Below the pieces are notes generated by a model, which was not told where the DNA came from, ran no database searches, and saw only the letters and a program-made list of their open reading frames with translations. This document shows positions 1 to 64,000 of a stretch of DNA of 64,000 bases, in pieces. This DNA is from a virus, in the IMG/VR virus record IMGVR_UViG_3300030107_006644, positions 136,795-200,794 of that record. One strand, written 5' to 3'. Positions within the stretch are counted from its first letter, which is position 1; every line of letters starts with the position of its first letter. The position numbers and the translations under genes are program-made.

Positions 1-1
1 C

Positions 2-607
2 CCCGCCGATTTTGACGTGGAAGAGCTTGTTATCGCAATTGCTGATGCAATTGAAGGTGTAACGGGTGTCGAGGTTGACGTTGAGGGCGAAGGCGGAGAA
101 GAAGAGGGCGAAATGGCTCCTGTTGATGACATGGGCGGCATGGAAGATGATGCAATGGCTGCTGATATGGGTGGCGACATGGGCATGGAAGAAGAAGAGC
201 CTCTCATGGAACGCCGACTCCGCGCATATATTAACTCCCGTATTCGCAAAGTCATGGCTAAGGCTCTCACTGAAGGTGCAGATGCCTACGATCAGCCCGG
301 CGCTTATAAGAAAGAAGATGACGAAGACGAGGTGCAGGAAGAAGGTCATAAGCACATGTCTGGTGGTGAAGACATGCTCTCCAAGGGCACGAACGATGAG
401 TTCGGCTCGGTCTCGAAAGACCCGCACCGTAGCAGCGCCGGTAAACACCATACCGGTGGTGAAGCCGCGCCAAAGTCTAAGCAGCATATGGGTGGCAACA
501 ACGCCGCACTTCCCCTTGAGGAGCAGATCACCGATGATCTACTTGAGCGCGTAACCCGTCAGGTTGCCGCCAAGCTCATGGCTGCTTCCAAAAAGCGTAG
601 AAAGTAA
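2..607 (+). CDS. Virion-type acidic protein, 5' end outside window
   Basis: The reading frame is open to the left edge, so the N-terminus is missing; an internal GTG at 17 is probably not the start. The visible part is Glu/Asp/Met/Gly-rich, followed by a basic amphipathic helix (LMERRLRAYINSRIRK and on, ending ALTE) and a second one at the C-terminus (LLERVTRQVAAKLM). The same helix type recurs in the large proteins at 8888, 40657, 45262, 51179 and 56796, so this is probably another prohead or virion component. No enzymatic motif is visible. Confidence 0.6.
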   Translation, partial: PADFDVEELVIAIADAIEGVTGVEVDVEGEGGEEEGEMAPVDDMGGMEDDAMAADMGGDMGMEEEEPLMERRLRAYINSRIRKVMAKALTEGADAYDQPGAYKKEDDEDEVQEEGHKHMSGGEDMLSKGTNDEFGSVSKDPHRSSAGKHHTGGEAAPKSKQHMGGNNAALPLEEQITDDLLERVTRQVAAKLMAASKKRRK

Positions 608-636
608 TTGAACGGATTCAAATACCGTGTTATAAT
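608..636 (+). promoter_or_regulatory. Sigma70-type promoter
   Basis: TTGAAC at 608-613 and TATAAT at 631-636 are separated by exactly 17 nt. The predicted start (about 643) falls inside the terminator hairpin just downstream, so the terminator of the upstream gene and the promoter of the gene at 678 are interleaved. Confidence 0.6.
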
Positions 637-641
637 AAAAG

Positions 642-664
642 AGCCATGTTAGCATGGCTTTTTT
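642..664 (+). terminator. Rho-independent terminator
   Basis: AGCCATG (642-648) pairs with CATGGCT (653-659) around a 4-nt loop and is followed by a run of T. It closes the transcript of the gene ending at 607. Confidence 0.8.
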
Positions 665-677
665 ATTAGGTGGATAG

Positions 678-1067
678 ATGTTTACATTAGAGAATTTCTT
701 GATTTTTTTATTGGGATTGATAGTTGGCAAGCTAATGGCTAATTTGTTGACATTTGGCAAGTCCTTGTTAATGGTAAGGAAGACAGAGCTTCAATGTTTA
801 AAGATGCTCGCTTCAGCCGCGCAAGATATAGCATTCATCAAGCAGATGAAGGAGCGCGCCATTGAGGTCGCCGGCGCCGACATTAACGAAATCAAGATGC
901 AGAACAACTTAGACGAGTATTCGGTCGACGTGTGGAAGAAGGCGGCAGTTAATAATATTGTTGCAGAGTATCCGCATGTTCTCCGTGGTGGCGTGAAGTA
1001 TCACGATTGGGAGGGTGCCATGGCACGCCTAGTGACACTGTTGAATGAGCAGGAAAAAAAGAAATAA
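678..1067 (+). CDS. Small membrane-anchored protein of unknown function
   Basis: 129 aa. ATG at 678 is preceded by AGGTGGA. Residues about 5-25 (FLIFLLGLIVGKLMANLL) form one membrane segment near the N-terminus, followed by a soluble, mostly helical domain with several Trp and Tyr. I recall very similar proteins in marine T4-like phages, none with a known role. Its position between virion-type and ClpP genes gives no firm clue. Confidence 0.75.
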   Translation: MFTLENFLIFLLGLIVGKLMANLLTFGKSLLMVRKTELQCLKMLASAAQDIAFIKQMKERAIEVAGADINEIKMQNNLDEYSVDVWKKAAVNNIVAEYPHVLRGGVKYHDWEGAMARLVTLLNEQEKKK

Positions 1068-1116
1068 ACCTTTAAATAGAAAGTAGAGCTGTTATAATAT
1101 TTTCATAGGAGAACTG

Positions 1117-1752
1117 ATGAAGTTAGGAAAGAAAGACAACAAGCCTGAAGAGGAAGAGGTGGAAACGCCGGTCAACCCGGAGGAACTATCTGCGGTTTTG
1201 TTCGGGCCCGAAGATCTCGGTGTTCGTACAATTGGCCTTTGCGGAGACGTAGAGGAAGAGAAGGTCGGCGAAGTAATAGGGATGCTATTGGGTATGAGAC
1301 AATCCGGTCTATTTTTGCCCGGGAATTCACCTTCGGAGGATCCTGTAGAGTTTCTGATCTCTACTTCTGGGGGGTCCGCACATGAGATGTTTGCACTGTA
1401 CGATGTTATGCGGCTCATGCGAAATGACATGCCAATTCACACAATAGGGATTGGGAAAGTGATGTCGGCAGGTGTGGTTCTGTTAGCTGCTGGGACAAAA
1501 GGCCAGCGCAAGATCACGAAGAACTGTCGAGTTATGCTTCATAGTGTAATTGGGGGCAACATGGGATCCCTACACAGCCTAGAGAACGAAATGGATGAGA
1601 TTAGATGCACGCAGGAAAGATACATTGACGCGCTAGTGCAGGAAACTGATATGACAAAGCGTTTCTTGAAGAAGTTGATTGAGAGAAAGGTAAATGTGTA
1701 CCTAACGGCACAAGAGGCAGTAGAGTACGGAATCGCAGACGAGGTAGTATAG
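1117..1752 (+). CDS. ClpP-like serine protease (first copy)
   Basis: 211 aa, S14 family fold. The family cleaves peptides in a barrel chamber; phage versions may act as Clp subunits or as maturation proteases. Visible: the nucleophile Ser117 in GKVMSAGV, His142 in VMLHSVIGG, and the C-terminal block AQEAVEYGIADEVV, all aligning with bacterial ClpP. The position of the ClpP catalytic Asp seems to be Glu or Asn here (LIERKVNVYL), so the triad is not fully canonical. A 25-residue acidic N-terminal extension is unusual. Strong AGGAG before ATG 1117. The stop overlaps the next start by one base. A second ClpP-like gene lies at 61060. Confidence 0.88.
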   Translation: MKLGKKDNKPEEEEVETPVNPEELSAVLFGPEDLGVRTIGLCGDVEEEKVGEVIGMLLGMRQSGLFLPGNSPSEDPVEFLISTSGGSAHEMFALYDVMRLMRNDMPIHTIGIGKVMSAGVVLLAAGTKGQRKITKNCRVMLHSVIGGNMGSLHSLENEMDEIRCTQERYIDALVQETDMTKRFLKKLIERKVNVYLTAQEAVEYGIADEVV

Positions 1753-2678
1753 TGGACAAGGTGTTTTATAATCAATCTTCAGCAGACAAGCTTGGCTGGG
1801 ATCCGTCTTGGTTTGGCGAGAAGTACAATGATGAAGATCTGGTTAAAGCAGTAAAACGTTGGCAAAAGGACAAAGGTCTAACTCAAGACGGACTGGTTGG
1901 TCCGATGACCTATAGGAGAATCTGGACAGAGCGAGAAGCAGAGATATCAGATTATAAACCTTCTAGCCCTCTGTATTCTAGAGTGAGTAATCGATGCGAT
2001 GATCAGAAACATATTGTACATAATGGTAAATTTCTTGAAATTGATTGGCCAGATGTGGTATTATGGGATGAGCCGAACGGACTAAAGATCAAGAGCGGTA
2101 ACTACTATGACTATTCCGGAGAGGAAGACAGGGAGCCAACCATGTTTGTAAACCATTGGGATGTGTGTCTTTCTGCAGAATCGTGTGCCAAAGTCTTGAA
2201 CCGTCGAGGCATATCTGTGCACTTCTGCATTGACAATGATGGCACAATATATCAACTGCTAGATACTCAACACGGTGCATGGCACTGCAGCAATGGCAAA
2301 GGTAACAAGAAGAGTGTTGGAGTTGAAGTAAGCAACGGCTATTATACAAAGTATCAAAGTTGGTATGAAAAGAATGGTTTTGGCCCTCGCCCAGTACAAG
2401 AGAATGCTTGGGTTCACGACCGAAAGCTAGACCCTTTCTTGGATTTTTATCCTGCTCAAATTAAAGCTTTACAAGCTCTGTGGGCCGCCATTCATAAAGG
2501 TCTAGATATTCCACTAGAGTATCCAAAGAATTCCAAGGGCCATGTGGATATTGGGGTTAACAGAAGTTGCACACGCGCTACTTTCAAAGGTTTTTGCAAT
2601 CATTATAATTTCACGCGAGGAAAAATCGACTGTGCAGGCTTGGATTTGCCAACTCTTTTGGACGAACTTAAAGATTAG
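1752..2678 (+). CDS. Endolysin: peptidoglycan-binding domain plus N-acetylmuramoyl-L-alanine amidase
   Basis: 308 aa, GTG start in the TAGTG overlap with clpP. An N-terminal PG_binding_1-like domain (residues about 20-60, LVKAVKRWQKDKGLTQDGLVGP) precedes an Amidase_2 (T7 lysozyme-like) domain: His135 in VNHWDV, the HFCIDNDGTIYQLLD core, and a C-terminal His/Cys pair in CNHYNFTRGKIDCAG as zinc ligands. It would cut the bond between MurNAc and L-Ala in the host wall at lysis. No signal peptide, so it would need a holin; a candidate is at 6079. Confidence 0.88.
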   Translation: MDKVFYNQSSADKLGWDPSWFGEKYNDEDLVKAVKRWQKDKGLTQDGLVGPMTYRRIWTEREAEISDYKPSSPLYSRVSNRCDDQKHIVHNGKFLEIDWPDVVLWDEPNGLKIKSGNYYDYSGEEDREPTMFVNHWDVCLSAESCAKVLNRRGISVHFCIDNDGTIYQLLDTQHGAWHCSNGKGNKKSVGVEVSNGYYTKYQSWYEKNGFGPRPVQENAWVHDRKLDPFLDFYPAQIKALQALWAAIHKGLDIPLEYPKNSKGHVDIGVNRSCTRATFKGFCNHYNFTRGKIDCAGLDLPTLLDELKD

Positions 2679-2696
2679 GAACTAATTATTTTTGAT

Positions 2697-4466
2697 ATGG
2701 ATAGAGAATTACAAAATTTATTAGCAAGCTACTACTCAGAGCCGTCCGATACGACTCTTGGGGCGAGCGAGATGTTTCGTCTCGTTGAGGAGGCGATGAG
2801 TGTACTTCCGATATTACTCGAACAGGAGCAACAGAGCGGGCCTACCGAAAAGGACTCAGATGGAGAAGACCTGCAGATTTTCATACCGCGCGTTCGGATT
2901 TCCGAAAAAATGTGGGGGAAACAAGGCTCAGAAGATCGAGAAATAATCCAGAGCCTGCTAACAAGATTAGTGGGTGAAGCTGGCGGAACAACTTTGAAAG
3001 CTAAGGTCGAGAAAATATCGGAGTTTTTGGAGTCGAGACCAGAAACGGAAGATATTTCTGAGATTCTTACGCATATTGTGCTGCTTGATACGCTTACGAA
3101 CATCATGCTACACTTTAATGCATCGGCAGCAGGTTTCACCTTTGAAGGATTCTTATCGGCGCTCCTTAGCGGTACTCAGATTCCGGCTGGCACTGCAGGA
3201 ATTCAAGACTTGATTGATGCTGATGACAATCCGATCAGTTTGAAATTGCTAACCGGCGCAGGTTCGGAAGGCTCAACAGGAAACGTGCATGGAAGCTATA
3301 GAGATTTAGTCGATCATTTTATTGATCCGGCCGCCAAGGAAACGGGAGCTAGAAGATCCCAGAGAACATATGTGGACCCGCAGACGGGCGAGGAAACGGT
3401 TAATCCTCACTATGTCGGTCTTGCCGGCGCAGCCGGAACTATGACATATGTTGTAGTGCTTAAGTCATTTAGAGATATGGAATCAACCGCCAAGCTCTCG
3501 GCCGAAGAAGTTGCAGAAGGCGAGGAACCCGAAACCATTAGGTTTTTCCAGTTTGATTTTACCGCCAAAACATTTTTTGAGGCATTGGTAACTCACAAAC
3601 ACAACGCTAAATTATTGCTACTTCCCAAAGAAGAGTTCGGCCACCCAGAAGAACAAGCGCAAACCCAGCCAGAACAAGAGATTTACGAACCGATTTCGGA
3701 TGAGGATCTAAAGAGAATGTTTGCAGGCCGTAGCAGTGGTTACGACCCCGGAACGGCACATGCGTATCGAAAGATCATAGCAAATTATGTTCCTGAATAT
3801 GCCAAGGAACTGTTAGACGACGCCTCGCTAAGCCCATCAGAAAAGAACCCAAAAAAGCTTGTACTATTGGATGCAAACGGAGAACCGATTAGATACGTCG
3901 AGTTGCCGCCGGCTGATCCGAGAAGAAGGGACATAGCTTCTGTCGCGTACACACAGAAGACTACACCAGACAGGAAGGATATAGATCCTGAAACCGGTAA
4001 AGCTCGCGTTGCTAATGTAGAGTGGCTGGATTACGCCTCATCAGTTAAGCTATTAAAGTCAAAACTATCAGGCAACGAAGAAAACCCAGTAGAGTTTTGG
4101 AACCTTATTGCACAAACTTCTGGATATACCGGCGCCGCAGAAGAGACACAGTTTGTGGTGAGTCCTAGATATTACCGACAAAAGAGATGGGAACAGGATG
4201 GGTTTGGATACATCGGGCAGATATATGTGGGTAAAGCCGCAGTACTCGATCTAGCGAAAGCATATGCAGATATCTTAAACCAAAAAATCTACGATATGTT
4301 TAAGAAGGTTCAAACACTGTCTCAACAAATTAATGGATACTTTATTGGTGGCAATAAGGGCGATGCCCTCGCTGCAGCCAACACTGCGGATGATATTGAG
4401 CAAGGCGCAAGAGAGTATCATGAACAAGATGTAGAAAGTCAACAGGCTATAGCCGCCAAAGAATAA
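2697..4466 (+). CDS. Conserved phage protein with a possible PD-(D/E)xK-like nuclease core
   Basis: 589 aa. Residues about 135-195 contain GFTFEGFLSALLSG, then DLIDADDNPISLKLLT and GSYRDLVDHFIDP. The order E, D, then S-L-K resembles the acidic-acidic-lysine layout of restriction-like nucleases, but a canonical (D/E)xK is not present. Similar blocks occur, to my memory, in uncharacterised proteins of marine T4-like phages. The C-terminal half (from about residue 340) is helical and ends in an acidic Gln/Glu-rich tail. Located between endolysin and GroEL. Function unproven. Confidence 0.6.
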   Translation: MDRELQNLLASYYSEPSDTTLGASEMFRLVEEAMSVLPILLEQEQQSGPTEKDSDGEDLQIFIPRVRISEKMWGKQGSEDREIIQSLLTRLVGEAGGTTLKAKVEKISEFLESRPETEDISEILTHIVLLDTLTNIMLHFNASAAGFTFEGFLSALLSGTQIPAGTAGIQDLIDADDNPISLKLLTGAGSEGSTGNVHGSYRDLVDHFIDPAAKETGARRSQRTYVDPQTGEETVNPHYVGLAGAAGTMTYVVVLKSFRDMESTAKLSAEEVAEGEEPETIRFFQFDFTAKTFFEALVTHKHNAKLLLLPKEEFGHPEEQAQTQPEQEIYEPISDEDLKRMFAGRSSGYDPGTAHAYRKIIANYVPEYAKELLDDASLSPSEKNPKKLVLLDANGEPIRYVELPPADPRRRDIASVAYTQKTTPDRKDIDPETGKARVANVEWLDYASSVKLLKSKLSGNEENPVEFWNLIAQTSGYTGAAEETQFVVSPRYYRQKRWEQDGFGYIGQIYVGKAAVLDLAKAYADILNQKIYDMFKKVQTLSQQINGYFIGGNKGDALAAANTADDIEQGAREYHEQDVESQQAIAAKE

Positions 4467-4480
4467 ACGAGAGGTGTAAA

Positions 4481-6055
4481 TTGGCAAAGACATATGATTC
4501 TGGAAACGCATTAAGCCAGAAAATCTTGAAGGGAGTTAACGTTTTAGCAGACAACGTGGCTTCCACATTGGGCCCCCGAGGTCGAAATGTTATTCTGCAA
4601 GAACCGGGCAAGCGCCCAATTGTTACGAAAGATGGTGTAACTGTAGCGCAATTCGTAACCCTTGACGATCCAGTCGAAAATGTCGGCGCCGAGATTATCA
4701 AGCAGGCGTCAGCCGAAACAAACAACACGGCCGGAGACGGAACAACAACGGCTACAGTGTTGTCTCGCGCAATACTTACGCAGGCGCAAGCGTTCTTAAC
4801 TGCCGGCTCATCGCCTATCGAACTTAAACGTGGCATAGATAAAGCTGTCGAAGTTATAAGCGATAGACTGTATAAACAGGCAAAGCCAATTTCCAGTCAA
4901 GAAGACATTGCACACGTTGCCACCATATCCGCTAACGGCGATAAGGTTATAGGACAACTGATAGCTACGGCAGTGGATGCGATTGGTAAGGATGGGGCAA
5001 TCACAGTAGAGGAAGCTCGTTCCTTGACTACGGCACTCGATATTGTGGAGGGCTTTCAACTAGGCAGTGGATTTGTATCCTCGTCTTTTATTACGGACGA
5101 GCGCCGTGGGGCTGTTCGGTACGAAAACAGCTACGTGCTGGTTACGGATGGCACAATCGACACGGTGGATGAGTTGCTTCCTGTGCTTGAGGTCGTGGCT
5201 CGCGAGAACAGGCCGCTAGTCGTTGTCTCCGAGAACATCGAGGGGCAAGCATTGGCCGCTCTGATAATGAATTCAGTACGAGGCACGTTGAAGGTAGCAG
5301 CTATCAAGGCGCCTAGATATGGCGAAGAGCGCCGCAACATACTTAAGGATCTGTGTTATGCTGTGGGAGCAAAGTTCGTCTCACGCGAATCTGGAGTCGG
5401 ACTCCGCGAAGTAAAGTTGGAGCATCTGGGCACATGCAAAAGTATTGAAGTCTTAAAAACCAACACCACAATTGTTGGCGGCGGCGGAAACTACGAAGCT
5501 TTAGAAAAGAGGATCGAATCACTCAGGGTAGAGCTTTCGCAGACGGAGAACTTGCATGAGTGCGAGAGGTTACAAGAGAGAATTACACGTCTATCTTCTG
5601 GCGTTGCCATAATAAGGGTTGGCGCGCCAACTGAAATTGAAATGGTAGAAAAGAAGCACAGAATTGAGGATGCATTAGAGGCTGTCCGCTCCGCTCAAGA
5701 GGAAGGCATCGTTCCCGGCGGAGGCACTGCGCTAATTAGAGCGGTGACCAACTTAGAGGTACAGACCGAAAACGAGACTCAAGCTCAAGGTGTTGAGATT
5801 GTTCGTCGCGCCTGTTCAGATCCTCTACGTCAGATGGCTATTAACGCTGGAGAATCTCCCGACATTGTGCAGGAGAAGGTTGAGGCTCTAGAGGATTCCG
5901 TCAGCGGATATGATTTTGCCGCTGGAGAAATCAAAGATTTGATCGAGGTGGGAATTATCGACCCAGTAAAGGTCACGCGAACCGCACTTGAGAACGCAGC
6001 CTCGGTAGCTAGTACCTTAATTACGACAAATCATGCAATAATACAAGTTGATTAG
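4481..6055 (+). CDS. groEL: GroEL-like chaperonin
   Basis: 524 aa, TTG start behind GAGAGGTGTAAA, a leader reused at 60128. Nearly full-length group I chaperonin: ATLGPRGRNV, KDGVTVA, the ATP-site AGDGTTT (about residue 86) and the C-terminal EEGIVPGGGTAL block are all present. The flexible Gly-Gly-Met tail of bacterial GroEL is missing (ends IIQVD). Phage chaperonins fold phage proteins such as capsid subunits, either with host GroES or alone. No groES gene is visible in the window. Confidence 0.95.
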   Translation: MAKTYDSGNALSQKILKGVNVLADNVASTLGPRGRNVILQEPGKRPIVTKDGVTVAQFVTLDDPVENVGAEIIKQASAETNNTAGDGTTTATVLSRAILTQAQAFLTAGSSPIELKRGIDKAVEVISDRLYKQAKPISSQEDIAHVATISANGDKVIGQLIATAVDAIGKDGAITVEEARSLTTALDIVEGFQLGSGFVSSSFITDERRGAVRYENSYVLVTDGTIDTVDELLPVLEVVARENRPLVVVSENIEGQALAALIMNSVRGTLKVAAIKAPRYGEERRNILKDLCYAVGAKFVSRESGVGLREVKLEHLGTCKSIEVLKTNTTIVGGGGNYEALEKRIESLRVELSQTENLHECERLQERITRLSSGVAIIRVGAPTEIEMVEKKHRIEDALEAVRSAQEEGIVPGGGTALIRAVTNLEVQTENETQAQGVEIVRRACSDPLRQMAINAGESPDIVQEKVEALEDSVSGYDFAAGEIKDLIEVGIIDPVKVTRTALENAASVASTLITTNHAIIQVD

Positions 6056-6076
6056 TTCTTTCTAAAACTATATATT
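6048..6076 (+). promoter_or_regulatory. Promoter giving a leaderless transcript
   Basis: TTGATT at 6048-6053 and TATATT at 6071-6076, 17 nt apart. The start codon of the next gene lies at 6079, just where transcription would begin, and no ribosome binding site is present. Confidence 0.55.
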
Positions 6077-6078
6077 AC

Positions 6079-6354
6079 ATGGATGAAACCACACAAACGC
6101 TCATGGAGCTTAACAGCAAGCTTGATCGCATGTTGTCTAGCGTTGAGATGCTGGCCGAAAACCAGAATCGCATGAGTGAGGATATATCTAAGATTAAGGA
6201 GGCGGTATACAACCCAGACGAAGGATTATATGCACGACTGCGTGCATTAGAGCAGTGGAAGGCTGGCCAAGCAAAGGTACAGTGGGTCATTATTTCGGCA
6301 ATTATAGCGATGGTGGCTAAACAATTCTGGGACATTGTAGTATTATCACCATGA
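6079..6354 (+). CDS. Holin-like / XhlA-like small membrane protein
   Basis: 91 aa. An N-terminal coiled coil (residues 1-60, heptads of Leu/Met/Ile) is followed by one C-terminal membrane segment (VQWVIISAIIAMVAKQFW). This arrangement matches haemolysin XhlA-type proteins, which associate with membranes during phage lysis. The endolysin lies 3.4 kb upstream. No Shine-Dalgarno sequence is present; the mRNA may be leaderless. Role inferred from topology only. Confidence 0.6.
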   Translation: MDETTQTLMELNSKLDRMLSSVEMLAENQNRMSEDISKIKEAVYNPDEGLYARLRALEQWKAGQAKVQWVIISAIIAMVAKQFWDIVVLSP

Positions 6355-6360
6355 AAGAGA

Positions 6361-6978
6361 ATGATTACGCCGACTCCCAATGCAGACTCGAAAATGATAG
6401 AGGAGCTTCTATCGGAGTACGATCTTGGTGCGTCAACTCGTAGATATCTTTTTTCATTGAGAAATTGGCTTTCAAGCAGGCCGCTAACATATAGGCAGCG
6501 AGGAGCACTCCATAGAATTAGAGAGAGGGCTAGAAATAGGATGGAGCCGACTCAACAATGGATAGCAATGTGGAGCGATGAAAAGAGAGAAGCAGCATCA
6601 ATATGTGCCAAATACTACATCGAAAACCCGCCCTATTTTGATTGGCTAAGTCATAATATTCTAAACAATCCAGATTTTATACCAACACAGGAAGAGTACG
6701 AAAAACTTACCACCAACAAATACGCCATAAAAGTTCTGAACGCTTATCATTCGGATGCGAAATACAAACTTGGAGATTTGATGACTTATCGCTTGGGCGC
6801 GCCTGCAGAAGTTAAAGCTTTGTTCGAGGGCCGCCTTGCTATTATCATAAAAACAAACTTATTACCAATTACTAGCGCAGCTATAGGCGCTAAAAACTAC
6901 ATGGTCTTATCACTAGGCAACGACACTCCGTTTGTTGTCGAAGAAAGATTTATTAAAAAATACAAACAAAAGGCTTGA
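6361..6978 (+). CDS. Unknown protein, paralogue of the gene at 30978
   Basis: 205 aa. Residues about 75-205 align well with the C-terminal part of the protein at 30978: KYYIENPPYF / RYYRESGGYF, NNPDFIPTQEEY / ENPDFVPSQRQY, NKYAIKVLNAY / NKYAQKVLDAH, then a GDLM-type beta domain. The N-terminal helices are basic. It ends with a GDLV-like SH3 domain (KYKLGDLMTYR), linking it to the small GDLV proteins at 20-30 kb. Function unknown. Confidence 0.65.
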   Translation: MITPTPNADSKMIEELLSEYDLGASTRRYLFSLRNWLSSRPLTYRQRGALHRIRERARNRMEPTQQWIAMWSDEKREAASICAKYYIENPPYFDWLSHNILNNPDFIPTQEEYEKLTTNKYAIKVLNAYHSDAKYKLGDLMTYRLGAPAEVKALFEGRLAIIIKTNLLPITSAAIGAKNYMVLSLGNDTPFVVEERFIKKYKQKA

Positions 6979-7003
6979 CTAAGCCGTCAATATACGTTAT
7001 ATT
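6975..7003 (+). promoter_or_regulatory. Sigma70-type promoter
   Basis: TTGACT at 6975-6980 and TATATT at 6998-7003, spacer 17 nt, inside and just after the end of the preceding gene. It drives the gene at 7026. Confidence 0.75.
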
Positions 7004-7025
7004 AGTTAAAGAAAAGGAGAAAACT

Positions 7026-7424
7026 ATGCGTGTTAATGTATGCTATTCGGCAGAATTGGAGGAGCTTCCTTCTATTGTGCTTAACTTAAGTTCCGAGGTT
7101 GCCAACAATCTCAGAGCGATTGCAGATAGTCTGGATAACGGAGTGTCTGAGACCTTGGCAGGAGGTCAATCAAAGAATCCTGAAGATCTGGTAAGGGTCG
7201 ATTACGCTCTGCGTGTTGCCCGTGCCGCATTTGTGAATCTGGATACGAGGATTCAAGATATTCAGCTGATTAATAGCGGTGCTGCTGATGTGTTTGCTAA
7301 CCCTGAACAATATGAAGCAGAGATTGCTCGCCGACAAGCAGAGGCTGCAGCCGCACAAGCTCAAGCAGAACGAGAGCCCGAGGAGCCTGTCGTGGTGGAA
7401 GTTGAGGAATCCGAGGAAGCCTAA
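7026..7424 (+). CDS. Small protein with Ala/Glu-rich C-terminus, unknown
   Basis: 132 aa from ATG 7026, chosen over an upstream TTG because that TTG is the -35 box and because AAGGAG precedes 7026. The first 95 residues are a mixed helical domain; the tail is a charged Ala/Gln/Glu helix ending in EVEESEEA. No known motif. Confidence 0.7.
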   Translation: MRVNVCYSAELEELPSIVLNLSSEVANNLRAIADSLDNGVSETLAGGQSKNPEDLVRVDYALRVARAAFVNLDTRIQDIQLINSGAADVFANPEQYEAEIARRQAEAAAAQAQAEREPEEPVVVEVEESEEA

Positions 7425-7425
7425 G

Positions 7426-7689
7426 TTGGTTTCGGATTTGGCGATCCGGACAGGAGACATGGTTTACCTTCCGTCCGAGGTCCGTTTGCTGCAATATAAC
7501 GACAATGGACTTGTCGTGAAACACTGTAAAACAGAGAAGCCGCAGAATGTTCTGGTCACTGGCAATCAGCAAGATCATTCTTTTCTTCTTAAAAAGATGT
7601 ACAGGGTGTTTTTTAAAGGAGAGCAGTGGTTTGCTAAAACGGAAGATCTTTATCCAGTATATAACAAAGTGGAGAAACACAAGTGGTAA
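7426..7689 (+). CDS. GDLV-type SH3-like small protein
   Basis: 87 aa from TTG 7426, directly after the preceding stop, with GAGGAAG upstream. It begins VSDLAIRTGDMVYLPSEV and continues as alternating beta strands (NGLVVKHC, RVFFKGEQWFAK), like the GDLV family at 20-30 kb. The start is inferred. The stop overlaps the next gene by 7 nt. Confidence 0.6.
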   Translation: MVSDLAIRTGDMVYLPSEVRLLQYNDNGLVVKHCKTEKPQNVLVTGNQQDHSFLLKKMYRVFFKGEQWFAKTEDLYPVYNKVEKHKW

Positions 7690-7985
7690 AGCTAATAGAA
7701 GTCTGTAAGCCCAACAACTATACAACGTTGGGCGACAAAACAAAATACACCTTGAAAGAGGTGTTTATCAATCCTCAACACGTTGTCTGTTTGCGCGAAG
7801 ATAATCTAGCGCGCAGACATTTGGTTGAGGGTCGAATGCCTCCGGGCTTGGATGAGAGACAGGAGTTTACAAAGGTTCATATTAATCGAGGTCAATCTGG
7901 TATTGATATAACCGTAGTTGGCAACCCTGTCATGATCGAACAACAACTCAATCTTGAAAAGCAGCAAGTTTTGCTGAAAGGATAA
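7683..7985 (+). CDS. Small beta-rich protein, FlbD-like pattern
   Basis: 100 aa, GTG start overlapping the previous gene. The strand pattern (VKLIEV, EVFINPQHVVCL, FTKVHI, IDITVVGNP) resembles the short beta proteins of the FlbD/flagellar type, but similarity is weak and no function is claimed. Two bases separate it from the glutaredoxin gene, so they are probably co-translated. Confidence 0.6.
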   Translation: MVKLIEVCKPNNYTTLGDKTKYTLKEVFINPQHVVCLREDNLARRHLVEGRMPPGLDERQEFTKVHINRGQSGIDITVVGNPVMIEQQLNLEKQQVLLKG

Positions 7986-7987
7986 AA

Positions 7988-8284
7988 ATGAAATACTTTA
8001 TTGTGCACGGCAGAACATCGTGCCCGTTTTGTGTTAAGGCTGTAGGTCTGTTAGAAAGCAAAAACGTGGCATATGTATTTTCGCCCGTAGATGGCGAGGT
8101 CTTGACAGAGACTAAGCAAAGGTGGGGTCACCCGACTGTGCCTATCGTGGTAGAGCGCGATCTACATGAGTGTGAATACGAATTGCTAATTGGCGGATAT
8201 ACCGAACTTAGTGAATATTTGACGGAATACGTTGAAGACGAGCAGGAAGGAGGCGGCTGTGTTTTGGACAGCAATAGCGATTAA
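7988..8284 (+). CDS. Glutaredoxin
   Basis: 98 aa. The redox motif is Cys12-Pro-Phe-Cys15 and the cis-proline loop is TVPIV, both in the usual places. Phage glutaredoxins reduce disulfides, typically for ribonucleotide reductase or virion proteins. No reductase gene is in the window. An acidic tail replaces the usual last helix. Confidence 0.88.
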   Translation: MKYFIVHGRTSCPFCVKAVGLLESKNVAYVFSPVDGEVLTETKQRWGHPTVPIVVERDLHECEYELLIGGYTELSEYLTEYVEDEQEGGGCVLDSNSD

Positions 8285-8459
8285 CCCAGCCCTTGAAAAG
8301 GCCGAGCATCATGTGTTTGATAGCCTGTCGCATGACAACAGTAAAGCATACGCAGACATTCAAAAGCTTCTGCCAAATCGAGTCATTATTGCCTTGGTGA
8401 AAGGCAACCACAGTTCGTCCACTTACGTGCCGGATAAGACCGTCCAAGTGATCTGGTAG
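8259..8459 (+). CDS. Small unknown protein
   Basis: 66 aa from GTG 8259, supported by AAGGAGG seven bases upstream; overlaps the glutaredoxin gene by 26 nt. It starts FWTAIAINPALEKAEHHV. The length and His/Lys content suggest a small soluble protein. No motif recognised. Confidence 0.55.
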   Translation: MFWTAIAINPALEKAEHHVFDSLSHDNSKAYADIQKLLPNRVIIALVKGNHSSSTYVPDKTVQVIW

Positions 8460-8463
8460 CAGC

Positions 8464-8808
8464 ATGCCAAATATTCTTTTGGGTTGCCTGCTGTTTGTCA
8501 TAGGGCAAACACTGGTCTGGTTTCAGTTAAACTCTCAGTTTGTATGGGATTGGTGGAAAGACAAGCCAATACCGGCCATTGTTCTCTTCTCTGTACCGGC
8601 CAGCTTTTGCTTTTGGTATGGAGTGAGAATGGTGGTCGGAGAAATGAACGAACTATGGGGACCGAGATTGCTTATTTTTGGCATGTCTTACTTGACGTTT
8701 CCCTTGTTAACATGGCATTTTATGGGGGAGAGTATGTTCGCGCCAAAGACGCTAATTTGTGTCCTCTTATCTTTTACAATAGTAGGAGTACAACTTTTTT
8801 GGAAATGA
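8464..8808 (+). CDS. Integral membrane protein, about four segments
   Basis: 114 aa with four hydrophobic stretches rich in Trp and Phe (ILLGCLLFVIGQTLVWF, PAIVLFSVPASFCFWYG, LLIFGMSYLTFPLLTW, LICVLLSFTIVGVQLF). It could be a second holin or antiholin, but nothing proves this. Followed directly by a terminator, so it ends the 7026-8808 operon. Confidence 0.7.
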   Translation: MPNILLGCLLFVIGQTLVWFQLNSQFVWDWWKDKPIPAIVLFSVPASFCFWYGVRMVVGEMNELWGPRLLIFGMSYLTFPLLTWHFMGESMFAPKTLICVLLSFTIVGVQLFWK

Positions 8809-8809
8809 G

Positions 8810-8830
8810 GGAGCCACTGGCTCCTTTTTT
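8810..8830 (+). terminator. Rho-independent terminator
   Basis: GGAGCC (8810-8815) pairs with GGCTCC (8819-8824) over a 3-nt loop, followed by six T. It separates the small-gene operon from the virion block. Confidence 0.8.
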
Positions 8831-8852
8831 GTTGGTATTAGGGCTTTAAATA

Positions 8853-8862
8853 ACTATTTACA
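8853..8862 (+). promoter_or_regulatory. Late-promoter-like CTATTTA box
   Basis: AACTATTTAC at 8853-8862, about 30 nt ahead of the start of the 1742-aa virion-type gene. Similar boxes lie ahead of the genes at 40657, 45262, 51179 and 56796. A weak TTGGTA lies 17 nt upstream. Confidence 0.45.
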
Positions 8863-8887
8863 TAGTAGCCGCAACGTGGAGCTTTAT

Positions 8888-11800
8888 ATGAAGAAGATTT
8901 ACGAGGGCTGGCGACGTTATGTTAAGAGAGTTCAACTCGATGAGTCTCGCAAAGTTAAACGTTCGCAGCTCCAAGAAAATTTAGAAACACTGAACGAGAT
9001 TTCTCGCGAAGTCTCAGACAGAATATACAAATGGATGCGCGATGCATCGGTCATGGACTATTCGTTTGATGAATTGTTTGACGGTAAGATGCGCATGGCT
9101 ATGCCGTTCGACTCTGAAGATGCGTTGAACCTTAAGAAGGTCGTCCGCGCACTCAAGAAAGACGGTTGGCAAGCCGGCGAAATGGTTCCGTGGGAAGGGG
9201 GCATGCACAGCGCCAACAAGTTCCCCACGCGCACGGTCAAACAGAAGAGACAAAGACTTGCAGACGAGGGCGGCGGCTTTTACGAAGAAGAGATCGAGGT
9301 CGCGGATCTGGGCCTTGCCAAGAGTTATGAAAAGGAAATACCCGCAGGCCCTCGCAAGGGAGAGATCATCCAGCGTACAGACAAGCTAGGAATGGGCAAA
9401 GCAATCGCCAAACTTGTTAAGGAGAAAAAGCTAGATAAAGAGTTGCTGGATTGGTGGCTTAAGAAACAAACTTATTATACAAAAGACAGGAACTGGACAG
9501 AGATCGAGGCATTGTTCGCCAACACTGAAGTGGATTATACTGTCATTATCTCGCGCCATCCAGTCGATGTACTCCGTATGAGTGATATTGGCAGCATCAG
9601 ATCGTGCCACAGCGAGGGGCATAGTCACTTCCAATGCGCTGTGGCAGAAGCTAGGGGTCATGGACCCATCGCGTACCTTGTTCCGACGACAGAGTATGAT
9701 AAACTCATGGCCGGCTTGTATGAGGAATATGATACTGCTGATGATCCTGAGTCGGCATACGATGTGAATCGATCCACCAGCAAATTACTTAAAGCACACG
9801 CAGTGTTCAAAGCAGAAGAATATATCAAAAATCACATTACGACCATACACTCTCGCTGGTCATCGATATACAAAATAATTGACAATATCAAAACTAGCAA
9901 GGACGAGGATATGCTTGAATTCGCAATCCAAGCAGTCTTCGATGCCGACCCTGTGTATGGAGAACTAGACCCTACCGTTCGCGGCTTGCTAACTGATCAA
10001 GCTGTGATGGACGCTGTGGTTGCCAAAGCCGAGGGCAAGGAATGGTCGCTCCGTCCAGACGACACGCAGGAAGACGAACCTGACGAACCTGAAGAAATCG
10101 GAGACATATCCAAGTTTGATGATAAGGAAATCTTCAGAGACGGGCAGCGCGGAGTTAAAGGTATCGTTGCAAAGGGTCGCGTCAGGTTTAGAAAATTTGA
10201 AGATAGCGACTCGGATATGCAATTTATTGCCCCAGAGCACAGAACATATGGTGCAGTTCCTCCCGGCTTTGTCAAGTCGATGGTCAAGTGGGCCGCAGAG
10301 AGCCAAGAGCAGACGTTTAGAGACAACGGTTTTCTAGGCCGCCACCCAGAGCAGAGAGGCTTGCACGCCCCCAACTGGTACAGCCTGACTAGATATGGAG
10401 GATCGTATGAGGACACAGAAGATGGGGATGTGCTGACGGCACTCTTTCAGCACTATGACTCGGAATTTAGTTCTTATAAGCTGGGTTGGAATGTCGATCA
10501 TCACACCGAAGATGAGCAGGACAGCCTCGCCGAACAATATGAGCAGAGAGTCGACGATCTTAATGATTACGCGGCCAACAATTTGGGGCACTGCAGCACC
10601 CACGCCGAGGTTAATGATGACGGTGAAGAGCCCTATGTCTATGCCAGCGGAGACTTGTCAATCGAATTAAACCTTCTAGGCTGGGGCGGCTTGATGGAAG
10701 ACTATGTTGGCACAAACTACTATCAATCAAGAGGCGCCGATGAGGACGGCGACCCATATATTATTCCAAAGAGTTGGGGCGGTGATTATCAAAAGAGAAG
10801 ACAATTTGAAAGAGCAATCGAAGACAAGCTGGACATCTACTCGGAAGAGACGGATTGGGAGGTTAATGTTCAAAAAGGTGGAGCAATAGGTGAAAAGGGC
10901 CCAACAACAGTTTTAGAAGTGCGATTTAGATTTAGCATGGAAGATGGTCACACTCCTGATGACTACGAGAACTTTATTGATTATCTTAAGTCCGATGTCG
11001 ATGACAAATATGAGAACATTCGCGAAGGAATAAGGTTAGCACTGGTTGAAGAAGGGTACATGCTCAGAAACTACTTCGACAAGCTTAATTATGCAGCGAC
11101 AGAAGATGACGAGGGAGAAGAGATCGAGCCCGGCCCTACTCCAGCGGAGGAATTTGCTGGAAGTCTTCAGCACTTCGAATTCTATCCTCCATCGGATGAT
11201 GGCGATGGCGAAATGTTGTTCGTGTCTCGCGGGCCCGGAAAGGTTAATTATATTACAACACCCACAATGATGCCCGCCTCGCTCCGAAAGCATGACAGAG
11301 CAACAGGCTGGACGGTGGCTGATCTTGAGACAGCGTTTGGTGGCGAACGGTTCTCACTTGGATTCGGCACACCGCCGTCAGTCAAACACACAGGCCTTGG
11401 CATGCATAAGATAGCCATGGCCCTTAGCGACATACAAGAGGAAGCGGAAGCATATGCCGGCAGGCAATTGTCGCTTGACTTTGGGGAGAGATACGAGGCA
11501 CCACCCGATCAGGATGTACTTCCAGACTTTGCAAAGAATGTGGAGTTCATAACCGTTCTTGCTACACCAACTGCTTCACAACAAGCGGGACTACCAGAGA
11601 CAGGCGATAAGGACTCTAGACATTTAGGTTTTGGGATCAGGGTTAAGATTCTTTCTGTTGATTCTGAACGCGAAATTAAAGGTGCAATTGCGTTTATGGA
11701 ATATGTCGATAAGGAAATTAGGACAATTGCCAGAGCATTTCAAAGTCTATGGGAACCCGCAATTGAAGAGGCTGAAGAAACAAAAAAGAAGGCGCAAGCC

Positions 11801-14116
11801 GCAGCAGTTAGCAAAGGCACGATGGAGCAGCTTACAAACGCTCTCGACACTAAGGTGAGGAACATGCTCAACACCCCTAGGCCCGGTAATCCTGATTATC
11901 AGCCACCTCTTGTTGCTGTATTAAAGGCTTATATTGAGTGGGCCCACGCAGCATGGCCAGAAATGCACTTGCTTGAACGCAGAGTGCTTATAAATCAGTA
12001 TTTGAGGCCGCTACAGCAGGGAAGTCTCGGCACATCAGCGGGTAATTTTGAGCCGAACAGCACTGGAAGCAGTCACTCTCCACTGCACTGGAAGCGAGCG
12101 GTTCAGCAAGCCCATCGCGAAGCCGGAGCCCCAGAAGCCGTGTGGGGCAGATATGATTGGTATGGTGATGCTGATTTTAGGGATATTATAGCGAAGCACC
12201 AAGCCGAGGCCGGCATTGACAGAGATGCAGAACTTGATGCAGATATTGAGCAGGCAGAGCGTGTGCAACAACAGCTATCACCTGAAGCTGACGCAGAACA
12301 GGAAGAGCCCATCGGCCTCGCACGCTTAGGTACCGCACTCGACCGAGGTGGTGGAGGGCCGATTGTCAGGAGACACGGATCCGCCAATCCCCCCGAGCCC
12401 GAGGATTTGAGAGAGGCCATTCGGAAAGCGATAAGCGGAACTATTTACGGTAAAGGAGAAATCAAAGTGTCAAACAAAGACAAACTTAGAGAAGCAATTC
12501 GAGGAGCAATAAAACAAAAGCTAGACGAGAATTGGCTGCAGCGCGGGATGGCGTATGCAACTGGTCAAGGCGAAGAGTATGATCGCGATCAGACAGTCGC
12601 AAGAGAAAGCGAAGAAGCAAGAGAGCAAGGACTGCGTGGTCGGCCAGATCCAGATTATGAGCCACCTCCATATCTAGACAGAACATCGCAGTCAGGTCGA
12701 CGCCCGAACGATATTTATGCCGGCTCCATTGCTGAACCAGATTACTTACCTGCAGAGTACGCCGGTTGGGAGCAGGGCGATGCAACCCCTTTCGAGCAAG
12801 ATGTTCAAAATTGGTACCAGCTAGGCGGCCCGCTTGAAGTTGACGAATTTGGGTATCCAAGTGAAGACTACGAAGCTGGTACGAACTTCATGGCGGGCAG
12901 CGATCCTATGAGTGAATACTTTGTTGATCCTGTGGACAATCCTTACCTATACGATGCGATGACCGGCTGGTATGAAGGTGGCCTAGGCGACACTTGGACA
13001 GACCAGTTTGGAATGCAACGCGATTGGGCACCCGAATTGCTTTATGGAGATCCGCGAAGGCATTTAGAGACCACACAACCGCCCGAAACGTGGCTTGATC
13101 CACTGGGCTCTATGGAAATACCTTGGCGAGGACGAGCCCCCGCTGAAGGCGAGTCGCACGACATTACACAAAACATACTCGATCAATACTTCGGTACGCA
13201 CAACGACTTTGCCGGCCGTGTACACCCAGTGCACGGCGGCCGAAGCACTCATTTAGCTATCGATGCCGGCGGCAGAGTGGGCGATCCACTTTATGCTAGT
13301 TTGCCGGGCTACGCACACTTGCAACGGCGCTATGGTGGGGGCGGTAACACTGTTGGCATGGTGTCCCTAGTCCCAGATCCTAATGATCCGACGCAACCCT
13401 ACTACGTTGATCAGCGATACATGCACATGAGGTCTCACCCCGGCGGCTATACGACAAGAGGCCAACGAGTTGAGCCCGGTCAGTTAGTGGGTGAGCTTGG
13501 AGGCACCGGCACATCGACCACTGGACCTCATCTACATTGGAGCATGCAAGGTGGCGATCTTGGGACTGAATTGGGGGGCGGCGGAGTGAGGGTCGGGTTC
13601 GATCAGCCGGGAACCAGTCGAGCCCAGACAGACGCCTATTTCAATCCGCGAGTGGAGAGAGTTGCGCCTGTAAATCCGGGCCAACTGGCGACTCACTGGA
13701 AGTTCCCCGACAACAGCTATACCGTTCCAGATACATATCGGACTCCTTACATAAACCCTACGTTACTTAGCCCTGATATATGGAACTACTCCTATTACAA
13801 CCCGCCCCCGATGCAGGGCCCTGCCCCGTACATACCGATAGGCCCCGGCGATCCGGGATGGTATCCAGAGCCGGGAGAAGAAGGCTACGGAGTACTGCGA
13901 GAAAATGCCCAGACCTCTGACTTAAAAGACGCAATTCGAGAAGCTATCAAATTAAAGGTTTCCACGAGTGAAGAGGCTCACCATGGTGGGTGCGATGCCT
14001 GCGAAACTTGCGGCGAGATGCATGGTCCCGAAGAGCCTTGCGAATTGCCAACCTTAGAAGAGGCGATTAGGCAGGCGATACTTCGCAAAATAGGCAAGAA
14101 GGTTAAAGATAGATGA
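8888..14116 (+). CDS. Giant virion-type polyprotein with LytM (M23) peptidase domain
   Basis: 1742 aa from ATG 8888; a GTG at 8876 is less likely because GGAG sits six bases before 8888. The N-terminus MKKIYEGWRRYVKRVQLDES resembles a capsid-targeting peptide. Residues about 220-265 hold a conserved block (ISRHPVDVLRMS, RSCHSEGHSHF). The middle is acidic and repetitive. Basic helices of the form LREAIRxAI occur near residues 1173, 1198, 1678 and 1723. Residues about 1430-1560 are an M23 peptidase: His1455 and Asp1459 in HLAIDAGG, and HLH at 1548-1550 in GPHLHWSM, the full zinc set. It would cut cell-wall cross-links, perhaps during DNA entry. Confidence 0.8.
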   Translation: MKKIYEGWRRYVKRVQLDESRKVKRSQLQENLETLNEISREVSDRIYKWMRDASVMDYSFDELFDGKMRMAMPFDSEDALNLKKVVRALKKDGWQAGEMVPWEGGMHSANKFPTRTVKQKRQRLADEGGGFYEEEIEVADLGLAKSYEKEIPAGPRKGEIIQRTDKLGMGKAIAKLVKEKKLDKELLDWWLKKQTYYTKDRNWTEIEALFANTEVDYTVIISRHPVDVLRMSDIGSIRSCHSEGHSHFQCAVAEARGHGPIAYLVPTTEYDKLMAGLYEEYDTADDPESAYDVNRSTSKLLKAHAVFKAEEYIKNHITTIHSRWSSIYKIIDNIKTSKDEDMLEFAIQAVFDADPVYGELDPTVRGLLTDQAVMDAVVAKAEGKEWSLRPDDTQEDEPDEPEEIGDISKFDDKEIFRDGQRGVKGIVAKGRVRFRKFEDSDSDMQFIAPEHRTYGAVPPGFVKSMVKWAAESQEQTFRDNGFLGRHPEQRGLHAPNWYSLTRYGGSYEDTEDGDVLTALFQHYDSEFSSYKLGWNVDHHTEDEQDSLAEQYEQRVDDLNDYAANNLGHCSTHAEVNDDGEEPYVYASGDLSIELNLLGWGGLMEDYVGTNYYQSRGADEDGDPYIIPKSWGGDYQKRRQFERAIEDKLDIYSEETDWEVNVQKGGAIGEKGPTTVLEVRFRFSMEDGHTPDDYENFIDYLKSDVDDKYENIREGIRLALVEEGYMLRNYFDKLNYAATEDDEGEEIEPGPTPAEEFAGSLQHFEFYPPSDDGDGEMLFVSRGPGKVNYITTPTMMPASLRKHDRATGWTVADLETAFGGERFSLGFGTPPSVKHTGLGMHKIAMALSDIQEEAEAYAGRQLSLDFGERYEAPPDQDVLPDFAKNVEFITVLATPTASQQAGLPETGDKDSRHLGFGIRVKILSVDSEREIKGAIAFMEYVDKEIRTIARAFQSLWEPAIEEAEETKKKAQAAAVSKGTMEQLTNALDTKVRNMLNTPRPGNPDYQPPLVAVLKAYIEWAHAAWPEMHLLERRVLINQYLRPLQQGSLGTSAGNFEPNSTGSSHSPLHWKRAVQQAHREAGAPEAVWGRYDWYGDADFRDIIAKHQAEAGIDRDAELDADIEQAERVQQQLSPEADAEQEEPIGLARLGTALDRGGGGPIVRRHGSANPPEPEDLREAIRKAISGTIYGKGEIKVSNKDKLREAIRGAIKQKLDENWLQRGMAYATGQGEEYDRDQTVARESEEAREQGLRGRPDPDYEPPPYLDRTSQSGRRPNDIYAGSIAEPDYLPAEYAGWEQGDATPFEQDVQNWYQLGGPLEVDEFGYPSEDYEAGTNFMAGSDPMSEYFVDPVDNPYLYDAMTGWYEGGLGDTWTDQFGMQRDWAPELLYGDPRRHLETTQPPETWLDPLGSMEIPWRGRAPAEGESHDITQNILDQYFGTHNDFAGRVHPVHGGRSTHLAIDAGGRVGDPLYASLPGYAHLQRRYGGGGNTVGMVSLVPDPNDPTQPYYVDQRYMHMRSHPGGYTTRGQRVEPGQLVGELGGTGTSTTGPHLHWSMQGGDLGTELGGGGVRVGFDQPGTSRAQTDAYFNPRVERVAPVNPGQLATHWKFPDNSYTVPDTYRTPYINPTLLSPDIWNYSYYNPPPMQGPAPYIPIGPGDPGWYPEPGEEGYGVLRENAQTSDLKDAIREAIKLKVSTSEEAHHGGCDACETCGEMHGPEEPCELPTLEEAIRQAILRKIGKKVKDR

Positions 14117-16155
14117 GTTATGAAAAGATAGCTAACGATTGGAAGAGGTTTATGTCCGAGGATCTGAATCCCGACATAGAGGCTGCAATAGATCGCTCAA
14201 GTTCAACAGAGCCATCACCGGCAACGGAAGAGGACTTTGAATCGTATGCTGCTGTGGCCGATTATGTTAGTGGTCAAGGCCACGCTCCAGAGGGAATACT
14301 CGGCTTTGCCGATCAGTATGACGCTAGCAAATATCCCGATTGGAACGATAGGGTCGCTCGAACGGACGCTGAGCTGGAATCCCTGCCCGGTCTTGCTCCT
14401 CGCGAAACAAGGTTGCCGGGCGTACATCGAGGTCCGTACAGGGAAGACGCAGCTATATTTAGCGCCGCTGAATCCGAGGCTGCAGCCGAGGAAGAAAGGT
14501 TACGTCAGCGTAGAGAAGAGAACGATTACTGGAGAGACCAGCACGCTATCTCGCAAGGCTATGAAAGCTGGAATGACATGGCAGAGAACGACGAAGATTT
14601 GAGGGCAACCCTGCAGGTCCATCAGGACCGTGAGGACGAGCGCGAGCGCAGACAAGCTTACGATGAGGAATCTATGGAACATATGATTGCTCTAGGAATG
14701 TATGAACGCCCTGAAGAGCCGGAGCCGGGCCGTCGATATGGCTTTGAGGATTGGCGAGATGAAAACCCTAATGTTGCAAACGATTTCCGGGCCACAGAAC
14801 AAGTTATGGGCTCCTCTTTCCTGCAGACAGTCGACTGGGAAGGTATGTCCGATCAGGATTACGAGACGCTGCAAAGAGCGGAGTATTTGTTTTTGATGTT
14901 TGGAGGATCCGGCGCCCGTCGAGGAAATGCCGGCCACGCTCATCATGAGGATTCGGAAGAAGCAGACTCAATTTTAAGAGAATTGTATGGCACAGTGTAC
15001 GATGAGATGCTTGAGCGAGAAGATTTGGGTAAAATGGTTCGACCTGTCACAACTAGGGTCAGGGATCGCGATACCGGCGTTGTCGAGAGAGTTAAGCAGT
15101 GGCAAGAGTGTTCGGATGATGATATGCAACAGCATCCGACGACTGACGGTGATCGCGCCGGTCGCGGAACAGGCTGCAGACCCCAACTTTACAACTCTGT
15201 TGACACTAGGGATCGATACATAGACAATGCGATGGGGCAGAACAAGTATCACTGGAGTGCAGCAACGATCACCTTTCTCAACAGACATATGGCTCCGAAC
15301 TTTCGAGGACATCAGGGACACTTTGCATACATGGGCGATGCTAAACGTGCTCTAGATTCTGAAGAGTACGAAGTAGGAGATTATGTAGCTCACCGGCCCG
15401 TCGATGATGAAACCGGGACTACTCACGGACAAATAACAATAGGAGATGTCGGTGTGGGCTCTTCGTTATGTAGTCCAAGAGGAGGTACTGGTGATGGCTG
15501 GTCAAATATTGGGTCTGCCAATCACTGTGATATTGTGATCGCAAAGGATGTAGATGGAAACCTTGTCACAATGGGGGGCAATATTGCTAACGGAAGACTG
15601 GGGATCCGCGTTTTTACTTCTGATGTTAGGGCATACCTCAAGCAGCACGGCAGGCAGCCCGGCGTAGATGTTGTTAGTTGGACTCGCCCTTCGATGGTGA
15701 TCGCGCAAGCGCAACAACCCGGACCAGCCTCCGATGCATTGGCTTTAGCCGAACCTCTTCAAGAATCTAAGGACACAACAACTTTACGAACCGCAATCCG
15801 CTCTGCACTTAAGTTATTAAAAGAAGATTATATTCAAAATGTTTACGAGGCCCAGTGTTCGCTCAACATTCATAAGAAAAAGGGTGGCGATAAAAAACAA
15901 ACCTTAACAGACATTCGTGGCATCCCCGGTGTTACAATTGTTAGTGTGGTTCCCGGTACAAGTCGAGAGATGGGGCATACCTTTATAACAACGCTGTCGG
16001 TTAAGTTTGAACTCAACAATAATCTGCCGCCGCGTAATTACATTAAGAGGGTTCTGGTTCCTCACTTACGAAGAGTAGAGGGCGTCAGCAATATTCAGGT
16101 AAAGCGAATAACTAAGTTATCTAATGTGCAGGGGGAAGAAGATTATCATGGCTGA
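14113..16155 (+). CDS. Large virion-type protein with DUF2272-like and C-terminal ferredoxin-like domains
   Basis: 680 aa, ATGA overlap with the previous gene. N-terminus MSYEKIANDWKRFMSEDLNP has the same tag-like pattern as its neighbours, ending MSE. Residues 20-290 are acidic and low-complexity. About 345-520 contains NKYHWSAATITFLNRHM and GWSNIGSANHCDIVIA, recalling DUF2272/CHAP-like hydrolases, though no catalytic Cys is certain. A basic helix LRTAIRSALKLLKED lies near residue 558. The last 110 residues look like a compact alpha-beta domain (VTIVSVVPGT, FITTLSVKFEL). Probably a virion component. Confidence 0.7.
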   Translation: MSYEKIANDWKRFMSEDLNPDIEAAIDRSSSTEPSPATEEDFESYAAVADYVSGQGHAPEGILGFADQYDASKYPDWNDRVARTDAELESLPGLAPRETRLPGVHRGPYREDAAIFSAAESEAAAEEERLRQRREENDYWRDQHAISQGYESWNDMAENDEDLRATLQVHQDREDERERRQAYDEESMEHMIALGMYERPEEPEPGRRYGFEDWRDENPNVANDFRATEQVMGSSFLQTVDWEGMSDQDYETLQRAEYLFLMFGGSGARRGNAGHAHHEDSEEADSILRELYGTVYDEMLEREDLGKMVRPVTTRVRDRDTGVVERVKQWQECSDDDMQQHPTTDGDRAGRGTGCRPQLYNSVDTRDRYIDNAMGQNKYHWSAATITFLNRHMAPNFRGHQGHFAYMGDAKRALDSEEYEVGDYVAHRPVDDETGTTHGQITIGDVGVGSSLCSPRGGTGDGWSNIGSANHCDIVIAKDVDGNLVTMGGNIANGRLGIRVFTSDVRAYLKQHGRQPGVDVVSWTRPSMVIAQAQQPGPASDALALAEPLQESKDTTTLRTAIRSALKLLKEDYIQNVYEAQCSLNIHKKKGGDKKQTLTDIRGIPGVTIVSVVPGTSREMGHTFITTLSVKFELNNNLPPRNYIKRVLVPHLRRVEGVSNIQVKRITKLSNVQGEEDYHG

Positions 16156-16885
16156 TTATTATGATAAGTGGAAACGCTTTATAGCAGAGCGAAAACAGGC
16201 GCCGCACCAAATCTACTGTGATATGGATGGCGTTTTGGTAGACTTCGTTCGCGGTGCTCTTGTATCTATTAACGAGGATGTTAATAACGCCAAGCTTTCC
16301 GACAAGAAAGAGACAGGCGGGATGACTGATCTTGGCCATCTTAGACGCGCCATGAAACGAGAAGGTGTGGACACCGTAACCGAAGAGCATATTGAAAAAT
16401 TTGCAGGTGGACACTCTAAAGTGAGAAAATACGCCATAAGACATATGTATGCCAGCTTGTCTGATGATGTAGACTTCTGGGCTAATTTGCCTTGGATGGA
16501 GGGTGGTCGTGAGTTGTGGGACTCGATCAAAAAGTATGAACCTTATATTTTAACTGCGCCTATGGGCCCCGGCTCTGAAGAGGGCAAGAGAAGGTGGATT
16601 CGCAGAAATCTTTCTCCGTCGCCCAAAAAGATATTCATGTCTCACGACAAGTTTAAGTGGGCAACAGATAGCGGTGGAAACGCCAATATCTTAATAGACG
16701 ACTTTATGACCAATATTGGCCCATGGAGAGAGAACGGTGGCATAGCTGTCCATCACGATGCAACCGACCTGCAGGAAACTTACGCCGAACTGTTAAGAAA
16801 CGGCATTGAGGTATTGCGAGCCCCCGAGAGTCATGAGGAAGATCCCATGTCGTCTATGCACGATGACGACGAGGATGTTATATAA
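16148..16885 (+). CDS. HAD-family 5'(3')-deoxyribonucleotidase-like enzyme with capsid-tag-like N-terminus
   Basis: 245 aa from ATG 16148, supported by GGGGGAAGAAG and by homology to its neighbours' N-termini. Residues 1-15 (MADYYDKWKRFIAER) match a T4 capsid-targeting peptide in shape. The enzyme starts at about residue 20: motif I YCDMDGVLVDF, motif II near YILTAP, motif III Lys in HDKFKWA, motif IV NILIDDF. This is the NT5C-like group that removes phosphate from (deoxy)nucleotides. Eight-base overlap with the upstream gene. The tag suggests packaging with the genome, which is inference. Confidence 0.82.
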   Translation: MADYYDKWKRFIAERKQAPHQIYCDMDGVLVDFVRGALVSINEDVNNAKLSDKKETGGMTDLGHLRRAMKREGVDTVTEEHIEKFAGGHSKVRKYAIRHMYASLSDDVDFWANLPWMEGGRELWDSIKKYEPYILTAPMGPGSEEGKRRWIRRNLSPSPKKIFMSHDKFKWATDSGGNANILIDDFMTNIGPWRENGGIAVHHDATDLQETYAELLRNGIEVLRAPESHEEDPMSSMHDDDEDVI

Positions 16886-16988
16886 AACAAATTTCTTTAC
16901 CTCATGATAAATTAGTGGAAGAAATTACGAGAAAATAAGATTTTTATAGATCCGGCTAATAGTTACTACAGAGCGGAGGCCGTTTTGC

Positions 16989-17804
16989 ATGGGTCTAATG
17001 TCGAAAGCTATCACGATTTTTACCACAGCTATGATGAGTGGTTGCGTACAAGTTGGTAGCACTGACCCCGTTGTTGTTAGCCCGACATTACCAAATGCAC
17101 ATTTTTGCGAAGCTGGTAGCGAGGTAAACAGAGAGGTACAATCCGCACCCTCCAGAAGACTCGCAAAGATAGCGACGAAGACAAGAAACGCAGCAGTTAT
17201 GATACACCACCTCGACGGCTCACGTCGAGGTTCTGGCGTGTATATGTCTTACGACAACCATCACTTAGTTTTAACCTCTGCTCACGTTGTGCAGGGCGGC
17301 CCACCGATAGTGAGAGTGACCACGCATACCGGAGAGTCTGTTGTTGCACCTGTGGTTGTTGCGGCTCTTTCACATACAGAAGACTACGCCGTTCTCTTGA
17401 TCGAGGAACCCTTGTCTTCTGCTACAGCGATGCCATTAAAGATCCGCCAGAACTCTAGAAGCGGGATTGTCGGCGAGTCGATAGTTTACTCTGGTTCTCC
17501 CGGCCACCACGAACTTCTAACTCTTTACGGAAACGTGTCTGGTGTTGCTGCGAACGAGAATTTAATAGTACACTCCTATGCTTGGATGGGGGCTTCTGGC
17601 TCCGGTGTATTTGATGACAGAGGAAACCTTGTTGGCATACTGAGAGCTATAGACGTGAATGACGGCATAGTGGTGCCTCAACTGAATGAAGATATGGTCT
17701 GGGTTGCGCCACTGACAAGCGTAGACTTGCAGAGATTATCGCTGGTTCTGGAAATTTATGATCTAGCGAGTGAGGTAGATGAATTAAACATGCCGCAGAG
17801 ATAG
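16989..17804 (+). CDS. Trypsin/DegP-like serine protease lipoprotein
   Basis: 271 aa. The N-terminus has a short hydrophobic signal and a lipobox-like MMSGC (Cys19). The catalytic triad is visible: His99 in LTSAHVV, Asp132 in HTEDYAVL, Ser203 in GASGSGVF. No PDZ domain follows, so it is a minimal S1 peptidase. It would act in the periplasm or on the inner face of the outer membrane. It sits next to another lipoprotein gene, 20 nt apart. A lipoprotein protease is unusual cargo for a phage. Confidence 0.82.
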   Translation: MGLMSKAITIFTTAMMSGCVQVGSTDPVVVSPTLPNAHFCEAGSEVNREVQSAPSRRLAKIATKTRNAAVMIHHLDGSRRGSGVYMSYDNHHLVLTSAHVVQGGPPIVRVTTHTGESVVAPVVVAALSHTEDYAVLLIEEPLSSATAMPLKIRQNSRSGIVGESIVYSGSPGHHELLTLYGNVSGVAANENLIVHSYAWMGASGSGVFDDRGNLVGILRAIDVNDGIVVPQLNEDMVWVAPLTSVDLQRLSLVLEIYDLASEVDELNMPQR

Positions 17805-17824
17805 GCAGTAAAGGAGAGAAAGTT

Positions 17825-18859
17825 GTGAAACAAGTTAAAGCATTTAAGATGTTGATGATGCTGCCACTGTTGTTCTTTACCTCTTGCTTATCAGTGGATT
17901 ATAGAATGACCGGCGAAGGAGAGACATCCGGCGAAAGCCAAATTATCGAGGTGCCAGTTTACATATTGGTAGAGGTGCCGGGCGAAACTGAATATGGGGA
18001 AATCTGGGTAGACTCTTTTGACCAACCTCAGAGCGTTGACGGTGTAGACATTCTATGGGTCATCGACACATCCGGTTCGATGTATAGGTACGACCCCGAG
18101 TTGATGGCTGGTATCGAGGCTATGCTAGAGGCCTTACCAGAGACAGGATGGCGACTAGCTATGGTAAGCAACGATCCAACCAAGGCTTCTGTCGAGGCGC
18201 AGTTTCCTTTGGTGCCGGGCGACGACATTGGTGACGCGATGGATATGTACAATGCCATGGGGCGCGGAGGAAGAGAAGAAGGCTTCGATGCGGCCTATGA
18301 GTATATCGTAAATAATTCTTATGCCTCCACATGGCTACGTCCAGATGCCGCTTTGTTAGTTGTTTTCGTCTCGGATGAAGAAGAGCAGAGCGACGATCAC
18401 TTTACAGACATCGCTGATTTTAAGGCGTGGTATGGCTCTCAGCGAGGAGGCTCTGCATTTCTGGCTAGTATCAACAATGTTGCACAAGCAGACTCGGTAT
18501 GTGATAACCCGCCAAGTTCTATGGATATTGGCGACAGATATATGGAGGCAACCAATTATTTTAGTGGAGTCGTTGTAGACATTTGCGCTGAAGATTGGGC
18601 CCCCGGCGTACAGGATGCGTCAAACCGTCTGGAGCCATATGAGCATATAGAGTTAACATATGTGGTGAGCGATGAGTCCACTATCCGAGTTTTTGTCAAC
18701 GGAGCGTTGAACTGGGATTGGTACTATCAGGCGTCTGACAATACCGTGTATTTCACTGTGATTCCGGCAGGCAATGATCATGTGGATGTTGCCTATCATT
18801 ATGATCCGGACGATCCGTATGGAAATGGTTCGGGAGACACGGGTGATACGGGAAGTTAA
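17825..18859 (+). CDS. Lipoprotein with von Willebrand factor A domain
   Basis: 344 aa, GTG start with GGAGAGAAAGTT upstream. Signal peptide with lipobox LFFTSC. VWA domain from about residue 72: the MIDAS motif Asp81-Thr-Ser83-Gly-Ser85 in DTSGSMYRYD and a later VFVSDEEEQSDDH. A beta domain follows, and the C-terminus is GNGSGDTGDTGS, a linker type common in lipoproteins of marine delta-proteobacterial lineages. Likely a surface or periplasmic binding protein paired with the protease upstream. Role in phage biology unknown. Confidence 0.8.
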   Translation: MKQVKAFKMLMMLPLLFFTSCLSVDYRMTGEGETSGESQIIEVPVYILVEVPGETEYGEIWVDSFDQPQSVDGVDILWVIDTSGSMYRYDPELMAGIEAMLEALPETGWRLAMVSNDPTKASVEAQFPLVPGDDIGDAMDMYNAMGRGGREEGFDAAYEYIVNNSYASTWLRPDAALLVVFVSDEEEQSDDHFTDIADFKAWYGSQRGGSAFLASINNVAQADSVCDNPPSSMDIGDRYMEATNYFSGVVVDICAEDWAPGVQDASNRLEPYEHIELTYVVSDESTIRVFVNGALNWDWYYQASDNTVYFTVIPAGNDHVDVAYHYDPDDPYGNGSGDTGDTGS

Positions 18860-18878
18860 ACCTTTGGAGACGGCCGAG

Positions 18879-19139
18879 ATGACCGAAGAAGAAAAAAAAT
18901 GCAGGCCACCATACCTTAAACTTGTTCACTCAAAGGCGTATGAGCCTCCGGCAGAACCTGAGAAAGTCGAAGAGATAGAGGTTATAGATTTTCACAAACC
19001 GTCTCGTGGTTTTCGCGACATGCTGAATCGAAAGGGCATAGATATGAAAACAATAACTATGGGCTTGGGTGCTATATGTATAATGTGTGCATCAATTGTG
19101 TTTATGATGACCGTGCTATTGTTGGCTTCCTCTTCTTGA
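18879..19139 (+). CDS. Single-pass membrane protein, unknown
   Basis: 86 aa from ATG 18879; a GTG at 18843 is an alternative that would overlap the VWA gene. The first 55 residues are charged; the C-terminus is one membrane segment (ITMGLGAICIMCASIVFMMTVLLL). Cytoplasmic tail with Pro-Pro motifs. No recognised family. Confidence 0.6.
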   Translation: MTEEEKKCRPPYLKLVHSKAYEPPAEPEKVEEIEVIDFHKPSRGFRDMLNRKGIDMKTITMGLGAICIMCASIVFMMTVLLLASSS

Positions 19140-19157
19140 CGATTTGCGATAGAGCGA

Positions 19158-19166
19158 ACTATTTAT
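19158..19166 (+). promoter_or_regulatory. CTATTTA box with upstream TTGACG
   Basis: ACTATTTAT at 19158-19166; TTGACG at 19136-19141 gives an 18-nt spacer to TATTTA. It precedes the small coiled-coil genes at 19197 and 19424. Confidence 0.4.
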
Positions 19167-19196
19167 ATATTGTGAGGTGTAAGTTGTGGGATAGCT

Positions 19197-19382
19197 GTGC
19201 TAACATTGTGTACTTCGGCTTTCGTTTGCTATGTGGCGGCGAGAATCAGGAAATCGTATATGTTGGCAGAGCAAAAAAAGAGACTGTTATCTGAGATGGA
19301 ACAGAAGAGGCAACTCTTGGAGAGCTTGGAGAAACTTAAAGCTAAGGCAGCCCGCAGACGAAAAGCCAAAAAGAAAACTTAA
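19197..19382 (+). CDS. Small membrane plus coiled-coil protein
   Basis: 61 aa, GTG start with GGGA five bases upstream. A short hydrophobic N-terminus (LTLCTSAFVCYVAA) is followed by a charged coiled coil (EQKKRLLSEMEQKRQLLESL) and a poly-Lys/Arg tail. ATG 19260 is an alternative start that would remove the membrane part. Shape recalls Rz/spanin-like or scaffold-anchoring peptides, but no claim is made. Confidence 0.5.
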   Translation: MLTLCTSAFVCYVAARIRKSYMLAEQKKRLLSEMEQKRQLLESLEKLKAKAARRRKAKKKT

Positions 19383-19423
19383 AAACCACATCAACATAGT
19401 ATATGATATGAACTGGAGGACAA

Positions 19424-19678
19424 ATGTTTAAATGGTTGCGGCAAAAGCTAGGAATAGTTAGCCAAAAAGAGGTCGATTATTTAATTGCCGAGAACGCACT
19501 TTTGAGAGCTAAGGTGGCGATGTTAGAGAGAGATATTTCAACACTCAGAGGGGAGAATGCCATTCTGATGGAGCGCGAACGAGAACAGCAGAAGCAGGAC
19601 TCCCGTGCGATGAAGTCAGTGTTGGAACAACTGGATCTGCTACTTCTCGAAACCTTAGACCCAATTGGAGATGCGTGA
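19424..19678 (+). CDS. Coiled-coil protein
   Basis: 84 aa with a clear TGGAGGA before ATG 19424. Residues 15-60 form an unbroken coiled coil (VDYLIAENALLRAKVAMLER and on). Amphipathic N-terminal helix MFKWLRQKLGIV may touch membrane. No enzyme motif. The stop overlaps the next start. Confidence 0.7.
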   Translation: MFKWLRQKLGIVSQKEVDYLIAENALLRAKVAMLERDISTLRGENAILMEREREQQKQDSRAMKSVLEQLDLLLLETLDPIGDA

Positions 19679-20115
19679 TGGTGAGAAACAAGAAGCATGC
19701 AAAAAGCGCATGGATCGCAAATAGTTCTTGCGTAGCAAAGCCTTGGGGAGAAGAGATTTCGTGGGCCGCTTTGCCGTCAATACATGGGAAGATGCTTTAT
19801 ATCGAGGCGGGAACTAGAACCAGCTACAAATATCACAAGAGCAAAAATGAGGTTCTCTTTGTGTTGAAAGGTGAGGCAAAAGTACAGTTTGGCTCCGAAT
19901 ACACACTTGAAGATCCGATTGGCTTTCCCTTAAAGCACGCATTACTTGAGCCCGGCCAGTGTCTTAACGTGCAGTCAGGTTGCCCATACCGCATCGAGGC
20001 GATTACGGATTGCGAAATTGTAGAGATAAGCGATGGGCGCTCCGGAGAATCAGATAAAGTCAGGATCGAAGATGATTATGGGAGAGAAGCAACCTCCAAA
20101 GCGCGGAAAGAATAA
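19678..20115 (+). CDS. Cupin, mannose-6-phosphate isomerase C-terminal type
   Basis: 145 aa from ATG 19678 (GTG 19675 also possible). KPWGEE, then the cupin core GTRTSYKYHKSKNEVLFVLKG and LEPGQCLNVQSGCPYRIEA with strands typical of phosphomannose isomerase type II C-terminal domains. His in the first motif is present (KYHKS); the second motif has Cys-Pro-Tyr where His is more usual, so metal binding is uncertain. Possibly sugar-phosphate isomerisation or only a binding role. Confidence 0.72.
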   Translation: MVRNKKHAKSAWIANSSCVAKPWGEEISWAALPSIHGKMLYIEAGTRTSYKYHKSKNEVLFVLKGEAKVQFGSEYTLEDPIGFPLKHALLEPGQCLNVQSGCPYRIEAITDCEIVEISDGRSGESDKVRIEDDYGREATSKARKE

Positions 20116-20451
20116 ATGAGTAACAACAGCATGGAACTGATAACAGCGGGCGACGAAGATTTAAAGCCAAAGAAGCCTAGTAATCGCGCCCCCGAAGGTA
20201 TACGGACCTTTACTGTCTGTCGCCAGCACGATGAGACTGGTATATCTGGGGAAGGCGTAGTTATTGAAGGCGCGACGTTCGCCACAGGCCATACGGTTAT
20301 ACACTGGCTCACTCCGGCACCCCGTGGATCAATTGCATTCTTTGATGCTTTTGATGACTTTATCAAGATTCACGTTACCAGCCATCCGAGCAACAACACC
20401 ATTATCACGTTTGAAGATGGCGAACAGACTATTTACGAAGGTAAGAGTTAG
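20116..20451 (+). CDS. Small unknown phage protein
   Basis: 111 aa, ATG directly after the preceding TAA. The centre reads RTFTVCRQHDETGISGEGVVIEGA and HTVIHWL, a beta-rich fold seen in my memory in hypothetical phage proteins. No catalytic motif. It begins the array of small genes. Confidence 0.6.
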   Translation: MSNNSMELITAGDEDLKPKKPSNRAPEGIRTFTVCRQHDETGISGEGVVIEGATFATGHTVIHWLTPAPRGSIAFFDAFDDFIKIHVTSHPSNNTIITFEDGEQTIYEGKS

Positions 20452-20472
20452 TAAGAGAGGTTCGTTTGCGTT

Positions 20473-20721
20473 TTGACTCAACACAACAAGTTTAATATTG
20501 GTGACCTCGTAAAGCTAGTACCGGCGGCAATAGGGTATCCAATGTTTGATGATGCAAAGGAAGCACTTGGTGTTGGCATTGTTATAGAACAGAGGATGCA
20601 GGCTCCAGAATGGGGAGATCCGTCCGGTATTCCCACCTTAATGTATCGTGTGATGTGGAGTGGTACAAATACGAAAAGATGGGAATTCCCCAGTGATTTA
20701 GTTAAAGTCATAGATAAATAG
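20473..20721 (+). CDS. GDLV-family SH3-like protein
   Basis: 82 aa, TTG start. Opens with NKFNIGDLVKLV, then GVGIVIEQRM and MYRVMWSG, ending FPSDLVKVIDK: the family pattern of an N-terminal (V/I)GDLV strand, a G-I-V turn, a Val-x-Trp strand and a final L-(E/K)-V-I strand. Its role is unknown; the fold resembles KOW/SH3 barrels that bind nucleic acid or proteins. Confidence 0.65.
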   Translation: MTQHNKFNIGDLVKLVPAAIGYPMFDDAKEALGVGIVIEQRMQAPEWGDPSGIPTLMYRVMWSGTNTKRWEFPSDLVKVIDK

Positions 20722-20724
20722 TAT

Positions 20725-21012
20725 GTGGAGTGCGAACTTACAACTGCTACTGTCGGCATCGGAGATTTGATTAGGTGGGTAAAGCCGCTCTACTATATAC
20801 AGAATGGTAAAGAGTATACATTAGAAAACTGGAACTATGCGCTCGTTATTGAGGTTAATATCAAGGTCTACTCTACTTTGGTAGTGCGAAATTTAACCTT
20901 GCAACTGCTTGGCGAACATAGCTCAATGCGTATAGACATATCTCTTGACATGTTGACTGATCTTGGGAAGATAGAGAAATTATGCGAAAGAAAATGGATT
21001 TGTATAGGTTGA
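20725..21012 (+). CDS. GDLV-family SH3-like protein
   Basis: 95 aa, GTG start four bases after the previous stop. Contains TVGIGDLIRWVKPL near residue 10 and ALVIEVNIKVYSTLVV. More diverged than its neighbours and without the usual final strand. Confidence 0.55.
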   Translation: MECELTTATVGIGDLIRWVKPLYYIQNGKEYTLENWNYALVIEVNIKVYSTLVVRNLTLQLLGEHSSMRIDISLDMLTDLGKIEKLCERKWICIG

Positions 21013-21093
21013 GTAGAACTACTTAAATTAAAGGTTCTCTCGAACCGCCGCGCGAAACTTCGCGGAAAATTTTTCAATGCGAGGTGCCAATGA

Positions 21094-21384
21094 GTGTCAA
21101 TCAGGAGATTCCGAATCGGAGATTACATACGCTGGGAGTCTGGAATCGAGGCATTCAGCGCAAGTGCGTCGGGCATTGTCCACCCAATCGAGTTCAGATA
21201 CGACTATGGCATCGTGGTAGACATAGCAGAAGGCAATCCGAAGGAGAACGCATCGGACGTTATCATCGCGTATTGTGTCGAAAAGAGAGATTGGATTGTT
21301 GCTCACGTTGACGATGCAGAATATCGCATGGAACTGGTCAGCCGAGCACCAGAAAAGCCCATTGGTAAAGTCGATGGGAGATGA
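21094..21384 (+). CDS. GDLV-family SH3-like protein
   Basis: 96 aa from GTG 21094 with GCGAGG upstream. RRFRIGDYIRWES, then YGIVVDIAEG and DVIIAYCVEKRDW match the family pattern. The ORF that starts at 21084 in another frame is a shadow. Confidence 0.6.
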   Translation: MSIRRFRIGDYIRWESGIEAFSASASGIVHPIEFRYDYGIVVDIAEGNPKENASDVIIAYCVEKRDWIVAHVDDAEYRMELVSRAPEKPIGKVDGR

Positions 21385-21772
21385 CAAGACGATAGAAGAG
21401 AAGCCGCCTGATGTGTTCGTAGGCGACATGATAAAGTGGAAGGAAGCCGAGTTCTCATATACGCCAAGCGACTACAAGGTTAAACACTACGTCGGAATAG
21501 TCGTAGAGGTGAAGGTGCCGGAAGCTACAGTGCAGGATATAATGTGGAACATATACTATAGTCACAGCTACGACCCATTGGTAGACGAGTATTACCGCAA
21601 GAACTTCTGGGACCAAAGATATGAAGAGGTGCCATGGATTAAGGTGTTGACTATTCAAGGCAAGACCGGAAAGAAGGTGTTTCGCTACCTTTCGATGGAG
21701 GATGAGTTTGAAGTCCTATCGCGAGCTAGTCTGCTGATCCTGCCAACCACGGAGAAGGAGCATGAAGAGTAA
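21374..21772 (+). CDS. GDLV-family SH3-like protein, long form
   Basis: 132 aa from ATG 21374, overlapping the previous gene by 11 nt. VFVGDMIKWKEAEF, YVGIVVEVKVPE and FRYLSMEDEFEVLSRAS give the family strands, with an inserted Tyr-rich loop (NIYYSHSYDPLVDEYY). Ends in an acidic tail. Confidence 0.6.
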   Translation: MGDDKTIEEKPPDVFVGDMIKWKEAEFSYTPSDYKVKHYVGIVVEVKVPEATVQDIMWNIYYSHSYDPLVDEYYRKNFWDQRYEEVPWIKVLTIQGKTGKKVFRYLSMEDEFEVLSRASLLILPTTEKEHEE

Positions 21773-21992
21773 CCCCGATGCTTATGACATTGGCGATTAC
21801 GTCGAAATAATGGTGTGTCCGTCCATTGGTGGCGGTGTGGAAGTCTGCTACGGGATTGTAGTGGCTAGCTCATCAAAAAAAACGAGCTATTTAATATACT
21901 TGTTTGACAAAAATCGCTGGAAGTGGTACAATGATTTTGAGCTTACACTGATGAGCGCAGCGGAAGAGGCAAATGGAACTAGGAAAAAATAG
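21762..21992 (+). CDS. GDLV-family SH3-like protein
   Basis: 76 aa, ATG overlapping the previous stop. AYDIGDYVEIMV, VCYGIVVASS and NDFELTLMSAAEE follow the family layout. Overlaps the next gene by 20 nt. Confidence 0.6.
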   Translation: MKSNPDAYDIGDYVEIMVCPSIGGGVEVCYGIVVASSSKKTSYLIYLFDKNRWKWYNDFELTLMSAAEEANGTRKK

Positions 21993-22296
21993 CGGCGAAA
22001 GGCTACAAGTTTACAAATACACGGCAGAAGATGAGAACGGACAGATAGTGTTTTACTACACATACCCCGAGAAAAGCGAGAGAATCGTCAAGAGGGTTGA
22101 AGACAAGATTAAACAAGATGTGATCGTGTTCGATATATTTCCGGGCTTAATCAATGGTGACGAAGAACTAGAAGAGGCAATATGGGTGACAACGCAAATA
22201 CAAACTCCCATGTATCTTCCGGCAGGCATGGGCGTAACTATGCATGACTTTGGAACCATACTATACGGAATCGCAGAAGATGACGAAGACTCTTGA
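21973..22296 (+). CDS. Small unknown acidic protein
   Basis: 107 aa. Mixed alpha-beta (RLQVYKYTAEDENGQIVFYY, DVIVFDIFPGL, GVTMHDFGTILYG), acidic tail. Overlaps the GDLV gene upstream. Ends the first gene run; a strong promoter follows at once. Confidence 0.6.
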   Translation: MELGKNSGERLQVYKYTAEDENGQIVFYYTYPEKSERIVKRVEDKIKQDVIVFDIFPGLINGDEELEEAIWVTTQIQTPMYLPAGMGVTMHDFGTILYGIAEDDEDS

Positions 22297-22347
22297 CATG
22301 TTGCTGACAACTTTTCCATTGACAGGCGGGTCGTGATGAGCTATATT
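22293..22347 (+). promoter_or_regulatory. Triple -35 promoter
   Basis: TTGACA 22293, CTGACA 22304, TTGACA 22319, then a 17-nt spacer and TATATT 22342-22347. It drives the gene at 22371, which has GGAGGAAG before TTG. Confidence 0.85.
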
Positions 22348-22370
22348 ATTAGGGTAAACAGGAGGAAGCC

Positions 22371-22646
22371 TTGAAGGTTGGAGATTTGGTAACGCTTTCA
22401 TCTTATGGTAAGCGCATTAACTATATGGGTAAGTGCATAGCCCAGCGAAAATATAACGGAGGATTTCGTGGCCCGTTGATTGGGCTGGTTATCGCAAAAG
22501 TCGAGCCCACACATTCGTGGGAGAAGCAAATGAAGTATTCGGTTGCATGGATTGATAACTGCGAGTTCAATCCACAAGGTCGAGATAACTGGGTGAAGTA
22601 TTTTCACCGCAAAGACCTTAAGATGGTCAAAAAAGCAAAGAAGTAA
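22371..22646 (+). CDS. GDLV-family SH3-like protein
   Basis: 91 aa, TTG start behind AGGAGGAAG. Begins MKVGDLVTLSSYGKRI; later LIGLVIAKVEP, YSVAWIDNC and KYFHRKDLKMVKK complete the family pattern with a basic C-terminus. Confidence 0.7.
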   Translation: MKVGDLVTLSSYGKRINYMGKCIAQRKYNGGFRGPLIGLVIAKVEPTHSWEKQMKYSVAWIDNCEFNPQGRDNWVKYFHRKDLKMVKKAKK

Positions 22647-22656
22647 GGAGATAAAC

Positions 22657-22980
22657 ATGCATAGAACAATGATTATGACAATCGCAACGCTGATGGCAGC
22701 AGCAGCATACGCAGATGAACCCCCAACAGCGGTCGAAGTGCCAGCTACCGCAACGACACAGCCAGTGCGCGTAGTTACAGGTACGGTTGTCGATTCAATG
22801 GGCGGATCTGACCTCCACGGGGGATGGGTCAAGGTTCATTTGGATGGTCAGCCCGAAGGACTAATCAACACCTTCAGCGATATTGTCTTTCCGCACACCT
22901 GTACCACACTCGGTGATAAGTTCTACATCGTCTTTGGTAGCGTTACAACCAGTATTACATGCGGGGAACCAACCAAGTGA
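22657..22980 (+). CDS. Exported small protein
   Basis: 107 aa with AAGGAG before ATG. A signal peptide (TMIMTIATLMAAAAYA, cleavage likely before DEPP) is followed by a beta-rich domain with two Cys (HTCTTL, SITCGE) that may form a disulfide. Likely periplasmic. Family unknown. The stop overlaps the next GTG. Confidence 0.7.
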   Translation: MHRTMIMTIATLMAAAAYADEPPTAVEVPATATTQPVRVVTGTVVDSMGGSDLHGGWVKVHLDGQPEGLINTFSDIVFPHTCTTLGDKFYIVFGSVTTSITCGEPTK

Positions 22981-23279
22981 GAAAGAAACTTAACAAAACC
23001 GTGGTGTGCGCTGATGGGTTCTCCATGAGCGTGCAGGCCAATGGCACCGCTTATTGTCATCCTCGTCAGGAGCATGCAGAGCAGTACACGGAGGTCGAGA
23101 TCGGCTTTCCTAGCGAGGAGGAAGAGTTGCTGATGGAGTGGGCAGAGAATCCCAGTGAGCCGACCGATACCGTGTATGCGTGGGTGCCTGCTGGACGTGT
23201 TTCGCTCGTTATCGCAAAGCATGGCGGCATGGTGTCGGGGGAACTTCCTCCCGGCATTCCGCGACTGGAAGCCTGTTGA
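22977..23279 (+). CDS. Conserved hypothetical phage protein
   Basis: 100 aa from GTG 22977 (GTGA overlap, GGGGAA upstream). Contains VVCADGFSMSVQANGTAYCHPR and VEIGFPSEEEELL, TVYAWVPAGRV, HGGMVSGELPPGI; I recall this sequence type in many phages without a function. Its stop overlaps the promoter for 23337. Confidence 0.7.
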   Translation: MRKKLNKTVVCADGFSMSVQANGTAYCHPRQEHAEQYTEVEIGFPSEEEELLMEWAENPSEPTDTVYAWVPAGRVSLVIAKHGGMVSGELPPGIPRLEAC

Positions 23280-23330
23280 CATTTACTTGACAAAGTTTTC
23301 CTTGACTTTGCGCTCACTGTAGAGTATATT
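23276..23330 (+). promoter_or_regulatory. Triple -35 promoter, leaderless start
   Basis: TTGACA 23276, TTGACA 23287, TTGACT 23302, 17 nt, TATATT 23325-23330. The ATG of the next gene is at 23337, the expected transcription start, and no ribosome binding site lies between. Confidence 0.85.
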
Positions 23331-23336
23331 ATTTGT

Positions 23337-23594
23337 ATGAAACGGAAGTTGAACATTGGCGATTTGGTGCGAGTCACCGAGGACACACACGATTCAAGGA
23401 TGCCTCCCTCACGCACTGGTCTGATTGTGAGTCAGGTTTGCGAAGAGGCATGGAATGATGAAAAGGTGCCTGTCGGCGTGTTTAACGTATGGATGACGAA
23501 CGGTGAAACTCTAAGGTTTCACGAAATGTTCTTGGTAAAGGTCGAAAGGGTCGAAAGGGTCGAAAGGAACGAAGATGAGAAGAGAGAAGATTAA
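23337..23594 (+). CDS. GDLV-family SH3-like protein with VER repeat
   Basis: 85 aa. MKRKLNIGDLVRVTED, RTGLIVSQV and FNVWMTNGETLRFHEMFLV follow the family. The tail carries three copies of Val-Glu-Arg from a 9-bp tandem repeat (23541-23567) and then a charged end. Apparently translated from a leaderless mRNA. Confidence 0.7.
   Translation: MKRKLNIGDLVRVTEDTHDSRMPPSRTGLIVSQVCEEAWNDEKVPVGVFNVWMTNGETLRFHEMFLVKVERVERVERNEDEKRED
23541..23567 (+). repeat. 9-bp tandem repeat, three copies
   Basis: GTCGAAAGG occurs three times without interruption inside the end of the gene at 23337 and adds VERVERVER to the protein. It is prone to length change. Confidence 0.9.
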
Positions 23595-23671
23595 ACGGGC
23601 GTTGCGCCAAACTCTGCGGATCCTAATCCTAGGCTATCCCGCTATTTATTTCTAAACTACTGGAGAAAATC

Positions 23672-23821
23672 ATGGAAATCGGTACTATTGTTCAACACTT
23701 TGTGTGTGATTATCGAGGTCGAATCGTGGCCATGGCCAATGGTCTGGTTCACGTCCTTGTCGATGGCGTTGGCGTTGTGGAAGATCGTGTTGAGAACTTT
23801 GTCTTGTCCGAAGCGGCTTGA
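23672..23821 (+). CDS. Tiny GDLV-like protein
   Basis: 49 aa, CTGGAG before ATG. MEIGTIVQHFVCDYRGRIVA, then LVHVLVDGVGVV and RVENFVLSEAA: a minimal version of the same strand order with GTIV in place of GDLV. Its stop codon overlaps the next promoter's first -35 box. Confidence 0.65.
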   Translation: MEIGTIVQHFVCDYRGRIVAMANGLVHVLVDGVGVVEDRVENFVLSEAA

Positions 23822-23872
23822 CATTTTCTTGACAGGAAACCACTTGACGAATGAGCGTTTGGTGAGTATATT
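23818..23872 (+). promoter_or_regulatory. Triple -35 promoter
   Basis: TTGACA 23818, TTGACA 23829, TTGACG 23844, 17 nt, TATATT 23867-23872. Drives 23899; leader contains CAGGAG. Confidence 0.85.
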
Positions 23873-23898
23873 ATATGGGTAAGCAGGAGAAAGCAAAC

Positions 23899-24096
23899 AT
23901 GGAACTTGATACACCTTTTGATAATGCAGCTATCGCATGCGAATGCATTGTAACATCTGTCGCCTTTGCCTCGCAGGTAATCGAGGCGCAGAAGAAACTT
24001 CAACTACAGCCAGAAGAAAATCGTGAAATGGTTTCTATTCTACTGGAAACCTATGCTATCGCATGGCTGGAAGCAGACGGAGCAGCGCAAGCCTGA
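23899..24096 (+). CDS. Small helical unknown protein
   Basis: 65 aa from ATG 23899 (an upstream ATG at 23875 would overlap the core promoter). All-helical, with FDNAAIACECIVTSVAFASQ and EMVSILLETYAIAWLEADG. ATGA overlap with the next gene. Confidence 0.6.
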   Translation: MELDTPFDNAAIACECIVTSVAFASQVIEAQKKLQLQPEENREMVSILLETYAIAWLEADGAAQA

Positions 24097-24383
24097 TGAA
24101 GACTGTAATCGTATTCGACACCGATGATGAAGAGGGCATGCGTAATGCCTTCAAGATCGTTGATCATCTTTCAATGCAGTATCTCAACCAACGCTTGCGT
24201 GCGATGACTCCAACGGAGATTCGTTTCGGTCGGATCGAGTTTATAAAGATGATCCGTGCATATGCGAAACATATTACAGACGCTCAAAAGGCTGACGCCA
24301 AGGTAGACATTAACAGTCTTAGATTCAACAAAGAGTATGCTGATAAGATTTGGCAGGAGAAACGCGCAAAGGCACTGATATGA
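24096..24383 (+). CDS. Small helical unknown protein
   Basis: 95 aa. Begins MKTVIVFDTDDEEGMRNAFK, then a helical domain rich in Arg and Lys. The opening strand plus DTDDEEG is suggestive of a phage 'recombination/regulation' small protein family but I cannot name it. Confidence 0.6.
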   Translation: MKTVIVFDTDDEEGMRNAFKIVDHLSMQYLNQRLRAMTPTEIRFGRIEFIKMIRAYAKHITDAQKADAKVDINSLRFNKEYADKIWQEKRAKALI

Positions 24384-24481
24384 AACACAACGAAGAACCA
24401 AAAACCGATCCACTATTCACTGCATACCTGTGTGTGTGCGTGTTCTGGATGCTCGCTGCTAGTGTCGCAGCGGCAAGTTAA
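24380..24481 (+). CDS. Tiny membrane peptide
   Basis: 33 aa, ATGA overlap with the previous gene. One C-terminal hydrophobic segment (FTAYLCVCVFWMLAASVAAA). Ends at a TTAAACCTT motif. Confidence 0.45.
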   Translation: MKHNEEPKTDPLFTAYLCVCVFWMLAASVAAAS

Positions 24482-24502
24482 ACCTTCCGGCGGAGAAAAC
24501 CA

Positions 24503-24640
24503 ATGGCTAAGAAGAAAATCAAAACCATCAAACCTCGCAACTGGCTGGCGCTTCATGCCCGTCGTCGTCGCGGTGGTCCGATGAGGGATCGAAAGAAGGC
24601 AGCGAACAAGAAGGCATGCCGTGGGAGAGTCCATGCATAA
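24503..24640 (+). CDS. Tiny basic protein
   Basis: 45 aa, CGGAGAAAACC before ATG. Over a third of residues are Lys or Arg (NWLALHARRRRGGPMRDRKK). It may bind nucleic acid. Overlaps the next gene by 8 nt. Confidence 0.55.
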   Translation: MAKKKIKTIKPRNWLALHARRRRGGPMRDRKKAANKKACRGRVHA

Positions 24641-24953
24641 GAAGCTGATCGGAGCACTCGTTCGGTTCTTGCCTGTTGGCAACTATCATGAGTTTCACAA
24701 TGCTGTGGGTATGGTGACTTCGCATAATAAACCTTCACATGTTCGCGTCAAGTGGATCAAGCCTGTTCACTATGCCGTTCACAGCGAACACTACAAGTTT
24801 CATGGACCGGCGACGGTTTCGGACTTTGACCTCGACCGGCTTGAAGTGATCAGTAGCGTACTTAGTGACGAGCAGCTTGAAAGCGTTGTCGGTGGTATGA
24901 GTCCAGAAAGTTTTAGTAACTGGCGAGCGGAGAAGTTAAATGAAAGTCGGTGA
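24633..24953 (+). CDS. GDLV-like protein with C-terminal extension
   Basis: 106 aa from ATG 24633 (GGGAGAG upstream). LIGALVRFLPVGN, AVGMVTSHN, HVRVKWIKP and LDRLEVISSV follow the family strands with GALV for GDLV. The extra 30 residues are helical. Its last codons ESR-stop come from the 14-nt overlap with the next start. Confidence 0.6.
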   Translation: MHKKLIGALVRFLPVGNYHEFHNAVGMVTSHNKPSHVRVKWIKPVHYAVHSEHYKFHGPATVSDFDLDRLEVISSVLSDEQLESVVGGMSPESFSNWRAEKLNESR

Positions 24954-25110
24954 TTTGGTTTGGATTGATTGGAATAGTTACCCAGAAGAGGCGTTCACTG
25001 CATCCGGCGTTATCATTAAGGATGAGGGATTTAGCTTCTTTAGGGTCTTGTTTAACGGTGAGCAGAGGGTTTTCCATTCTGATTATCTGGAGGCACTCAA
25101 TGAAGCATAG
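24940..25110 (+). CDS. GDLV-family SH3-like protein
   Basis: 56 aa. MKVGDLVWIDWNSYPEEA, SGVIIKDEGFSFFRVLFN, SDYLEALNEA. Starts inside the previous gene by 14 nt; an SH3-size single domain. Confidence 0.7.
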   Translation: MKVGDLVWIDWNSYPEEAFTASGVIIKDEGFSFFRVLFNGEQRVFHSDYLEALNEA

Positions 25111-25288
25111 TGGTGCGCCGAGTGTGGGCGATCTCGTTGTGGCGCTCTATGACGAGCAGCGAGGACTCAAGTGTATCGGCCTTGTTTTAGATTGCCGAGG
25201 TATTGAGTGTCGAATCAAGTGGGCTTCGCGCAGCGACCCTATTGGGTGGTGGAGAAGAGATCAGTTAAGGGTTGTGCATGCCGCTTGA
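25100..25288 (+). CDS. GDLV-family SH3-like protein
   Basis: 62 aa. MKHSGAPSVGDLVVALYDEQ, CIGLVLDCRGIECRIKWAS, WWRRDQLRVVHAA. Overlaps the preceding gene by 11 nt; CTGGAGG precedes the ATG. Confidence 0.7.
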   Translation: MKHSGAPSVGDLVVALYDEQRGLKCIGLVLDCRGIECRIKWASRSDPIGWWRRDQLRVVHAA

Positions 25289-25355
25289 AGTCTTGGCAAT
25301 AATGGTTATTTGGATATGTTTTTGGATATTAAGGGAGAAGTATGAAAGTCGGTGA
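25278..25355 (+). CDS. Tiny membrane peptide
   Basis: 25 aa (MPLEVLAIMVIWICFWILRE then KYESR), one hydrophobic segment. Both ends overlap neighbours, which fits the chain layout, but coding is not certain. Confidence 0.4.
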   Translation: MPLEVLAIMVIWICFWILREKYESR

Positions 25356-25545
25356 TCTCGTTATTATGCCTGATCAGAAGCTGCTGAAGGATGAGCCTGT
25401 ACCTATTGCCGTCGTGCTGCAAACAAAGCATGATGGCATCAACCGAGGCACAAGCCATAAGCGTGTTAGGGTTCACTGGATTCAAGATAATGAAAGATCA
25501 TGGGAGCCTGTGAAGTGGCTGGAGGTAATCAGTGCGGTTAGTTAG
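25342..25545 (+). CDS. GDLV-family SH3-like protein
   Basis: 67 aa, AGGGAGAAG before ATG. MKVGDLVIMPDQKLL, IAVVLQTKHDG, RVRVHWIQDN and VKWLEVISAVS: a textbook member. 14-nt overlap with the next gene. Confidence 0.72.
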   Translation: MKVGDLVIMPDQKLLKDEPVPIAVVLQTKHDGINRGTSHKRVRVHWIQDNERSWEPVKWLEVISAVS

Positions 25546-25864
25546 AGACATAAAGTTAGTTAGAGATTTAATCCCTCGCATCATCGAGGAGGAAGGAGGC
25601 ACATGCAACAGTCGCACGGTTCACGGGGTCGATGAACACCTTGTCTTTCTTAGAGTCAAGATGATCGAAGAGGTGAATGAGTTTATTGTGGATCCATCTT
25701 ATGAAGAGGCTGCAGACATGTTAGAGGTTCTAAAAGCCTTTTGTTTATTAAATGGCTTGGATTTTGATACCGTGGTCAGCACGGCGCAAAGCAAACAAGA
25801 GGAGCGCGGAGGATTTCATCGCGGAGTCATCTTGCAGGAGGTAACAAACAGTGAAGATCGGTGA
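25532..25864 (+). CDS. MazG-like nucleotide pyrophosphohydrolase
   Basis: 110 aa, GTG start. KLVRDLIPRIIEEEGG, then VKMIEEVNEFIVDPSYEEAADMLEVL with the EExxE...ExxD metal-binding pattern of the phosphoribosyl-ATP pyrophosphatase/MazG clan. Such enzymes hydrolyse NTPs or alarmones and are common in marine phages. The N-terminus repeats LVRD twice owing to an 18-bp duplication. Confidence 0.8.
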   Translation: MRLVRDIKLVRDLIPRIIEEEGGTCNSRTVHGVDEHLVFLRVKMIEEVNEFIVDPSYEEAADMLEVLKAFCLLNGLDFDTVVSTAQSKQEERGGFHRGVILQEVTNSEDR

Positions 25865-26057
25865 CTTGGTAAGATGGTGCGGAAAAATCTGCGTTGTTAC
25901 GGAGGTTTATGAAAGCAAGATATGGCGCACCGACAAAATGGGAAAGATGGTGCGTTGGGGAGAGATTGAACCCGAGCCTTTCGCCCGAATCTTGCTTGGC
26001 GATGAGCTGCGTGGTGTGCCGCAAACGGACCTAGAGGTAGTCAGTGGGTGCAGCTAA
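25851..26057 (+). CDS. GDLV-family SH3-like protein
   Basis: 68 aa, GTG start, 14-nt overlap with the MazG gene. MKIGDLVRWCGKICVVTEVY, ARILLGDELRGV, TDLEVVSGCS. Confidence 0.7.
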   Translation: MKIGDLVRWCGKICVVTEVYESKIWRTDKMGKMVRWGEIEPEPFARILLGDELRGVPQTDLEVVSGCS

Positions 26058-26296
26058 ATGTAACCATACTTCCCGGCGATCTGCTATGGCAGTTGCGACC
26101 TCCGCACGGAGTCTGCCTATTGTTGGAGATAAAAGACCTTCCACAAGACGTTCGCTCAATGAAAGGCTGGATTTCTCAAGACTATCCAGTATACAGACTA
26201 TTACATCAAGCTGGGTTCATTTTTGAGGATCCCCATTACTATTACGAGAAGTTAAACCTTAGCCGACAGGAGAAACAAGATGGCAACTTGTATTAA
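26048..26296 (+). CDS. GDLV-related small protein
   Basis: 82 aa, GTG start, overlapping the previous gene by 10 nt. TILPGDLLWQLRPPHGVCLLLE resembles the family entry strand; the rest is Tyr-rich (DYPVYRLLHQ, DPHYYYEK). Contains one TTAAACCTT motif in frame. Confidence 0.55.
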   Translation: MQLNVTILPGDLLWQLRPPHGVCLLLEIKDLPQDVRSMKGWISQDYPVYRLLHQAGFIFEDPHYYYEKLNLSRQEKQDGNLY

Positions 26297-26477
26297 ATGT
26301 GAAGAAGAATATAACGATAAGCGACTAGCCCTAGGCTACCGCACATGCTTGGACTGTGGCGGTCGCGATGCCAACAGGATCAGTCGAGCGAGAACAGCAC
26401 AGGTTCTCAAGTCAATGACGCCAAATCATTATGAAGGTAGTCCCGAAGACCTGTTCGATAAGCCCGACGAGTCTTGA
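26280..26477 (+). CDS. Zinc-ribbon small protein
   Basis: 65 aa, ACAGGAGAAACAAG before ATG. Two CxxC pairs (TCIKCEEEY and TCLDCGGRD) about 20 residues apart suggest one zinc. The rest is a basic helix. Possibly nucleic-acid binding. Confidence 0.7.
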   Translation: MATCIKCEEEYNDKRLALGYRTCLDCGGRDANRISRARTAQVLKSMTPNHYEGSPEDLFDKPDES

Positions 26478-26528
26478 CATTTACTTGACAACTGCACCCT
26501 TGACTTTCCCGGTCAGGGGTGCTATATT
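26474..26528 (+). promoter_or_regulatory. Triple -35 promoter
   Basis: TTGACA 26474, TTGACA 26485, TTGACT 26500, 17 nt, TATATT 26523-26528; conserved leader with GGGGTAATCAGCAAGGAG. Drives 26556. Confidence 0.88.
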
Positions 26529-26555
26529 ATAGGGGTAATCAGCAAGGAGTATACA

Positions 26556-26720
26556 GTGAACTTGACAGAAGATGAAATCGTTGACCTGATCGACTGCGTT
26601 AACAATCGCATTGATGACCTGATGGACTGCGCCATGTTTGGCGATGCCGTCGAGATTGAGAGCGAGATTGAGAGGATGAATGAACTATCAACTAAACTTA
26701 GCGAAGCATTGGAGGCTTAA
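26556..26720 (+). CDS. Small acidic helical protein
   Basis: 54 aa, GTG start behind AAGGAG. MNLTEDEIVDLIDCVNNRID and a second helix EIESEIERMNELSTKL form a likely helical hairpin. Too short for family assignment; first gene after a strong promoter. Confidence 0.6.
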   Translation: MNLTEDEIVDLIDCVNNRIDDLMDCAMFGDAVEIESEIERMNELSTKLSEALEA

Positions 26721-26722
26721 AC

Positions 26723-27088
26723 ATGGGCTATCGTTCAACAGCTATTCTCGCGGTCAGCAAAGAGGCTCGACCGTATCTTATGCACTTTCTCGGTAAAACA
26801 CCGGCTGCTATGGAACTTTGTTTCGGACCACATGCGGATCGTACCGAAGACTTCCAAGGCGAAGAAGGGTCGGTCATGTTTCGTTTCGACAGCATTAAGT
26901 GGTACGAGGGCTATAAGGAGATCGACGCTATCGAGTCCTTCATGAGCCACATGGACTGCGACGAAGCAGAAGAACTGGGCGAGGGATGCGAGCATTATCG
27001 CTTTGTACGTACTGGCGAAGAGTACGAGGATATTGAACAGCGTGGTTATGCCTTTGACATTCACCCGTCAGTCGGTATCGAGTATTAA
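26723..27088 (+). CDS. Conserved phage protein (MGYRS family)
   Basis: 121 aa. The N-terminus MGYRSTAILAVSKEARPYL and the middle MFRFDSIKWYEGYKEIDAIE match a family of small phage proteins I recall only as hypothetical. Acidic, compact. Starts two bases after the previous stop. Confidence 0.7.
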   Translation: MGYRSTAILAVSKEARPYLMHFLGKTPAAMELCFGPHADRTEDFQGEEGSVMFRFDSIKWYEGYKEIDAIESFMSHMDCDEAEELGEGCEHYRFVRTGEEYEDIEQRGYAFDIHPSVGIEY

Positions 27089-27116
27089 AGTTAAAGGTTG
27101 ATAACAGGATCATAAC

Positions 27117-27314
27117 ATGAAGTATACAATACCGCAAGCAGGATCGATGATCGGCGCTCTCGCTACTGGTGAGAACATCAAAGGGATTCAGATCGTTGTC
27201 GAGTACAAGTGTGACGCGAAAGGCGAGTGGATTCGATTCATTAAAGATCCACCAGATCATTGGTGGGATCTTAGCAATATAAACATTATTTCAAAGAAGG
27301 AACAGAATGGCTAA
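27117..27314 (+). CDS. Small unknown protein
   Basis: 65 aa. Strands IKGIQIVVEYKCD and WIRFIKDPPDHWWDL, end INIISKKEQNG. Resembles GDLV relatives in the last strand but lacks GDLV. Overlaps the next gene by 8 nt. Confidence 0.55.
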   Translation: MKYTIPQAGSMIGALATGENIKGIQIVVEYKCDAKGEWIRFIKDPPDHWWDLSNINIISKKEQNG

Positions 27315-27579
27315 CTTAGCATTTTCAGGAGAGAAGGTATCGCAGGACGAGGTGAAGAAAGCGTTGATGGCTATTTTAGCCGAGGACTGGCCCGAAGCCT
27401 TTACCGTAGACTTTCATTCAGACGGTGGAGGATCGGTGGTTCGCGCCATCGTCGAATGTCACAACACCGACGATCATTTAGACAAGTCCTTGACTGACAA
27501 GCTGCCACTTAAGTTTATGGGATGGCGACTTGTGATATTAAAGGTTCCTATTGGTCATGTTGGAGTCTTTTACTCCTGA
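27307..27579 (+). CDS. Small unknown protein
   Basis: 90 aa. An N-terminal helix (SQDEVKKALMAILAEDWPEA) and strands around SVVRAIVECHNTDD and WRLVILKVP. No motif recognised. Its end overlaps the next promoter. Confidence 0.6.
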   Translation: MANLAFSGEKVSQDEVKKALMAILAEDWPEAFTVDFHSDGGGSVVRAIVECHNTDDHLDKSLTDKLPLKFMGWRLVILKVPIGHVGVFYS

Positions 27580-27630
27580 CATTCTCTTGACAACTTTGCT
27601 ATTGACTTCGACCCTCGCAGGTGCTATATT
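27576..27630 (+). promoter_or_regulatory. Triple -35 promoter
   Basis: CTGACA 27576, TTGACA 27587, TTGACT 27602, 17 nt, TATATT 27625-27630. Drives 27656. Confidence 0.88.
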
Positions 27631-27655
27631 ATATGAGTAACCAAGGAGAGTACAC

Positions 27656-28000
27656 ATGGCCTATCTCACGAAAGACGATCTCGTAATCATTCGCACAAGC
27701 GACACCACCATTCAGGCGCGTGTTGTAGACATGCAGTTTCGGCGCTTCAAGCGTTCATGGCAGGACAAGAAGACTGGTGAGTGGAAATACCGATGGAAGT
27801 CCGTGCCTTATGCGATTTGCGAGTGCTTCATCGGCGCTCCTGTCGGTACAGAGTTCTTGATTCCCGGCTATAAGCTGAAGAGTGAGGTCAAGAACGGAGA
27901 AAGTCTGCTTGTTCTCCGCGACAAGTATGCAGCCGAGTTCGATGGCGAGTGGGTAAGTAAGATGTTGGCCGAAAGCAAGGCCAAGCGAGCTAGTGCGTGA
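27656..28000 (+). CDS. Small unknown protein with GDLV-like entry strand
   Basis: 114 aa, AAGGAG upstream. MAYLTKDDLVIIRTSDTTIQ and ARVVDMQFRRFKRSWQDKK; then FLIPGYKLKSE and a basic tail. DDLV replaces GDLV. ATGA-like GTGA overlap with the next gene. Confidence 0.62.
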   Translation: MAYLTKDDLVIIRTSDTTIQARVVDMQFRRFKRSWQDKKTGEWKYRWKSVPYAICECFIGAPVGTEFLIPGYKLKSEVKNGESLLVLRDKYAAEFDGEWVSKMLAESKAKRASA

Positions 28001-28161
28001 AAGTCGGTGATCTGGTAAAGTATAGACGCAACGCGGTAGACGCTGGTGTGGGCATCGCTCTCATCGAGGGTGCCAATGCGCGGTGGACGATTCTGTGGTC
28101 AACCGGCGTGAGTGAGATCGTTAGAGAAGAAAACTTGAAGGTGATCAATGAAAGTCGGTGA
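27997..28161 (+). CDS. GDLV-family SH3-like protein
   Basis: 54 aa, GTG start. MKVGDLVKYRRNAVDAGVG, WTILWSTGVSEIV, ENLKVINESR. The ending NESR is encoded by the start of the next gene. Confidence 0.7.
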   Translation: MKVGDLVKYRRNAVDAGVGIALIEGANARWTILWSTGVSEIVREENLKVINESR

Positions 28162-28327
28162 TATAGTAACTTGTAGCTACGGTATTGGCATGGTGGCAGC
28201 AAAGGCTTTGCAGCATGACGGCCCGCTATTCCGTATCATATTCAACGCTTTCCCAGAGCGCAAGATATGGGTTCGCCCGTGGGAACTGGAGGTAATCAGT
28301 GCAAGTCGGCGATCTGGTCAAGTTTGA
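28148..28327 (+). CDS. GDLV-family SH3-like protein
   Basis: 59 aa. MKVGDIVTCSYGIGMVAAK, FRIIFNAFPERKIWV, PWELEVISASRRSGQV. Overlaps the next gene by 29 nt rather than 14. Confidence 0.7.
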   Translation: MKVGDIVTCSYGIGMVAAKALQHDGPLFRIIFNAFPERKIWVRPWELEVISASRRSGQV

Positions 28328-28487
28328 AACTAACTCATGGGTGATGCAGCGGGACGACTATGCAAATCCCGGTGTGATCGTGGAAGACGTGTCTGGCGTG
28401 AGCACCCGACGCTACCGAGTCATGTGGGCCGATCAGAGAATCACGGTCGAACATGAAGGTTATCTTAAACCTTTGACATCTTCTTGA
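28299..28487 (+). CDS. GDLV-family SH3-like protein
   Basis: 62 aa, GTG start. MQVGDLVKFETNSWVMQRDD, NPGVIVEDVSG, YRVMWADQRITV. The end holds a TTAAACCTT motif and the first -35 box of the next promoter. Confidence 0.7.
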   Translation: MQVGDLVKFETNSWVMQRDDYANPGVIVEDVSGVSTRRYRVMWADQRITVEHEGYLKPLTSS

Positions 28488-28526
28488 CAAGATCCGCTTG
28501 ACTTCCATGCTCGCCCATGCTATATT
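28473..28526 (+). promoter_or_regulatory. Triple -35 promoter
   Basis: TTGACA 28473, TTGACA 28484, TTGACT 28498, 17 nt, TATATT 28521-28526. TTAAACCTT lies immediately upstream. Drives 28549. Confidence 0.88.
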
Positions 28527-28548
28527 ATATGGGTAATCAGGGAGAGAT

Positions 28549-28731
28549 ATGATTAAGGTTGGCGATTTGGTAAGGATAGCGGAGCCCTTCATGGGCTATC
28601 AGGGTCAAGTGGGTATCGTTACAAAGATCCCGCTGACCGAGCGTGGCATGTGGGCTATCCTGCTCACATCCGGCGAGCTTATCGCCACGAGGCTTATGTC
28701 ACGTATGGAGGTCGTCAATGAAAGTCGGTAA
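28549..28731 (+). CDS. GDLV-family SH3-like protein
   Basis: 60 aa. MIKVGDLVRIAEPFMGYQ, QVGIVTKIPLTERGMWAILL, MSRMEVVNESR. 14-nt overlap with the next gene. Confidence 0.7.
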   Translation: MIKVGDLVRIAEPFMGYQGQVGIVTKIPLTERGMWAILLTSGELIATRLMSRMEVVNESR

Positions 28732-28897
28732 TCTAGTAAGTGTGAAGCGCACTCATGGCCGAGAGCCTGTCATCGGTGTTATCATCGAGATCAAGGAAGA
28801 CGAACACAATCGAGTCGCACTTGTTGAGTCTATTAAAGGTAACTATCGGCTTTATGCTAACCCTCTCGACATCGAGGTGATAAGTGACTGTCGGTGA
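28718..28897 (+). CDS. GDLV-family SH3-like protein
   Basis: 59 aa from ATG 28718. MKVGNLVSVKRTHGREP, VIGVIIEIKED, NPLDIEVISDCR. GNLV instead of GDLV. 14-nt overlap with the next gene. Confidence 0.7.
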   Translation: MKVGNLVSVKRTHGREPVIGVIIEIKEDEHNRVALVESIKGNYRLYANPLDIEVISDCR

Positions 28898-29102
28898 TCT
28901 CGTTAAAGTTACACGCGCATCCATCGGCGTGCCTGTTGGGACATTGGGTCTAATCATGTCCTCGCATGAAACCCGTGGAGACTATGATACTGCGTCGGGC
29001 GAGAAGATTCACATACTGCAGCTTATTGGAGGTGATTTTGCATGGGGGCAGAACCGTCGTTATTTGGGGAGAGACTTGGAGGTAATCAATGCAAGTCGGT
29101 GA
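28884..29102 (+). CDS. GDLV-family SH3-like protein
   Basis: 72 aa, GTG start. MTVGDLVKVTRASIGVPVG, LGLIMSSHETRG, GRDLEVINASR. 14-nt overlap with the next gene. Confidence 0.7.
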   Translation: MTVGDLVKVTRASIGVPVGTLGLIMSSHETRGDYDTASGEKIHILQLIGGDFAWGQNRRYLGRDLEVINASR

Positions 29103-29262
29103 TTTGGTGAGGAACCGTAACTCTGAGGGCGGCCTGCTGGGTATTATTGTGGGCTGGCAGGATCTCAGTTATGAGGGTTTGCAGCCTATTATACACTGGT
29201 TCGACGGGCGCACAAGTTGGATTATGGCGCATCGCGTGGAGGTCATCAATGCAAGTCGGTAG
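29089..29262 (+). CDS. GDLV-family SH3-like protein
   Basis: 57 aa. MQVGDLVRNRNSEGGLLGII, LQPIIHWFDGRTSWIMAH, RVEVINASR. 14-nt overlap with the next gene. Confidence 0.7.
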   Translation: MQVGDLVRNRNSEGGLLGIIVGWQDLSYEGLQPIIHWFDGRTSWIMAHRVEVINASR

Positions 29263-29458
29263 TCTATACAGGTTTGACCGTATCAACGGTCACACAACAA
29301 CCGTGAATGGCCGGTTGGCGATTTATTTGGGCGAAGCCTTCATCCGTCGAGACGATGGCGTGACCATCGAGAACCACAGGGTTTTGATGGTTGGGAACAC
29401 AAGCCCGACGATCATTGATCGCGGCCTGCTGAAGCACATGCGAGAGGTGACAGCATGA
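29249..29458 (+). CDS. GDLV-family relative
   Basis: 69 aa from ATG 29249. MQVGSLYRFDRINGHTT, RLAIYLGEAFIRRDDG, VLMVGNTSP. GSLY replaces GDLV. ATGA overlap with the next gene. Confidence 0.65.
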   Translation: MQVGSLYRFDRINGHTTTVNGRLAIYLGEAFIRRDDGVTIENHRVLMVGNTSPTIIDRGLLKHMREVTA

Positions 29459-29628
29459 AAGTCGGTGATCTGGTAACACAGTCGCATGCCGGGAGTAATA
29501 CAGGCATCATCATAGCCATCGATCCCGAAGAAATCGGAGATTCAAAAGAAGTGCTGGTATTCTGGGACGATGGCGAAGTTTGGAACCATTCGATGCGGTT
29601 TCTGGAGGTGATCAGTGCAAGATCCTAG
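29455..29628 (+). CDS. GDLV-family SH3-like protein
   Basis: 57 aa. MKVGDLVTQSHAGSNTGIII, KEVLVFWDDGEVW, MRFLEVISARS. 14-nt overlap with the next gene. Confidence 0.7.
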   Translation: MKVGDLVTQSHAGSNTGIIIAIDPEEIGDSKEVLVFWDDGEVWNHSMRFLEVISARS

Positions 29629-29815
29629 ACCTTGGAAGGTGGGCGATCTAGTCAGGATTAAACGCACTGGTGAGACTGCGTTGATATTGTACGTTGCCGA
29701 TGCGTCCATCGGCTGCAAAATGATTAAGATTCATACGGGCGAGTATTTCGCCCCTTGGAAGTTAAACCTTGTTAGCAAGGGAGCTAACAAGGTCGAAGAA
29801 GGGAGAGAGGAATGA
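29615..29815 (+). CDS. GDLV-family SH3-like protein
   Basis: 66 aa, GTG start. PRPWKVGDLVRIKRTGETAL, ILYVADASIGCKMIKIHTG, APWKLNLVSKG. A 6-bp hairpin (GTTAGC/GCTAAC) follows the in-frame TTAAACCTT motif. Confidence 0.7.
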   Translation: MQDPRPWKVGDLVRIKRTGETALILYVADASIGCKMIKIHTGEYFAPWKLNLVSKGANKVEEGREE

Positions 29816-30165
29816 TGCCGATTTGGGTTTTTATGGTTCGCTACGATGGCGAAATGGCTTGCAGTACGCACTTGACGGAGAAGGGCGCGATCCTGACCGC
29901 GATTGAAGACGTGCTGCAGTACCTTGGAGTAGAAGACGAAGAGGACGCGAAGAACATATTTAGCGAACCGAGAAGATACAGTAATGTTTCCGCAGTCGAA
30001 GCAGCACTGAAAGAAGACGAGGTTCAACCTCCCGAATGGGATATTGGAAAGATGCAGAAGATGAATCGTGAACAACTTTATCGAGTCTATGCCGGATGGT
30101 GCGAGAAGACGTGGGATCACCACATCTACGAGTGCGAGATCATGAAAACGACGGTGACCGGATGA
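29812..30165 (+). CDS. Small unknown protein
   Basis: 117 aa, ATGA overlap. MMPIWVFMVRYDGEMACST then a helical region rich in Glu and Lys and a C-terminal WCEKTWDHHIYECEIM with two Cys and two His that could bind metal. Unrecognised. Confidence 0.6.
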   Translation: MMPIWVFMVRYDGEMACSTHLTEKGAILTAIEDVLQYLGVEDEEDAKNIFSEPRRYSNVSAVEAALKEDEVQPPEWDIGKMQKMNREQLYRVYAGWCEKTWDHHIYECEIMKTTVTG

Positions 30166-30485
30166 AGTTAAACCTTGAAGCTGCACCCGTCGAGGTTGTC
30201 TGGCCGCCGTGTCTCTCGACTATCGGAGGCAAGCGATATGCGATCAGCGGCAACGTCTGGATCGAAGTACCGATGTCCACCGTGTTCGACGATTTGCCTC
30301 GATATATGGTCTGTGAGGCCCGCAAAGCCCCTGTGACGGCTCCGTGTCAGTCATGGGAGGTACAGGGTAGCAAAGGCAACAAGTACGCTGTGAGGCTGTC
30401 TGAGGGTGTCTGGTCCTGCTCATGTCCCGGCTACTCGTTCCGTCGCAAATGTCGCCATATTGAGGAAAAGAAGATTGAAGTTTAA
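30162..30485 (+). CDS. SWIM zinc-finger protein
   Basis: 107 aa from ATG 30162. The C-terminus contains WSCSCPGYSFRRKCRHIEE, the CxCx(n)CxH pattern of SWIM fingers, which bind DNA or proteins. A beta segment KYAVRLSEGVW precedes it. The N-terminus is unassigned. Starts with an in-frame TTAAACCTT motif. Confidence 0.75.
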   Translation: MKLNLEAAPVEVVWPPCLSTIGGKRYAISGNVWIEVPMSTVFDDLPRYMVCEARKAPVTAPCQSWEVQGSKGNKYAVRLSEGVWSCSCPGYSFRRKCRHIEEKKIEV

Positions 30486-30660
30486 GGTTGGTGACTTGGT
30501 GACTTGGAGGAATGGCCTTGCTCAACCTCCCGGTATCATATTAAAGGTTTCCACCGAAAGGCGTGCGTACCTTATTTGCTTTCCGCATAAGAGCGTCACC
30601 CAGTGGTGTCCCGACGAGTTCTTGAACCAGTTGACAACCTCTTTACAAGAAAATCCTTGA
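30475..30660 (+). CDS. GDLV-family SH3-like protein
   Basis: 61 aa from TTG 30475, inside the SWIM gene end. MKFKVGDLVTWRNGLAQPP, GIILKVSTERRAYLICFP. The end overlaps the next promoter's -35 boxes. Confidence 0.65.
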   Translation: MKFKVGDLVTWRNGLAQPPGIILKVSTERRAYLICFPHKSVTQWCPDEFLNQLTTSLQENP

Positions 30661-30685
30661 CTTTGGGCCTGAAAGACTATATATT
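30631..30685 (+). promoter_or_regulatory. Triple -35 promoter
   Basis: TTGACA 30631, TTTACA 30642, TTGACT 30657, 17 nt, TATATT 30680-30685. Drives 30710. Confidence 0.86.
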
Positions 30686-30709
30686 ATAGGGGTAACAAGG
30701 AGAGATACC

Positions 30710-30904
30710 ATGCAACCCGTGATTCCACTTGACAAGATTCTTGAGCGCATGCGCGAAGAGCAACAGCCCGAGCGCCCAGCTTTGCGACTGTATGCACCCG
30801 AGCCTTCACCCGGTGATCCTCGCGACCATGAGTGGCCACCACGCCGGATCGAAGAAGACGAGCAGCCCGAAAGAGGGGTTGCAATCATTGATTTCACGAT
30901 TTGA
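30710..30904 (+). CDS. Small Pro/Glu-rich protein
   Basis: 64 aa, AAGGAGAG before ATG. Begins with a short helix (PLDKILERMREEQQ) then a Pro/Glu/Arg-rich, probably disordered tail. The ORF lies between two strong promoters, so it is a single-gene unit. Confidence 0.6.
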   Translation: MQPVIPLDKILERMREEQQPERPALRLYAPEPSPGDPRDHEWPPRRIEEDEQPERGVAIIDFTI

Positions 30905-30954
30905 CATTTCCCTGACATTTTAGACTTGACTTTCTCTCTTCCCTGTGAGATAAT
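30901..30954 (+). promoter_or_regulatory. Triple -35 promoter
   Basis: TTGACA 30901, CTGACA 30912, TTGACT 30926, 17 nt, GATAAT 30949-30954. Drives 30978. Confidence 0.85.
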
Positions 30955-30977
30955 ACAGGGGTAATCAAGGAGATCCC

Positions 30978-31781
30978 ATGCCCCGTGTGACCTACGCCGA
31001 CCGCTTCGCTGCCCTTCTCGCCCGCCCGCTATCCAGTAGCGACCGGAGATTCTGCGAAAGTCTGCGAGACTTCTACCAGCGCAAAGGTCGCCTGACCTCT
31101 GGGCGTGTGCGGTGTTTTAAGCAGCTTGAGGAGCGTTACAGTGCCGAGAGGCTAGCCGAGGCTGCAGAGCGCGGCGGGCCGATGCTCAAGCGATTGAGCG
31201 GCCTTCTGCCCCGCGTGGAGGGCAACAAATGGGCAAGCGGATTCGTGATGAGTCTATCCCAACAAGTTCAAGGAGGGCGCAATCTCTCCGACAAGCAGAT
31301 TACAATGCTTGAAAAGATCGAGCGAGAAAACAGTGATGAAGCAATCGCAGCACGACAGACATGGCATCTTGATTATGATGACGACAAGCGTTTGCGTGCG
31401 ATGGTCGCGGCTCGATACTACCGGGAGAGCGGAGGCTACTTCCGCGATCTGGTTAACAAGATTCTTGAAAACCCTGACTTCGTGCCGTCCCAGCGGCAGT
31501 ACAGGTCTATCACCGAGAACAAGTATGCACAGAAGGTCTTGGATGCCCATTTCGCCGCGCCTAAGTACGCGGTCGGGTCATTCGTCGCGATGCGCTCCAG
31601 CGCACCGTGGGCATGCCGTAGCGGGGCCGGAAACAAGCCTTGCGTTGTCATCCAGACCGATGCCGCTCCTGTCGTCAGTGCAGCCCGAGGAGTCAAGCGT
31701 TACAAGGTGCTGCCCATCGGATCGGCAAGGCCGATCATTGTCGAGGAGCGACACATTAAAGCTGCGAGAGGACTTAAATAA
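30978..31781 (+). CDS. Unknown protein, paralogue of the gene at 6361
   Basis: 267 aa, AAGGAG upstream. N-terminal 110 residues are Arg-rich helices (YADRFAALLARPLSSSDRRF). The remainder aligns with the 205-aa protein at 6361, including ARYYRESGGYF, LENPDFVPSQ, NKYAQKVLDAH and a GDLV-like beta domain (KYAVGSFVAM). Two diverged copies in one genome suggest a phage-specific role. It is followed directly by a candidate structured RNA. Confidence 0.68.
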   Translation: MPRVTYADRFAALLARPLSSSDRRFCESLRDFYQRKGRLTSGRVRCFKQLEERYSAERLAEAAERGGPMLKRLSGLLPRVEGNKWASGFVMSLSQQVQGGRNLSDKQITMLEKIERENSDEAIAARQTWHLDYDDDKRLRAMVAARYYRESGGYFRDLVNKILENPDFVPSQRQYRSITENKYAQKVLDAHFAAPKYAVGSFVAMRSSAPWACRSGAGNKPCVVIQTDAAPVVSAARGVKRYKVLPIGSARPIIVEERHIKAARGLK

Positions 31782-31784
31782 CCA

Positions 31785-31951
31785 GTGCGGCCCCACCACA
31801 TATATAACTAAAGGTGGGATTCAATGCCTTGAGTGAATCCACTGCGCTCCACCAGTCCCTTTGCGGGATGAGGACGTGAACCCGAGAGGGAGTCGAAACA
31901 AGGCTGGCGAGGAAGACGCGGTAAGGACAGCGATCATCGGTGGGGCCGCAC
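31785..31951 (+). ncRNA. Candidate structured RNA closed by a 13-bp perfect stem
   Basis: GTGCGGCCCCACC (31785-31797) is exactly complementary to GGTGGGGCCGCAC (31939-31951). Inside lie at least three hairpins: GGATTCA/TGAATCC (31817-31823 with 31834-31840), TCCC/GGGA (31856-31859 with 31865-31868), and CCC-GAGA-GGG with a GNRA tetraloop (31881-31890). No ORF with a start and ribosome site covers it. I cannot match it to a known family. It may be cut from the transcript of the gene at 30978. Confidence 0.65.
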
Positions 31952-31989
31952 CCCCTTCAACTTAAACCTTTGAACTTTTGAGAAAACAC

Positions 31990-32388
31990 ATGAAAGTAGA
32001 ACTGACCGACATTGAGATTATCCACATTATGAACGCGCTTAAGCTGACAGCCAACAAGCTCCGCGAAAAGCACTCGATTTCTGGTGACATGGAGCAAGCC
32101 GATCTTGCCGACGAACTTGAAGAGATCGAGTTTGACTTGTTTGAGGCTGTCAATCGACGCGATGACGACTGGCTAGCCGACCGAGACGATCCCACAGACC
32201 TTATGGGCCAAACGCTCTCAGAGCCGGATGCTGCCCTTTCATTCGTGCAGGCAGGCATTGACGCCCGCGAGCAAGTTAAAGGTTCCTCAATGGCCGCACA
32301 ACGCCGGGAAGAGCAGGTTAAGCGCATGATGAAAGGTACAGCCACACCACGCGATCCTGACTTCATGAATGATCCGGTGGACTGGTAA
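31990..32388 (+). CDS. Unknown acidic helical protein
   Basis: 132 aa from ATG 31990 (TTG 31978 possible). Helices such as DIEIIHIMNALKLTANKLRE and DLADELEEIEFDLFEAV, then a flexible end FMNDPVDW. No recognised domain. TTAAACCTT lies 20 nt before the start. Confidence 0.6.
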   Translation: MKVELTDIEIIHIMNALKLTANKLREKHSISGDMEQADLADELEEIEFDLFEAVNRRDDDWLADRDDPTDLMGQTLSEPDAALSFVQAGIDAREQVKGSSMAAQRREEQVKRMMKGTATPRDPDFMNDPVDW

Positions 32389-32400
32389 ATCAAACCTCTC

Positions 32401-32455
32401 TTGACATTCTCTTTACAACTTTAACCTTGACTTCCTCACTCATATCGGCTATATT
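32401..32455 (+). promoter_or_regulatory. Triple -35 promoter
   Basis: TTGACA 32401, TTTACA 32412, TTGACT 32427, 17 nt, TATATT 32450-32455. Drives 32501. Confidence 0.86.
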
Positions 32456-32500
32456 ATAAGGGTAAGAACGAGTTGAACCCCCTGACTTTGGAGATTTTAC

Positions 32501-33283
32501 ATGGGTAACTATTCTGGAACTATTCGATGCGGTCACTGTTACGAGCGAGGCCACAATCGGGCTGGCTGCGAGAAGCTGACCGAGCAACTTGCTACACAAT
32601 GGAGTCGCATCGAGACTGCGGGGTATGATGATGACAACTATACTCATAAGCGCACCCGTCAAATGCTAGCCAAGCGTCAGGGGTCTGACCCTCTCACTGG
32701 TGAGAGCACCCGCAAGCGTCGGGCGACCTACGGAGGCCGCAAGTGCTCATACTGCGGCGAGCCGGGTCACACTCGTCGCACTTGTCCGTCGATGAAGACT
32801 GACAAACAGAACTATCGCACGTTGACTGCAGCATCGCGCTCGACCCTCATTGAACGCATGCGCGAGCATGGTTTCGGACCCGGCTCGCTCTTGACTACCG
32901 TGTCAAAGGATTGGGAGGATGGCGAGTACAAGACCCGCACGGTCCCGATGATTGTCAAGTCCGTGGACTGGGAAGCGATCCACCAACGGACATGGGGCAG
33001 TCAGGGTCAGGGTGGCCCCGAATGTGTCACAGTGCTCCGCATGAATGATAGCCGCATCGTTCAGATTATGCTTCCTAACTGCGTTACAGGCTACGATCCT
33101 AGCTGGAATCGCGTTGAGCTTGCTGGTCGAGTAGAGGACGTGCAGCCTCCCGCTGGATGGCTCGATGCATCGGAACTCGACTCCAAGACCATGGGCCAAG
33201 TGGTCGAACTCTTTGAAACTGGGGTTGCCCGCGACTACTACTGGTGGCAGCGACAGCCCGAAATAGAAGGACAGGAAGGTTAA
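32501..33283 (+). CDS. Protein with two CCHC zinc knuckles
   Basis: 260 aa. Two exact CX2CX4HX4C knuckles: CGHCYERGHNRAGC near residue 10 and CSYCGEPGHTRRTC near residue 83, of the retroviral nucleocapsid type that binds single-stranded nucleic acid. Between them lies a basic stretch (HKRTRQMLAKRQGS). The C-terminal 140 residues are beta-rich (RTVPMIVKSVDW, CVTVLRMNDSRIVQIML). CCHC knuckles are rare in phages, so an RNA-binding role is worth testing. Confidence 0.8.
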   Translation: MGNYSGTIRCGHCYERGHNRAGCEKLTEQLATQWSRIETAGYDDDNYTHKRTRQMLAKRQGSDPLTGESTRKRRATYGGRKCSYCGEPGHTRRTCPSMKTDKQNYRTLTAASRSTLIERMREHGFGPGSLLTTVSKDWEDGEYKTRTVPMIVKSVDWEAIHQRTWGSQGQGGPECVTVLRMNDSRIVQIMLPNCVTGYDPSWNRVELAGRVEDVQPPAGWLDASELDSKTMGQVVELFETGVARDYYWWQRQPEIEGQEG

Positions 33284-33290
33284 ACCTTTC

Positions 33291-33345
33291 TTGACATTCT
33301 CTTGACAACTTCGCTATTGACTTTTCCTCTCCCCTGTGGGATAAT
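33291..33345 (+). promoter_or_regulatory. Triple -35 promoter
   Basis: TTGACA 33291, TTGACA 33302, TTGACT 33317, 17 nt, GATAAT 33340-33345. TTAAACCTT sits at 33280-33288. Drives 33375. Confidence 0.88.
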
Positions 33346-33374
33346 ACAGGGGTAATCGAGCAAGGAGCTATCCG

Positions 33375-33935
33375 ATGACTGACACGCCGACCACTTCTGA
33401 CCTTCGCGCCCTCAAGCTGACCGAGGACGAATGGCACTCACTCATGCACATGGGTGAGTTTGATCCTATTCGCGCTCACATGGATATGCTTGTGCTGGCT
33501 GGGCTTGCCGTGCGAACGCACATTCACCCGCCCGAATGGGATCTGACCGAGGCCGGTCACGCAGCCTGCAACGCGATTGATCTCATCCTCGACTGGGATG
33601 ACTTTGTATTCGTAGGCGACGGAGAGGACACCGAGCCTTTCGGCGTTATTCAGCTTGAGAACGCTTCTGATGCCTCTGATACGGTCTTCCTGAATGGTGA
33701 GCCTATCGAGCGCAGCGAAGCCGTAGAACTGGCTTCTGAGGCCCCTAAGCGCATCGGCGTAGGATCGCTTGTGCGCCACCAGCACCACGGCGAAGGTCTA
33801 GTGACCGATCATTTCATGTGGGATGGCGACTGGGGCGGCTTCAGGATTAAACTTCTTAAACCTTCCCAAACTGGCGCTACAACCTCGATTACCGAGTTTA
33901 GTGACCGCGCCGATTCCTTTGAACTTGTAAGTTAA
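33375..33935 (+). CDS. Unknown protein with C-terminal GDLV-like domain
   Basis: 186 aa, GCAAGGAG upstream. N-terminus has winged-helix-like pattern (MHMGEFDPIRAHMDMLVLAG, HPPEWDLTEAGHAAC), an acidic linker, then IGVGSLVRHQHHGEGLV and FRIKLLKPS, a GSLV variant of the SH3-like module. Could be a DNA-binding regulator; inference only. Confidence 0.62.
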   Translation: MTDTPTTSDLRALKLTEDEWHSLMHMGEFDPIRAHMDMLVLAGLAVRTHIHPPEWDLTEAGHAACNAIDLILDWDDFVFVGDGEDTEPFGVIQLENASDASDTVFLNGEPIERSEAVELASEAPKRIGVGSLVRHQHHGEGLVTDHFMWDGDWGGFRIKLLKPSQTGATTSITEFSDRADSFELVS

Positions 33936-33942
33936 ACCTCTC

Positions 33943-33997
33943 TTGACATTTACTTGACAAGATAATCCTTGACCTTTTACCCCCACCGTGCTATATT
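33943..33997 (+). promoter_or_regulatory. Triple -35 promoter
   Basis: TTGACA 33943, TTGACA 33954, TTGACC 33969, 17 nt, TATATT 33992-33997. Drives 34047; a variant TTAAACCTC lies just upstream. Confidence 0.86.
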
Positions 33998-34046
33998 TAT
34001 AATGTGAGCGAGGGATGAACCCTCGCCTTGACCTAGGAGTCCTATC

Positions 34047-35114
34047 ATGGCTGTCGATTTCGCCACTTTCCGTTCTGTCGTTCCTCATGTCACTGCTGCC
34101 CGCTTCCCCGTGCTCTTGCGCGGTCGTCACGGTGTCGGTAAATCACAGGTTGTTTATCAGCTTGCAGGCGATCTCGATCTCCCCGTTGTGGAGCGTCGAG
34201 CTTCGCAAATGACCGAGGGCGATCTTCTCGGCCTTCCGTCTACCGATGGCGCGACCACCCGATGGAACCCGCCTGTCTGGTTTAAGACCGCGTGCGAGAC
34301 TCCTGTTGTGCTCTTTCTGGATGAGGTTGACCGTGCGACGGTCGAGGTCCGTCAGGGCATTTTCGAGTTGACCGATAGCCGCAAGCTGGCTGGGTTCTCG
34401 CTCCATGAGGACACGATCATCATCGCAGCCGTCAACGGTGGCGAACATGGCGCTCAATATCAGGTCGGCGAAATGGACCCGGCAGAGCTTGACCGCTACA
34501 CGGTCTTCGACGTTGAGCCTTCCCATGAGGATTGGCTTGAGTGGGCGAAGTCTAACGTCGATGGCGTCGTTTGGGACTTCATCAACAACAATCGGAACCA
34601 CCTTGAGCACGCTGGCGACTTTGAGCCGAACAAGGTTTACCCTTCCCGTCGTTCGTGGGATCGGCTCAATCAGGCTGCGACTGGTGCGGCTCTCTTTGAA
34701 GAGGGTGCCGATCTCGGTCTGCTCTACAACCTGACTTGCGCGTTTGTCGGCTTTGAAGCTGGCGTTGCGTTCAAGGACTTCGTTGAGAACTATTCCCGTC
34801 AGGTCACTGTCGAGGATATTTTGGTCAAGGGTGAGATTGACCGTACCTCCGAGTTCACGATCAACGAGCACAGTGCTTTGGTCGAAAAGATGGAGGCAAC
34901 CGAGACTTTCGCGGATCACCTGCCTTCCGAGCAGATTCAGAACCTCGCTGATTTCTTCGTCACGCTGCCTTCTGAAGTTGCTATGAAGCTGTGGACCGTC
35001 ATGGGTAACGGCGAGATCCAGAACACTGTCGATCTCCACCAGTCCACTGCGTCCGATGGTCGCTCCGTGTCTGGATACCTCGTTGAGCTTCTGACCGGCG
35101 AGGCAGCAAGTTAA
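34047..35114 (+). CDS. MoxR-type AAA+ ATPase
   Basis: 355 aa. Walker A GRHGVGKS (residues about 26-33), Walker B VVLFLDEVDR (about 88-97), and a sensor-like IIIAAVNGG. C-terminal 150 residues are helical. MoxR ATPases remodel partners and are typically encoded beside a VWA protein, as here (next gene). By analogy with RavA-ViaA or MoxR-VWA pairs, the two would form one chaperone-like machine. Terminator-like hairpin and a new promoter separate the genes. Confidence 0.85.
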   Translation: MAVDFATFRSVVPHVTAARFPVLLRGRHGVGKSQVVYQLAGDLDLPVVERRASQMTEGDLLGLPSTDGATTRWNPPVWFKTACETPVVLFLDEVDRATVEVRQGIFELTDSRKLAGFSLHEDTIIIAAVNGGEHGAQYQVGEMDPAELDRYTVFDVEPSHEDWLEWAKSNVDGVVWDFINNNRNHLEHAGDFEPNKVYPSRRSWDRLNQAATGAALFEEGADLGLLYNLTCAFVGFEAGVAFKDFVENYSRQVTVEDILVKGEIDRTSEFTINEHSALVEKMEATETFADHLPSEQIQNLADFFVTLPSEVAMKLWTVMGNGEIQNTVDLHQSTASDGRSVSGYLVELLTGEAAS

Positions 35115-35123
35115 ACCTTGAAC

Positions 35124-35144
35124 GTCCCCCGCTTGTCGGGGGAC
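35124..35144 (+). terminator. Terminator-like hairpin
   Basis: GTCCCCCG (35124-35131) pairs with CGGGGGAC (35137-35144), an 8-bp GC stem with a 5-nt loop. The following sequence is TTAAACCTTT rather than a pure T run, so strength is uncertain. Confidence 0.55.
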
Positions 35145-35155
35145 TTAAACCTTTC

Positions 35156-35210
35156 TTGACATTCTCTTGACAACTTTGCCCTTGATTTTTTCGCTCCAGC
35201 GTGCTATATT
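35156..35210 (+). promoter_or_regulatory. Triple -35 promoter
   Basis: TTGACA 35156, TTGACA 35167, TTGATT 35182, 17 nt, TATATT 35205-35210. TTAAACCTT at 35145-35153. Drives 35234. Confidence 0.88.
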
Positions 35211-35233
35211 ATATGTGTAGTAAGGAGATTTCT

Positions 35234-36430
35234 ATGACCGACCAGCCTTCGACCTTCGACCTCAACAAGCACACTGCGCGTCTGCTTATGAACGAGCCCT
35301 TCTTTGCCGCGCTCTCGCGCCGGATCAATAAGCGCAAGTCCAGCGCGATCCCGACTGCCGGTGTGCGCGTGACCGATGATGGTCACTTTGAAATGCTTTA
35401 TAATCCTGCTTTCTTTGAGGAGTTGACCGACGTGCAGCGTGCGGGCGTCCTTAAGCATGAGTTCTACCACCTTGTTTTTGAGCACGTCACTGGACGGTTG
35501 CCCGAGGCTGGTATGTCTAAAATGTGGAACATCGCCACAGACCTCGCGATCAACAGTCACCTTGTGGGCGAGTTGCCCGAACAGTGCTGTATGCCCGGTC
35601 AAGGCCCGTTCGCCGATATGGAGTTGGGCAAGTCTGCCGAGTTCTACTTTGCCGCACTGAAGAAGAAGGCAGAGGAGCAGGACGAGCAGGAGGGCGACGG
35701 TGAAGGTGGCGGATCCGGCGACCCGTCCGATCAAATGGGCGATAGCTTTGATGACCACAGCGGCTGGGGAGAGGGTTCAGGGACCGCTCAAGACATCGCG
35801 AAGGAGCGTCTTAAGGATTCGGTCAAGAAAGCCGCTGAAGAGGCTCAGAAGGCCAATAGCTGGGGTTCTGTTAGCTCCTCGTGCCGTCAAGACATCCTTG
35901 AGCGCATCGCGACCCGCATCGACTGGCGCAAGGTGCTCCGCTACTTCATTAAAACTTCTCAACGGTCTAACCGTACTCGCACGGTCAAGCGTTTGAACAA
36001 GCGTTACCCCTACATTCACGCGGGTTCTCGCGTCAGGCGTCAGGCCCGTATCGCGATCAGCATCGATCAGTCTGGTTCCGTTGATGATGGCATGCTTGCC
36101 GCGTTCTTCTCCGAGTTGAACAAGCTGGCCGAGCTTGCCGAGTTTACGGTTGTTCCTTTCGACACCGAGGTTGCAGAGGATCACGTCCACGTCTGGAAGC
36201 GCGGAGAGCGCCGCAAGTGGGTCCGTGTTCGCTATGGAGGCACTTGCTTCAACGCTCCGACCCGATACGTCAATGAGGGCAACTTCGACGGTCACATCGT
36301 CCTGACGGACCTCATGGCCCCTAAGCCAATCGCTAGCCGATGCCAGCGTATGTGGATGACGACCAAGCAGTACGCGGAGCGTCCTTACTTTCAAACCAAC
36401 GAGCGTATCATCGCTATTGATACGCAATAA
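35234..36430 (+). CDS. VWA-like protein with metallopeptidase motif (MoxR partner)
   Basis: 398 aa from ATG 35234 (AAGGAG upstream). N-terminal domain carries His75-Glu-Phe-Tyr-His79 (LKHEFYHLVFEH), the HExxH of DUF2201-type putative metallopeptidases. An acidic Gly/Glu linker follows. The C-terminal domain is VWA-like with Asp278-x-Ser-Gly-Ser (SIDQSGSV). This two-domain arrangement is known as the partner of MoxR ATPases. Substrate unknown. Confidence 0.82.
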   Translation: MTDQPSTFDLNKHTARLLMNEPFFAALSRRINKRKSSAIPTAGVRVTDDGHFEMLYNPAFFEELTDVQRAGVLKHEFYHLVFEHVTGRLPEAGMSKMWNIATDLAINSHLVGELPEQCCMPGQGPFADMELGKSAEFYFAALKKKAEEQDEQEGDGEGGGSGDPSDQMGDSFDDHSGWGEGSGTAQDIAKERLKDSVKKAAEEAQKANSWGSVSSSCRQDILERIATRIDWRKVLRYFIKTSQRSNRTRTVKRLNKRYPYIHAGSRVRRQARIAISIDQSGSVDDGMLAAFFSELNKLAELAEFTVVPFDTEVAEDHVHVWKRGERRKWVRVRYGGTCFNAPTRYVNEGNFDGHIVLTDLMAPKPIASRCQRMWMTTKQYAERPYFQTNERIIAIDTQ

Positions 36431-36460
36431 ACAACACAACTTAAACCTTTGGAGGGTTTT

Positions 36461-36562
36461 GTGATTACTACTGCAGCAGCTATTTTGTTTTGTTCTCTTT
36501 GGGTCGCCGCCTTTTCGGTGCTTGGCTATGAAGCATGCGCCCCGCTCATTCGTGGGGTGTAA
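36461..36562 (+). CDS. Tiny membrane peptide
   Basis: 33 aa, GTG start behind TTGGAGGG. One hydrophobic segment (AAAILFCSLWVAAFSVLGY). Good ribosome site supports coding. Confidence 0.5.
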   Translation: MITTAAAILFCSLWVAAFSVLGYEACAPLIRGV

Positions 36563-36563
36563 C

Positions 36564-36884
36564 ATGGCTATTTTCTCAAGAGACACGCGAGGAACCAATC
36601 AGACCGTTATTCAAGAGTGGTCCGAGGGTAGAAGTGCCAGAAATCATAAAGGTACACTGACCACAAACGGTATCTATCTTTACAGTTACACAGTGGTTAT
36701 TGGTATCAGGCTTGAGTCCGGTGTAACAATCGTCAAGGACTGCACTGCGCCCGCTGGCATGTTCCATTCTATGACCACTTCACAGCATGTAGGCGCAGCA
36801 AAGCGAGTAGCTAACACTGTCATGCATCCAAGGGTCTGGGAAGCAACGCCCGAACTGCATGAGTTCTCCGATGTGCCATTTTAA
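36564..36884 (+). CDS. Unknown small phage protein
   Basis: 106 aa from ATG 36564, one base after the previous stop. Centre reads GTLTTNGIYLYSYTVVIGIRL and FHSMTTSQHVGAAKRVAN, a pattern I recall in hypothetical phage proteins. No catalytic motif. Confidence 0.65.
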   Translation: MAIFSRDTRGTNQTVIQEWSEGRSARNHKGTLTTNGIYLYSYTVVIGIRLESGVTIVKDCTAPAGMFHSMTTSQHVGAAKRVANTVMHPRVWEATPELHEFSDVPF

Positions 36885-36899
36885 GGGTCGAGGGTAATA

Positions 36900-37220
36900 A
36901 TGAAGTATTATTTAACGAAAACAGACGTTAGACGCGGGGATCCTCAAAAGGGTGAACCCGCTATTGTTGCGACAGAAGTTGTGATGACCAAGCCAGCAAC
37001 GTACAAGGCGACAGAAGGAGCACGCCAACGCTGGACCGCTATGGGTATTGAAAACCTGCATGTCATTGAACACAAAGCCAAGCGATACAACAGTTTGGTG
37101 AGGGAACAGAATAAAAGACGCAAAGCAGAGAAGAAGATGACCAAGGCAGACTTGGCCGAGATTGCTGCAGCGTTCGCAGACAATGACGAGGAGAATAAGG
37201 AAGAGGGTAGTAATGATTAA
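36900..37220 (+). CDS. Unknown small basic protein
   Basis: 106 aa. MKYYLTKTDVRRGDPQKGEP, a helical Lys-rich middle, and an acidic tail (FADNDEENKEEGSND). Overlaps the next gene by 8 nt. Confidence 0.6.
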   Translation: MKYYLTKTDVRRGDPQKGEPAIVATEVVMTKPATYKATEGARQRWTAMGIENLHVIEHKAKRYNSLVREQNKRRKAEKKMTKADLAEIAAAFADNDEENKEEGSND

Positions 37221-37332
37221 AAAGATTATTGCTGCATTGATTGTGATACTTCTATGGGAGAATAGACACACTATTGCAGAACACATTAAGGTATTCTGGT
37301 ATGAAGGTGTTACCATTTCCCAGAACGGTTAG
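37213..37332 (+). CDS. Tiny membrane-anchored peptide
   Basis: 39 aa. Hydrophobic start (KKIIAALIVILLWE) then a soluble end VFWYEGVTISQNG. GAGGGTAGTA upstream and overlap with the previous gene favour coding. Confidence 0.5.
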   Translation: MIKKIIAALIVILLWENRHTIAEHIKVFWYEGVTISQNG

Positions 37333-37346
37333 GAGGGATCAGGCCC

Positions 37347-37418
37347 GTGGAGTTTCATCGGGTTAGGACAAAGCAAGTTAAACCTTTCTATAAAGTGAGC
37401 GAAGAGGTAACAAAATGA
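37347..37418 (+). CDS. Possible tiny ORF
   Basis: 23 aa, GTG start with AGGAGGGATC upstream (MEFHRVRTKQVKPFYKVSEE and on). Contains an in-frame TTAAACCTT. Weak evidence. Confidence 0.25.
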   Translation: MEFHRVRTKQVKPFYKVSEEVTK

Positions 37419-37488
37419 GGGGATGATCTAGTATATACACGATGCACCACTGTGTCAACGTGTCAAAACATATACGGTTAGCTGGGGA

Positions 37489-37510
37489 AGCGTATCAAAA
37501 GGTATACGCT
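37489..37510 (+). other. Hairpin
   Basis: AGCGTAT (37489-37495) is complementary to ATACGCT (37504-37510) with an 8-nt loop; a TTAAACCTT motif follows at 37518. It could be RNA or a protein-binding palindrome. Confidence 0.4.
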
Positions 37511-37550
37511 GCTCAAGTTAAACCTTTGTCACATAAATGTCACACAAGGC

Positions 37551-37646
37551 ATGCTACAAGTGCGACAAGGGTGGACATGACAAGGCCGAGGGCCGAGGAG
37601 AATATAAATGTATCAGCGTAACAACAATGATGCTACAAATGCGACA
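37551..37646 (+). repeat. Direct repeat pair, 17 bp
   Basis: ATGCTACAAGTGCGACA at 37551-37567 recurs with one change at 37630-37646, 79 nt apart, within a mostly non-coding stretch. Confidence 0.7.
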
Positions 37647-37772
37647 GACGAGAGCGCAGGTTATAACGACCATATCAGTGACGCACTAGCATGTGTCTTT
37701 ATGTGTATCATTGTATACATCATGTGCTACATAGGGTTTGCTCTTGACGTTGCAGGAGGATACGAAAGATGA
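37608..37772 (+). CDS. Small membrane protein
   Basis: 54 aa, GAGGAG before ATG. N-terminal 25 residues are polar (MYQRNNNDATNATDESAGYN), followed by one membrane segment rich in Cys and Ile (CVFMCIIVYIMCYIGFAL). The only likely gene in this region. Confidence 0.5.
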   Translation: MYQRNNNDATNATDESAGYNDHISDALACVFMCIIVYIMCYIGFALDVAGGYER

Positions 37773-38076
37773 GCGAGGGTAATAAAATAAATAATGATAC
37801 ACAATAATACATACAACACATGTAACACAGGTGATACAAGCAACACATAAAGGGACACAAGCATAAGGTAGGTGTAACCTATGTAACCAGTGACACATAT
37901 AAAGCGTATACATTTATATATGCTACACAAAAGCATAGTAATAACAAGCACATACACTACCCCCCCTCCCCTCTCCCGGAATGTAAGTACCTGTAATCAT
38001 TGGGGTTTCAAGCGACGACTAGATCAACGTGTGATCGCTATGAAAAAAACGTAGATCTTCATTTTTCAGAAAATAT
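37773..38076 (+). other. Non-coding region with CA-rich strand and pyrimidine tract
   Basis: No ORF with a ribosome site. The + strand is rich in ACAC and TGTAAC-like steps (TGTAAC occurs three times between 37815 and 37885) and has a pyrimidine tract of seven C followed by TCCCCTCTCCC at 37960-37977. Near 38020 lies GATCA-ACGTG-TGATC, a small inverted repeat. It could be a replication or transcription control region; nothing decisive is visible. Confidence 0.4.
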
Positions 38077-38105
38077 TTGACAAATTTCGTAGGATAGGTT
38101 ATATT
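38077..38105 (+). promoter_or_regulatory. Sigma70-type promoter
   Basis: TTGACA 38077-38082, 17 nt, TATATT 38100-38105; single -35 box. Leader of about 70 nt before the endonuclease gene at 38180. Confidence 0.75.
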
Positions 38106-38179
38106 TATATGTGAGGGCTAAAAGATATGACAGTAAGTGAAGCCCCAAAAATTTTGCAAAGTAAAAAATCGAGGATATA

Positions 38180-39814
38180 ATGGCAGAATGCAGAGAATGT
38201 GGCGGTCCGATTCCGCCCAAGAAGACGAGCCGAGGGCCAAAGAAGAAGTATTGCAGTGAAAGATGCATGGATTTGTGGCACTACAAAAACGGAAAGCACA
38301 AATATGTGAAGAAGAACCCAAATTGGGGTAGTCTAACGCCAAAGCGAGAGGCCGAAAGGAAAAAGAGGCGAGAAGAGTACGAATGGTACAGCCAAAATTG
38401 GCTAACAGCGACAGATCTTGGCGATCACTTGGGGATTCACCCGACAGGAGTGTTCCACAGGGCCAAAAAGCTTGGAATAAGACCCAAAATTGTGTTGTGG
38501 AGCGGTAAGAAGTCGTTCTACAGCCCAGAACAGGCCAAACAGATCGAGGAGGAGTATTTAGAAACACCGATTCCAGAAGGATTTCTAAAAAAGGTAGATG
38601 CAGCAGAGTACATATCCATGGCGGAGGGTACATTTGACTGGTATGTTCTTAAAAGAGAGATAGTACCCAGCATGGAATGGCAACAGACGCATGGTCAGAG
38701 AAATAAATGCTTTCTATATAGCGTAGAATCGTTAGACGAGTTCCAAGAGGGTATGGATGCCAAGAGAGCCGAGAGAGCCGCTGTACGGGAAGCTAGGGCT
38801 GCTGAAAGAGAGGCGAGGGAGGTCGCCCGAGTAGAGGCTACTACGGGTAGGCTGACCATGCAACAGGTAGCTGCGCTTCATGGAGTCTCAGTAACCACTG
38901 TTCTTAAGTGGGTTAACCACGGTTTGGTGCCGTATGTTACGTTTAGCGGAGTTTATTACATCGATGAAGACGGTGTGCAAGAGAAGCCGTTTGTCATAAA
39001 GGAACACACACCTTCTCAAACCCTCACTGATGAGGAGCGGCGATTGAACGAAATGTTCACGGCTATAGAACGTAGCAAAAACATATCTTCTGATTATGAT
39101 ATGGAGAGGCAACACCAACGTGAGCGAACAGAAGAGCTTAGTAGAAGGCAGAAGGAGCGTTGGAAAGATCCGAATGTCAAGTTTAGGATCCTTGTTGCAA
39201 ATGCCATTAAGGGCGATATCAAGAAAAATACGAAGGATCGGTACTTCCGCTTAGCGGTAAGAGATAGCTGGAAAGCGCTTAAAGAGAAGTGCGGGTATGA
39301 CTGTGCTGCTCTTATCAAGCATATCGAGTCGCAATTTACCGATGAAATGAATTGGGATAACCACGGAAGGGTTAAAAAGGAAGGAGAAGGCTTTACATGG
39401 CAAATAGATCACATTAAGCCTCGCTCTGCTTTTAAATATACAAGCGTCGACGACCCTAAATTCGCTGAATGTTGGAGTTTAAATAACCTTAGACCGCTCG
39501 ATGCAAGGCTCAACCTGTCTAAAGGTAGTGATAGTGAAGATAAGAAACCCACTTTAAAGCCCTCAAACGACAGAAAAAAATTCTCGCAAAAAAATTCGGC
39601 GCCGTTTTTGGCTTCTCCCTACAAGGATTACCTACATCCTTCGGAAGTTGCGCACAAACTTGACGTCTGTGAAGACACTGTGCGTAGATGGATACGTCAA
39701 GGAAAAATTTCTGCCGCGAAAATTGGCAATGCGCTTTACATTCACGAAGATAATGTCGAGCGGCCGGCCCGTCGCGCGTGGGGATCGGTCCGAAAAGTCG
39801 ACTACAGGTACTGA
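38180..39814 (+). CDS. Multi-HTH HNH endonuclease
   Basis: 544 aa. N-terminal zinc finger (CRECGGPIP ... KKYCSERCMDLW). Four excisionase/MerR-like HTH modules: about 74-100 (TATDLGDHLGIHPTGVFHRA), 135-163 (KKVDAAEYISMAEGTFDWYV), 227-268 (TMQQVAALHGVSVTTVLKWV) and 488-530 (HPSEVAHKLDVCEDTVRRWI). The nuclease core is HNH: Ile409-Asp410-His411 in WQIDHIKPR and NNLRPLDARLNLSKGS. A coiled Arg/Glu helix joins them. Likely a free-standing homing-type endonuclease with unusually many recognition modules. Confidence 0.85.
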   Translation: MAECRECGGPIPPKKTSRGPKKKYCSERCMDLWHYKNGKHKYVKKNPNWGSLTPKREAERKKRREEYEWYSQNWLTATDLGDHLGIHPTGVFHRAKKLGIRPKIVLWSGKKSFYSPEQAKQIEEEYLETPIPEGFLKKVDAAEYISMAEGTFDWYVLKREIVPSMEWQQTHGQRNKCFLYSVESLDEFQEGMDAKRAERAAVREARAAEREAREVARVEATTGRLTMQQVAALHGVSVTTVLKWVNHGLVPYVTFSGVYYIDEDGVQEKPFVIKEHTPSQTLTDEERRLNEMFTAIERSKNISSDYDMERQHQRERTEELSRRQKERWKDPNVKFRILVANAIKGDIKKNTKDRYFRLAVRDSWKALKEKCGYDCAALIKHIESQFTDEMNWDNHGRVKKEGEGFTWQIDHIKPRSAFKYTSVDDPKFAECWSLNNLRPLDARLNLSKGSDSEDKKPTLKPSNDRKKFSQKNSAPFLASPYKDYLHPSEVAHKLDVCEDTVRRWIRQGKISAAKIGNALYIHEDNVERPARRAWGSVRKVDYRY

Positions 39815-39852
39815 AATTGCAAGGCTACTACTTAATAGAAGGGAGTGGCTTG

Positions 39853-40095
39853 ATGAACAAGGGCGATCTTGTATGGTGGTACGACTTGTATGATGATGAT
39901 ATCGTCAAAGACGCCGGTTCCGGAGTTGTCTTAGAGTCCAAGACATGGCGCTATGATAGTGAACCCGAGAGGGGCCCGAATTTCTCATCGAACATAATAC
40001 GAACGATTCATCGTGTGTATAAGTTTAAAACATGTAATGAAGACTGGTATACTGAATCAAATTTGGAACTTCTTTCAGAAAAAACAGAAGATTAG
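39853..40095 (+). CDS. GDLV-family SH3-like protein
   Basis: 80 aa from ATG 39853 (GGGAG upstream). MNKGDLVWWYDLYDDD, GSGVVLESKTW, HRVYKFKTCNEDW, ESNLELLSEK. A family member outside the main array. Confidence 0.65.
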   Translation: MNKGDLVWWYDLYDDDIVKDAGSGVVLESKTWRYDSEPERGPNFSSNIIRTIHRVYKFKTCNEDWYTESNLELLSEKTED

Positions 40096-40152
40096 TATAA
40101 GTTGGCCTCTAGTTACTTATGAGGCTTACCTCACATTTTATTAGGAGTGTAA

Positions 40153-40455
40153 ATGTTGTCAAACTCAGCTTCCGGTTCAATTGACATAGAAGAGCTTCTC
40201 AAAGAGATGCTTTTAGTTCAATCGAGTGCTTCAAAAGCTACAAAAGAGCCAACACCTTATCAGGTTGTTAGTGGTTCTGGTGATGCTTGGTATTTTAGCC
40301 CCCAAGACAGAAAAATGGTTAGAGTTCAACGTGGTTCTGAAGTATTGGTTTTGTCGAAAGAGACTGATATTCCCGGAAAGGTTTATGTTACGGACAGTAG
40401 TTCAAAAATATTTCTGATGCCAGTTGAAGAAATCATTGATATCGGATACAATTAA
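40153..40455 (+). CDS. Small unknown protein
   Basis: 100 aa, TTAGGAG upstream. An acidic helix (SIDIEELLKEMLLVQ) precedes beta strands (AWYFSPQDRKMVRVQRGSE, VYVTDSSSKIFLMPVEEII). Not recognised. Confidence 0.6.
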   Translation: MLSNSASGSIDIEELLKEMLLVQSSASKATKEPTPYQVVSGSGDAWYFSPQDRKMVRVQRGSEVLVLSKETDIPGKVYVTDSSSKIFLMPVEEIIDIGYN

Positions 40456-40473
40456 ATTATAACAGGAGGCGGC

Positions 40474-40620
40474 ATGGGTTCGCTATTGTTCACCCCTTTC
40501 GGTGCCAAACTCGTATGGATAGCTATATGGCTATTTTTTTGGTGGCTATTTAGTGCCGAGTTCGTAGTTGTGGTGCTGTTGTCGATGATCGCATACAAAA
40601 ACCTGTTCCCAGAAGATTAG
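40474..40620 (+). CDS. Tiny membrane protein, two segments
   Basis: 48 aa with AGGAGG before ATG. Two hydrophobic stretches (AKLVWIAIWLFFWWLFSA and VVVVLLSMIAY). Could be holin-like, without proof. Confidence 0.55.
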   Translation: MGSLLFTPFGAKLVWIAIWLFFWWLFSAEFVVVVLLSMIAYKNLFPED

Positions 40621-40643
40621 ATAAACTTTTTCTATTTAACAGG

Positions 40644-40653
40644 CCTATTTATA
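40644..40653 (+). promoter_or_regulatory. Late-promoter-like CTATTTA box
   Basis: CCTATTTATA just before ATG 40657. If TATTTA acts as a -10 box, the transcript would begin at the start codon. No ribosome site precedes the gene. Confidence 0.4.
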
Positions 40654-40656
40654 GAG

Positions 40657-43600
40657 ATGAGTAAATTAACAAGAAAACAGCTTGAAGAATTAATCCACAA
40701 GAAACTGATGGAAACTTCGATAGCTAGTACAAATCCCAGAAGCGCTCGTAGCGCTAGCATGCCGCCGAGAGCAAGGAATCAGGCAGATCAACGAAATCCT
40801 GCCGATGAAGAAGTGCTTAGCGAAGAAGTTGGCGAGACAGAAGAGTTCGAAGCAGAAGAAACATCTGGTGGCGATGCAATTGCTATGGCAGATCCTCCCA
40901 GCGAATCGGAGATTGAGGATTATAGGCCGGAATTACCGGCCGAGCGACCTCCAGCAGAACCAGATTTGGAGAGATTTAGAATATCCCGTGGTGGAGGCGG
41001 TGGAGGATCTGGCGGGAGCCAGCAAGTCTTTTCGCGTAGAGCAGAGCTTACCCCGCAAGCGCGAGATTGGCAGCGTTATGATGCAGCAATCGAACGTCGA
41101 AACACAATTTTAGATACCTTCGGTCAAGCTGAAAGTCCGGAAGCGGCTGCTGAACAGTTTCTTCGCGGATTGGAAATAAGTCAAGAGGATATTCAGGGCG
41201 CATTCGGAGGGCAAGATTTTAGATATCTCCGCACCGCGTTAGAAGATCAGACTGAAGACATCTGGGGAGGCATCAGTGATATGCGCACCGCGTTCGCTAG
41301 TCAGATAAATCAAGAAAGTAGTCCGACAGATAGGCAAGGGCGATCTCAATATATTGCAAATCCGGATATGCAAGCACTGATGGCAAAAATAGAACAGGGC
41401 AGCCCTCTTGATTCTAATGATACCGAACTTATTACCAGCCGCATGCGGACTTTAGACGTCGGAGATACTCAAGCTTCGCCGATGGGAGCATGGGACTTCT
41501 ACGAACAAGAAGGCCTTACTGTGGCCGGAGAGGACGGCCGGATCGAAATGCGGTCGCAACAAGATATGACTCCTTTGCAAAGTGCAACAAAAAATGTCAT
41601 CCTAAACGCCATGGCTGGTGGAGATTTTCAGCCTACCATTGGAATTGAATCAGTGCCAATGGCCCAGTATGGCGGCGGGCCCGGGCTGGCGGTCACTAGA
41701 GCCGTTGTACCTCCGGGTTCTGAAGAGTATGAACACTTGCAGAGAGTGCACGATCAAGTTCGAAGACAGGGGATTCACCCCACAGAAAGACAGGTTGGTA
41801 CAGATTCTGAAGGCCGGCCAATTCTTTTAGCTATGGCGGATCTTAACCCTGAACACTTCGCATCCACTCGCCAGTCGAATCAAAACGCGCATACGATTGC
41901 CGCTGAGCGTGCCGGCTGGGGTGCGGAAATGGAAGACCTCCGGCAATACGCGGACGAACTCAATGATCAGATTAGATCAACAAACCGTAGAGGTCAAGCA
42001 ACAGAGCCGCTTCGACAAGGCACTTCTATTGCGGATACCGACTTTGTTCTCCCGATGGACTTTTGGCATCCAAATATGAACAGGCCGAGAACCCGCGAGG
42101 AACTCGAAGGAGTAATGACCTCGCGAATACAAAGACGAGCAACGCGGGATCGACGGCAGATCCGCAGACGAGCGAAGATCAGACGTGGGCAGGCTGCTGC
42201 AGCAGATGAGGGCGGGTGGGCACAACAAGCTTATACGTCAATGGATCGGGCGAGGGCAGCCGCTGGGACTGAAAGCGGGGCACGCACTATGGCCTCTGTG
42301 GGTATTAAGCGCGATGATGATAAATTTAATGAATCCCTCGACTATTCCAATTTTAAACCTTGGACGTCGCAAGGATTTGCAAATCTTGTAATGGCTGAAA
42401 GAAACCACCATAAGAATAAAATTGACAGACAAATTGCAGAAACTCAGGAACAAATTCGCACAAAACACAGAGATCGACGAGCATTAGAGAGCAAAGTGCG
42501 CAGAGTTTTAGAACAAAAACTAAAAAAAAAGCTGAATGAAGCAGTTCCATATGGACAGCAGTTTGTACCCGGTACACTACCCTACGACTATGGCGCGGGT
42601 GGAGAGGGCAATTGGGCCCAGCCGGCGAACTGGCAGCCGACAACTGTAGCCGATACTGGAGGTGGGGGTGCGCCGGCAGCCGTCACCCCACCGCCAAGGG
42701 GCAGGGCCTCGCACCCATTAAGCGATGTAATTGGCGATAACCAAGAACGCGGAAATCTATTTAGACGATGGGTGAATGCAAATTATGGAGATTCGCTAGC
42801 AGGAGTTTTTGAAACAGACCAGAGAACTGCGGGACTTACCAACCGTCGTACCGGGCAACCAGATCGCAGCCTAGGCGGGAGCGGAAACCCCTCTAACGCC
42901 CACATGCAAGCTGCTTGGGATGCCTATGGCGACCAATTTATTAGAGCCATGTCCGCTACCGACGAAGGCGCAGATGTACATCCTAATTTAAGACCGTCTG
43001 AGGGAGACGCTGGATATTTTAGCCAATTCGAAATGCCTACGCTCACTCCTCCGTCTGAAATTGAAACGCCCGAAACCGTAACACACACTTTTGGACAAGC
43101 CGATCTTGAGCAGCATCAAGCTGCGCTAGATAGCGATGATCAATTACCTCCAAGCTGGAGTCAGCAAAACCAACAGACGAGTCATAGTCCCGCTTATAGG
43201 GACAGAATGCTTAGATCCCGAGGCGGTCGGACATTTGGCCAAAAATTAGCAGACCCATGGCGTAGAGTTGGTCAACAAGTACGCGACACTGCAGGAACAT
43301 ATATAGATCCAGAAGATACTACGAACGCCGGCGTAGCTAGAAACGTTGCGCGCGGTATTGGCGGGGCTGCAACTCTTGGCCTTGTTGGACATCACCAGAG
43401 TACGGAAGCTAGCCCGCTTGGAGTGGTGGGCTCAACGGCAAGAGCTATTGGTAGTAATATAGGTACCGCATTGACTGAGCCTGTTAGGGCTATTGGCAAT
43501 ATCGGCACAAGACAGCGTATATCTGGATTTGACGCCGAGACTGGCCGGCGAACAGACACACCAGCTGGAACTCGCACAGATGTTGGCGCTGAGCTTAGTC

Positions 43601-43857
43601 GTATCGGTACTCACTTGAATCCTTTTGACGCCCAATCAGAACGTAGTCGCGCAACAGATCGTGCTGAAGCGAGCGCGGAAAGAATGGAAAGAATTGGGGG
43701 CCAAGAAGGTATAGATAGTATAACAGATATGATCAGTCAGCGCCGAGCAGAGCGTGGTGTGCAAGAAGGCAAAACTAAAAGTAGAATAGAAACGAAAGGT
43801 CTTTTGACAGAAGAACAACGCCACAGGTTTATAAAACTAGCATTAATTAAAAGTTGA
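40657..43857 (+). CDS. Large virion-type protein with capsid-tag-like helices
   Basis: 1066 aa. Starts with SKLTRKQLEELIHKKLMETS, the tag-like basic helix ending L-M-E. Residues 25-130 are acidic and Gly-rich. Around residue 610 a second basic helix (VRRVLEQKLKKKLNEAV) ends L-N-E. Long disordered Gln/Arg/Gly-rich parts dominate. The C-terminus is GLLTEEQRHRFIKLALIKS. No enzyme domain visible. Probably an internal head protein processed in the prohead. Confidence 0.68.
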   Translation: MSKLTRKQLEELIHKKLMETSIASTNPRSARSASMPPRARNQADQRNPADEEVLSEEVGETEEFEAEETSGGDAIAMADPPSESEIEDYRPELPAERPPAEPDLERFRISRGGGGGGSGGSQQVFSRRAELTPQARDWQRYDAAIERRNTILDTFGQAESPEAAAEQFLRGLEISQEDIQGAFGGQDFRYLRTALEDQTEDIWGGISDMRTAFASQINQESSPTDRQGRSQYIANPDMQALMAKIEQGSPLDSNDTELITSRMRTLDVGDTQASPMGAWDFYEQEGLTVAGEDGRIEMRSQQDMTPLQSATKNVILNAMAGGDFQPTIGIESVPMAQYGGGPGLAVTRAVVPPGSEEYEHLQRVHDQVRRQGIHPTERQVGTDSEGRPILLAMADLNPEHFASTRQSNQNAHTIAAERAGWGAEMEDLRQYADELNDQIRSTNRRGQATEPLRQGTSIADTDFVLPMDFWHPNMNRPRTREELEGVMTSRIQRRATRDRRQIRRRAKIRRGQAAAADEGGWAQQAYTSMDRARAAAGTESGARTMASVGIKRDDDKFNESLDYSNFKPWTSQGFANLVMAERNHHKNKIDRQIAETQEQIRTKHRDRRALESKVRRVLEQKLKKKLNEAVPYGQQFVPGTLPYDYGAGGEGNWAQPANWQPTTVADTGGGGAPAAVTPPPRGRASHPLSDVIGDNQERGNLFRRWVNANYGDSLAGVFETDQRTAGLTNRRTGQPDRSLGGSGNPSNAHMQAAWDAYGDQFIRAMSATDEGADVHPNLRPSEGDAGYFSQFEMPTLTPPSEIETPETVTHTFGQADLEQHQAALDSDDQLPPSWSQQNQQTSHSPAYRDRMLRSRGGRTFGQKLADPWRRVGQQVRDTAGTYIDPEDTTNAGVARNVARGIGGAATLGLVGHHQSTEASPLGVVGSTARAIGSNIGTALTEPVRAIGNIGTRQRISGFDAETGRRTDTPAGTRTDVGAELSRIGTHLNPFDAQSERSRATDRAEASAERMERIGGQEGIDSITDMISQRRAERGVQEGKTKSRIETKGLLTEEQRHRFIKLALIKS

Positions 43858-43882
43858 CATTCTGTCATTAACGCTATATAAT
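43854..43882 (+). promoter_or_regulatory. Consensus sigma70 promoter, leaderless start
   Basis: TTGACA 43854-43859, 17 nt, TATAAT 43877-43882. ATG of the next gene is at 43889, exactly where RNA synthesis should begin. Confidence 0.85.
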
Positions 43883-43888
43883 ATGTAA

Positions 43889-44359
43889 ATGAGTATTTGG
43901 TTTACTGGTAGTGGTTATGAAATCAAGTTTGACGAAATGGTCAAACAAATTGAACGCCATTTAGGCAAAAACGGCAAACTCTTTATCGGTACTGATTCTT
44001 TCTTGACCAAAAAAAGCTGTGTTTTCGCAACAGCGATATGTCTCCACGGAGCGGATGAGCAATCAGGAGGTATTTATTTTGTTCAAAAGGTTAAAACATC
44101 TAACCGACCCTTTCGGCACCTTATGTTACGAATCTTGACTGAGGTTGAAAAGACAGTCGACACCGCGCTTAAAATATCCTCGCTATATCCTGAAGCCGAT
44201 ATAGAACTGCATTTGGATATAAGCGCGTCGAACACCGGTGCTGCAACTGCTAGGTTTTCCGATGCTTTAGCTGGATATGCAAAAAGCACAGGCTTCTCAT
44301 GCAAACTCAAACCGTACTCATGGGCCGCAGCTTCTGTGGCCGATAAACATTCAAAATAA
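43889..44359 (+). CDS. DUF458/YkuK-like RNase H-fold protein
   Basis: 156 aa. KLFIGTDSFLTKKSCVFATA, GGIYFVQKVKTSNRPF, ELHLDISASNTGAATARFSD and KLKPYSWAAASVADKHSK match the YkuK (DUF458) pattern, an RNase H-like fold with conserved Asp residues. A nuclease role is predicted for the family but not shown. No ribosome binding site; leaderless mRNA likely. Confidence 0.75.
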   Translation: MSIWFTGSGYEIKFDEMVKQIERHLGKNGKLFIGTDSFLTKKSCVFATAICLHGADEQSGGIYFVQKVKTSNRPFRHLMLRILTEVEKTVDTALKISSLYPEADIELHLDISASNTGAATARFSDALAGYAKSTGFSCKLKPYSWAAASVADKHSK

Positions 44360-44367
44360 GAGGAACT

Positions 44368-44811
44368 ATGAATTTAGATGAAAAGAGGAAATTGCTGTAT
44401 GCTGGATATTACGAAGCTATTAACTGGGCCGAAAATGCTGGTTATGAAGTAATCGAGGGTCCGGAAGAACTAGATGCATGCTGGTCCGATGTAAAACACA
44501 TAACAGTGTATTCTAGTCAAGGTGTTGAAAACAGGCTTTATTCTCTCCTACATGAATGCGGACATGCCCTAATCAGGAGAAACTGGAGTAAGTTTGAGTC
44601 CGAATACCCCGCTCATGCTACGGCTGAACTTGACCGACGCAAGATGAAAAGTGAAAAATATAAAGCTTCCCTGATCGAAGAAGAGGTTGAAGCATGGAAG
44701 CGAGGACGGCGTTTAGCCAAGAGGCTTGGAATATATGTCGACGATGAAAAATTTAATAAATTGAAAGCGAAATGTCTTATGAGTTATTTCACTTGGGCCG
44801 TAGAGACGTGA
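44368..44811 (+). CDS. Small zinc metallopeptidase-like protein
   Basis: 147 aa, AGAGGAAC before ATG. LLHECGHALIRR gives HExxH (His-Glu-Cys-Gly-His), with a downstream Glu in LIEEEVEAWKRG as possible third ligand, as in ImmA/IrrE-like or minimal gluzincins. The rest is helical and basic. Function could be repressor cleavage or protein processing. Confidence 0.72.
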   Translation: MNLDEKRKLLYAGYYEAINWAENAGYEVIEGPEELDACWSDVKHITVYSSQGVENRLYSLLHECGHALIRRNWSKFESEYPAHATAELDRRKMKSEKYKASLIEEEVEAWKRGRRLAKRLGIYVDDEKFNKLKAKCLMSYFTWAVET

Positions 44812-44966
44812 AAAGACACAAGCTTAAAGAAAGACTTTCTTCTGTAAGAGGAAAATTAGAGCTTTTACCTGTAGTTTTCTTGTTGTCTGCTGCTATTTAT
44901 ACTCACGTAATATACTACGGATATCAGCGATCAAAAAATGAAAAAAAACGAAAGTCTTGGACATAG
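44808..44966 (+). CDS. Small membrane protein
   Basis: 52 aa, GTG start in a GTGA overlap. Basic start (MKRHKLKERLSSVRGK), one membrane segment (LLPVVFLLSAAIYTHVIYYG), basic tail. Overlaps the next gene by 29 nt. Confidence 0.6.
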   Translation: MKRHKLKERLSSVRGKLELLPVVFLLSAAIYTHVIYYGYQRSKNEKKRKSWT

Positions 44967-45189
44967 CGCAACAAAGAAATTTGGAATTGGAGATCTTGTA
45001 ACGTGGAAGGACCTATCTGGTCCTCAAAAATTGGGTATAATAAAAGAAATATACACAAAAATGCAAGGAGGGAGACCCGTGGCATATGCCCGGGTTTTTC
45101 TAGTTAAAGATGACAAAAAACAATCCCTTTTGCACGAAGAAGACATAATTATTATAAAGCTACGGTTGGTTTCCAAGCGATCTCGATGA
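44938..45189 (+). CDS. GDLV-family SH3-like protein
   Basis: 83 aa. KKFGIGDLVTWKDLSGPQKL, GIIKEIYTKMQGG, ARVFLVKDDKK, KLRLVSKRSR. Family member near the virion genes. Confidence 0.65.
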   Translation: MKKNESLGHSATKKFGIGDLVTWKDLSGPQKLGIIKEIYTKMQGGRPVAYARVFLVKDDKKQSLLHEEDIIIIKLRLVSKRSR

Positions 45190-45248
45190 GAATATCGAAA
45201 TTTATGCCGCTTTGCAATCACAAATATTACTTTTTTACAACAAAGCAA

Positions 45249-45258
45249 ACTATTTATT
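45249..45258 (+). promoter_or_regulatory. Late-promoter-like CTATTTA box
   Basis: ACTATTTATT four bases before ATG 45262, again implying a leaderless transcript if it works as a -10 box. No consensus -35. Confidence 0.4.
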
Positions 45259-45261
45259 AAT

Positions 45262-48200
45262 ATGCGTAAGCCAAAAATTATTAACAATACAGAGGCTGAT
45301 CACTCTAGCCTTATCGAATTAGCAAATCACTTTTTTCCTTTTGCTCAAAAGCAGATGGGATTTTCCGAACCCGTCACCATAGTTTTGATCTCAGACGAAG
45401 AGAACGGCGCAGACCACTTAGGAAAAACAGGATATTACAACCCTTCAGACAACAACATAGGATTGTATACTGACAGTAGGCATCCAAAAGATATTTTAAG
45501 ATCTCTCGCGCATGAGTTGGTGCACCATACTCAAAATGGCAAAGGTATGTTTAATTTAGATATCGATCTTGAGCCCGGCTATGCTCAGAATGATGAACAT
45601 ATGCGCGAAATGGAACGTCAAGCCTATGAGCTTGGGAACATGTGCTTCAGAGACTGGGAAGATAACAACAAAGAAGAGATTCGCAAATGGGATCTTAAGG
45701 AATCTATTCGTCAAGAACTTAGAAAAAGAATGTCTGGAACGCCGGAGATCTTAGAAGAAGGTCCTCGATGGGACAAGTTTAAAGGCGCAATGGGCTCGGC
45801 TGGCAAAGGCGTGTGGGGTGGGGTCAAGGCTGCACCGGGCGCGACTTGGAGAGGGATAAAACATTCTTGGACGGGAGATCCGGTAGCCATGAGTGCAAAA
45901 CCTGCTCGGGGGCCCAAGGGAGAGTATATTCCGCGCGGCGGCCCGGGCAAGGAAAAAAAGCAATTTTTCACCGAAGAAGAACAGACCACGAGCGAATTTC
46001 CCTCCCCATTTCAGCAAAAAATCACTGAAAAGTCTGATGCAGAAGCATGGGCTAAGTGGATTATGGATTTTCAAGAACCAGCTTTAATCAAAAAAGCATT
46101 TTATACAGTGATATACGATGAAATTCTCGGTAACGATGGGGAACCGGTCAAATTTAAGATGAATAAGAAGCTCGAAATTGCCCAGCATTACACGGCAATG
46201 TTTTATGGACCGGATGGGCCCGGGCACGAAGAGGCACCACCTGCTGAAAGCCCAGTAGAAACTGCAGCAGATACTGCCGATGCCGATGCGGAAGAATCAC
46301 CAGCAACAGCAGAGGTCGAGGATGACTCCAGTATCTATGATGTGTCTAGAGTCATGACGCCCGGTACCGACTATGAAGATCCCATCGAGACAGGATATGG
46401 AACTTCCGTAGATGATCCAACTGCTGGAGGACTTGGTGGAGAGTGGAGAGAGCATAAGGAAATGAACAGTATGAACAAAAAACTCAGTATACGAGAAGAA
46501 CTAAGACTTCGAAGTCTTATCGCCGAAGCAACACAGAGAGTAATGCAAAAACAAAGACTGCTGAGGGAGAATTCTCAAGAAGAGTTTGGCACATCTGATG
46601 TGACTGTCGACGAGCCCTCTGCACACGGAGGTCTTGAAGATCGCGGAGAATGGACAAACCCTGTTACTGATGTTACACATGAAAACACAAGAGATGATGC
46701 TGCGGCCGATCTTCAGTTCGACACATCGACTGCTTTTGGTACATCGTATACCCAAGGCGCCGGCGGTGCACCAGTAGGAAGCTGGCTAACCAATCCAGCA
46801 ATGAGACATCCAACGGCATCTTGGACAGGGAGGCAAGAAAAGATCGCGCGGACCTTAGCCGGCGAGACTGTGACCAATCGCGACGGCAGCGTCTTTGAAA
46901 TTGGCCGTGGAGATCAGAGGTTCGTTGATCGTCTGCAAAGCGGCGATTTGATGGGTACCGATTTGGGCATGGTTAGACGTGGAGAACGTATTAATCCAAA
47001 TGCTTGGCGCGAAGCCTTATTGGAGGCTGGAGACGTGGGTCGTGCACTTTATGAGCAGCACGATGCCGAAGGCTGGATTAACGAAGGTGAAATTAAAGAT
47101 TTTTGGCAACCAGCTTACGAAAGAGAATGGCTGTCGCAATATCGTGCGAACAACGATTATCATCGTGAAAGATTTGCTAGGCAAGAGGGGTTTCAAAGCT
47201 GGAACTCCCTGCAGGCTGCTGGTGGAGCCGACCTGTTTACAGTTACGGCTGAAGATATTGATGCTGAAATGCCTACTCGATTGGAATGGGCACAGCACCA
47301 CTTAGGGCTTGGAGATATTAAATCTGCCTCTGGTGCCGGCGGACTTGCAGGCGATCCTCGATTTGATATGAGGGTTAACCCCAATCTCACACAGCAACAG
47401 GCAGAGCGCAATATGCGTATGTGGGGATATGAGCCGGAATACGTAGATCTTCCCGATGGTAGAAGGATTCCCATGGCTCTGACGAGAGAACAGGCCGACG
47501 AACAAATTGCAGAAAACGAGTGGGGAGTCACCACGTTCTTGCGGCGAAATGTTGCAGATCCAATTGTTCAGGATATCGCTCAACAAGGCCAATTTGCTCA
47601 CGATGCAATATTGCGCCCGATGTTTGGCAACGTGCAAAGCGGAGAATTTATACCCCTCTGGGCTGGCTGGGGCCTTGGTGATGATCCTATAAACCAATGG
47701 GGCCGGGATGACGTATATGGAAGCGGCCGTCAGTTCGGCGCATCGATGCCGGGAACATATAGAGATCCTCGAATGCAATCAGTTTATGCAGAATACTATG
47801 GTCCAGAAGACGCTCCTAGCGAAGATATGATTGGAAAAATGAAGCCTATGGATGAATGGAATATTCCCAACAGGGGCGCGGTGATTATGAATTCTCTTAA
47901 CATGCCCGAATCATGGAAGTATGCCGCGATGTATTATGGTGGCGGTGCTGCGATGAGAGGTCTTGGGGCTTTGCGCGGCATGCCAGCAGCTGCCGGCGGA
48001 GCCGGTGCATCTGGTGGAGGCGCGGCTGGAGGTTGGCTTGGTGGCTCCGTTCCAAAATGGCTTGGGCAAATTCCCGGGCGAACACCGGGGCTATGGCGAG
48101 CACCGGGCGCCGGAGCGGTTGAGTCAGGCCTTGTTAACCTAGGTTCTCGTTTGGGACCGTGGGGAACAAGGTGGGGAACAACGCTCGGCCGATGGGGAGG

Positions 48201-51078
48201 ATACGGCGCCGGTGCCGGTGCGGCCGGTAGTTTGGGAATGGGCGCGCTGGGTGTCGGTGGACATTTTGGAAGAAGCCTGATGGACGACGGGCCCGGGCTC
48301 AATCAACTGTTTGGTATCGGAAGCGGTGTAAATTGGTTAGGAGATCAGTTAGACCCGGGCAGATCGGGCTGGGGAAGAGAAGGTTGGACAAGCGATGCTA
48401 ATTTTGGCCAACCACAGCCTAAATATGAGCGCGATGAAAGCGGTGAATTTGTCAGAGATGAAAGAGGTCGACGAGTAATTGCGCGGGACGAAAACGGACT
48501 ACCACAATATGAAACAAACGAAGACGGAAGTTTAGTTTATGCGCATGATCAGTATCGTTCACTTTTAAGCCAGCCGGTGGGCAACTTGGCCGGGCTTGGA
48601 GATACAGAATATCAGCCATGGGAAAGTCCGTATGAGGCAAGGTGGGCAAGAGAAGCAGATCTTGGCGGAATGGCTGCAGCTTTTAATGCTGAAGATATAC
48701 AACAAGCGGAGATGGCAACAGGTTTGCGCGCTGCTGATGCCCAAGTTCAATCATTGGAGACACAACTTCTTGGAATGGCAATGGAAAATGTGGCGGACGC
48801 GCCGGCAGATCTTGTTAATCCTGATGCTGCCATGGCATTTGCAAGCGACATGGGAGTTGACAACGCTGAAGCTGTCTCGGATCAAGCCCAAGAATATGTA
48901 GAGCGAATTGAACGTCTTAAGCAAAACTATGGATTAACTAATGCTAGCGAAGCTGATGTTGGGCGTGTGTCCGAAGAACAAATGGCCATACTTCAGCAAA
49001 ATCCGCAAAGTTTAGCAGAGTTTGAATCTGGAATGTCAGAATTAAGTGCCGGGTGGAATCAGGAAGTGACCGCACTGCTTGGACCTCAAGCAGGAAGAGA
49101 GGCCGGCGGCCAATATGCTTTTGACTTTGGAGTTACCGGTACGGGTGGAAACCAATATAGAACACCAAATATGTCTCCGGCTGCAATAGAAGATTTACTT
49201 ATGAACATTTCGTCTAACAGGGTGTCAAATGGAAACTATACAATACCTTCGGGAATTCCATTGCCAACATTGGAAGTTACCAATGAAAATGGTGAAACAG
49301 TGGAAGTTACTGCACATTCAGACCCACATCGATGGTGGAACGCTCTTCATCAAATGCAGCAAGAGAGATTTAACAGTAATTTAGATCAGGCAATTGCAGG
49401 AGACCTCGATGAAATAATTGGCGAACGTTCTGCAGCCGGTAGTTTGGCTCGATTTATCACCGGCCAAGATGGCTTCCTAATGACTCAGGGTTCCGAGGCG
49501 CCAGTTGAAGCTGGATTGGAACAGGGCGAACGCGTTGGCCGGCGAGAGATGCTAGAAACCTATTATAATACAAGAGTCGAAGAGCATGTTGCACAGATTA
49601 CAGAAAACCGGGTTCAACAGATGGTACAATACGGTAACATGAGTGAAGACGAAGCTCAGCTACAACTTCGTGGTATGCGGGATGAGATCGTAAGAGAAGC
49701 AACTGGATATGCTATAGATGATGTAACATTAAAAAGAATTCTTACTCCTATTCCTCCGAGTAGTCAAGACGGCACTTGGAACCCTCTAGCTGGAATAGGA
49801 CAGTTTGGGTTAGGTTCTGACAATCCCGATTCGGCTGGGCCTGAAGCTGAAGCATTTAACGCCGATATGACTGTCATAGCTATGCTAAGCATGCCTTCTC
49901 ATAGAGACGCAATTCTGTCCCACGAAGATGGTCTTGGAAAAGTTGCACAACTAGCGTGGGATTACGGATTTGCTAAAAACAATCCACAATTTATAGAACA
50001 GATTTTGCCCGGACCACAATATGCACAACTGAGAAGAACAATTTCCATGGCAGCATATAGAAAGTCGCAAACTCTTCTTGCGTGGGATACTGCCGGTGAG
50101 GCGACAAATCCGAGAACGGGAGAAAGGTTGGGTAACATCGATGTTCTTTCAGAAGAATCACAGCAAGCTTTTAGCCGACTCAGGAATATTAACTGGGGAC
50201 ACTTTGGCTTAGTAGAGGGCTCTGATGGTTCGGCGAATCTGGGCGCATGGAGAGATTACGCTGGAAACGGACATGATCTTGACCGGCTTGGTCCGGTCGG
50301 GAACGCCACAGCAACAAATCCTGATGGCGAATTAACCGTTAACGCACAAGAAATGGTTGCACTGAATGAAGAGTTTAGCGATCTCAGCGATCTAGACCGA
50401 CGAACGCCGTTGTATTCTGCTGCCTACAATGCTTTGCCGGAAGAAACACAAGACAGAATATACCAATATAGCGTAACTAGATCAGATATAATAGGTCGAC
50501 AATATAAAAGGCGTGGAGAACTCCTGCAGGACGAAGGGCATGCGATCCCAAGAGCAAGACAAATGGCTGGAGCATATTACGTAGCTAGTTCCGGAGATCC
50601 GGTCTTAGATCAATTAAGAGGCGTAGGGTTCCCATCAGCAGCTATTGCAAATCAGGTTGCATTAAGACTTGTAGGCGGACAACCATTGCAGGACATTCAA
50701 CTAGCTATAAACCCGGATGGGCGAGCCGCTGCAGCGATTGAGGCAGGGCGAGGAGATTTGAATGGCCCCATATGGGTAGCAGGGGAAACGCTAGACGAAG
50801 CCCGACAAAGTGGACAAACATTGCTGTGGGCCCCTAATCTTGAAAACTCAGCTGGAATGGGCGGTGCACTACCGCAAGGCGCAACAATCAGATTCGGCAG
50901 CAACCAGACGGGAGGCGAAACTACGCAAGCTATAGAAGTTCCGCAGGCGCCCGGGGCTGGAGCTAGCGCTGAAGATCAGGCCGAATATCGTCGACAATTG
51001 CAAGATGCAGCGCGACAACAGGTGGGCGCACAGGGAGCCCCTAGACGCAGGGGTCGAGTTGTTGTACCGGCGAGATAA
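45262..51078 (+). CDS. Giant virion polyprotein with N-terminal metallopeptidase
   Basis: 1938 aa. Residues 1-130 form a zincin domain: HELVHH (His84-Glu85-x-x-His88) with Glu in MREMERQAYE as third ligand; I recall this domain in marine T4-like phages. Residues about 143-168 (DLKESIRQELRKRM ... ILEE) and 401-445 (NKKLSIREELRLRSLIAEAT) are basic helices ending (L/I)xE. The remainder is acidic, Gly-rich and repetitive, including short DExG repeats near 1055-1095. It has no tail-protein signature that I know. Likely internal head protein and peptidase in one chain, cut during maturation. Confidence 0.75.
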   Translation: MRKPKIINNTEADHSSLIELANHFFPFAQKQMGFSEPVTIVLISDEENGADHLGKTGYYNPSDNNIGLYTDSRHPKDILRSLAHELVHHTQNGKGMFNLDIDLEPGYAQNDEHMREMERQAYELGNMCFRDWEDNNKEEIRKWDLKESIRQELRKRMSGTPEILEEGPRWDKFKGAMGSAGKGVWGGVKAAPGATWRGIKHSWTGDPVAMSAKPARGPKGEYIPRGGPGKEKKQFFTEEEQTTSEFPSPFQQKITEKSDAEAWAKWIMDFQEPALIKKAFYTVIYDEILGNDGEPVKFKMNKKLEIAQHYTAMFYGPDGPGHEEAPPAESPVETAADTADADAEESPATAEVEDDSSIYDVSRVMTPGTDYEDPIETGYGTSVDDPTAGGLGGEWREHKEMNSMNKKLSIREELRLRSLIAEATQRVMQKQRLLRENSQEEFGTSDVTVDEPSAHGGLEDRGEWTNPVTDVTHENTRDDAAADLQFDTSTAFGTSYTQGAGGAPVGSWLTNPAMRHPTASWTGRQEKIARTLAGETVTNRDGSVFEIGRGDQRFVDRLQSGDLMGTDLGMVRRGERINPNAWREALLEAGDVGRALYEQHDAEGWINEGEIKDFWQPAYEREWLSQYRANNDYHRERFARQEGFQSWNSLQAAGGADLFTVTAEDIDAEMPTRLEWAQHHLGLGDIKSASGAGGLAGDPRFDMRVNPNLTQQQAERNMRMWGYEPEYVDLPDGRRIPMALTREQADEQIAENEWGVTTFLRRNVADPIVQDIAQQGQFAHDAILRPMFGNVQSGEFIPLWAGWGLGDDPINQWGRDDVYGSGRQFGASMPGTYRDPRMQSVYAEYYGPEDAPSEDMIGKMKPMDEWNIPNRGAVIMNSLNMPESWKYAAMYYGGGAAMRGLGALRGMPAAAGGAGASGGGAAGGWLGGSVPKWLGQIPGRTPGLWRAPGAGAVESGLVNLGSRLGPWGTRWGTTLGRWGGYGAGAGAAGSLGMGALGVGGHFGRSLMDDGPGLNQLFGIGSGVNWLGDQLDPGRSGWGREGWTSDANFGQPQPKYERDESGEFVRDERGRRVIARDENGLPQYETNEDGSLVYAHDQYRSLLSQPVGNLAGLGDTEYQPWESPYEARWAREADLGGMAAAFNAEDIQQAEMATGLRAADAQVQSLETQLLGMAMENVADAPADLVNPDAAMAFASDMGVDNAEAVSDQAQEYVERIERLKQNYGLTNASEADVGRVSEEQMAILQQNPQSLAEFESGMSELSAGWNQEVTALLGPQAGREAGGQYAFDFGVTGTGGNQYRTPNMSPAAIEDLLMNISSNRVSNGNYTIPSGIPLPTLEVTNENGETVEVTAHSDPHRWWNALHQMQQERFNSNLDQAIAGDLDEIIGERSAAGSLARFITGQDGFLMTQGSEAPVEAGLEQGERVGRREMLETYYNTRVEEHVAQITENRVQQMVQYGNMSEDEAQLQLRGMRDEIVREATGYAIDDVTLKRILTPIPPSSQDGTWNPLAGIGQFGLGSDNPDSAGPEAEAFNADMTVIAMLSMPSHRDAILSHEDGLGKVAQLAWDYGFAKNNPQFIEQILPGPQYAQLRRTISMAAYRKSQTLLAWDTAGEATNPRTGERLGNIDVLSEESQQAFSRLRNINWGHFGLVEGSDGSANLGAWRDYAGNGHDLDRLGPVGNATATNPDGELTVNAQEMVALNEEFSDLSDLDRRTPLYSAAYNALPEETQDRIYQYSVTRSDIIGRQYKRRGELLQDEGHAIPRARQMAGAYYVASSGDPVLDQLRGVGFPSAAIANQVALRLVGGQPLQDIQLAINPDGRAAAAIEAGRGDLNGPIWVAGETLDEARQSGQTLLWAPNLENSAGMGGALPQGATIRFGSNQTGGETTQAIEVPQAPGAGASAEDQAEYRRQLQDAARQQVGAQGAPRRRGRVVVPAR

Positions 51079-51118
51079 TAAGATGACGAAAGTGGTAGAT
51101 GACATTTACACAATAACA

Positions 51119-51128
51119 CACTATTTAA
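51119..51128 (+). promoter_or_regulatory. Late-promoter-like CTATTTA box
   Basis: CACTATTTAA about 50 nt ahead of ATG 51179. Confidence 0.4.
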
Positions 51129-51178
51129 GATAGCAGAGATTAATAACTCAATTTTTCATTTTTTAAGGAGCAAGACAA

Positions 51179-52036
51179 ATGAGTAAAAAAACAAAATTAA
51201 ACAGAAGGCAGCTTGAAGCTCTTGTCCGGAGCAAGCTGCAGGAAAAACTAAATATACAAGAGGACGTTGGCGATTGGGTCGGAAGGACTGCGAGCGCTGC
51301 GAGCAGAGCTGCCGGCAAAGTGGCCTCGGGAGCGGCGGAAGCAGGAGAAGCAGTCGGTACCGAAGTCGGCAAAACTGTGCAAGGCGTGTTGCCGGCTAAC
51401 GTGGGCGATGTTGCGAGCACCGCCGGGGAAAGGATTGGTGCAGCCGTTGGCAAAGGTGTAGGATCGCTTAAGCGTGAAACCGGAAAGTGGAGCGATGCGA
51501 TTCCTCGAAACCAGTCAATGCAAGAAGCTCAACTTAATGAGTTTTTTGGTGACGTGGCCCAAGGCATGATGGACTACGCCTACGGTACCGGAAGGCACGG
51601 CGGTGGTACGATTCACGGCGAGCCATGGCGAGACGTTGCAGCCCGAATGGCGCGAACTGGTGGCGTGGCATACAAACGAGATGACGCGCAAAATGTTAAA
51701 GGACCTCAGCCAAGCGCAGTTGATAACCTTGGACCACGGGCAGGTGCGCAGTTTATGAGAGAAGCGGTAGCGGACGTGGTGGATCCGCCGGATATGCCTG
51801 AGACAGCAGATCTAGCAGATCTTGACGATGTGGAAGCGTTTGCTGCTGATGAAGTTATGGATGATATTACAGAACAAGCCGCCGGCGATGCAGTGAAAGC
51901 TGCAGCAGCAAATGCTGAAGAAGATGGAGACGAATTGGGATCCATGGGCGATGCAGTTAAAAATGAACACCTGTCCGATAAAGAGTGGTACGACAATCAG
52001 CTTTTCGAGAACCTTAAAAAGAAATGGATAAGATAA
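51179..52036 (+). CDS. Virion-type protein with capsid-tag-like N-terminus
   Basis: 285 aa, AAGGAGCAAGACAA before ATG. N-terminus SKKTKLNRRQLEALVRSKLQ then EKLN contains a basic helix with L-Q-E. Residues 30-110 are Ala/Gly/Val repeats (AASRAAGKVASGAAEAGEAV), perhaps amphipathic. The rest is acidic. Follows the 1938-aa gene; probably an internal head protein. Confidence 0.65.
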   Translation: MSKKTKLNRRQLEALVRSKLQEKLNIQEDVGDWVGRTASAASRAAGKVASGAAEAGEAVGTEVGKTVQGVLPANVGDVASTAGERIGAAVGKGVGSLKRETGKWSDAIPRNQSMQEAQLNEFFGDVAQGMMDYAYGTGRHGGGTIHGEPWRDVAARMARTGGVAYKRDDAQNVKGPQPSAVDNLGPRAGAQFMREAVADVVDPPDMPETADLADLDDVEAFAADEVMDDITEQAAGDAVKAAAANAEEDGDELGSMGDAVKNEHLSDKEWYDNQLFENLKKKWIR

Positions 52037-52051
52037 AGGAATACATAATGT

Positions 52052-52234
52052 ATGAAAACTCGCAAAAAAACAGATTCTCAACATTATGTTATCTGGACTG
52101 ACGAAGACGGCACAAGAAAAGTTGAACCCTTCGATAAGAAGGTTGAGGCGTATGAATTTATGGTCTCAAAACTCTCTATTGGTAACTGGGCATGCTTTCC
52201 TGAAAACGCTAGAATCTTAAGAAACACTATGTAG
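52052..52234 (+). CDS. Small unknown protein
   Basis: 60 aa, AAAGGA upstream. HYVIWTDEDGTRKVEPFDKK and EAYEFMVSKLSIGNWACFP suggest a single alpha-beta unit. Unrecognised. Confidence 0.55.
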   Translation: MKTRKKTDSQHYVIWTDEDGTRKVEPFDKKVEAYEFMVSKLSIGNWACFPENARILRNTM

Positions 52235-52250
52235 TACAGGGCGATACAAG

Positions 52251-53897
52251 ATGAGCGTTACAAACGTAAACAAAATAACAAAAGTAATACTCGGCTCAGC
52301 CGAGGACGAGTGTTTATTAAGCGGCTCGAATTGGTTTGATAGAATACATGTTGGTAGTGGTGCCAATCAAGATGGCTCTTATCCTTCTTTCGTACTTCAC
52401 CCATACAGTGATAACGATGTCTACGTAGCTAGCAAAGATAGTGCTTTAATTGTAAGTGCACGTAATCCTTGTTATAGATATCTGCAAATAGAGATAGCTG
52501 ACTGGCGAGTTGAAGATTGGTATCGGCGAAGAGTTACTGCCGATGACGACTCTTTGGAGAACAATTATGGCTCTTATGATTACTTAGATATTTATATTGG
52601 CCGCCCAGTCGATGACAATGCCTCTTCTTATACGGAAACTTTTTGGGCTCGACTTGGAGGCGCCTCGTATAGTACTTTAGAAGTAGCCGAAGCCGGTAAT
52701 GGCATAAATGATAAATACAGATCTTATCACGAAGGAACCATAAGAACGGTACCCGGCGTTGATAGTAGTAAAAAGTTTGTGATCGATATGGCTCAAGCGT
52801 GGGCGTCAGCAGCTAATCAAACTGATGATTATGGTTATCCAAGATATGCATATTACCCGACAGGTTCGACAGAAGCTACAGAAAACGGAATCGACACAAG
52901 GCCTGTTTATTTGCCAACTGGCTCAATTGCGTATGTAGTCTTTCACTGGCATACTGAAGCTACCGTAACTTCGCACGCAGGAACAATGGGTCGATTCTTC
53001 GAGATTACGTGTTCTTTTCACGAAAAGGTGTCAGAAACGGCTTACATATATGGCACTACCTCTGTATATGCAGAAAATGTATTGCAAAGGCAAAACCCGG
53101 GATTTATGCAATATCCCGCAGTGACGCTAGCCTCCAGTATAATTCCCGGGCTCACATCTAGTATCGAAGGAGATATACCTACCTCAAACCGCACGGGACC
53201 GCCGGCCATATGCTGCCCAGTCGATCAGTGGGATGATATAACTAAAGAAGTACCAACCGGTTTTGCAGCTATTGCTAGAGGTGATAATTGCGATGAGTAT
53301 GGCACGGTGGAGCTAGTGTGGAATGAAGCCACCTCTTCAACTGGATATACTCGCTACAACATTTATATTGACGATGGTACCAGCGGAGTTAATCCGGCCG
53401 ATTCTTCAACGTATGCCTCTGCCTTAACACCCATATGGGGTACTTGTTTCCCGCCTCCAAATAGCGGAAGCGGAAAAGAAGATCATCCAGCCGACGAACC
53501 CGGTGCTGGATGGCCGAGACCGGGGGTTAGTGTCGGCGGCATAGGAAATGTTGGCCAAACTCAATCTGGTTCTAAGTTTTCAATATCACACACAATTACA
53601 GGTGTTGATACATCGCAAACATACAAATATTGGCTTCAAGCAGTAGATGTATGTGGTGCTAGCAGTCTTATTAGCGCTGAAGCTAGTTTTACAACCACCG
53701 ATTTAACCTGTAGTTCTCCATATTATTATGATGAAGATTTTACGATTGACTACTATAAATGTTTACATATGCAATTTAATAGAAAAGGCGCTGTTCCGGG
53801 ACAATATTGTCCTCCAGACCACGTTCCATTTGCTTACGGAACCAAAGGAGTTACAATTCGCTATCCCAAAACTCCTTATAGTGGTAATTTAGGCTAA
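52251..53897 (+). CDS. Structural protein with fibronectin III-like domain
   Basis: 548 aa. The first 320 residues are beta-rich with many Tyr, Asp and Gly (YASYHEGTIRTVPG-like stretches). Residues about 345-480 look like a fibronectin III module (VELVWNEATSSTGYTRYNIY, YKYWLQAVDVCGASSLISAE). Ends in an aromatic Cys-containing tail. Consistent with a decoration, neck or fibre protein. Lies amid virion genes. Confidence 0.68.
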   Translation: MSVTNVNKITKVILGSAEDECLLSGSNWFDRIHVGSGANQDGSYPSFVLHPYSDNDVYVASKDSALIVSARNPCYRYLQIEIADWRVEDWYRRRVTADDDSLENNYGSYDYLDIYIGRPVDDNASSYTETFWARLGGASYSTLEVAEAGNGINDKYRSYHEGTIRTVPGVDSSKKFVIDMAQAWASAANQTDDYGYPRYAYYPTGSTEATENGIDTRPVYLPTGSIAYVVFHWHTEATVTSHAGTMGRFFEITCSFHEKVSETAYIYGTTSVYAENVLQRQNPGFMQYPAVTLASSIIPGLTSSIEGDIPTSNRTGPPAICCPVDQWDDITKEVPTGFAAIARGDNCDEYGTVELVWNEATSSTGYTRYNIYIDDGTSGVNPADSSTYASALTPIWGTCFPPPNSGSGKEDHPADEPGAGWPRPGVSVGGIGNVGQTQSGSKFSISHTITGVDTSQTYKYWLQAVDVCGASSLISAEASFTTTDLTCSSPYYYDEDFTIDYYKCLHMQFNRKGAVPGQYCPPDHVPFAYGTKGVTIRYPKTPYSGNLG

Positions 53898-53933
53898 TAA
53901 AAACTACTTATATTATGACTGTAGGAGAAAAAA

Positions 53934-54194
53934 ATGAATTACAGCGATTTAAACAAAGTTACTAGAAAATTTCTTATTGGAGAAAATTCCAAGCCCGGAA
54001 TACACAGCTACATTCAAGCTTTGAGCGAAACCTTGTCAAAATTCAAGCCCAAAAGCATGCTTGAAAGTCGACGATTAGAAATTGCAAATAGTCAACTAAA
54101 AGAAATTAGACGATCTGTTCGAAAGCTTGAAGAGCAAGTGAACGTGTTGCAAGAGCAACTTAAAGTTCTAGAAGAGGGAACAGATAATAAATGA
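53934..54194 (+). CDS. Coiled-coil protein
   Basis: 86 aa, GTAGGAGAAAA before ATG. C-terminal half is one coiled coil (RRSVRKLEEQVNVLQEQLKV). ATGA overlap with the next gene suggests joint translation with the ligase fusion. Confidence 0.65.
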   Translation: MNYSDLNKVTRKFLIGENSKPGIHSYIQALSETLSKFKPKSMLESRRLEIANSQLKEIRRSVRKLEEQVNVLQEQLKVLEEGTDNK

Positions 54195-56770
54195 GCAAAT
54201 TAAAGCTTTTACTCGAAGGTGGCGTTGCTGGTCACTTGGCCCATCTATATGACAATCCTGATCTGACTTTTAACGAAGTAAAATCAATTTTGCGCTCTGC
54301 TTCAAATGGCGAGCTTGTCGGCACAGAAAAGACGGATGGATACAACATTTATCTAAGTGCTCGACAGGGTGTTGCATTGTACGCTAGAAACAAAGGAGAT
54401 ATGGTTGCTGGTGGCCGAACGTTGCAGGACTTAAACATGCGACAGTTCGCGGGAGGCCAACAAGTTAAAGATGTATATGTAAAATCTTTCTCAGCATTTC
54501 AAAGAATGGTTAGCAGTTTAGAGCCTAGAGAACAAGCTTTTGTTTTTGGCGCTAATGGTGAGATATTTTACAATACAGAGATTCAGGGCCCGGGCGCATC
54601 TAATGTAGTTAATTATGACGCTAATATTTTATCGATTCACCGAAGTGGTCACAAGGTCTATGATGCTAAAACAAATAAAGTAGTTGCCATCCCAAAGCCA
54701 AGTGATGCTAATTATGCAGATTTTGCACGTCGATTTCCCAATATCAATATTGAGCGAAGTTCGCATTATCTTGATTCGGTCTTAGATCAGTTTGAAGAGG
54801 CCGGACAAGACACAGATTTCACAGTACGTAGGACGGCCATATTACAGCTTCAGGCTCTTTCTGACGATTCGGCATATCAAGAAGCTATTGAAAAGATGAA
54901 TACTGCCGGCTTTGGCGGAAATATGACTGTCGGAGATTATATAGAAGATAGACTTAAGCATTTATTAGGACAAGATTTGTCCTTTTTCCCCACACAGACC
55001 CAGCAAGACATTATTGATAAAATTCTTAGCAAAGATGGCGCCAAAAATCTACGACAAATTTACAAAGGACTGCCAACCGATCAGGTTGAGGCAATTAGAG
55101 CCTTAGTTTCAAATGGTGGAAAGTTTATTTCAAAAGCCGTCTCGCCGTTGGAAAACGCAATTCACGATTTCGCAGTAGAGATGCTTAGAGGGCTGGAAAG
55201 TGCTTATATTCTCGACAACCAAGCCGAATTGGAAAGACTGAGACGTGAAGTTCGAACTGCAATTGATCAAATTTCTCAATATGGCGGCCCGGGAGCAACG
55301 GAAGCTCATGACATATTAAAGAAGCAATTACAAAAGCTTAAATCACATAGCAACATTAATTCTGTTGTTGAAGGGTTCGTGTTTGAATACAACGGGCAGA
55401 ACTATAAATTTACCGGCAACTTTGCGCCCATAAATCAATTACTAGGCCTGTTTAAGTATGGGCGAGGTACTGCCCCTCCCATCATGGCGCAAGGCAGTCA
55501 GCACCTCTCTGAGGCTGTGCAACACACCAACCAACAACAGGCTATGACCTTCACATCTGCGGGTGCTGGGCAAATGCCTCAATCAATTGCTGTGATTCCC
55601 GGCGGATTCAAGCCTCCTCACAGAGGCCATGTTGCAATGGCTAAGCATTTTAACAGTTTAGCTGAAGTTACTCTGATTATTATGGGCCATGGTGCCAAAA
55701 CCAACAAAAGAACCATCGCTGGTCAAGAAGTTTCGTTTGATGTCTCCAAAAATCTCTGGTCTCTGATGGGAGATGCAGTGGGTCTTGATGCGTATATAGT
55801 GGAGGCTCCACCCGGATCGAATCCGATGAAGATTGCGTATGAGGTTTTAGAATCTGCTCAGCCGGGTCAAACAATTTACATGGGTGCGGGAGCAAAAGAT
55901 GCAGAGAGGTTTAGAGGGCAAGCAGAAGCATATGCTCCAGAAGGCGTCAATTTAGAGGTGGAGCCGTTTCCAGATATTAGACATTCATCTCAATATATGC
56001 AATTATTAGAAGCAAATCCAGAAATTGCTCAAAATATGCCAAGTATAAAGAATGCCAAAAAGAGGCCAGAAGAGTTGCATGCTTCTGATTTGAGATATGT
56101 TGCAGAGCAGGCTATGCAGAATCCGATAGCCGTAGAGATGTTCAAAGACTTTCTACCTCAAGGAGTCGATGCAGGACAAGTTTTACAATCATTGGGCGTA
56201 ACGGGTGCACAAGCTCAACCTGAAGAGATGGCAGAAATGCTTTTTAGAATAGTCGAAGAAACGCTACTGGAACAACCACAACAGCAAGGACCTCCACCGC
56301 CCGATTGGGAGTCGCTAGTTAAAGCTGCGGGGGAAACTACTGGGGCGCCTGTTCAGCAAATCACAATGACGTTGCAAGATATGGCTGGCGCTGTTGGACA
56401 AAGCGCGGAAGATATTGGCGCTGGACTGGATGCACTTGGGGGAGTTGCAGACGCATTAGGAAACCCAGAGGGCCCAGTACAAGGTCCTCTATCACAAATC
56501 CCCTCTAGTCTTGAGGGAGTTATTGGCGATTTTGCCAAAAGTCACGATAAACAAGTTCAAAAACACAACAGCAACATGCAAACTCAGCAGTTTCTTGATC
56601 AGAAAAAGCAAGATTCTGCAGCTATAGCAGAAATTTCCGCTGCTGGTGGTGGAGCGGTTGCTGGCTTTGCTGCTAAAGCTGAAGATGATGAAGATCAAGA
56701 GCCGACTATATTTCGCGAGGAAATGATAGAAGAAGTTTTGAATTATTTATTACAAAGACGCATAAACTAA
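54191..56770 (+). CDS. Fusion of ligase-like nucleotidyltransferase and HxGH nucleotidyltransferase
   Basis: 859 aa. Begins MSKLKLLLEGG, a tag-like start. Residues 40-410 resemble a covalent nucleic-acid ligase: motif I Lys47-Thr-Asp-Gly50 (TEKTDGYNIY), GEIFYNTEIQG as motif III, EGFVFE (from Glu394) as motif IV, and YKFTG as motif V lysine. Residues about 465-620 are a cytidylyl/adenylyltransferase with PHRGH (His477-His480) and RHSSQYM near 600. The C-terminus is Gln/Gly-rich and helical. The pair may repair or cap RNA/NAD ends; nick sealing is equally possible. Confidence 0.72.
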   Translation: MSKLKLLLEGGVAGHLAHLYDNPDLTFNEVKSILRSASNGELVGTEKTDGYNIYLSARQGVALYARNKGDMVAGGRTLQDLNMRQFAGGQQVKDVYVKSFSAFQRMVSSLEPREQAFVFGANGEIFYNTEIQGPGASNVVNYDANILSIHRSGHKVYDAKTNKVVAIPKPSDANYADFARRFPNINIERSSHYLDSVLDQFEEAGQDTDFTVRRTAILQLQALSDDSAYQEAIEKMNTAGFGGNMTVGDYIEDRLKHLLGQDLSFFPTQTQQDIIDKILSKDGAKNLRQIYKGLPTDQVEAIRALVSNGGKFISKAVSPLENAIHDFAVEMLRGLESAYILDNQAELERLRREVRTAIDQISQYGGPGATEAHDILKKQLQKLKSHSNINSVVEGFVFEYNGQNYKFTGNFAPINQLLGLFKYGRGTAPPIMAQGSQHLSEAVQHTNQQQAMTFTSAGAGQMPQSIAVIPGGFKPPHRGHVAMAKHFNSLAEVTLIIMGHGAKTNKRTIAGQEVSFDVSKNLWSLMGDAVGLDAYIVEAPPGSNPMKIAYEVLESAQPGQTIYMGAGAKDAERFRGQAEAYAPEGVNLEVEPFPDIRHSSQYMQLLEANPEIAQNMPSIKNAKKRPEELHASDLRYVAEQAMQNPIAVEMFKDFLPQGVDAGQVLQSLGVTGAQAQPEEMAEMLFRIVEETLLEQPQQQGPPPPDWESLVKAAGETTGAPVQQITMTLQDMAGAVGQSAEDIGAGLDALGGVADALGNPEGPVQGPLSQIPSSLEGVIGDFAKSHDKQVQKHNSNMQTQQFLDQKKQDSAAIAEISAAGGGAVAGFAAKAEDDEDQEPTIFREEMIEEVLNYLLQRRIN

Positions 56771-56777
56771 CTATTTA
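56768..56777 (+). promoter_or_regulatory. Late-promoter-like CTATTTA box
   Basis: TAACTATTTA at 56768-56777, 18 nt ahead of ATG 56796; AAGGAAC provides a ribosome site. Confidence 0.45.
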
Positions 56778-56795
56778 TTATAAGGAACATTCACA

Positions 56796-57692
56796 ATGGA
56801 TCGAAAAACGTTTTTAGAAGAATTGCAGCTTCGTCAGCAGATTCGCGAAGTCATTCAAATCGTGTATCGAAGAAAGGCTGCTAAAGTGCTCTCGGAAGAA
56901 AGGGTGTTGCGAAGCTGTATTCGTAAACTTATTCAAGAAGTTGTCGATGCTGAGCCCGCCTCTAACCCGAATAGATCGACAGGTATCACCGTTTTAGATG
57001 AAGAGGTCCTGCAGAATATTATTCCAATTTTTAAGAAATATTACATGCAGTTAGACAATGCAGAAAAACGAGAGTCTTTTCGCTCTCACATCATTAACGC
57101 GGCAGAGAATCTGCTAAGTACAATCGGTTCTGGTCAAGAAGAAGGTGGAGAAACTGCACTGGCGGCTGCTCCCGAAGAACCTGAAGTGGAGCCGTTAGCT
57201 GAACAAGACGTTTCTATGAACGTTTCACCAAAAGACGATCCCATGTTCATTCCCGTAGAGGATGACAAGCCAGATCCGGAAACAGCTGAAAGAGATGAAT
57301 TTAGAACCGGAATGGACGGAGAATTATCGCCAGATCAAGAAGTGGGAGCACTCAGGGCTCAAACCGCATTCAACGGACCTGACACTACTATCAAAAAGGC
57401 TTATAAAGATTTGCGTGGAGAAGACGCAGCATTGTTTGGCGAATATTTGATTACCAACCTCAAATTGCACTTCGATGCAATGGAAGAGGAAATTAGTATG
57501 ACTCCGGAGCCCACGACCCCATCATACGAAGAGGCGGCTGCAGAAATGGGTGGAGAGGTTGCGCCACCTGATGATATGGGCGCTGCGCCGCCCGTGGATG
57601 CTCCGATGGATGCTGGGCCACCTGCCGATATGGGTGCACCCGCTGGGGCTCCTATACCTCCTGAAGAGGGTGCTATGCCGCCGGGCATGTAA
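56796..57692 (+). CDS. Virion-type protein, possible prohead core
   Basis: 298 aa. Residues 1-53 hold two or three tag-like basic helices (LQLRQQIREVIQIVYRR, KVLSE, CIRKLIQEVVD). The middle is acidic; residues about 190-230 form a helical unit. The C-terminus is Met/Pro/Gly/Ala-rich (APPDDMGAA),  like the acidic region of the partial protein at the left edge. Composition fits a scaffold or core protein. Confidence 0.65.
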   Translation: MDRKTFLEELQLRQQIREVIQIVYRRKAAKVLSEERVLRSCIRKLIQEVVDAEPASNPNRSTGITVLDEEVLQNIIPIFKKYYMQLDNAEKRESFRSHIINAAENLLSTIGSGQEEGGETALAAAPEEPEVEPLAEQDVSMNVSPKDDPMFIPVEDDKPDPETAERDEFRTGMDGELSPDQEVGALRAQTAFNGPDTTIKKAYKDLRGEDAALFGEYLITNLKLHFDAMEEEISMTPEPTTPSYEEAAAEMGGEVAPPDDMGAAPPVDAPMDAGPPADMGAPAGAPIPPEEGAMPPGM

Positions 57693-57766
57693 AAAGATCA
57701 TTTTTCTGAGAGATTTACTTAAAATCCGAAATATTATGTGCTATTTTGGGAGGGTAGGTGGTTTTA

Positions 57767-58147
57767 ATGAGTTGGAAACGAAAAAGAAGACTTCAAGGAA
57801 GTAATAAATACTATAGCATATCCAACAAACTGAAAAGAGAAAAGAAAATCTCAGATGACTTTGAAGTAATGCTTAACAATTTAGACTTAGAAGAAGTCAT
57901 AGGTCTTAAGCTAGAGTTAGCCTCCCGTGCAGCTGGGGGTAAACTATTTGGAATCTGTATATGGAATTCTTTAACAGATGTTATTAGGGATGCTATATTT
58001 AAATATGCTCTCTCAGCAACTCGTTCAAAACGAGAGGCTGCTACCTTTTTAGGTATTGACATTCAGACGTTTTATAGATTACAGAACTACTATGGTTCAG
58101 AAACTTATTTTAAAGAAGAGAAGGACGCCCATGGGGAAATAACGTAA
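57767..58147 (+). CDS. Conserved HTH-like protein of T4-like marine phages
   Basis: 126 aa from ATG 57767. A basic start (KRKRRLQGSNKYYSISNKLK) leads to LEEVIGLKLELASRAAGG and a C-terminal Fis-type HTH (SKREAATFLGIDIQTFYRLQ). I recall close relatives in marine T4-like phages. Likely DNA-binding regulator. Its last codons form the 5' strand of the RNA element at 58127. Confidence 0.75.
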   Translation: MSWKRKRRLQGSNKYYSISNKLKREKKISDDFEVMLNNLDLEEVIGLKLELASRAAGGKLFGICIWNSLTDVIRDAIFKYALSATRSKREAATFLGIDIQTFYRLQNYYGSETYFKEEKDAHGEIT

Positions 58148-58260
58148 AACATGGGCTCCATGCCTCTAACGAGCCCGACCTTAAGGGAGGTGAAATCCGA
58201 TAAGGTGAACTGAAGAGAGGATAGTATGGTACTGGAGCGAGAAATGTACCCTCCATGGGC
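58127..58260 (+). promoter_or_regulatory. Candidate cis RNA switch with alternative pairing
   Basis: GCCCATGG (58127-58134) is complementary to CCATGGGC (58253-58260), enclosing GGGCTC/GAGCCC (58153-58158 with 58171-58176), ACCTTA/TAAGGT (58178-58183 with 58201-58206) and GGTAC/GTACC (58228-58232 with 58246-58250). GCCCATG can also pair with CATGGGC at 58150-58156, which excludes both the long-range stem and the first hairpin. It lies 20 nt before the lipoprotein gene at 58281. Not matched to a known riboswitch. Confidence 0.55.
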
Positions 58261-58280
58261 TTATATAATAAGGAAAGATA

Positions 58281-58877
58281 ATGAAAGCAACATTAATTAA
58301 GGCAATGCTGTGTGGAATGTTCCTCACTGCATGCAGTGCGTGTACACCAGAAATAGAAAGCGAGTCACCTTCGAATACAGATAGTGAAGTGGTAGTGGAT
58401 AAACACCCATGGGCTACTTGGGAAGATTGCAGTCAAGTGCCCGGAGCACATCCATGCAATTTTGAACTCATGGACCAGAATGGAGAAATGGTAGAGCTTT
58501 ACGATCAATATGAAAAGGTTATAGTAATTGATTTATCAGCTATGTGGTGTGGAGTTTGCAACAACATAGCAACGATGGGAGACCAATTCGTATCAGATTA
58601 TGGTTCTGAGAATGTGGTTTGGTTAACCGTGCTGATTGATGACAGCACTGGAAATCCACCAGATTTAGCAGATCTGCAGCATTGGGCTGAAACATACAAT
58701 ATATCAGGACCAGTACTGGGCGCAGATAGGACCCTGATTGACCAAACTGCACAAACAGGATATCCAGTAACTTCTTGGCCAACTTTAGTAGTGGTTGATA
58801 AGCAAATGGTTATGCAATACGGTATATATGGATGGAGCGAAAGCGTTGTTCGTGGCTGGGTTGAGAGTTTACTATAA
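58281..58877 (+). CDS. Thioredoxin-like (TlpA/ResA-type) lipoprotein
   Basis: 198 aa, AAGGAAAG upstream. Signal peptide with lipobox LTAC then SACTPEIE. Redox site Cys90-Gly-Val-Cys93 in SAMWCGVCNN; cis-proline in SWPTLVVVD. Family members reduce or oxidise disulfides in the periplasm. Two extra Cys near DCSQVPGAHPC may add a disulfide. The upstream RNA element may control it. Third lipoprotein in the window. Confidence 0.85.
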   Translation: MKATLIKAMLCGMFLTACSACTPEIESESPSNTDSEVVVDKHPWATWEDCSQVPGAHPCNFELMDQNGEMVELYDQYEKVIVIDLSAMWCGVCNNIATMGDQFVSDYGSENVVWLTVLIDDSTGNPPDLADLQHWAETYNISGPVLGADRTLIDQTAQTGYPVTSWPTLVVVDKQMVMQYGIYGWSESVVRGWVESLL

Positions 58878-59134
58878 TGTGGAAAGTATATGCATGGAAC
58901 GGAAGATTTATACAAGGTGACTTGGTAAGTAAACACTCCTCAGAATCTGCTGCTCTTAAAGCAGCAAAAAAATCAATAGGATATAAAAAAAATACCAAAG
59001 AAACAAAAAAGGGTGAAATACTTATTTGGTTAGATAATGAAGATGGTACGCCCATGGGAGTTATCGTGAAAAAAACCAAAGTAGAAGAAATAAGGGGACG
59101 AAAAAGGATTCGACAGGGTAAGAAAAAGGAATAG
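58877..59134 (+). CDS. Small basic unknown protein, overlapping tmRNA
   Basis: 85 aa, ATG at the previous stop codon. VYAWNGRFIQGDLVSKHSSE, ILIWLDNEDGTPMGVIVKK, Lys/Arg-rich tail. The final 40 nt are also the 5' end of the tmRNA gene, so the tail RKRIRQGKKKE may simply be read-through of RNA sequence. Confidence 0.55.
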   Translation: MWKVYAWNGRFIQGDLVSKHSSESAALKAAKKSIGYKKNTKETKKGEILIWLDNEDGTPMGVIVKKTKVEEIRGRKRIRQGKKKE

Positions 59135-59430
59135 TGCAAGTAGGTTAGATACGGCCTTAACAGTTCAAAAACAATAGTTGCAAATAACAACAATCACTTC
59201 GATTCTGTTCGCTTAGCGGCTTAATCGGGAGGTCGCTCAAAACCTTCTATCCAATTTGGGCAAAAACAACAGACAAGTTGTAAAAATCAACAAATTTATC
59301 GCAATAGGATGGTAAGCGATATCTGAACGCCATCTATATTTGTCAGTAGCTGATAGAAACTGACTAAACTTGTGAATGACTACAGTTGGACTTATTGTGG
59401 ACGCGGGTTCGATTCCCGCCGTCTCCACCA
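59094..59430 (+). ncRNA. ssrA: tmRNA (transfer-messenger RNA)
   Basis: 337 nt. The 5' GGGGACG (59094-59100) pairs with 3' CGTCTCC (59420-59426), then A and CCA (59428-59430). GGATTCGAC after the 5' strand and the T arm GCGGG-TTCGATT-CCCGC (59403-59419) are canonical. The tag frame resumes at GCA 59180 and reads ANNNNHFDSVRLAA, stopping at TAA 59222. It rescues ribosomes stalled on broken mRNA and marks the products for degradation; the ending LAA is the ClpXP-type degron. A complete tmRNA is uncommon in phages. Confidence 0.96.
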
Positions 59431-59445
59431 CTTAAAGGAGAAAAC

Positions 59446-59604
59446 ATGAAATTTTTAGCATCAAAACAAGTAAGTGGCGCATGCGCAATTATAAACGGAG
59501 TTTTAGCGTTTAACTTTCTTATTAGCGGAAGTTGGCTTTTAGCGTTAATGTCAGCCGGCTTTTGCGGCCTCTGTACTAGAAATTATTTAGTAGCTGGGGA
59601 TTGA
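59446..59604 (+). CDS. Small membrane protein
   Basis: 52 aa from ATG 59446, AAAGGAGAAAAC upstream, 15 nt after the tmRNA. Two hydrophobic segments (GACAIINGVLAFNFLI, WLLALMSAGFCGLC). Unknown. Confidence 0.6.
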   Translation: MKFLASKQVSGACAIINGVLAFNFLISGSWLLALMSAGFCGLCTRNYLVAGD

Positions 59605-59607
59605 TCA

Positions 59608-59823
59608 ATGGATGAGGAAGCCCGAGGAGCGCTAAGCGATCAGCAGATGCTGTTTACTATATTAACTGCACTAGTCAAAAAAGATGGTGGAGAAATAAGA
59701 ATAACTGAAGAAGAGATGGATTCAGTCACAAAGAGTGACATGATGTTAATGTATTACGATAAAAAGAAGAAAGAAATTATCTTAGCAATGCACATGTTGT
59801 CTGGCCCAAGCGAAGAGTTTTGA
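59608..59823 (+). CDS. Small acidic unknown protein
   Basis: 71 aa. Helix-strand pattern (QQMLFTILTALVKKDGGEIR, DMMLMYYDKKKKEIILAM). Three bases after the previous stop; abuts the next start. Confidence 0.55.
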   Translation: MDEEARGALSDQQMLFTILTALVKKDGGEIRITEEEMDSVTKSDMMLMYYDKKKKEIILAMHMLSGPSEEF

Positions 59824-60066
59824 ATGGAAGATGACGAGAAAGTAACCAAAATTGTAACTAATGCTTTGTGCAAGTGCGTTATTTATATTGGGCTAATAGT
59901 TTTGGCGGGAATGTGGCTATCTAATTGCAACCTAGACGCAGAAACAATACAACAATGTGAGGAATCTTGTACAGGTACAGGCTCACAAATGGAGTCGGTA
60001 ACCTCTGGTAAATGCGTGTGCGAAAGCACTGCAACTATTAGCGATCCGTGGGTTTTATCAAATTAA
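59824..60066 (+). CDS. Membrane-anchored Cys-rich protein
   Basis: 80 aa. One membrane segment (CVIYIGLIVLAGMWLSNC) then an external part with five Cys (QQCEESCTGTG ... GKCVCES) that may form disulfides. Could be a lipoprotein (LSNC) or spanin-like. Unproven. Confidence 0.6.
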   Translation: MEDDEKVTKIVTNALCKCVIYIGLIVLAGMWLSNCNLDAETIQQCEESCTGTGSQMESVTSGKCVCESTATISDPWVLSN

Positions 60067-60075
60067 ATAAAATAT

Positions 60076-60104
60076 TTGATGTCGCTTCTCAAATGTGATA
60101 TAAT
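60076..60104 (+). promoter_or_regulatory. Sigma70-type promoter
   Basis: TTGATG 60076-60081, 17 nt, TATAAT 60099-60104. Drives 60128. Confidence 0.7.
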
Positions 60105-60127
60105 TATTAGTAAGAGAGGTGTATAGG

Positions 60128-60628
60128 TTGAAGATCAAGATTGCGTTCTATAAAGGTCCGGGCGATTGGAAAAACAGGATTATCCGGTGGTGGACAAAGA
60201 GTCCATATTCACACGCAGAATTGATCATGGCTGATAACTTTACTTGGATTGGAATTAGTCCCTTATTGACCTCTACCGTGTCTGCAAGAAAGAAAGTCGA
60301 CTTTGATTTAGAAAATTGGGATTTTTCTGATTTACAAATTACCCAAGAACAGAGTAATATTATACAAGAGTTTTATGAAGAAACACAGGGCAGCAAATAT
60401 GATTGGATTGGGATGTTATTATCTCAGTTTTTCCCTTACAACATTAAGAGGAAAGGAAAATGGTATTGTTCTGAGTGGATAGCGTATGCACTTCGTATAT
60501 CTGGAGTAGTCGATTGGAGAACAATCAGGATATATGATAGGTGCGACCTTTCTCCCGGAGTTCTTTATCAAATTGTACAAGAGGCAAAAGAAAATCAAAA
60601 TTCGCTTGACAGCGACCCCCCAAGCTGA
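60128..60628 (+). CDS. Permuted NlpC/P60-like cysteine peptidase
   Basis: 166 aa from TTG 60128, chosen because GAGAGGTGTATAGG precedes it as in groEL. Catalytic His29 in SPYSHAELIM and Cys114 in KWYCSEWIAYAL appear in the reversed order typical of YiiX/C92 permuted papain-like enzymes. Such enzymes cut lipoproteins, peptidoglycan or amide bonds. Its end overlaps the promoter of the next RNA gene. Confidence 0.78.
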   Translation: MKIKIAFYKGPGDWKNRIIRWWTKSPYSHAELIMADNFTWIGISPLLTSTVSARKKVDFDLENWDFSDLQITQEQSNIIQEFYEETQGSKYDWIGMLLSQFFPYNIKRKGKWYCSEWIAYALRISGVVDWRTIRIYDRCDLSPGVLYQIVQEAKENQNSLDSDPPS

Positions 60629-60634
60629 TATATT
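60606..60634 (+). promoter_or_regulatory. Promoter for tRNA-like RNA
   Basis: TTGACA 60606-60611, 17 nt, TATATT 60629-60634; start expected about 60641, five bases before the RNA. Confidence 0.8.
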
Positions 60635-60645
60635 AGTATAGTTGA

Positions 60646-60730
60646 GGGGGCGTATCCCAGCCGTCTTATAAGCGGTGCATTAAACTTGGGTAATTGGTGC
60701 ATGCGGGTTCAAGTCCCGTCGCCCCTACCA
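60646..60730 (+). tRNA. Anomalous tRNA-like RNA, no D arm, anticodon TAT (Ile)
   Basis: 85 nt. Acceptor GGGGGCG/CGCCCCT, T arm GCGGG-TTCAAGT-CCCGT and encoded CCA are normal. The anticodon arm GCCGT-CTTATAA-GCGGT (60660-60676) gives TAT with U33 and A37. Only seven nucleotides (TATCCCA) separate acceptor and anticodon stem, so a D arm is missing. Instead a 24-nt extra arm (60677-60700) can form a hairpin, and CCCA (60656) can pair with TGGG (60687). It may be a tRNA-Ile for AUA or a tRNA mimic. Confidence 0.6.
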
Positions 60731-60748
60731 TCTTAAAAAGAGGAAAAC

Positions 60749-60991
60749 ATGGATCCAAATAAGGAAAACAACAAGTCTTGGAAAAAGGCAGGCTACTTTA
60801 GTACATATGAGGAAGCTCAAACTAAGAAAACGCAACTTCACGCCGAACATACGGTTGATAATGAGCTTGTAGTTAAGATACGCCGCAGCGGACCCGGCGG
60901 TACGCGTTTTACGGTCAAGTATTGGCATCCCGACTTTGTAAAGCCTAAAAACAAAAAGAAGAATAAGCGCCCCGATAGCTCAGCTGGATAG
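60749..60991 (+). CDS. Small basic protein, stop inside tRNA-Arg
   Basis: 80 aa, AAGAGGAAAAC before ATG. AGYFSTYEEAQTKKTQLHAE and NELVVKIRRSGPGGTRFTVK resemble a small RNA-binding fold. The last eight residues are encoded by the tRNA-Arg gene. Confidence 0.6.
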   Translation: MDPNKENNKSWKKAGYFSTYEEAQTKKTQLHAEHTVDNELVVKIRRSGPGGTRFTVKYWHPDFVKPKNKKKNKRPDSSAG

Positions 60992-61045
60992 AGCATCGGC
61001 CTTCTAAGCCGAGGGTCGTAGGTTCGAATCCTACTCGGGGTACCA
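60969..61045 (+). tRNA. tRNA-Arg (TCT)
   Basis: 77 nt. Acceptor GCCCCGA/TCGGGGT, D arm GCTCAGCTGGATAGAGC, anticodon loop CTTCTAA (TCT), T loop TTCGAAT, CCA encoded. Reads AGA. Confidence 0.95.
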
Positions 61046-61059
61046 TTTACGAGGAGAAT

Positions 61060-61674
61060 ATGAAAGATATTTATTGGTTAAAATCATCAACTGAAGACGA
61101 AGAAGAAGGTCCGAGTGCTAGCTCAAGCGACGACAACAATATAGTTTCCAGTCTAAATAACAACATCTACTTCTATTCAGAAGTAACTAGAGCTAAAAAC
61201 TTGCAGCTAAATAAAAAACTGATGACTTTGGGAGTTTCATTGGTTAACCGAAGCAATTCGCTTGGAGCATCACCACCACCGCCGATTAATTTGCATATTA
61301 ACAGCTATGGAGGCAGTCTTTTTGCCGGATTTTCATCTGTTGATTATGTATTAAACTGTCCTGTGCCAGTTCATTCAGTTATTGATGGCTGTGCTGCATC
61401 TGCAGCCACACTCTTTAGCGTTGTCGCAGAGAGGAGATTCATGCATAAGCACTCGTTTATGTTGATTCACCAGCTTTCTTCTGGAATGTGGGGAAATTAT
61501 GAATCACTTAAAGATGATATGGAGAATTGCGATCTGCTGATGGAAACAATTCGAACTATTTATAGCGACCATACTAAAATTCCCAAGAAGATGCTCAATC
61601 AAATTTTGAAAAGAGATTTGTGGTTCGATGCGGAAACGTGTTTAAAGCATGGTTTGGTCGATGAAATTATTTAA
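61060..61674 (+). CDS. ClpP-like serine protease (second copy)
   Basis: 204 aa, GAGGAGAAT upstream, 14 nt after tRNA-Arg. Ser114 in GCAASAATLF and His137 in MLIHQLSSG are the nucleophile and base; RDLWFDAETCLKHGLVDEII matches the C-terminal block. N-terminal 35 residues are acidic and Ser-rich. Diverged from the copy at 1117. Could pair with host ClpX or act in head maturation. Confidence 0.88.
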   Translation: MKDIYWLKSSTEDEEEGPSASSSDDNNIVSSLNNNIYFYSEVTRAKNLQLNKKLMTLGVSLVNRSNSLGASPPPPINLHINSYGGSLFAGFSSVDYVLNCPVPVHSVIDGCAASAATLFSVVAERRFMHKHSFMLIHQLSSGMWGNYESLKDDMENCDLLMETIRTIYSDHTKIPKKMLNQILKRDLWFDAETCLKHGLVDEII

Positions 61675-61780
61675 AATATCGGATAGAATATTTGACATTG
61701 TAACATTCGTAGGCATAGGGTTGTCTATTGGCATTATTGTTTTAAATTTACAATGTTTACTTACCTGCACACAACATTAA
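61661..61780 (+). CDS. Small membrane peptide
   Basis: 39 aa, overlapping the clpP end by 14 nt. MKLFKISDRIFD then one membrane segment (VTFVGIGLSIGIIVLNLQCL). Plausible coupled translation. Confidence 0.5.
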   Translation: MKLFKISDRIFDIVTFVGIGLSIGIIVLNLQCLLTCTQH

Positions 61781-61792
61781 GGAGAAAATGAT

Positions 61793-62311
61793 TTGGCGCA
61801 TCATTACGGTGATTTTATGAGAAAAAGAAAATATATTATGGTTTCTGGTGGGTTTGACCCTATTCACGTTGGACATGTACGCATGATTCAAGAAGCTGCT
61901 CGCCATGGCGATGGGCTTTATGTTGTCTTGAATAGTGATGATTGGCTTCTTCGCAAGAAAGGGTACATCTTTATGCCATTTGAGGAACGCGCTGAGATTA
62001 TAAATGCAATTAGTGGTGTCACGGCCGTGATTCCGGTAGATGATTCAGATAACACCGTGTGTGAGGCCCTACGCAGAGTAAAGCCAGATTGTTTCGCCAA
62101 CGGCGGTGATAGGACCAATAAAAATACTCCTGAAATGCAAGTTTGCGAAGAATTGGACATTGAGATGATTTGGAATATAGGCGGCGGAAAGATTCAAAGT
62201 AGCAGCGAACTTGTAGCTAATTCCAACATTGTTGAAAGTAGAGAAAACACAAATCGTACTGAAACACAGCAAGTCGACTTATTTGAACATTGGTCGCTAG
62301 ATCGAACATAA
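61793..62311 (+). CDS. Nucleotidyltransferase, RfaE-C/TagD-like
   Basis: 172 aa from TTG 61793 (AAGGAG eight bases upstream; ATG 61817 possible). GGFDPIHVGHVRMIQ contains the HxGH signature; FANGGDR and IQSSSELV match the sugar-phosphate adenylyl/cytidylyltransferase group (heptose-1-P or glycerol-3-P). Likely makes an activated sugar or polyol for surface modification or nucleotide metabolism. Confidence 0.85.
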   Translation: MAHHYGDFMRKRKYIMVSGGFDPIHVGHVRMIQEAARHGDGLYVVLNSDDWLLRKKGYIFMPFEERAEIINAISGVTAVIPVDDSDNTVCEALRRVKPDCFANGGDRTNKNTPEMQVCEELDIEMIWNIGGGKIQSSSELVANSNIVESRENTNRTETQQVDLFEHWSLDRT

Positions 62312-62316
62312 ACCAC

Positions 62317-62345
62317 TTGACTTCAGCCCTATAATAGGGTATATT
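62317..62345 (+). promoter_or_regulatory. Promoter for tRNA-Leu
   Basis: TTGACT 62317-62322, 17 nt, TATATT 62340-62345; the tRNA begins at 62354. Confidence 0.8.
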
Positions 62346-62353
62346 ATAAGTGA

Positions 62354-62438
62354 GGCTGAGTGGTGGAATCGGTATACACAGGAGACTTAAAATCTCCCGC
62401 CTTAAGGCTTGCGGGTTCGAGTCCCGCCTCAGCTACCA
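62354..62438 (+). tRNA. tRNA-Leu (TAA)
   Basis: 85 nt class II tRNA. Acceptor GGCTGAG/CTCAGCT, anticodon loop CTTAAAA (TAA), long variable arm CGCCTTAAGGCTT, T loop TTCGAGT, CCA encoded. Reads UUA. Confidence 0.95.
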
Positions 62439-62454
62439 TTTTACAGGAAAATAA

Positions 62455-62643
62455 ATGCTTTTACTAATATTGCTAGCTTATAATCACGGACAACCAGAGT
62501 TACCACAATGTACTATTGATCGGTGCGAAGCGCAATATTGCGTAGTAGAGACACCGGAAGGAAGTGTTGATGTTTCACGAAAACCTCACTACAGAGAGGG
62601 TATGTTAATTGAGTGTCCTTTTTGGCTAATTGATCCGACTTAA
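62455..62643 (+). CDS. DUF3006-like small protein
   Basis: 62 aa. Short hydrophobic start (LLLILLAYNHG), then IDRCEAQYCVVETPEGSVDV and YREGMLIECPFW, the pattern of DUF3006 beta proteins. Possibly periplasmic. Sits between tRNA-Leu and a structured spacer. Confidence 0.55.
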   Translation: MLLLILLAYNHGQPELPQCTIDRCEAQYCVVETPEGSVDVSRKPHYREGMLIECPFWLIDPT

Positions 62644-62649
62644 ATACGC

Positions 62650-62770
62650 TGCTCCCGTACAGCAGATGAAGTGGCGTTCCTCTAACGATATGCAGGCCAT
62701 CATAGGGAAGTTGACATAGATTGCATTACACGGTCTGTGAAACTATCCACGAAATTGGTGCTGGGGAGCA
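62650..62770 (+). ncRNA. Candidate structured RNA upstream of tRNA-Lys
   Basis: TGCTCCC (62650-62656) is complementary to GGGAGCA (62764-62770). Inside, TTCCT/GGGAA (near 62678 and 62704) and a small CTGCT...AGCAG hairpin at the left. It shares the 10-mer CCTCTAACGA with the element at 58127. No ORF. Function unknown; a processing element for the tRNA transcript is possible. Confidence 0.4.
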
Positions 62771-62773
62771 AGC

Positions 62774-62848
62774 GGGTCAATAGCTCAATGGTAGAGCACC
62801 GGGCTTTTAACCCGTAGGCTCTGGGTTCGAATCCCAGTTGACCCACCA
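62774..62848 (+). tRNA. tRNA-Lys (TTT)
   Basis: 75 nt. Acceptor GGGTCAA/TTGACCC, anticodon loop CTTTTAA (TTT), T loop TTCGAAT, CCA encoded. Confidence 0.95.
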
Positions 62849-62875
62849 TTGAAGAGAATATGAGAAGATTAATAC

Positions 62876-62950
62876 GCGAATGTAGCTCAGTGGTAGAGCC
62901 CCACGTTGCCAACGTGGCTGTCGCTGGTTCGAATCCAGTCATTCGCTCCA
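62876..62950 (+). tRNA. tRNA-Gly (GCC)
   Basis: 75 nt. Acceptor GCGAATG/CATTCGC, anticodon loop TTGCCAA (GCC), T loop TTCGAAT, discriminator T, CCA encoded. Confidence 0.94.
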
Positions 62951-63054
62951 ATCATGCGCTGTTCTGCTCGCATTATAAGCGGAACGCGGCTGCCGGTGGT
63001 CACGTAGGCAGGGGTTTCCGGTCATCCTAGTTCGCGGCAGAAAACCGGTTTTTT
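62951..63054 (+). other. Non-coding spacer with hairpins
   Basis: A hairpin GTTC-CGC/GCG-GAAC with loop ATTATAA (62961-62985) resembles the anticodon arm of the RNA at 60646 and shares TTATAAGCGG with it. CTGCCG (62990-62995) pairs with CGGCAG (63035-63040). The palindrome AAAACCGGTTTT plus TT ends at the next ATG and could act as a weak terminator. Confidence 0.4.
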
Positions 63055-63330
63055 ATGAAATATAAAGTAAATGATGTAGTGTTGGTTAAGTCTCCTGCGG
63101 GGAATGCAATTCCGCATATACATGTTAAATTACTTAAAAGAATTGTGGTAAAAGCTAGCAAGGGTAGGAGCATGGATTGGCCCGGCTATTCTGGCTGGGA
63201 AGCGACTCCTGTCTATCAAAAAGAAATTGATATTCTTCGTAAAAAATGGAGCATTCCCTTTACTAAGCCGGAAAAAGACTTGACATTTGTCTATGACCGA
63301 GATATACTACATAAGGAGAAGAAAAAATGA
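63055..63330 (+). CDS. GDLV-related small protein
   Basis: 91 aa. MKYKVNDVVLVKSPAGNA and HVKLLKRIVVKAS resemble the SH3-like family (NDVV for GDLV). No ribosome site is visible; a T run precedes ATG. Its end carries the promoter for the next gene. Confidence 0.6.
   Translation: MKYKVNDVVLVKSPAGNAIPHIHVKLLKRIVVKASKGRSMDWPGYSGWEATPVYQKEIDILRKKWSIPFTKPEKDLTFVYDRDILHKEKKK
63280..63308 (+). promoter_or_regulatory. Sigma70-type promoter
   Basis: TTGACA 63280-63285, 17 nt, TATACT 63303-63308; AAGGAG precedes ATG 63327. Confidence 0.8.
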
Positions 63331-63842
63331 ATATATTTGCAATTGAAGGAAACAACGGTGTAATTGATTGGAAGGCTTCGGCTCGTTCACAAGACAATTA
63401 TAGAGTAGTAAAAATGATCTTAGAATCGTGTCAGATGTTGTGCACGGCAATTAATGAGTTGTCTGGCGAGCATATTGCGCCATATCGTTCAACCCACAAG
63501 CATCACCCAAGTACAAAATGGGTTATGGCTTCTTCCGCTAATTTTGAAGCATTAGTAGTCCACACTGAAGCAATGCTAAGAGAATACACAGAACGTTTTA
63601 ATAAGATACACAAGTGTCAGGCCGTCCTCGACAAATGCAAGCTTTTATATAGTCCAACACTTTTTGCTACTTGTAAGCCTACAAAATTGCCGCTAGCAAT
63701 GCCATATGAATTCCAGAGCGATGATATTGTGGAATCATATCGTAAGTTTTATGCTTCAAAGCCAAAGATTCGATATCCAAAGGACAAAGTGCCACAATGG
63801 TTTAAAGAATACAGAGGCGACAAAGAGTTTCAGATAATTTAA
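63327..63842 (+). CDS. Pyrimidine-dimer-glycosylase-like conserved phage protein
   Basis: 171 aa. RVVKMILESCQMLCTAINEL, HKHHPSTKWVMASSANFEAL and MLREYTERFNKIHK match a family I recall in marine T4-like phages, loosely annotated as pyrimidine dimer DNA glycosylase. Conserved His and Lys are present, but activity is not proved. TAATG overlap with the next gene. Confidence 0.65.
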   Translation: MNIFAIEGNNGVIDWKASARSQDNYRVVKMILESCQMLCTAINELSGEHIAPYRSTHKHHPSTKWVMASSANFEALVVHTEAMLREYTERFNKIHKCQAVLDKCKLLYSPTLFATCKPTKLPLAMPYEFQSDDIVESYRKFYASKPKIRYPKDKVPQWFKEYRGDKEFQII

Positions 63843-64000
63843 TGAGAGATAAAACAAGAAGGGAGAGATACGATGAGAAAAAGAGATCTGCTGAAAGTTT
63901 TCCTATTAGCCTCGTGTGTATTAATTTTCAGCATGACGGTAACCTTGGTTATCTTATTAGAGCCGCTGCTTGCTTTGGCGCTGAACGGATTCATGTTATA
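63842..64000 (+). CDS. SpoU/TrmH-family RNA 2'-O-methyltransferase, 3' end outside window
   Basis: 53 codons visible, frame open to the right edge. After a basic start (MRDKTRRERYDEKKRSAE) comes FPISLVCINFQHDGNLGYLI and RAAACFGAERIHVI: the N-x-G-x-x-x-R-x-A-x-x-F-G motif of the SpoU fold. It would methylate a ribose in rRNA or tRNA, fitting the tRNA-rich surroundings. An ORF in another frame from 63873 is a shadow. Confidence 0.82.
   Translation, partial: MRDKTRRERYDEKKRSAESFPISLVCINFQHDGNLGYLIRAAACFGAERIHVI

Follow-up and report, generated by a model that had tools for sequence, protein, structure and literature searches.

A complete one-piece tmRNA gene of a marine T4-like phage and the conserved small gene that runs into it

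Genes for tmRNA (ssrA) are already known from cultured phages as well as from huge phages (PMC9004378, PMC7162821, PMC11915505). They were counted in 402 of 18,146 cultured phage genomes (PMC9004378), and 79 unique phage sequences are listed in a tmRNA database of 2025 (PMC11915505). The Methylophilales phage Melnitz (PMC9004378) and the huge phages (PMC7162821) resemble the phage analysed here in that a complete ssrA lies in a T4-like or huge phage genome, and in these phages, as for the 79 database entries, the rescue machinery of the host is presumably used. The tmRNA of Melnitz is made of two pieces and comes with a glutamine riboswitch, whereas ours is a one-piece RNA whose gene follows, and is overlapped by, a conserved small gene. 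SmpB has been reported among the huge phages (PMC7162821) but was not found in the present phage record. According to PMC3985003, the 5' end of tmRNA is generated by RNase P. A further system to be compared is arfA of E. coli, whose stop codon is removed by RNase III or by a terminator and which is repressed by trans-translation (PMC10107115). The tmRNA described below belongs to the known kind, and its novelty lies in the closely linked, overlapping partner gene.

The window, that is, the whole stretch of DNA analysed (64,000 nucleotides), comprises bases 136795-200794 of a 205,517-bp (205.5-kb) virus record, which is possibly incomplete. The source of the tmRNA is a marine T4-like virus of bacteria. 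T4-like families in the record include the terminase, portal, major head protein, baseplate wedge and a T4-type head protease, the last encoded between the portal and capsid genes. Judged by terminase, the nearest isolate is Flavobacterium phage immuto (45% identity); many uncultured viral contigs match at mostly 63-79% identity and one short contig at 99%. No cultured relative was found, the isolate genomes matching the tmRNA in the T arm and 3' end only, and the small upstream protein had no match among isolate phages. A nucleotidyltransferase like heptose-phosphate adenylyltransferase (61793-62311), whose gene lies close to the tmRNA in 38 loci, together with sugar genes at the start of the record, suggests a Gram-negative host. 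Assigning the host by the tag was rejected, as the bacterial contigs with phage-type tags among the matches listed look phage-derived. A 4.7-kb contig binned as Flavobacteriales (L323) carries the tag ANNNYHFESVRLAA and an FtsZ/tubulin-like ORF and resembles phage DNA. Three tmRNAs were found in one Halobacteriovorax MAG (L329, L479, L481), one with the tag ANNDFAPAMAA, one with the phage-type tag ANNNDNFEYALAA and a third detected by Rfam alone. The contig with ANNNDNFEYALAA matches an IMG/VR contig; L329 corresponds to an IMG/VR contig of equal length with the tmRNA at the same position and looks phage-derived.

A preliminary description of this DNA had proposed a complete phage-encoded tmRNA with acceptor pairing, T arm, encoded CCA and tag frame. 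This proposal is borne out by ARAGORN and Rfam, which independently return identical bounds, and by selection on the fold and on the tag end (see below). ARAGORN placed the gene exactly at the bounds given in Table 1, with the tag ANNNNHFDSVRLAA and a coding part of gene nucleotides 87-131. The Rfam model RF00023 also scores the locus, aligning over its full length (1-374/374) with 126.7 bits against a gathering threshold of 47 (E 3.7e-49), although the central part of the model is aligned only weakly. It is the single full tmRNA match in the entire record. Each of the named parts was read directly in the sequence. The acceptor stem forms seven pairs, among them the G3-U pair of alanine identity, which is kept at pair 3 in 33/33 aligned relatives; the resume codon stands in the context UAG-UU-GCA and the tag stop is UAA. 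The first nucleotide of the tmRNA (59094) is the expected cut point of RNase P. Absent from the earlier list of parts were four pseudoknot regions, all of which are present as well. Both helices covary in pseudoknots 2 and 4, and one helix each in pseudoknots 1 and 3; in the second helix of pseudoknot 2, all seven pairs covary with 99.1% of cells paired. The description had also passed over the most unusual neighbour of the tmRNA, the upstream gene that overlaps it.

Table 1. Positions of the tmRNA parts, the upstream genes and the two ClpP-like genes, numbered within the window
Feature	Position	Strand	Evidence or remark
Second ClpP-like protein, 211 aa	1117-1752	+	Asn at catalytic Asp position; 20-member subfamily alignment
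AhpC/TSA thioredoxin-like gene	58281-58877	+	PF00578, E 8.1e-10
Small conserved gene, 85 codons	58877-59134	+	Stop TAG 59132-59134 inside tmRNA
One-piece tmRNA (ssrA), 337 nt	59094-59430	+	ARAGORN; RF00023; covariation over 33 relatives
Acceptor stem 5' strand GGGGACG	59094-59100	+	Sequence; third pair G-U
Pseudoknot 1 region, first helix AGGTT/GGCCT	59142-59157	+	Helix 4: 74% paired, double-sided changes in 4/5 pairs
Tag frame, GCA (resume) to UAA: ANNNNHFDSVRLAA	59180-59224	+	ARAGORN
Pseudoknot 2: GGAGGT/ACCTTC crossed by GCTCAAA/TTTGGGC	59228-59261	+	Helices 5 and 6
Pseudoknot 3 region, hairpin ACAAC/GTTGT	59266-59281	+	Helix 7: 89% paired
Pseudoknot 4: GGATGG/CCATCT crossed by TATCGC/GCGATA	59297-59335	+	Helices 8-10: 74-84% paired, covarying
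T arm GCGGG-TTCGATT-CCCGC	59403-59419	+	Helix 12: 100% paired, double-sided changes in 2 pairs
Acceptor stem 3' strand CGTCTCC	59420-59426	+	Helix 1: 97.8% of cells paired
Discriminator A and CCA, encoded	59427-59430	+	Sequence
ClpP-like serine protease, 204 aa	61060-61674	+	PF00574, E 1.6e-24; 15 nt after tRNA-Arg

With bacterial one-piece tmRNA (RF00023) the phage RNA shares the G3-U acceptor stem, the T arm, the CCA end, the resume codon, the LAA tag end and the pseudoknots. It differs in being phage-encoded without smpB, in a tag of the form ANNNNHF...LAA and in its short pseudoknots, and its score stands against about 155 bits that certain bacterial tmRNAs reach when searched in a like manner. 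Selection on the fold was analysed in an alignment of 33 diverged viral tmRNA relatives, for which RNAalifold proposed 57 pairs, 32 of them with compensated changes. Pairing was then counted on a hand-drawn structure in which pseudoknots 2 and 4 were entered as crossed helices. Paired cells amounted to 90.4%, versus 78.3% in shuffled alignments (0/500 reached the observed value), with 273 double-sided changes versus 83.5 expected from the shuffles and a covariation score of 0.387 versus 0.167. When the partners were slid by 1-3 columns, pairing fell to about 35-45%. Chance as the source of the fold is excluded by these shuffle and slide controls.

The end of the tag was also conserved. LAA closes 70 of the 73 unique related viral tags of ANNN type and, since the scan pattern required ANNN..F and bases -5 to -1 while leaving the LAA end free, this end is the sole unbiased observation of the tag scan. 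Reading the frames without ARAGORN gave LAA in 61/64, and one sequence counted as a miss is truncated where its locus ends; an apparent truncated tag in L467 is really the end of the locus. The codons at LAA vary synonymously (TTA, CTA or CTC for Leu, all four codons for each Ala, and TAA or TAG as the stop). LAA is kept despite these varied codons, and selection therefore acts on the peptide. The expectation that LAA would be read by ClpXP agrees with the conservation, at the peptide level, of this putative degron-type end. As judged from the aligned sequences, selection in phages acts on the fold of the RNA as well as on the degradation end of the tag peptide.

That few phages carry ssrA, as the preliminary description had it, is correct for cultured phages, at the frequency cited above, but not for the clade of this phage. 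A tmRNA was present in 6/16 partial records picked by terminase similarity alone and in 29 of the 40 related records examined, many of which had been selected for tmRNA or ClpP. Most of the examined records above 150 kb have a tmRNA, many again having been chosen for it. Uncultured viruses were scanned with one tmRNA 3'-end pattern, the matches of which represent a lower bound. The tmRNA is common in the marine clade of this phage and not rare in uncultured viruses.

No SmpB gene was found in the phage's own record or in any of the 40 related records (0/40; possibly incomplete), the control genomes being positive, and host SmpB is therefore probably used. Similarly, a search for a ClpX/ClpA-type unfoldase found no AAA_2 gene above the cut-off in the record, and such a gene reached the cut-off in 2/29 related records. 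With the unfoldase absent here and rare in relatives, the unfolding of tagged proteins is probably a task of the host. Two ClpP-like proteins are encoded within the window. The 204-aa protein, whose gene sits 1.6 kb downstream of the tmRNA, has the fold of the ClpP peptidase (PF00574; PDB ClpP fold matches, E 1e-13) and an intact Ser-His-Asp triad that is also kept in its relatives, but it has about 25% identity to ClpP and no cognate unfoldase in the record. The 211-aa copy departs from the peptidase in having Asn within the triad, a replacement of the catalytic Asp found in 19/20 members of its phage subfamily; in this we take it to resemble ClpP1 of Listeria. A role of either protein as the head protease is disfavoured, since a T4-type prohead protease is present between the portal and capsid genes and neither ClpP-like protein should be needed for head maturation.

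Across related, partly fragmentary records, tmRNA and ClpP each occur alone in several cases, and the terminase-selected subset showed no pairing of the two. An obligate tmRNA-ClpP module was rejected as unproven, both genes being common in the clade yet found apart; for the same reason we put forward a joint system as a possibility only. The suggestion that the phage might redirect tagged proteins to a protease of its choice finds a hint in the two ClpP-like proteins, one of them triad-intact and near the tmRNA; it finds none in the record's lack of a ClpX-type unfoldase or in the loose pairing of tmRNA and ClpP across related records.

Other elements lie close to the tmRNA. A protein encoded at 60119-60628 is conserved near the tmRNA in 33 loci and carries the PHROGs label enoyl-CoA hydratase-like, while its residues look like those of an amidase with a permuted papain fold; the gene is preceded by a sigma-70-like site. 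A weak tRNA-like element at 60646-60727 scored 31.7 bits with the Rfam tRNA model, barely over the cut-off, and was not called by ARAGORN. A non-coding stretch before tRNA-Lys (62642-62772) folds as a closed stem (z-score -1.84), and no Rfam family was found for it.

The small gene upstream of the tmRNA, the closest of its conserved neighbours, shares one base with the AhpC/TSA-like gene before it (stop and start reading TAATG) and at its other end overlaps the tmRNA by 41 nt (59094-59134). The AhpC/TSA-like gene occupies a comparable upstream position in 21 tmRNA loci, window included. A tblastn search with the small protein gave matches in 59 tmRNA-bearing loci, all upstream and on the same strand and usually at an equal distance to the tmRNA. 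So that the tmRNA itself would not bias the selection, a further search of viral contigs used the small-protein alignment alone. In this protein-only search, 58 of the 60 unique copies were followed directly by a tmRNA, which was called by ARAGORN on the same strand in 54 and recognised by its 5' motif before the contig end in 4; the two family members without an adjoining tmRNA have their own stop codon. The gene neighbourhood of the tmRNA is fixed over dozens of contigs.

The small protein is under purifying selection (median dN/dS 0.25 over 87 pairs), and its AlphaFold2 model is a compact strand-helix-strand domain (pLDDT 83). Searches of Pfam, PHROGs and PDB gave no convincing match, on which ground its assignment to SmpB or a known family was rejected; the one close match is an unnamed viral protein model. 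By the measure of its sequence evolution, the small gene encodes a real protein.

The stop codon of the small gene falls within the tmRNA in 43 of the 54 unique copies with an ARAGORN tmRNA; in 8/54 it lies at most 11 nt before the tmRNA and in 3/54 farther off. Overlap is found in all three reading frames. After clustering at 80% identity, 33/39 clusters overlap and 6/39 do not, the stop in some of the latter standing directly before tmRNA nucleotide 1. An open frame of at least 60 codons crosses the 5' end in 57/68 tmRNAs of this type, versus 14/83 tRNAs of the same loci, 12/89 other viral tmRNAs and 19/229 other viral tRNAs. The Fisher test of 57/68 against 14/83 gives p 5e-17, and such values overstate significance because the sequences share ancestry. 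The best control is provided by related tmRNAs that stand behind an Hc1 histone H1-like gene (PF07432; L380, L406, L421, L438, L441 and others), with gaps of 1-14 nt and overlap in 0/14. Because these equally tight loci do not overlap, the overlap is tied to the small gene and not to the tmRNA or to compactness alone. Chance overlap was tested in this way against tRNAs, other tmRNAs and histone-type neighbours. In the window itself, a small basic ORF (60749-60991) runs into tRNA-Arg (60969-61045) and takes its stop there, so that tRNA maturation too could yield a nonstop mRNA.

We are highly confident that the locus encodes an authentic one-piece phage ssrA that would use host machinery to free stalled ribosomes and to tag proteins for ClpXP. 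The tmRNA would be transcribed together with its neighbour genes; a scan limited to sigma-70-like promoters gave none from the AhpC-like gene to the tmRNA, which is consistent with cotranscription. Host RNase P would cut the 5' end, the G3-U acceptor would allow charging with alanine, and host SmpB and EF-Tu would bind the charged RNA. This would free ribosomes stalled on mRNAs without a stop codon, and the unfinished protein would receive ANNNNHFDSVRLAA, the LAA end of which would target it to host ClpXP, perhaps joined by phage ClpP, for degradation. Ribosome rescue during infection would then be the natural function of the phage tmRNA. Because ssrA is a frequent attachment site, a relic of host ssrA captured at an integration site might come to mind, yet this origin is barely credible for a gene that is entire, is known in dozens of diverged copies with covariation and keeps a fixed neighbourhood in T4-like phages. 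The phage RNA might instead act against the host tmRNA, as its decoy or inhibitor, a role for which the tag-less tmRNA of phage DS6A is the reported precedent (cited in PMC11915505); this is very improbable given the complete tag frame, the LAA end conserved at the peptide level and the conserved pseudoknots. It is also unlikely that the tag is there to direct proteins to a protease with phage ClpP in its core and an unfoldase supplied by the host. An active-site-complete ClpP-like protein is indeed encoded 1.6 kb downstream, ClpP stays downstream on the same strand in the examined loci of relatives having both, and the separate T4-type prohead protease makes ClpP dispensable for head maturation. 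On the other side, the NCBIfam model closest to this ClpP-like protein is one for ClpP-related head maturation, matched below its cut-off, the record is without an unfoldase, tmRNA and ClpP are found without each other, and the distances between them vary up to about 12 kb.

What the overlap means is judged with less confidence. If RNase P cuts at tmRNA nucleotide 1, the stop of the small gene is removed and a nonstop mRNA results, itself a substrate of tmRNA. Compatible with the preferred reading of the tmRNA is therefore a tentative one of the small gene, on the doubtful side in our estimate, as a partner that is nonstop by design. Ribosomes on its mRNA would be rescued by the tmRNA and the protein tagged and destroyed, so that intact small protein would appear only where either the maturation of the tmRNA or trans-translation becomes limiting, as is the case for arfA. 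A dedicated partner protein, belonging to a new family, would thereby let the phage sense how its tmRNA is being matured and what capacity for rescue it has. Such a circuit would be like arfA, the precedent of a nonstop mRNA repressed by trans-translation (PMC10107115), in that RNA cleavage makes the mRNA nonstop. It would be unlike arfA in that the cut would be the RNase P maturation of the tmRNA itself and the partner product is a small alpha/beta protein domain. The position of 58/60 copies directly before a tmRNA, the overlap of most copies and clusters in all three frames, the low values of the tRNA, tmRNA and Hc1 controls and the purifying selection on the protein all argue for it; the clusters without overlap, a tail within the tmRNA that is not conserved in sequence and the overlap of some tRNAs, tRNA-Arg of the window included, argue against it. 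Neutral compact packing, by which the small gene would just take its stop codon from the tmRNA where it happens to end, without regulatory meaning, we give slightly less than an even chance. It accords with the compactness of phage genomes, with a protein domain that ends about at the tmRNA boundary and with abutting and overlapping forms within one family, but it does not explain why the equally tight Hc1 loci never overlap (0/14) and why crossing is rare at the tRNAs of the same loci (14/83).

A clade that commonly carries tmRNA, in which neither a cultured member nor SmpB was found and a partner gene almost always sits at the tmRNA 5' end, provides a concrete handle on why lytic phages carry ssrA. 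If the nonstop reading is true, a partner made nonstop by RNase P would constitute a self-regulating circuit for which the papers found offer no counterpart, one that would follow the logic of arfA yet be built into the tmRNA gene itself.
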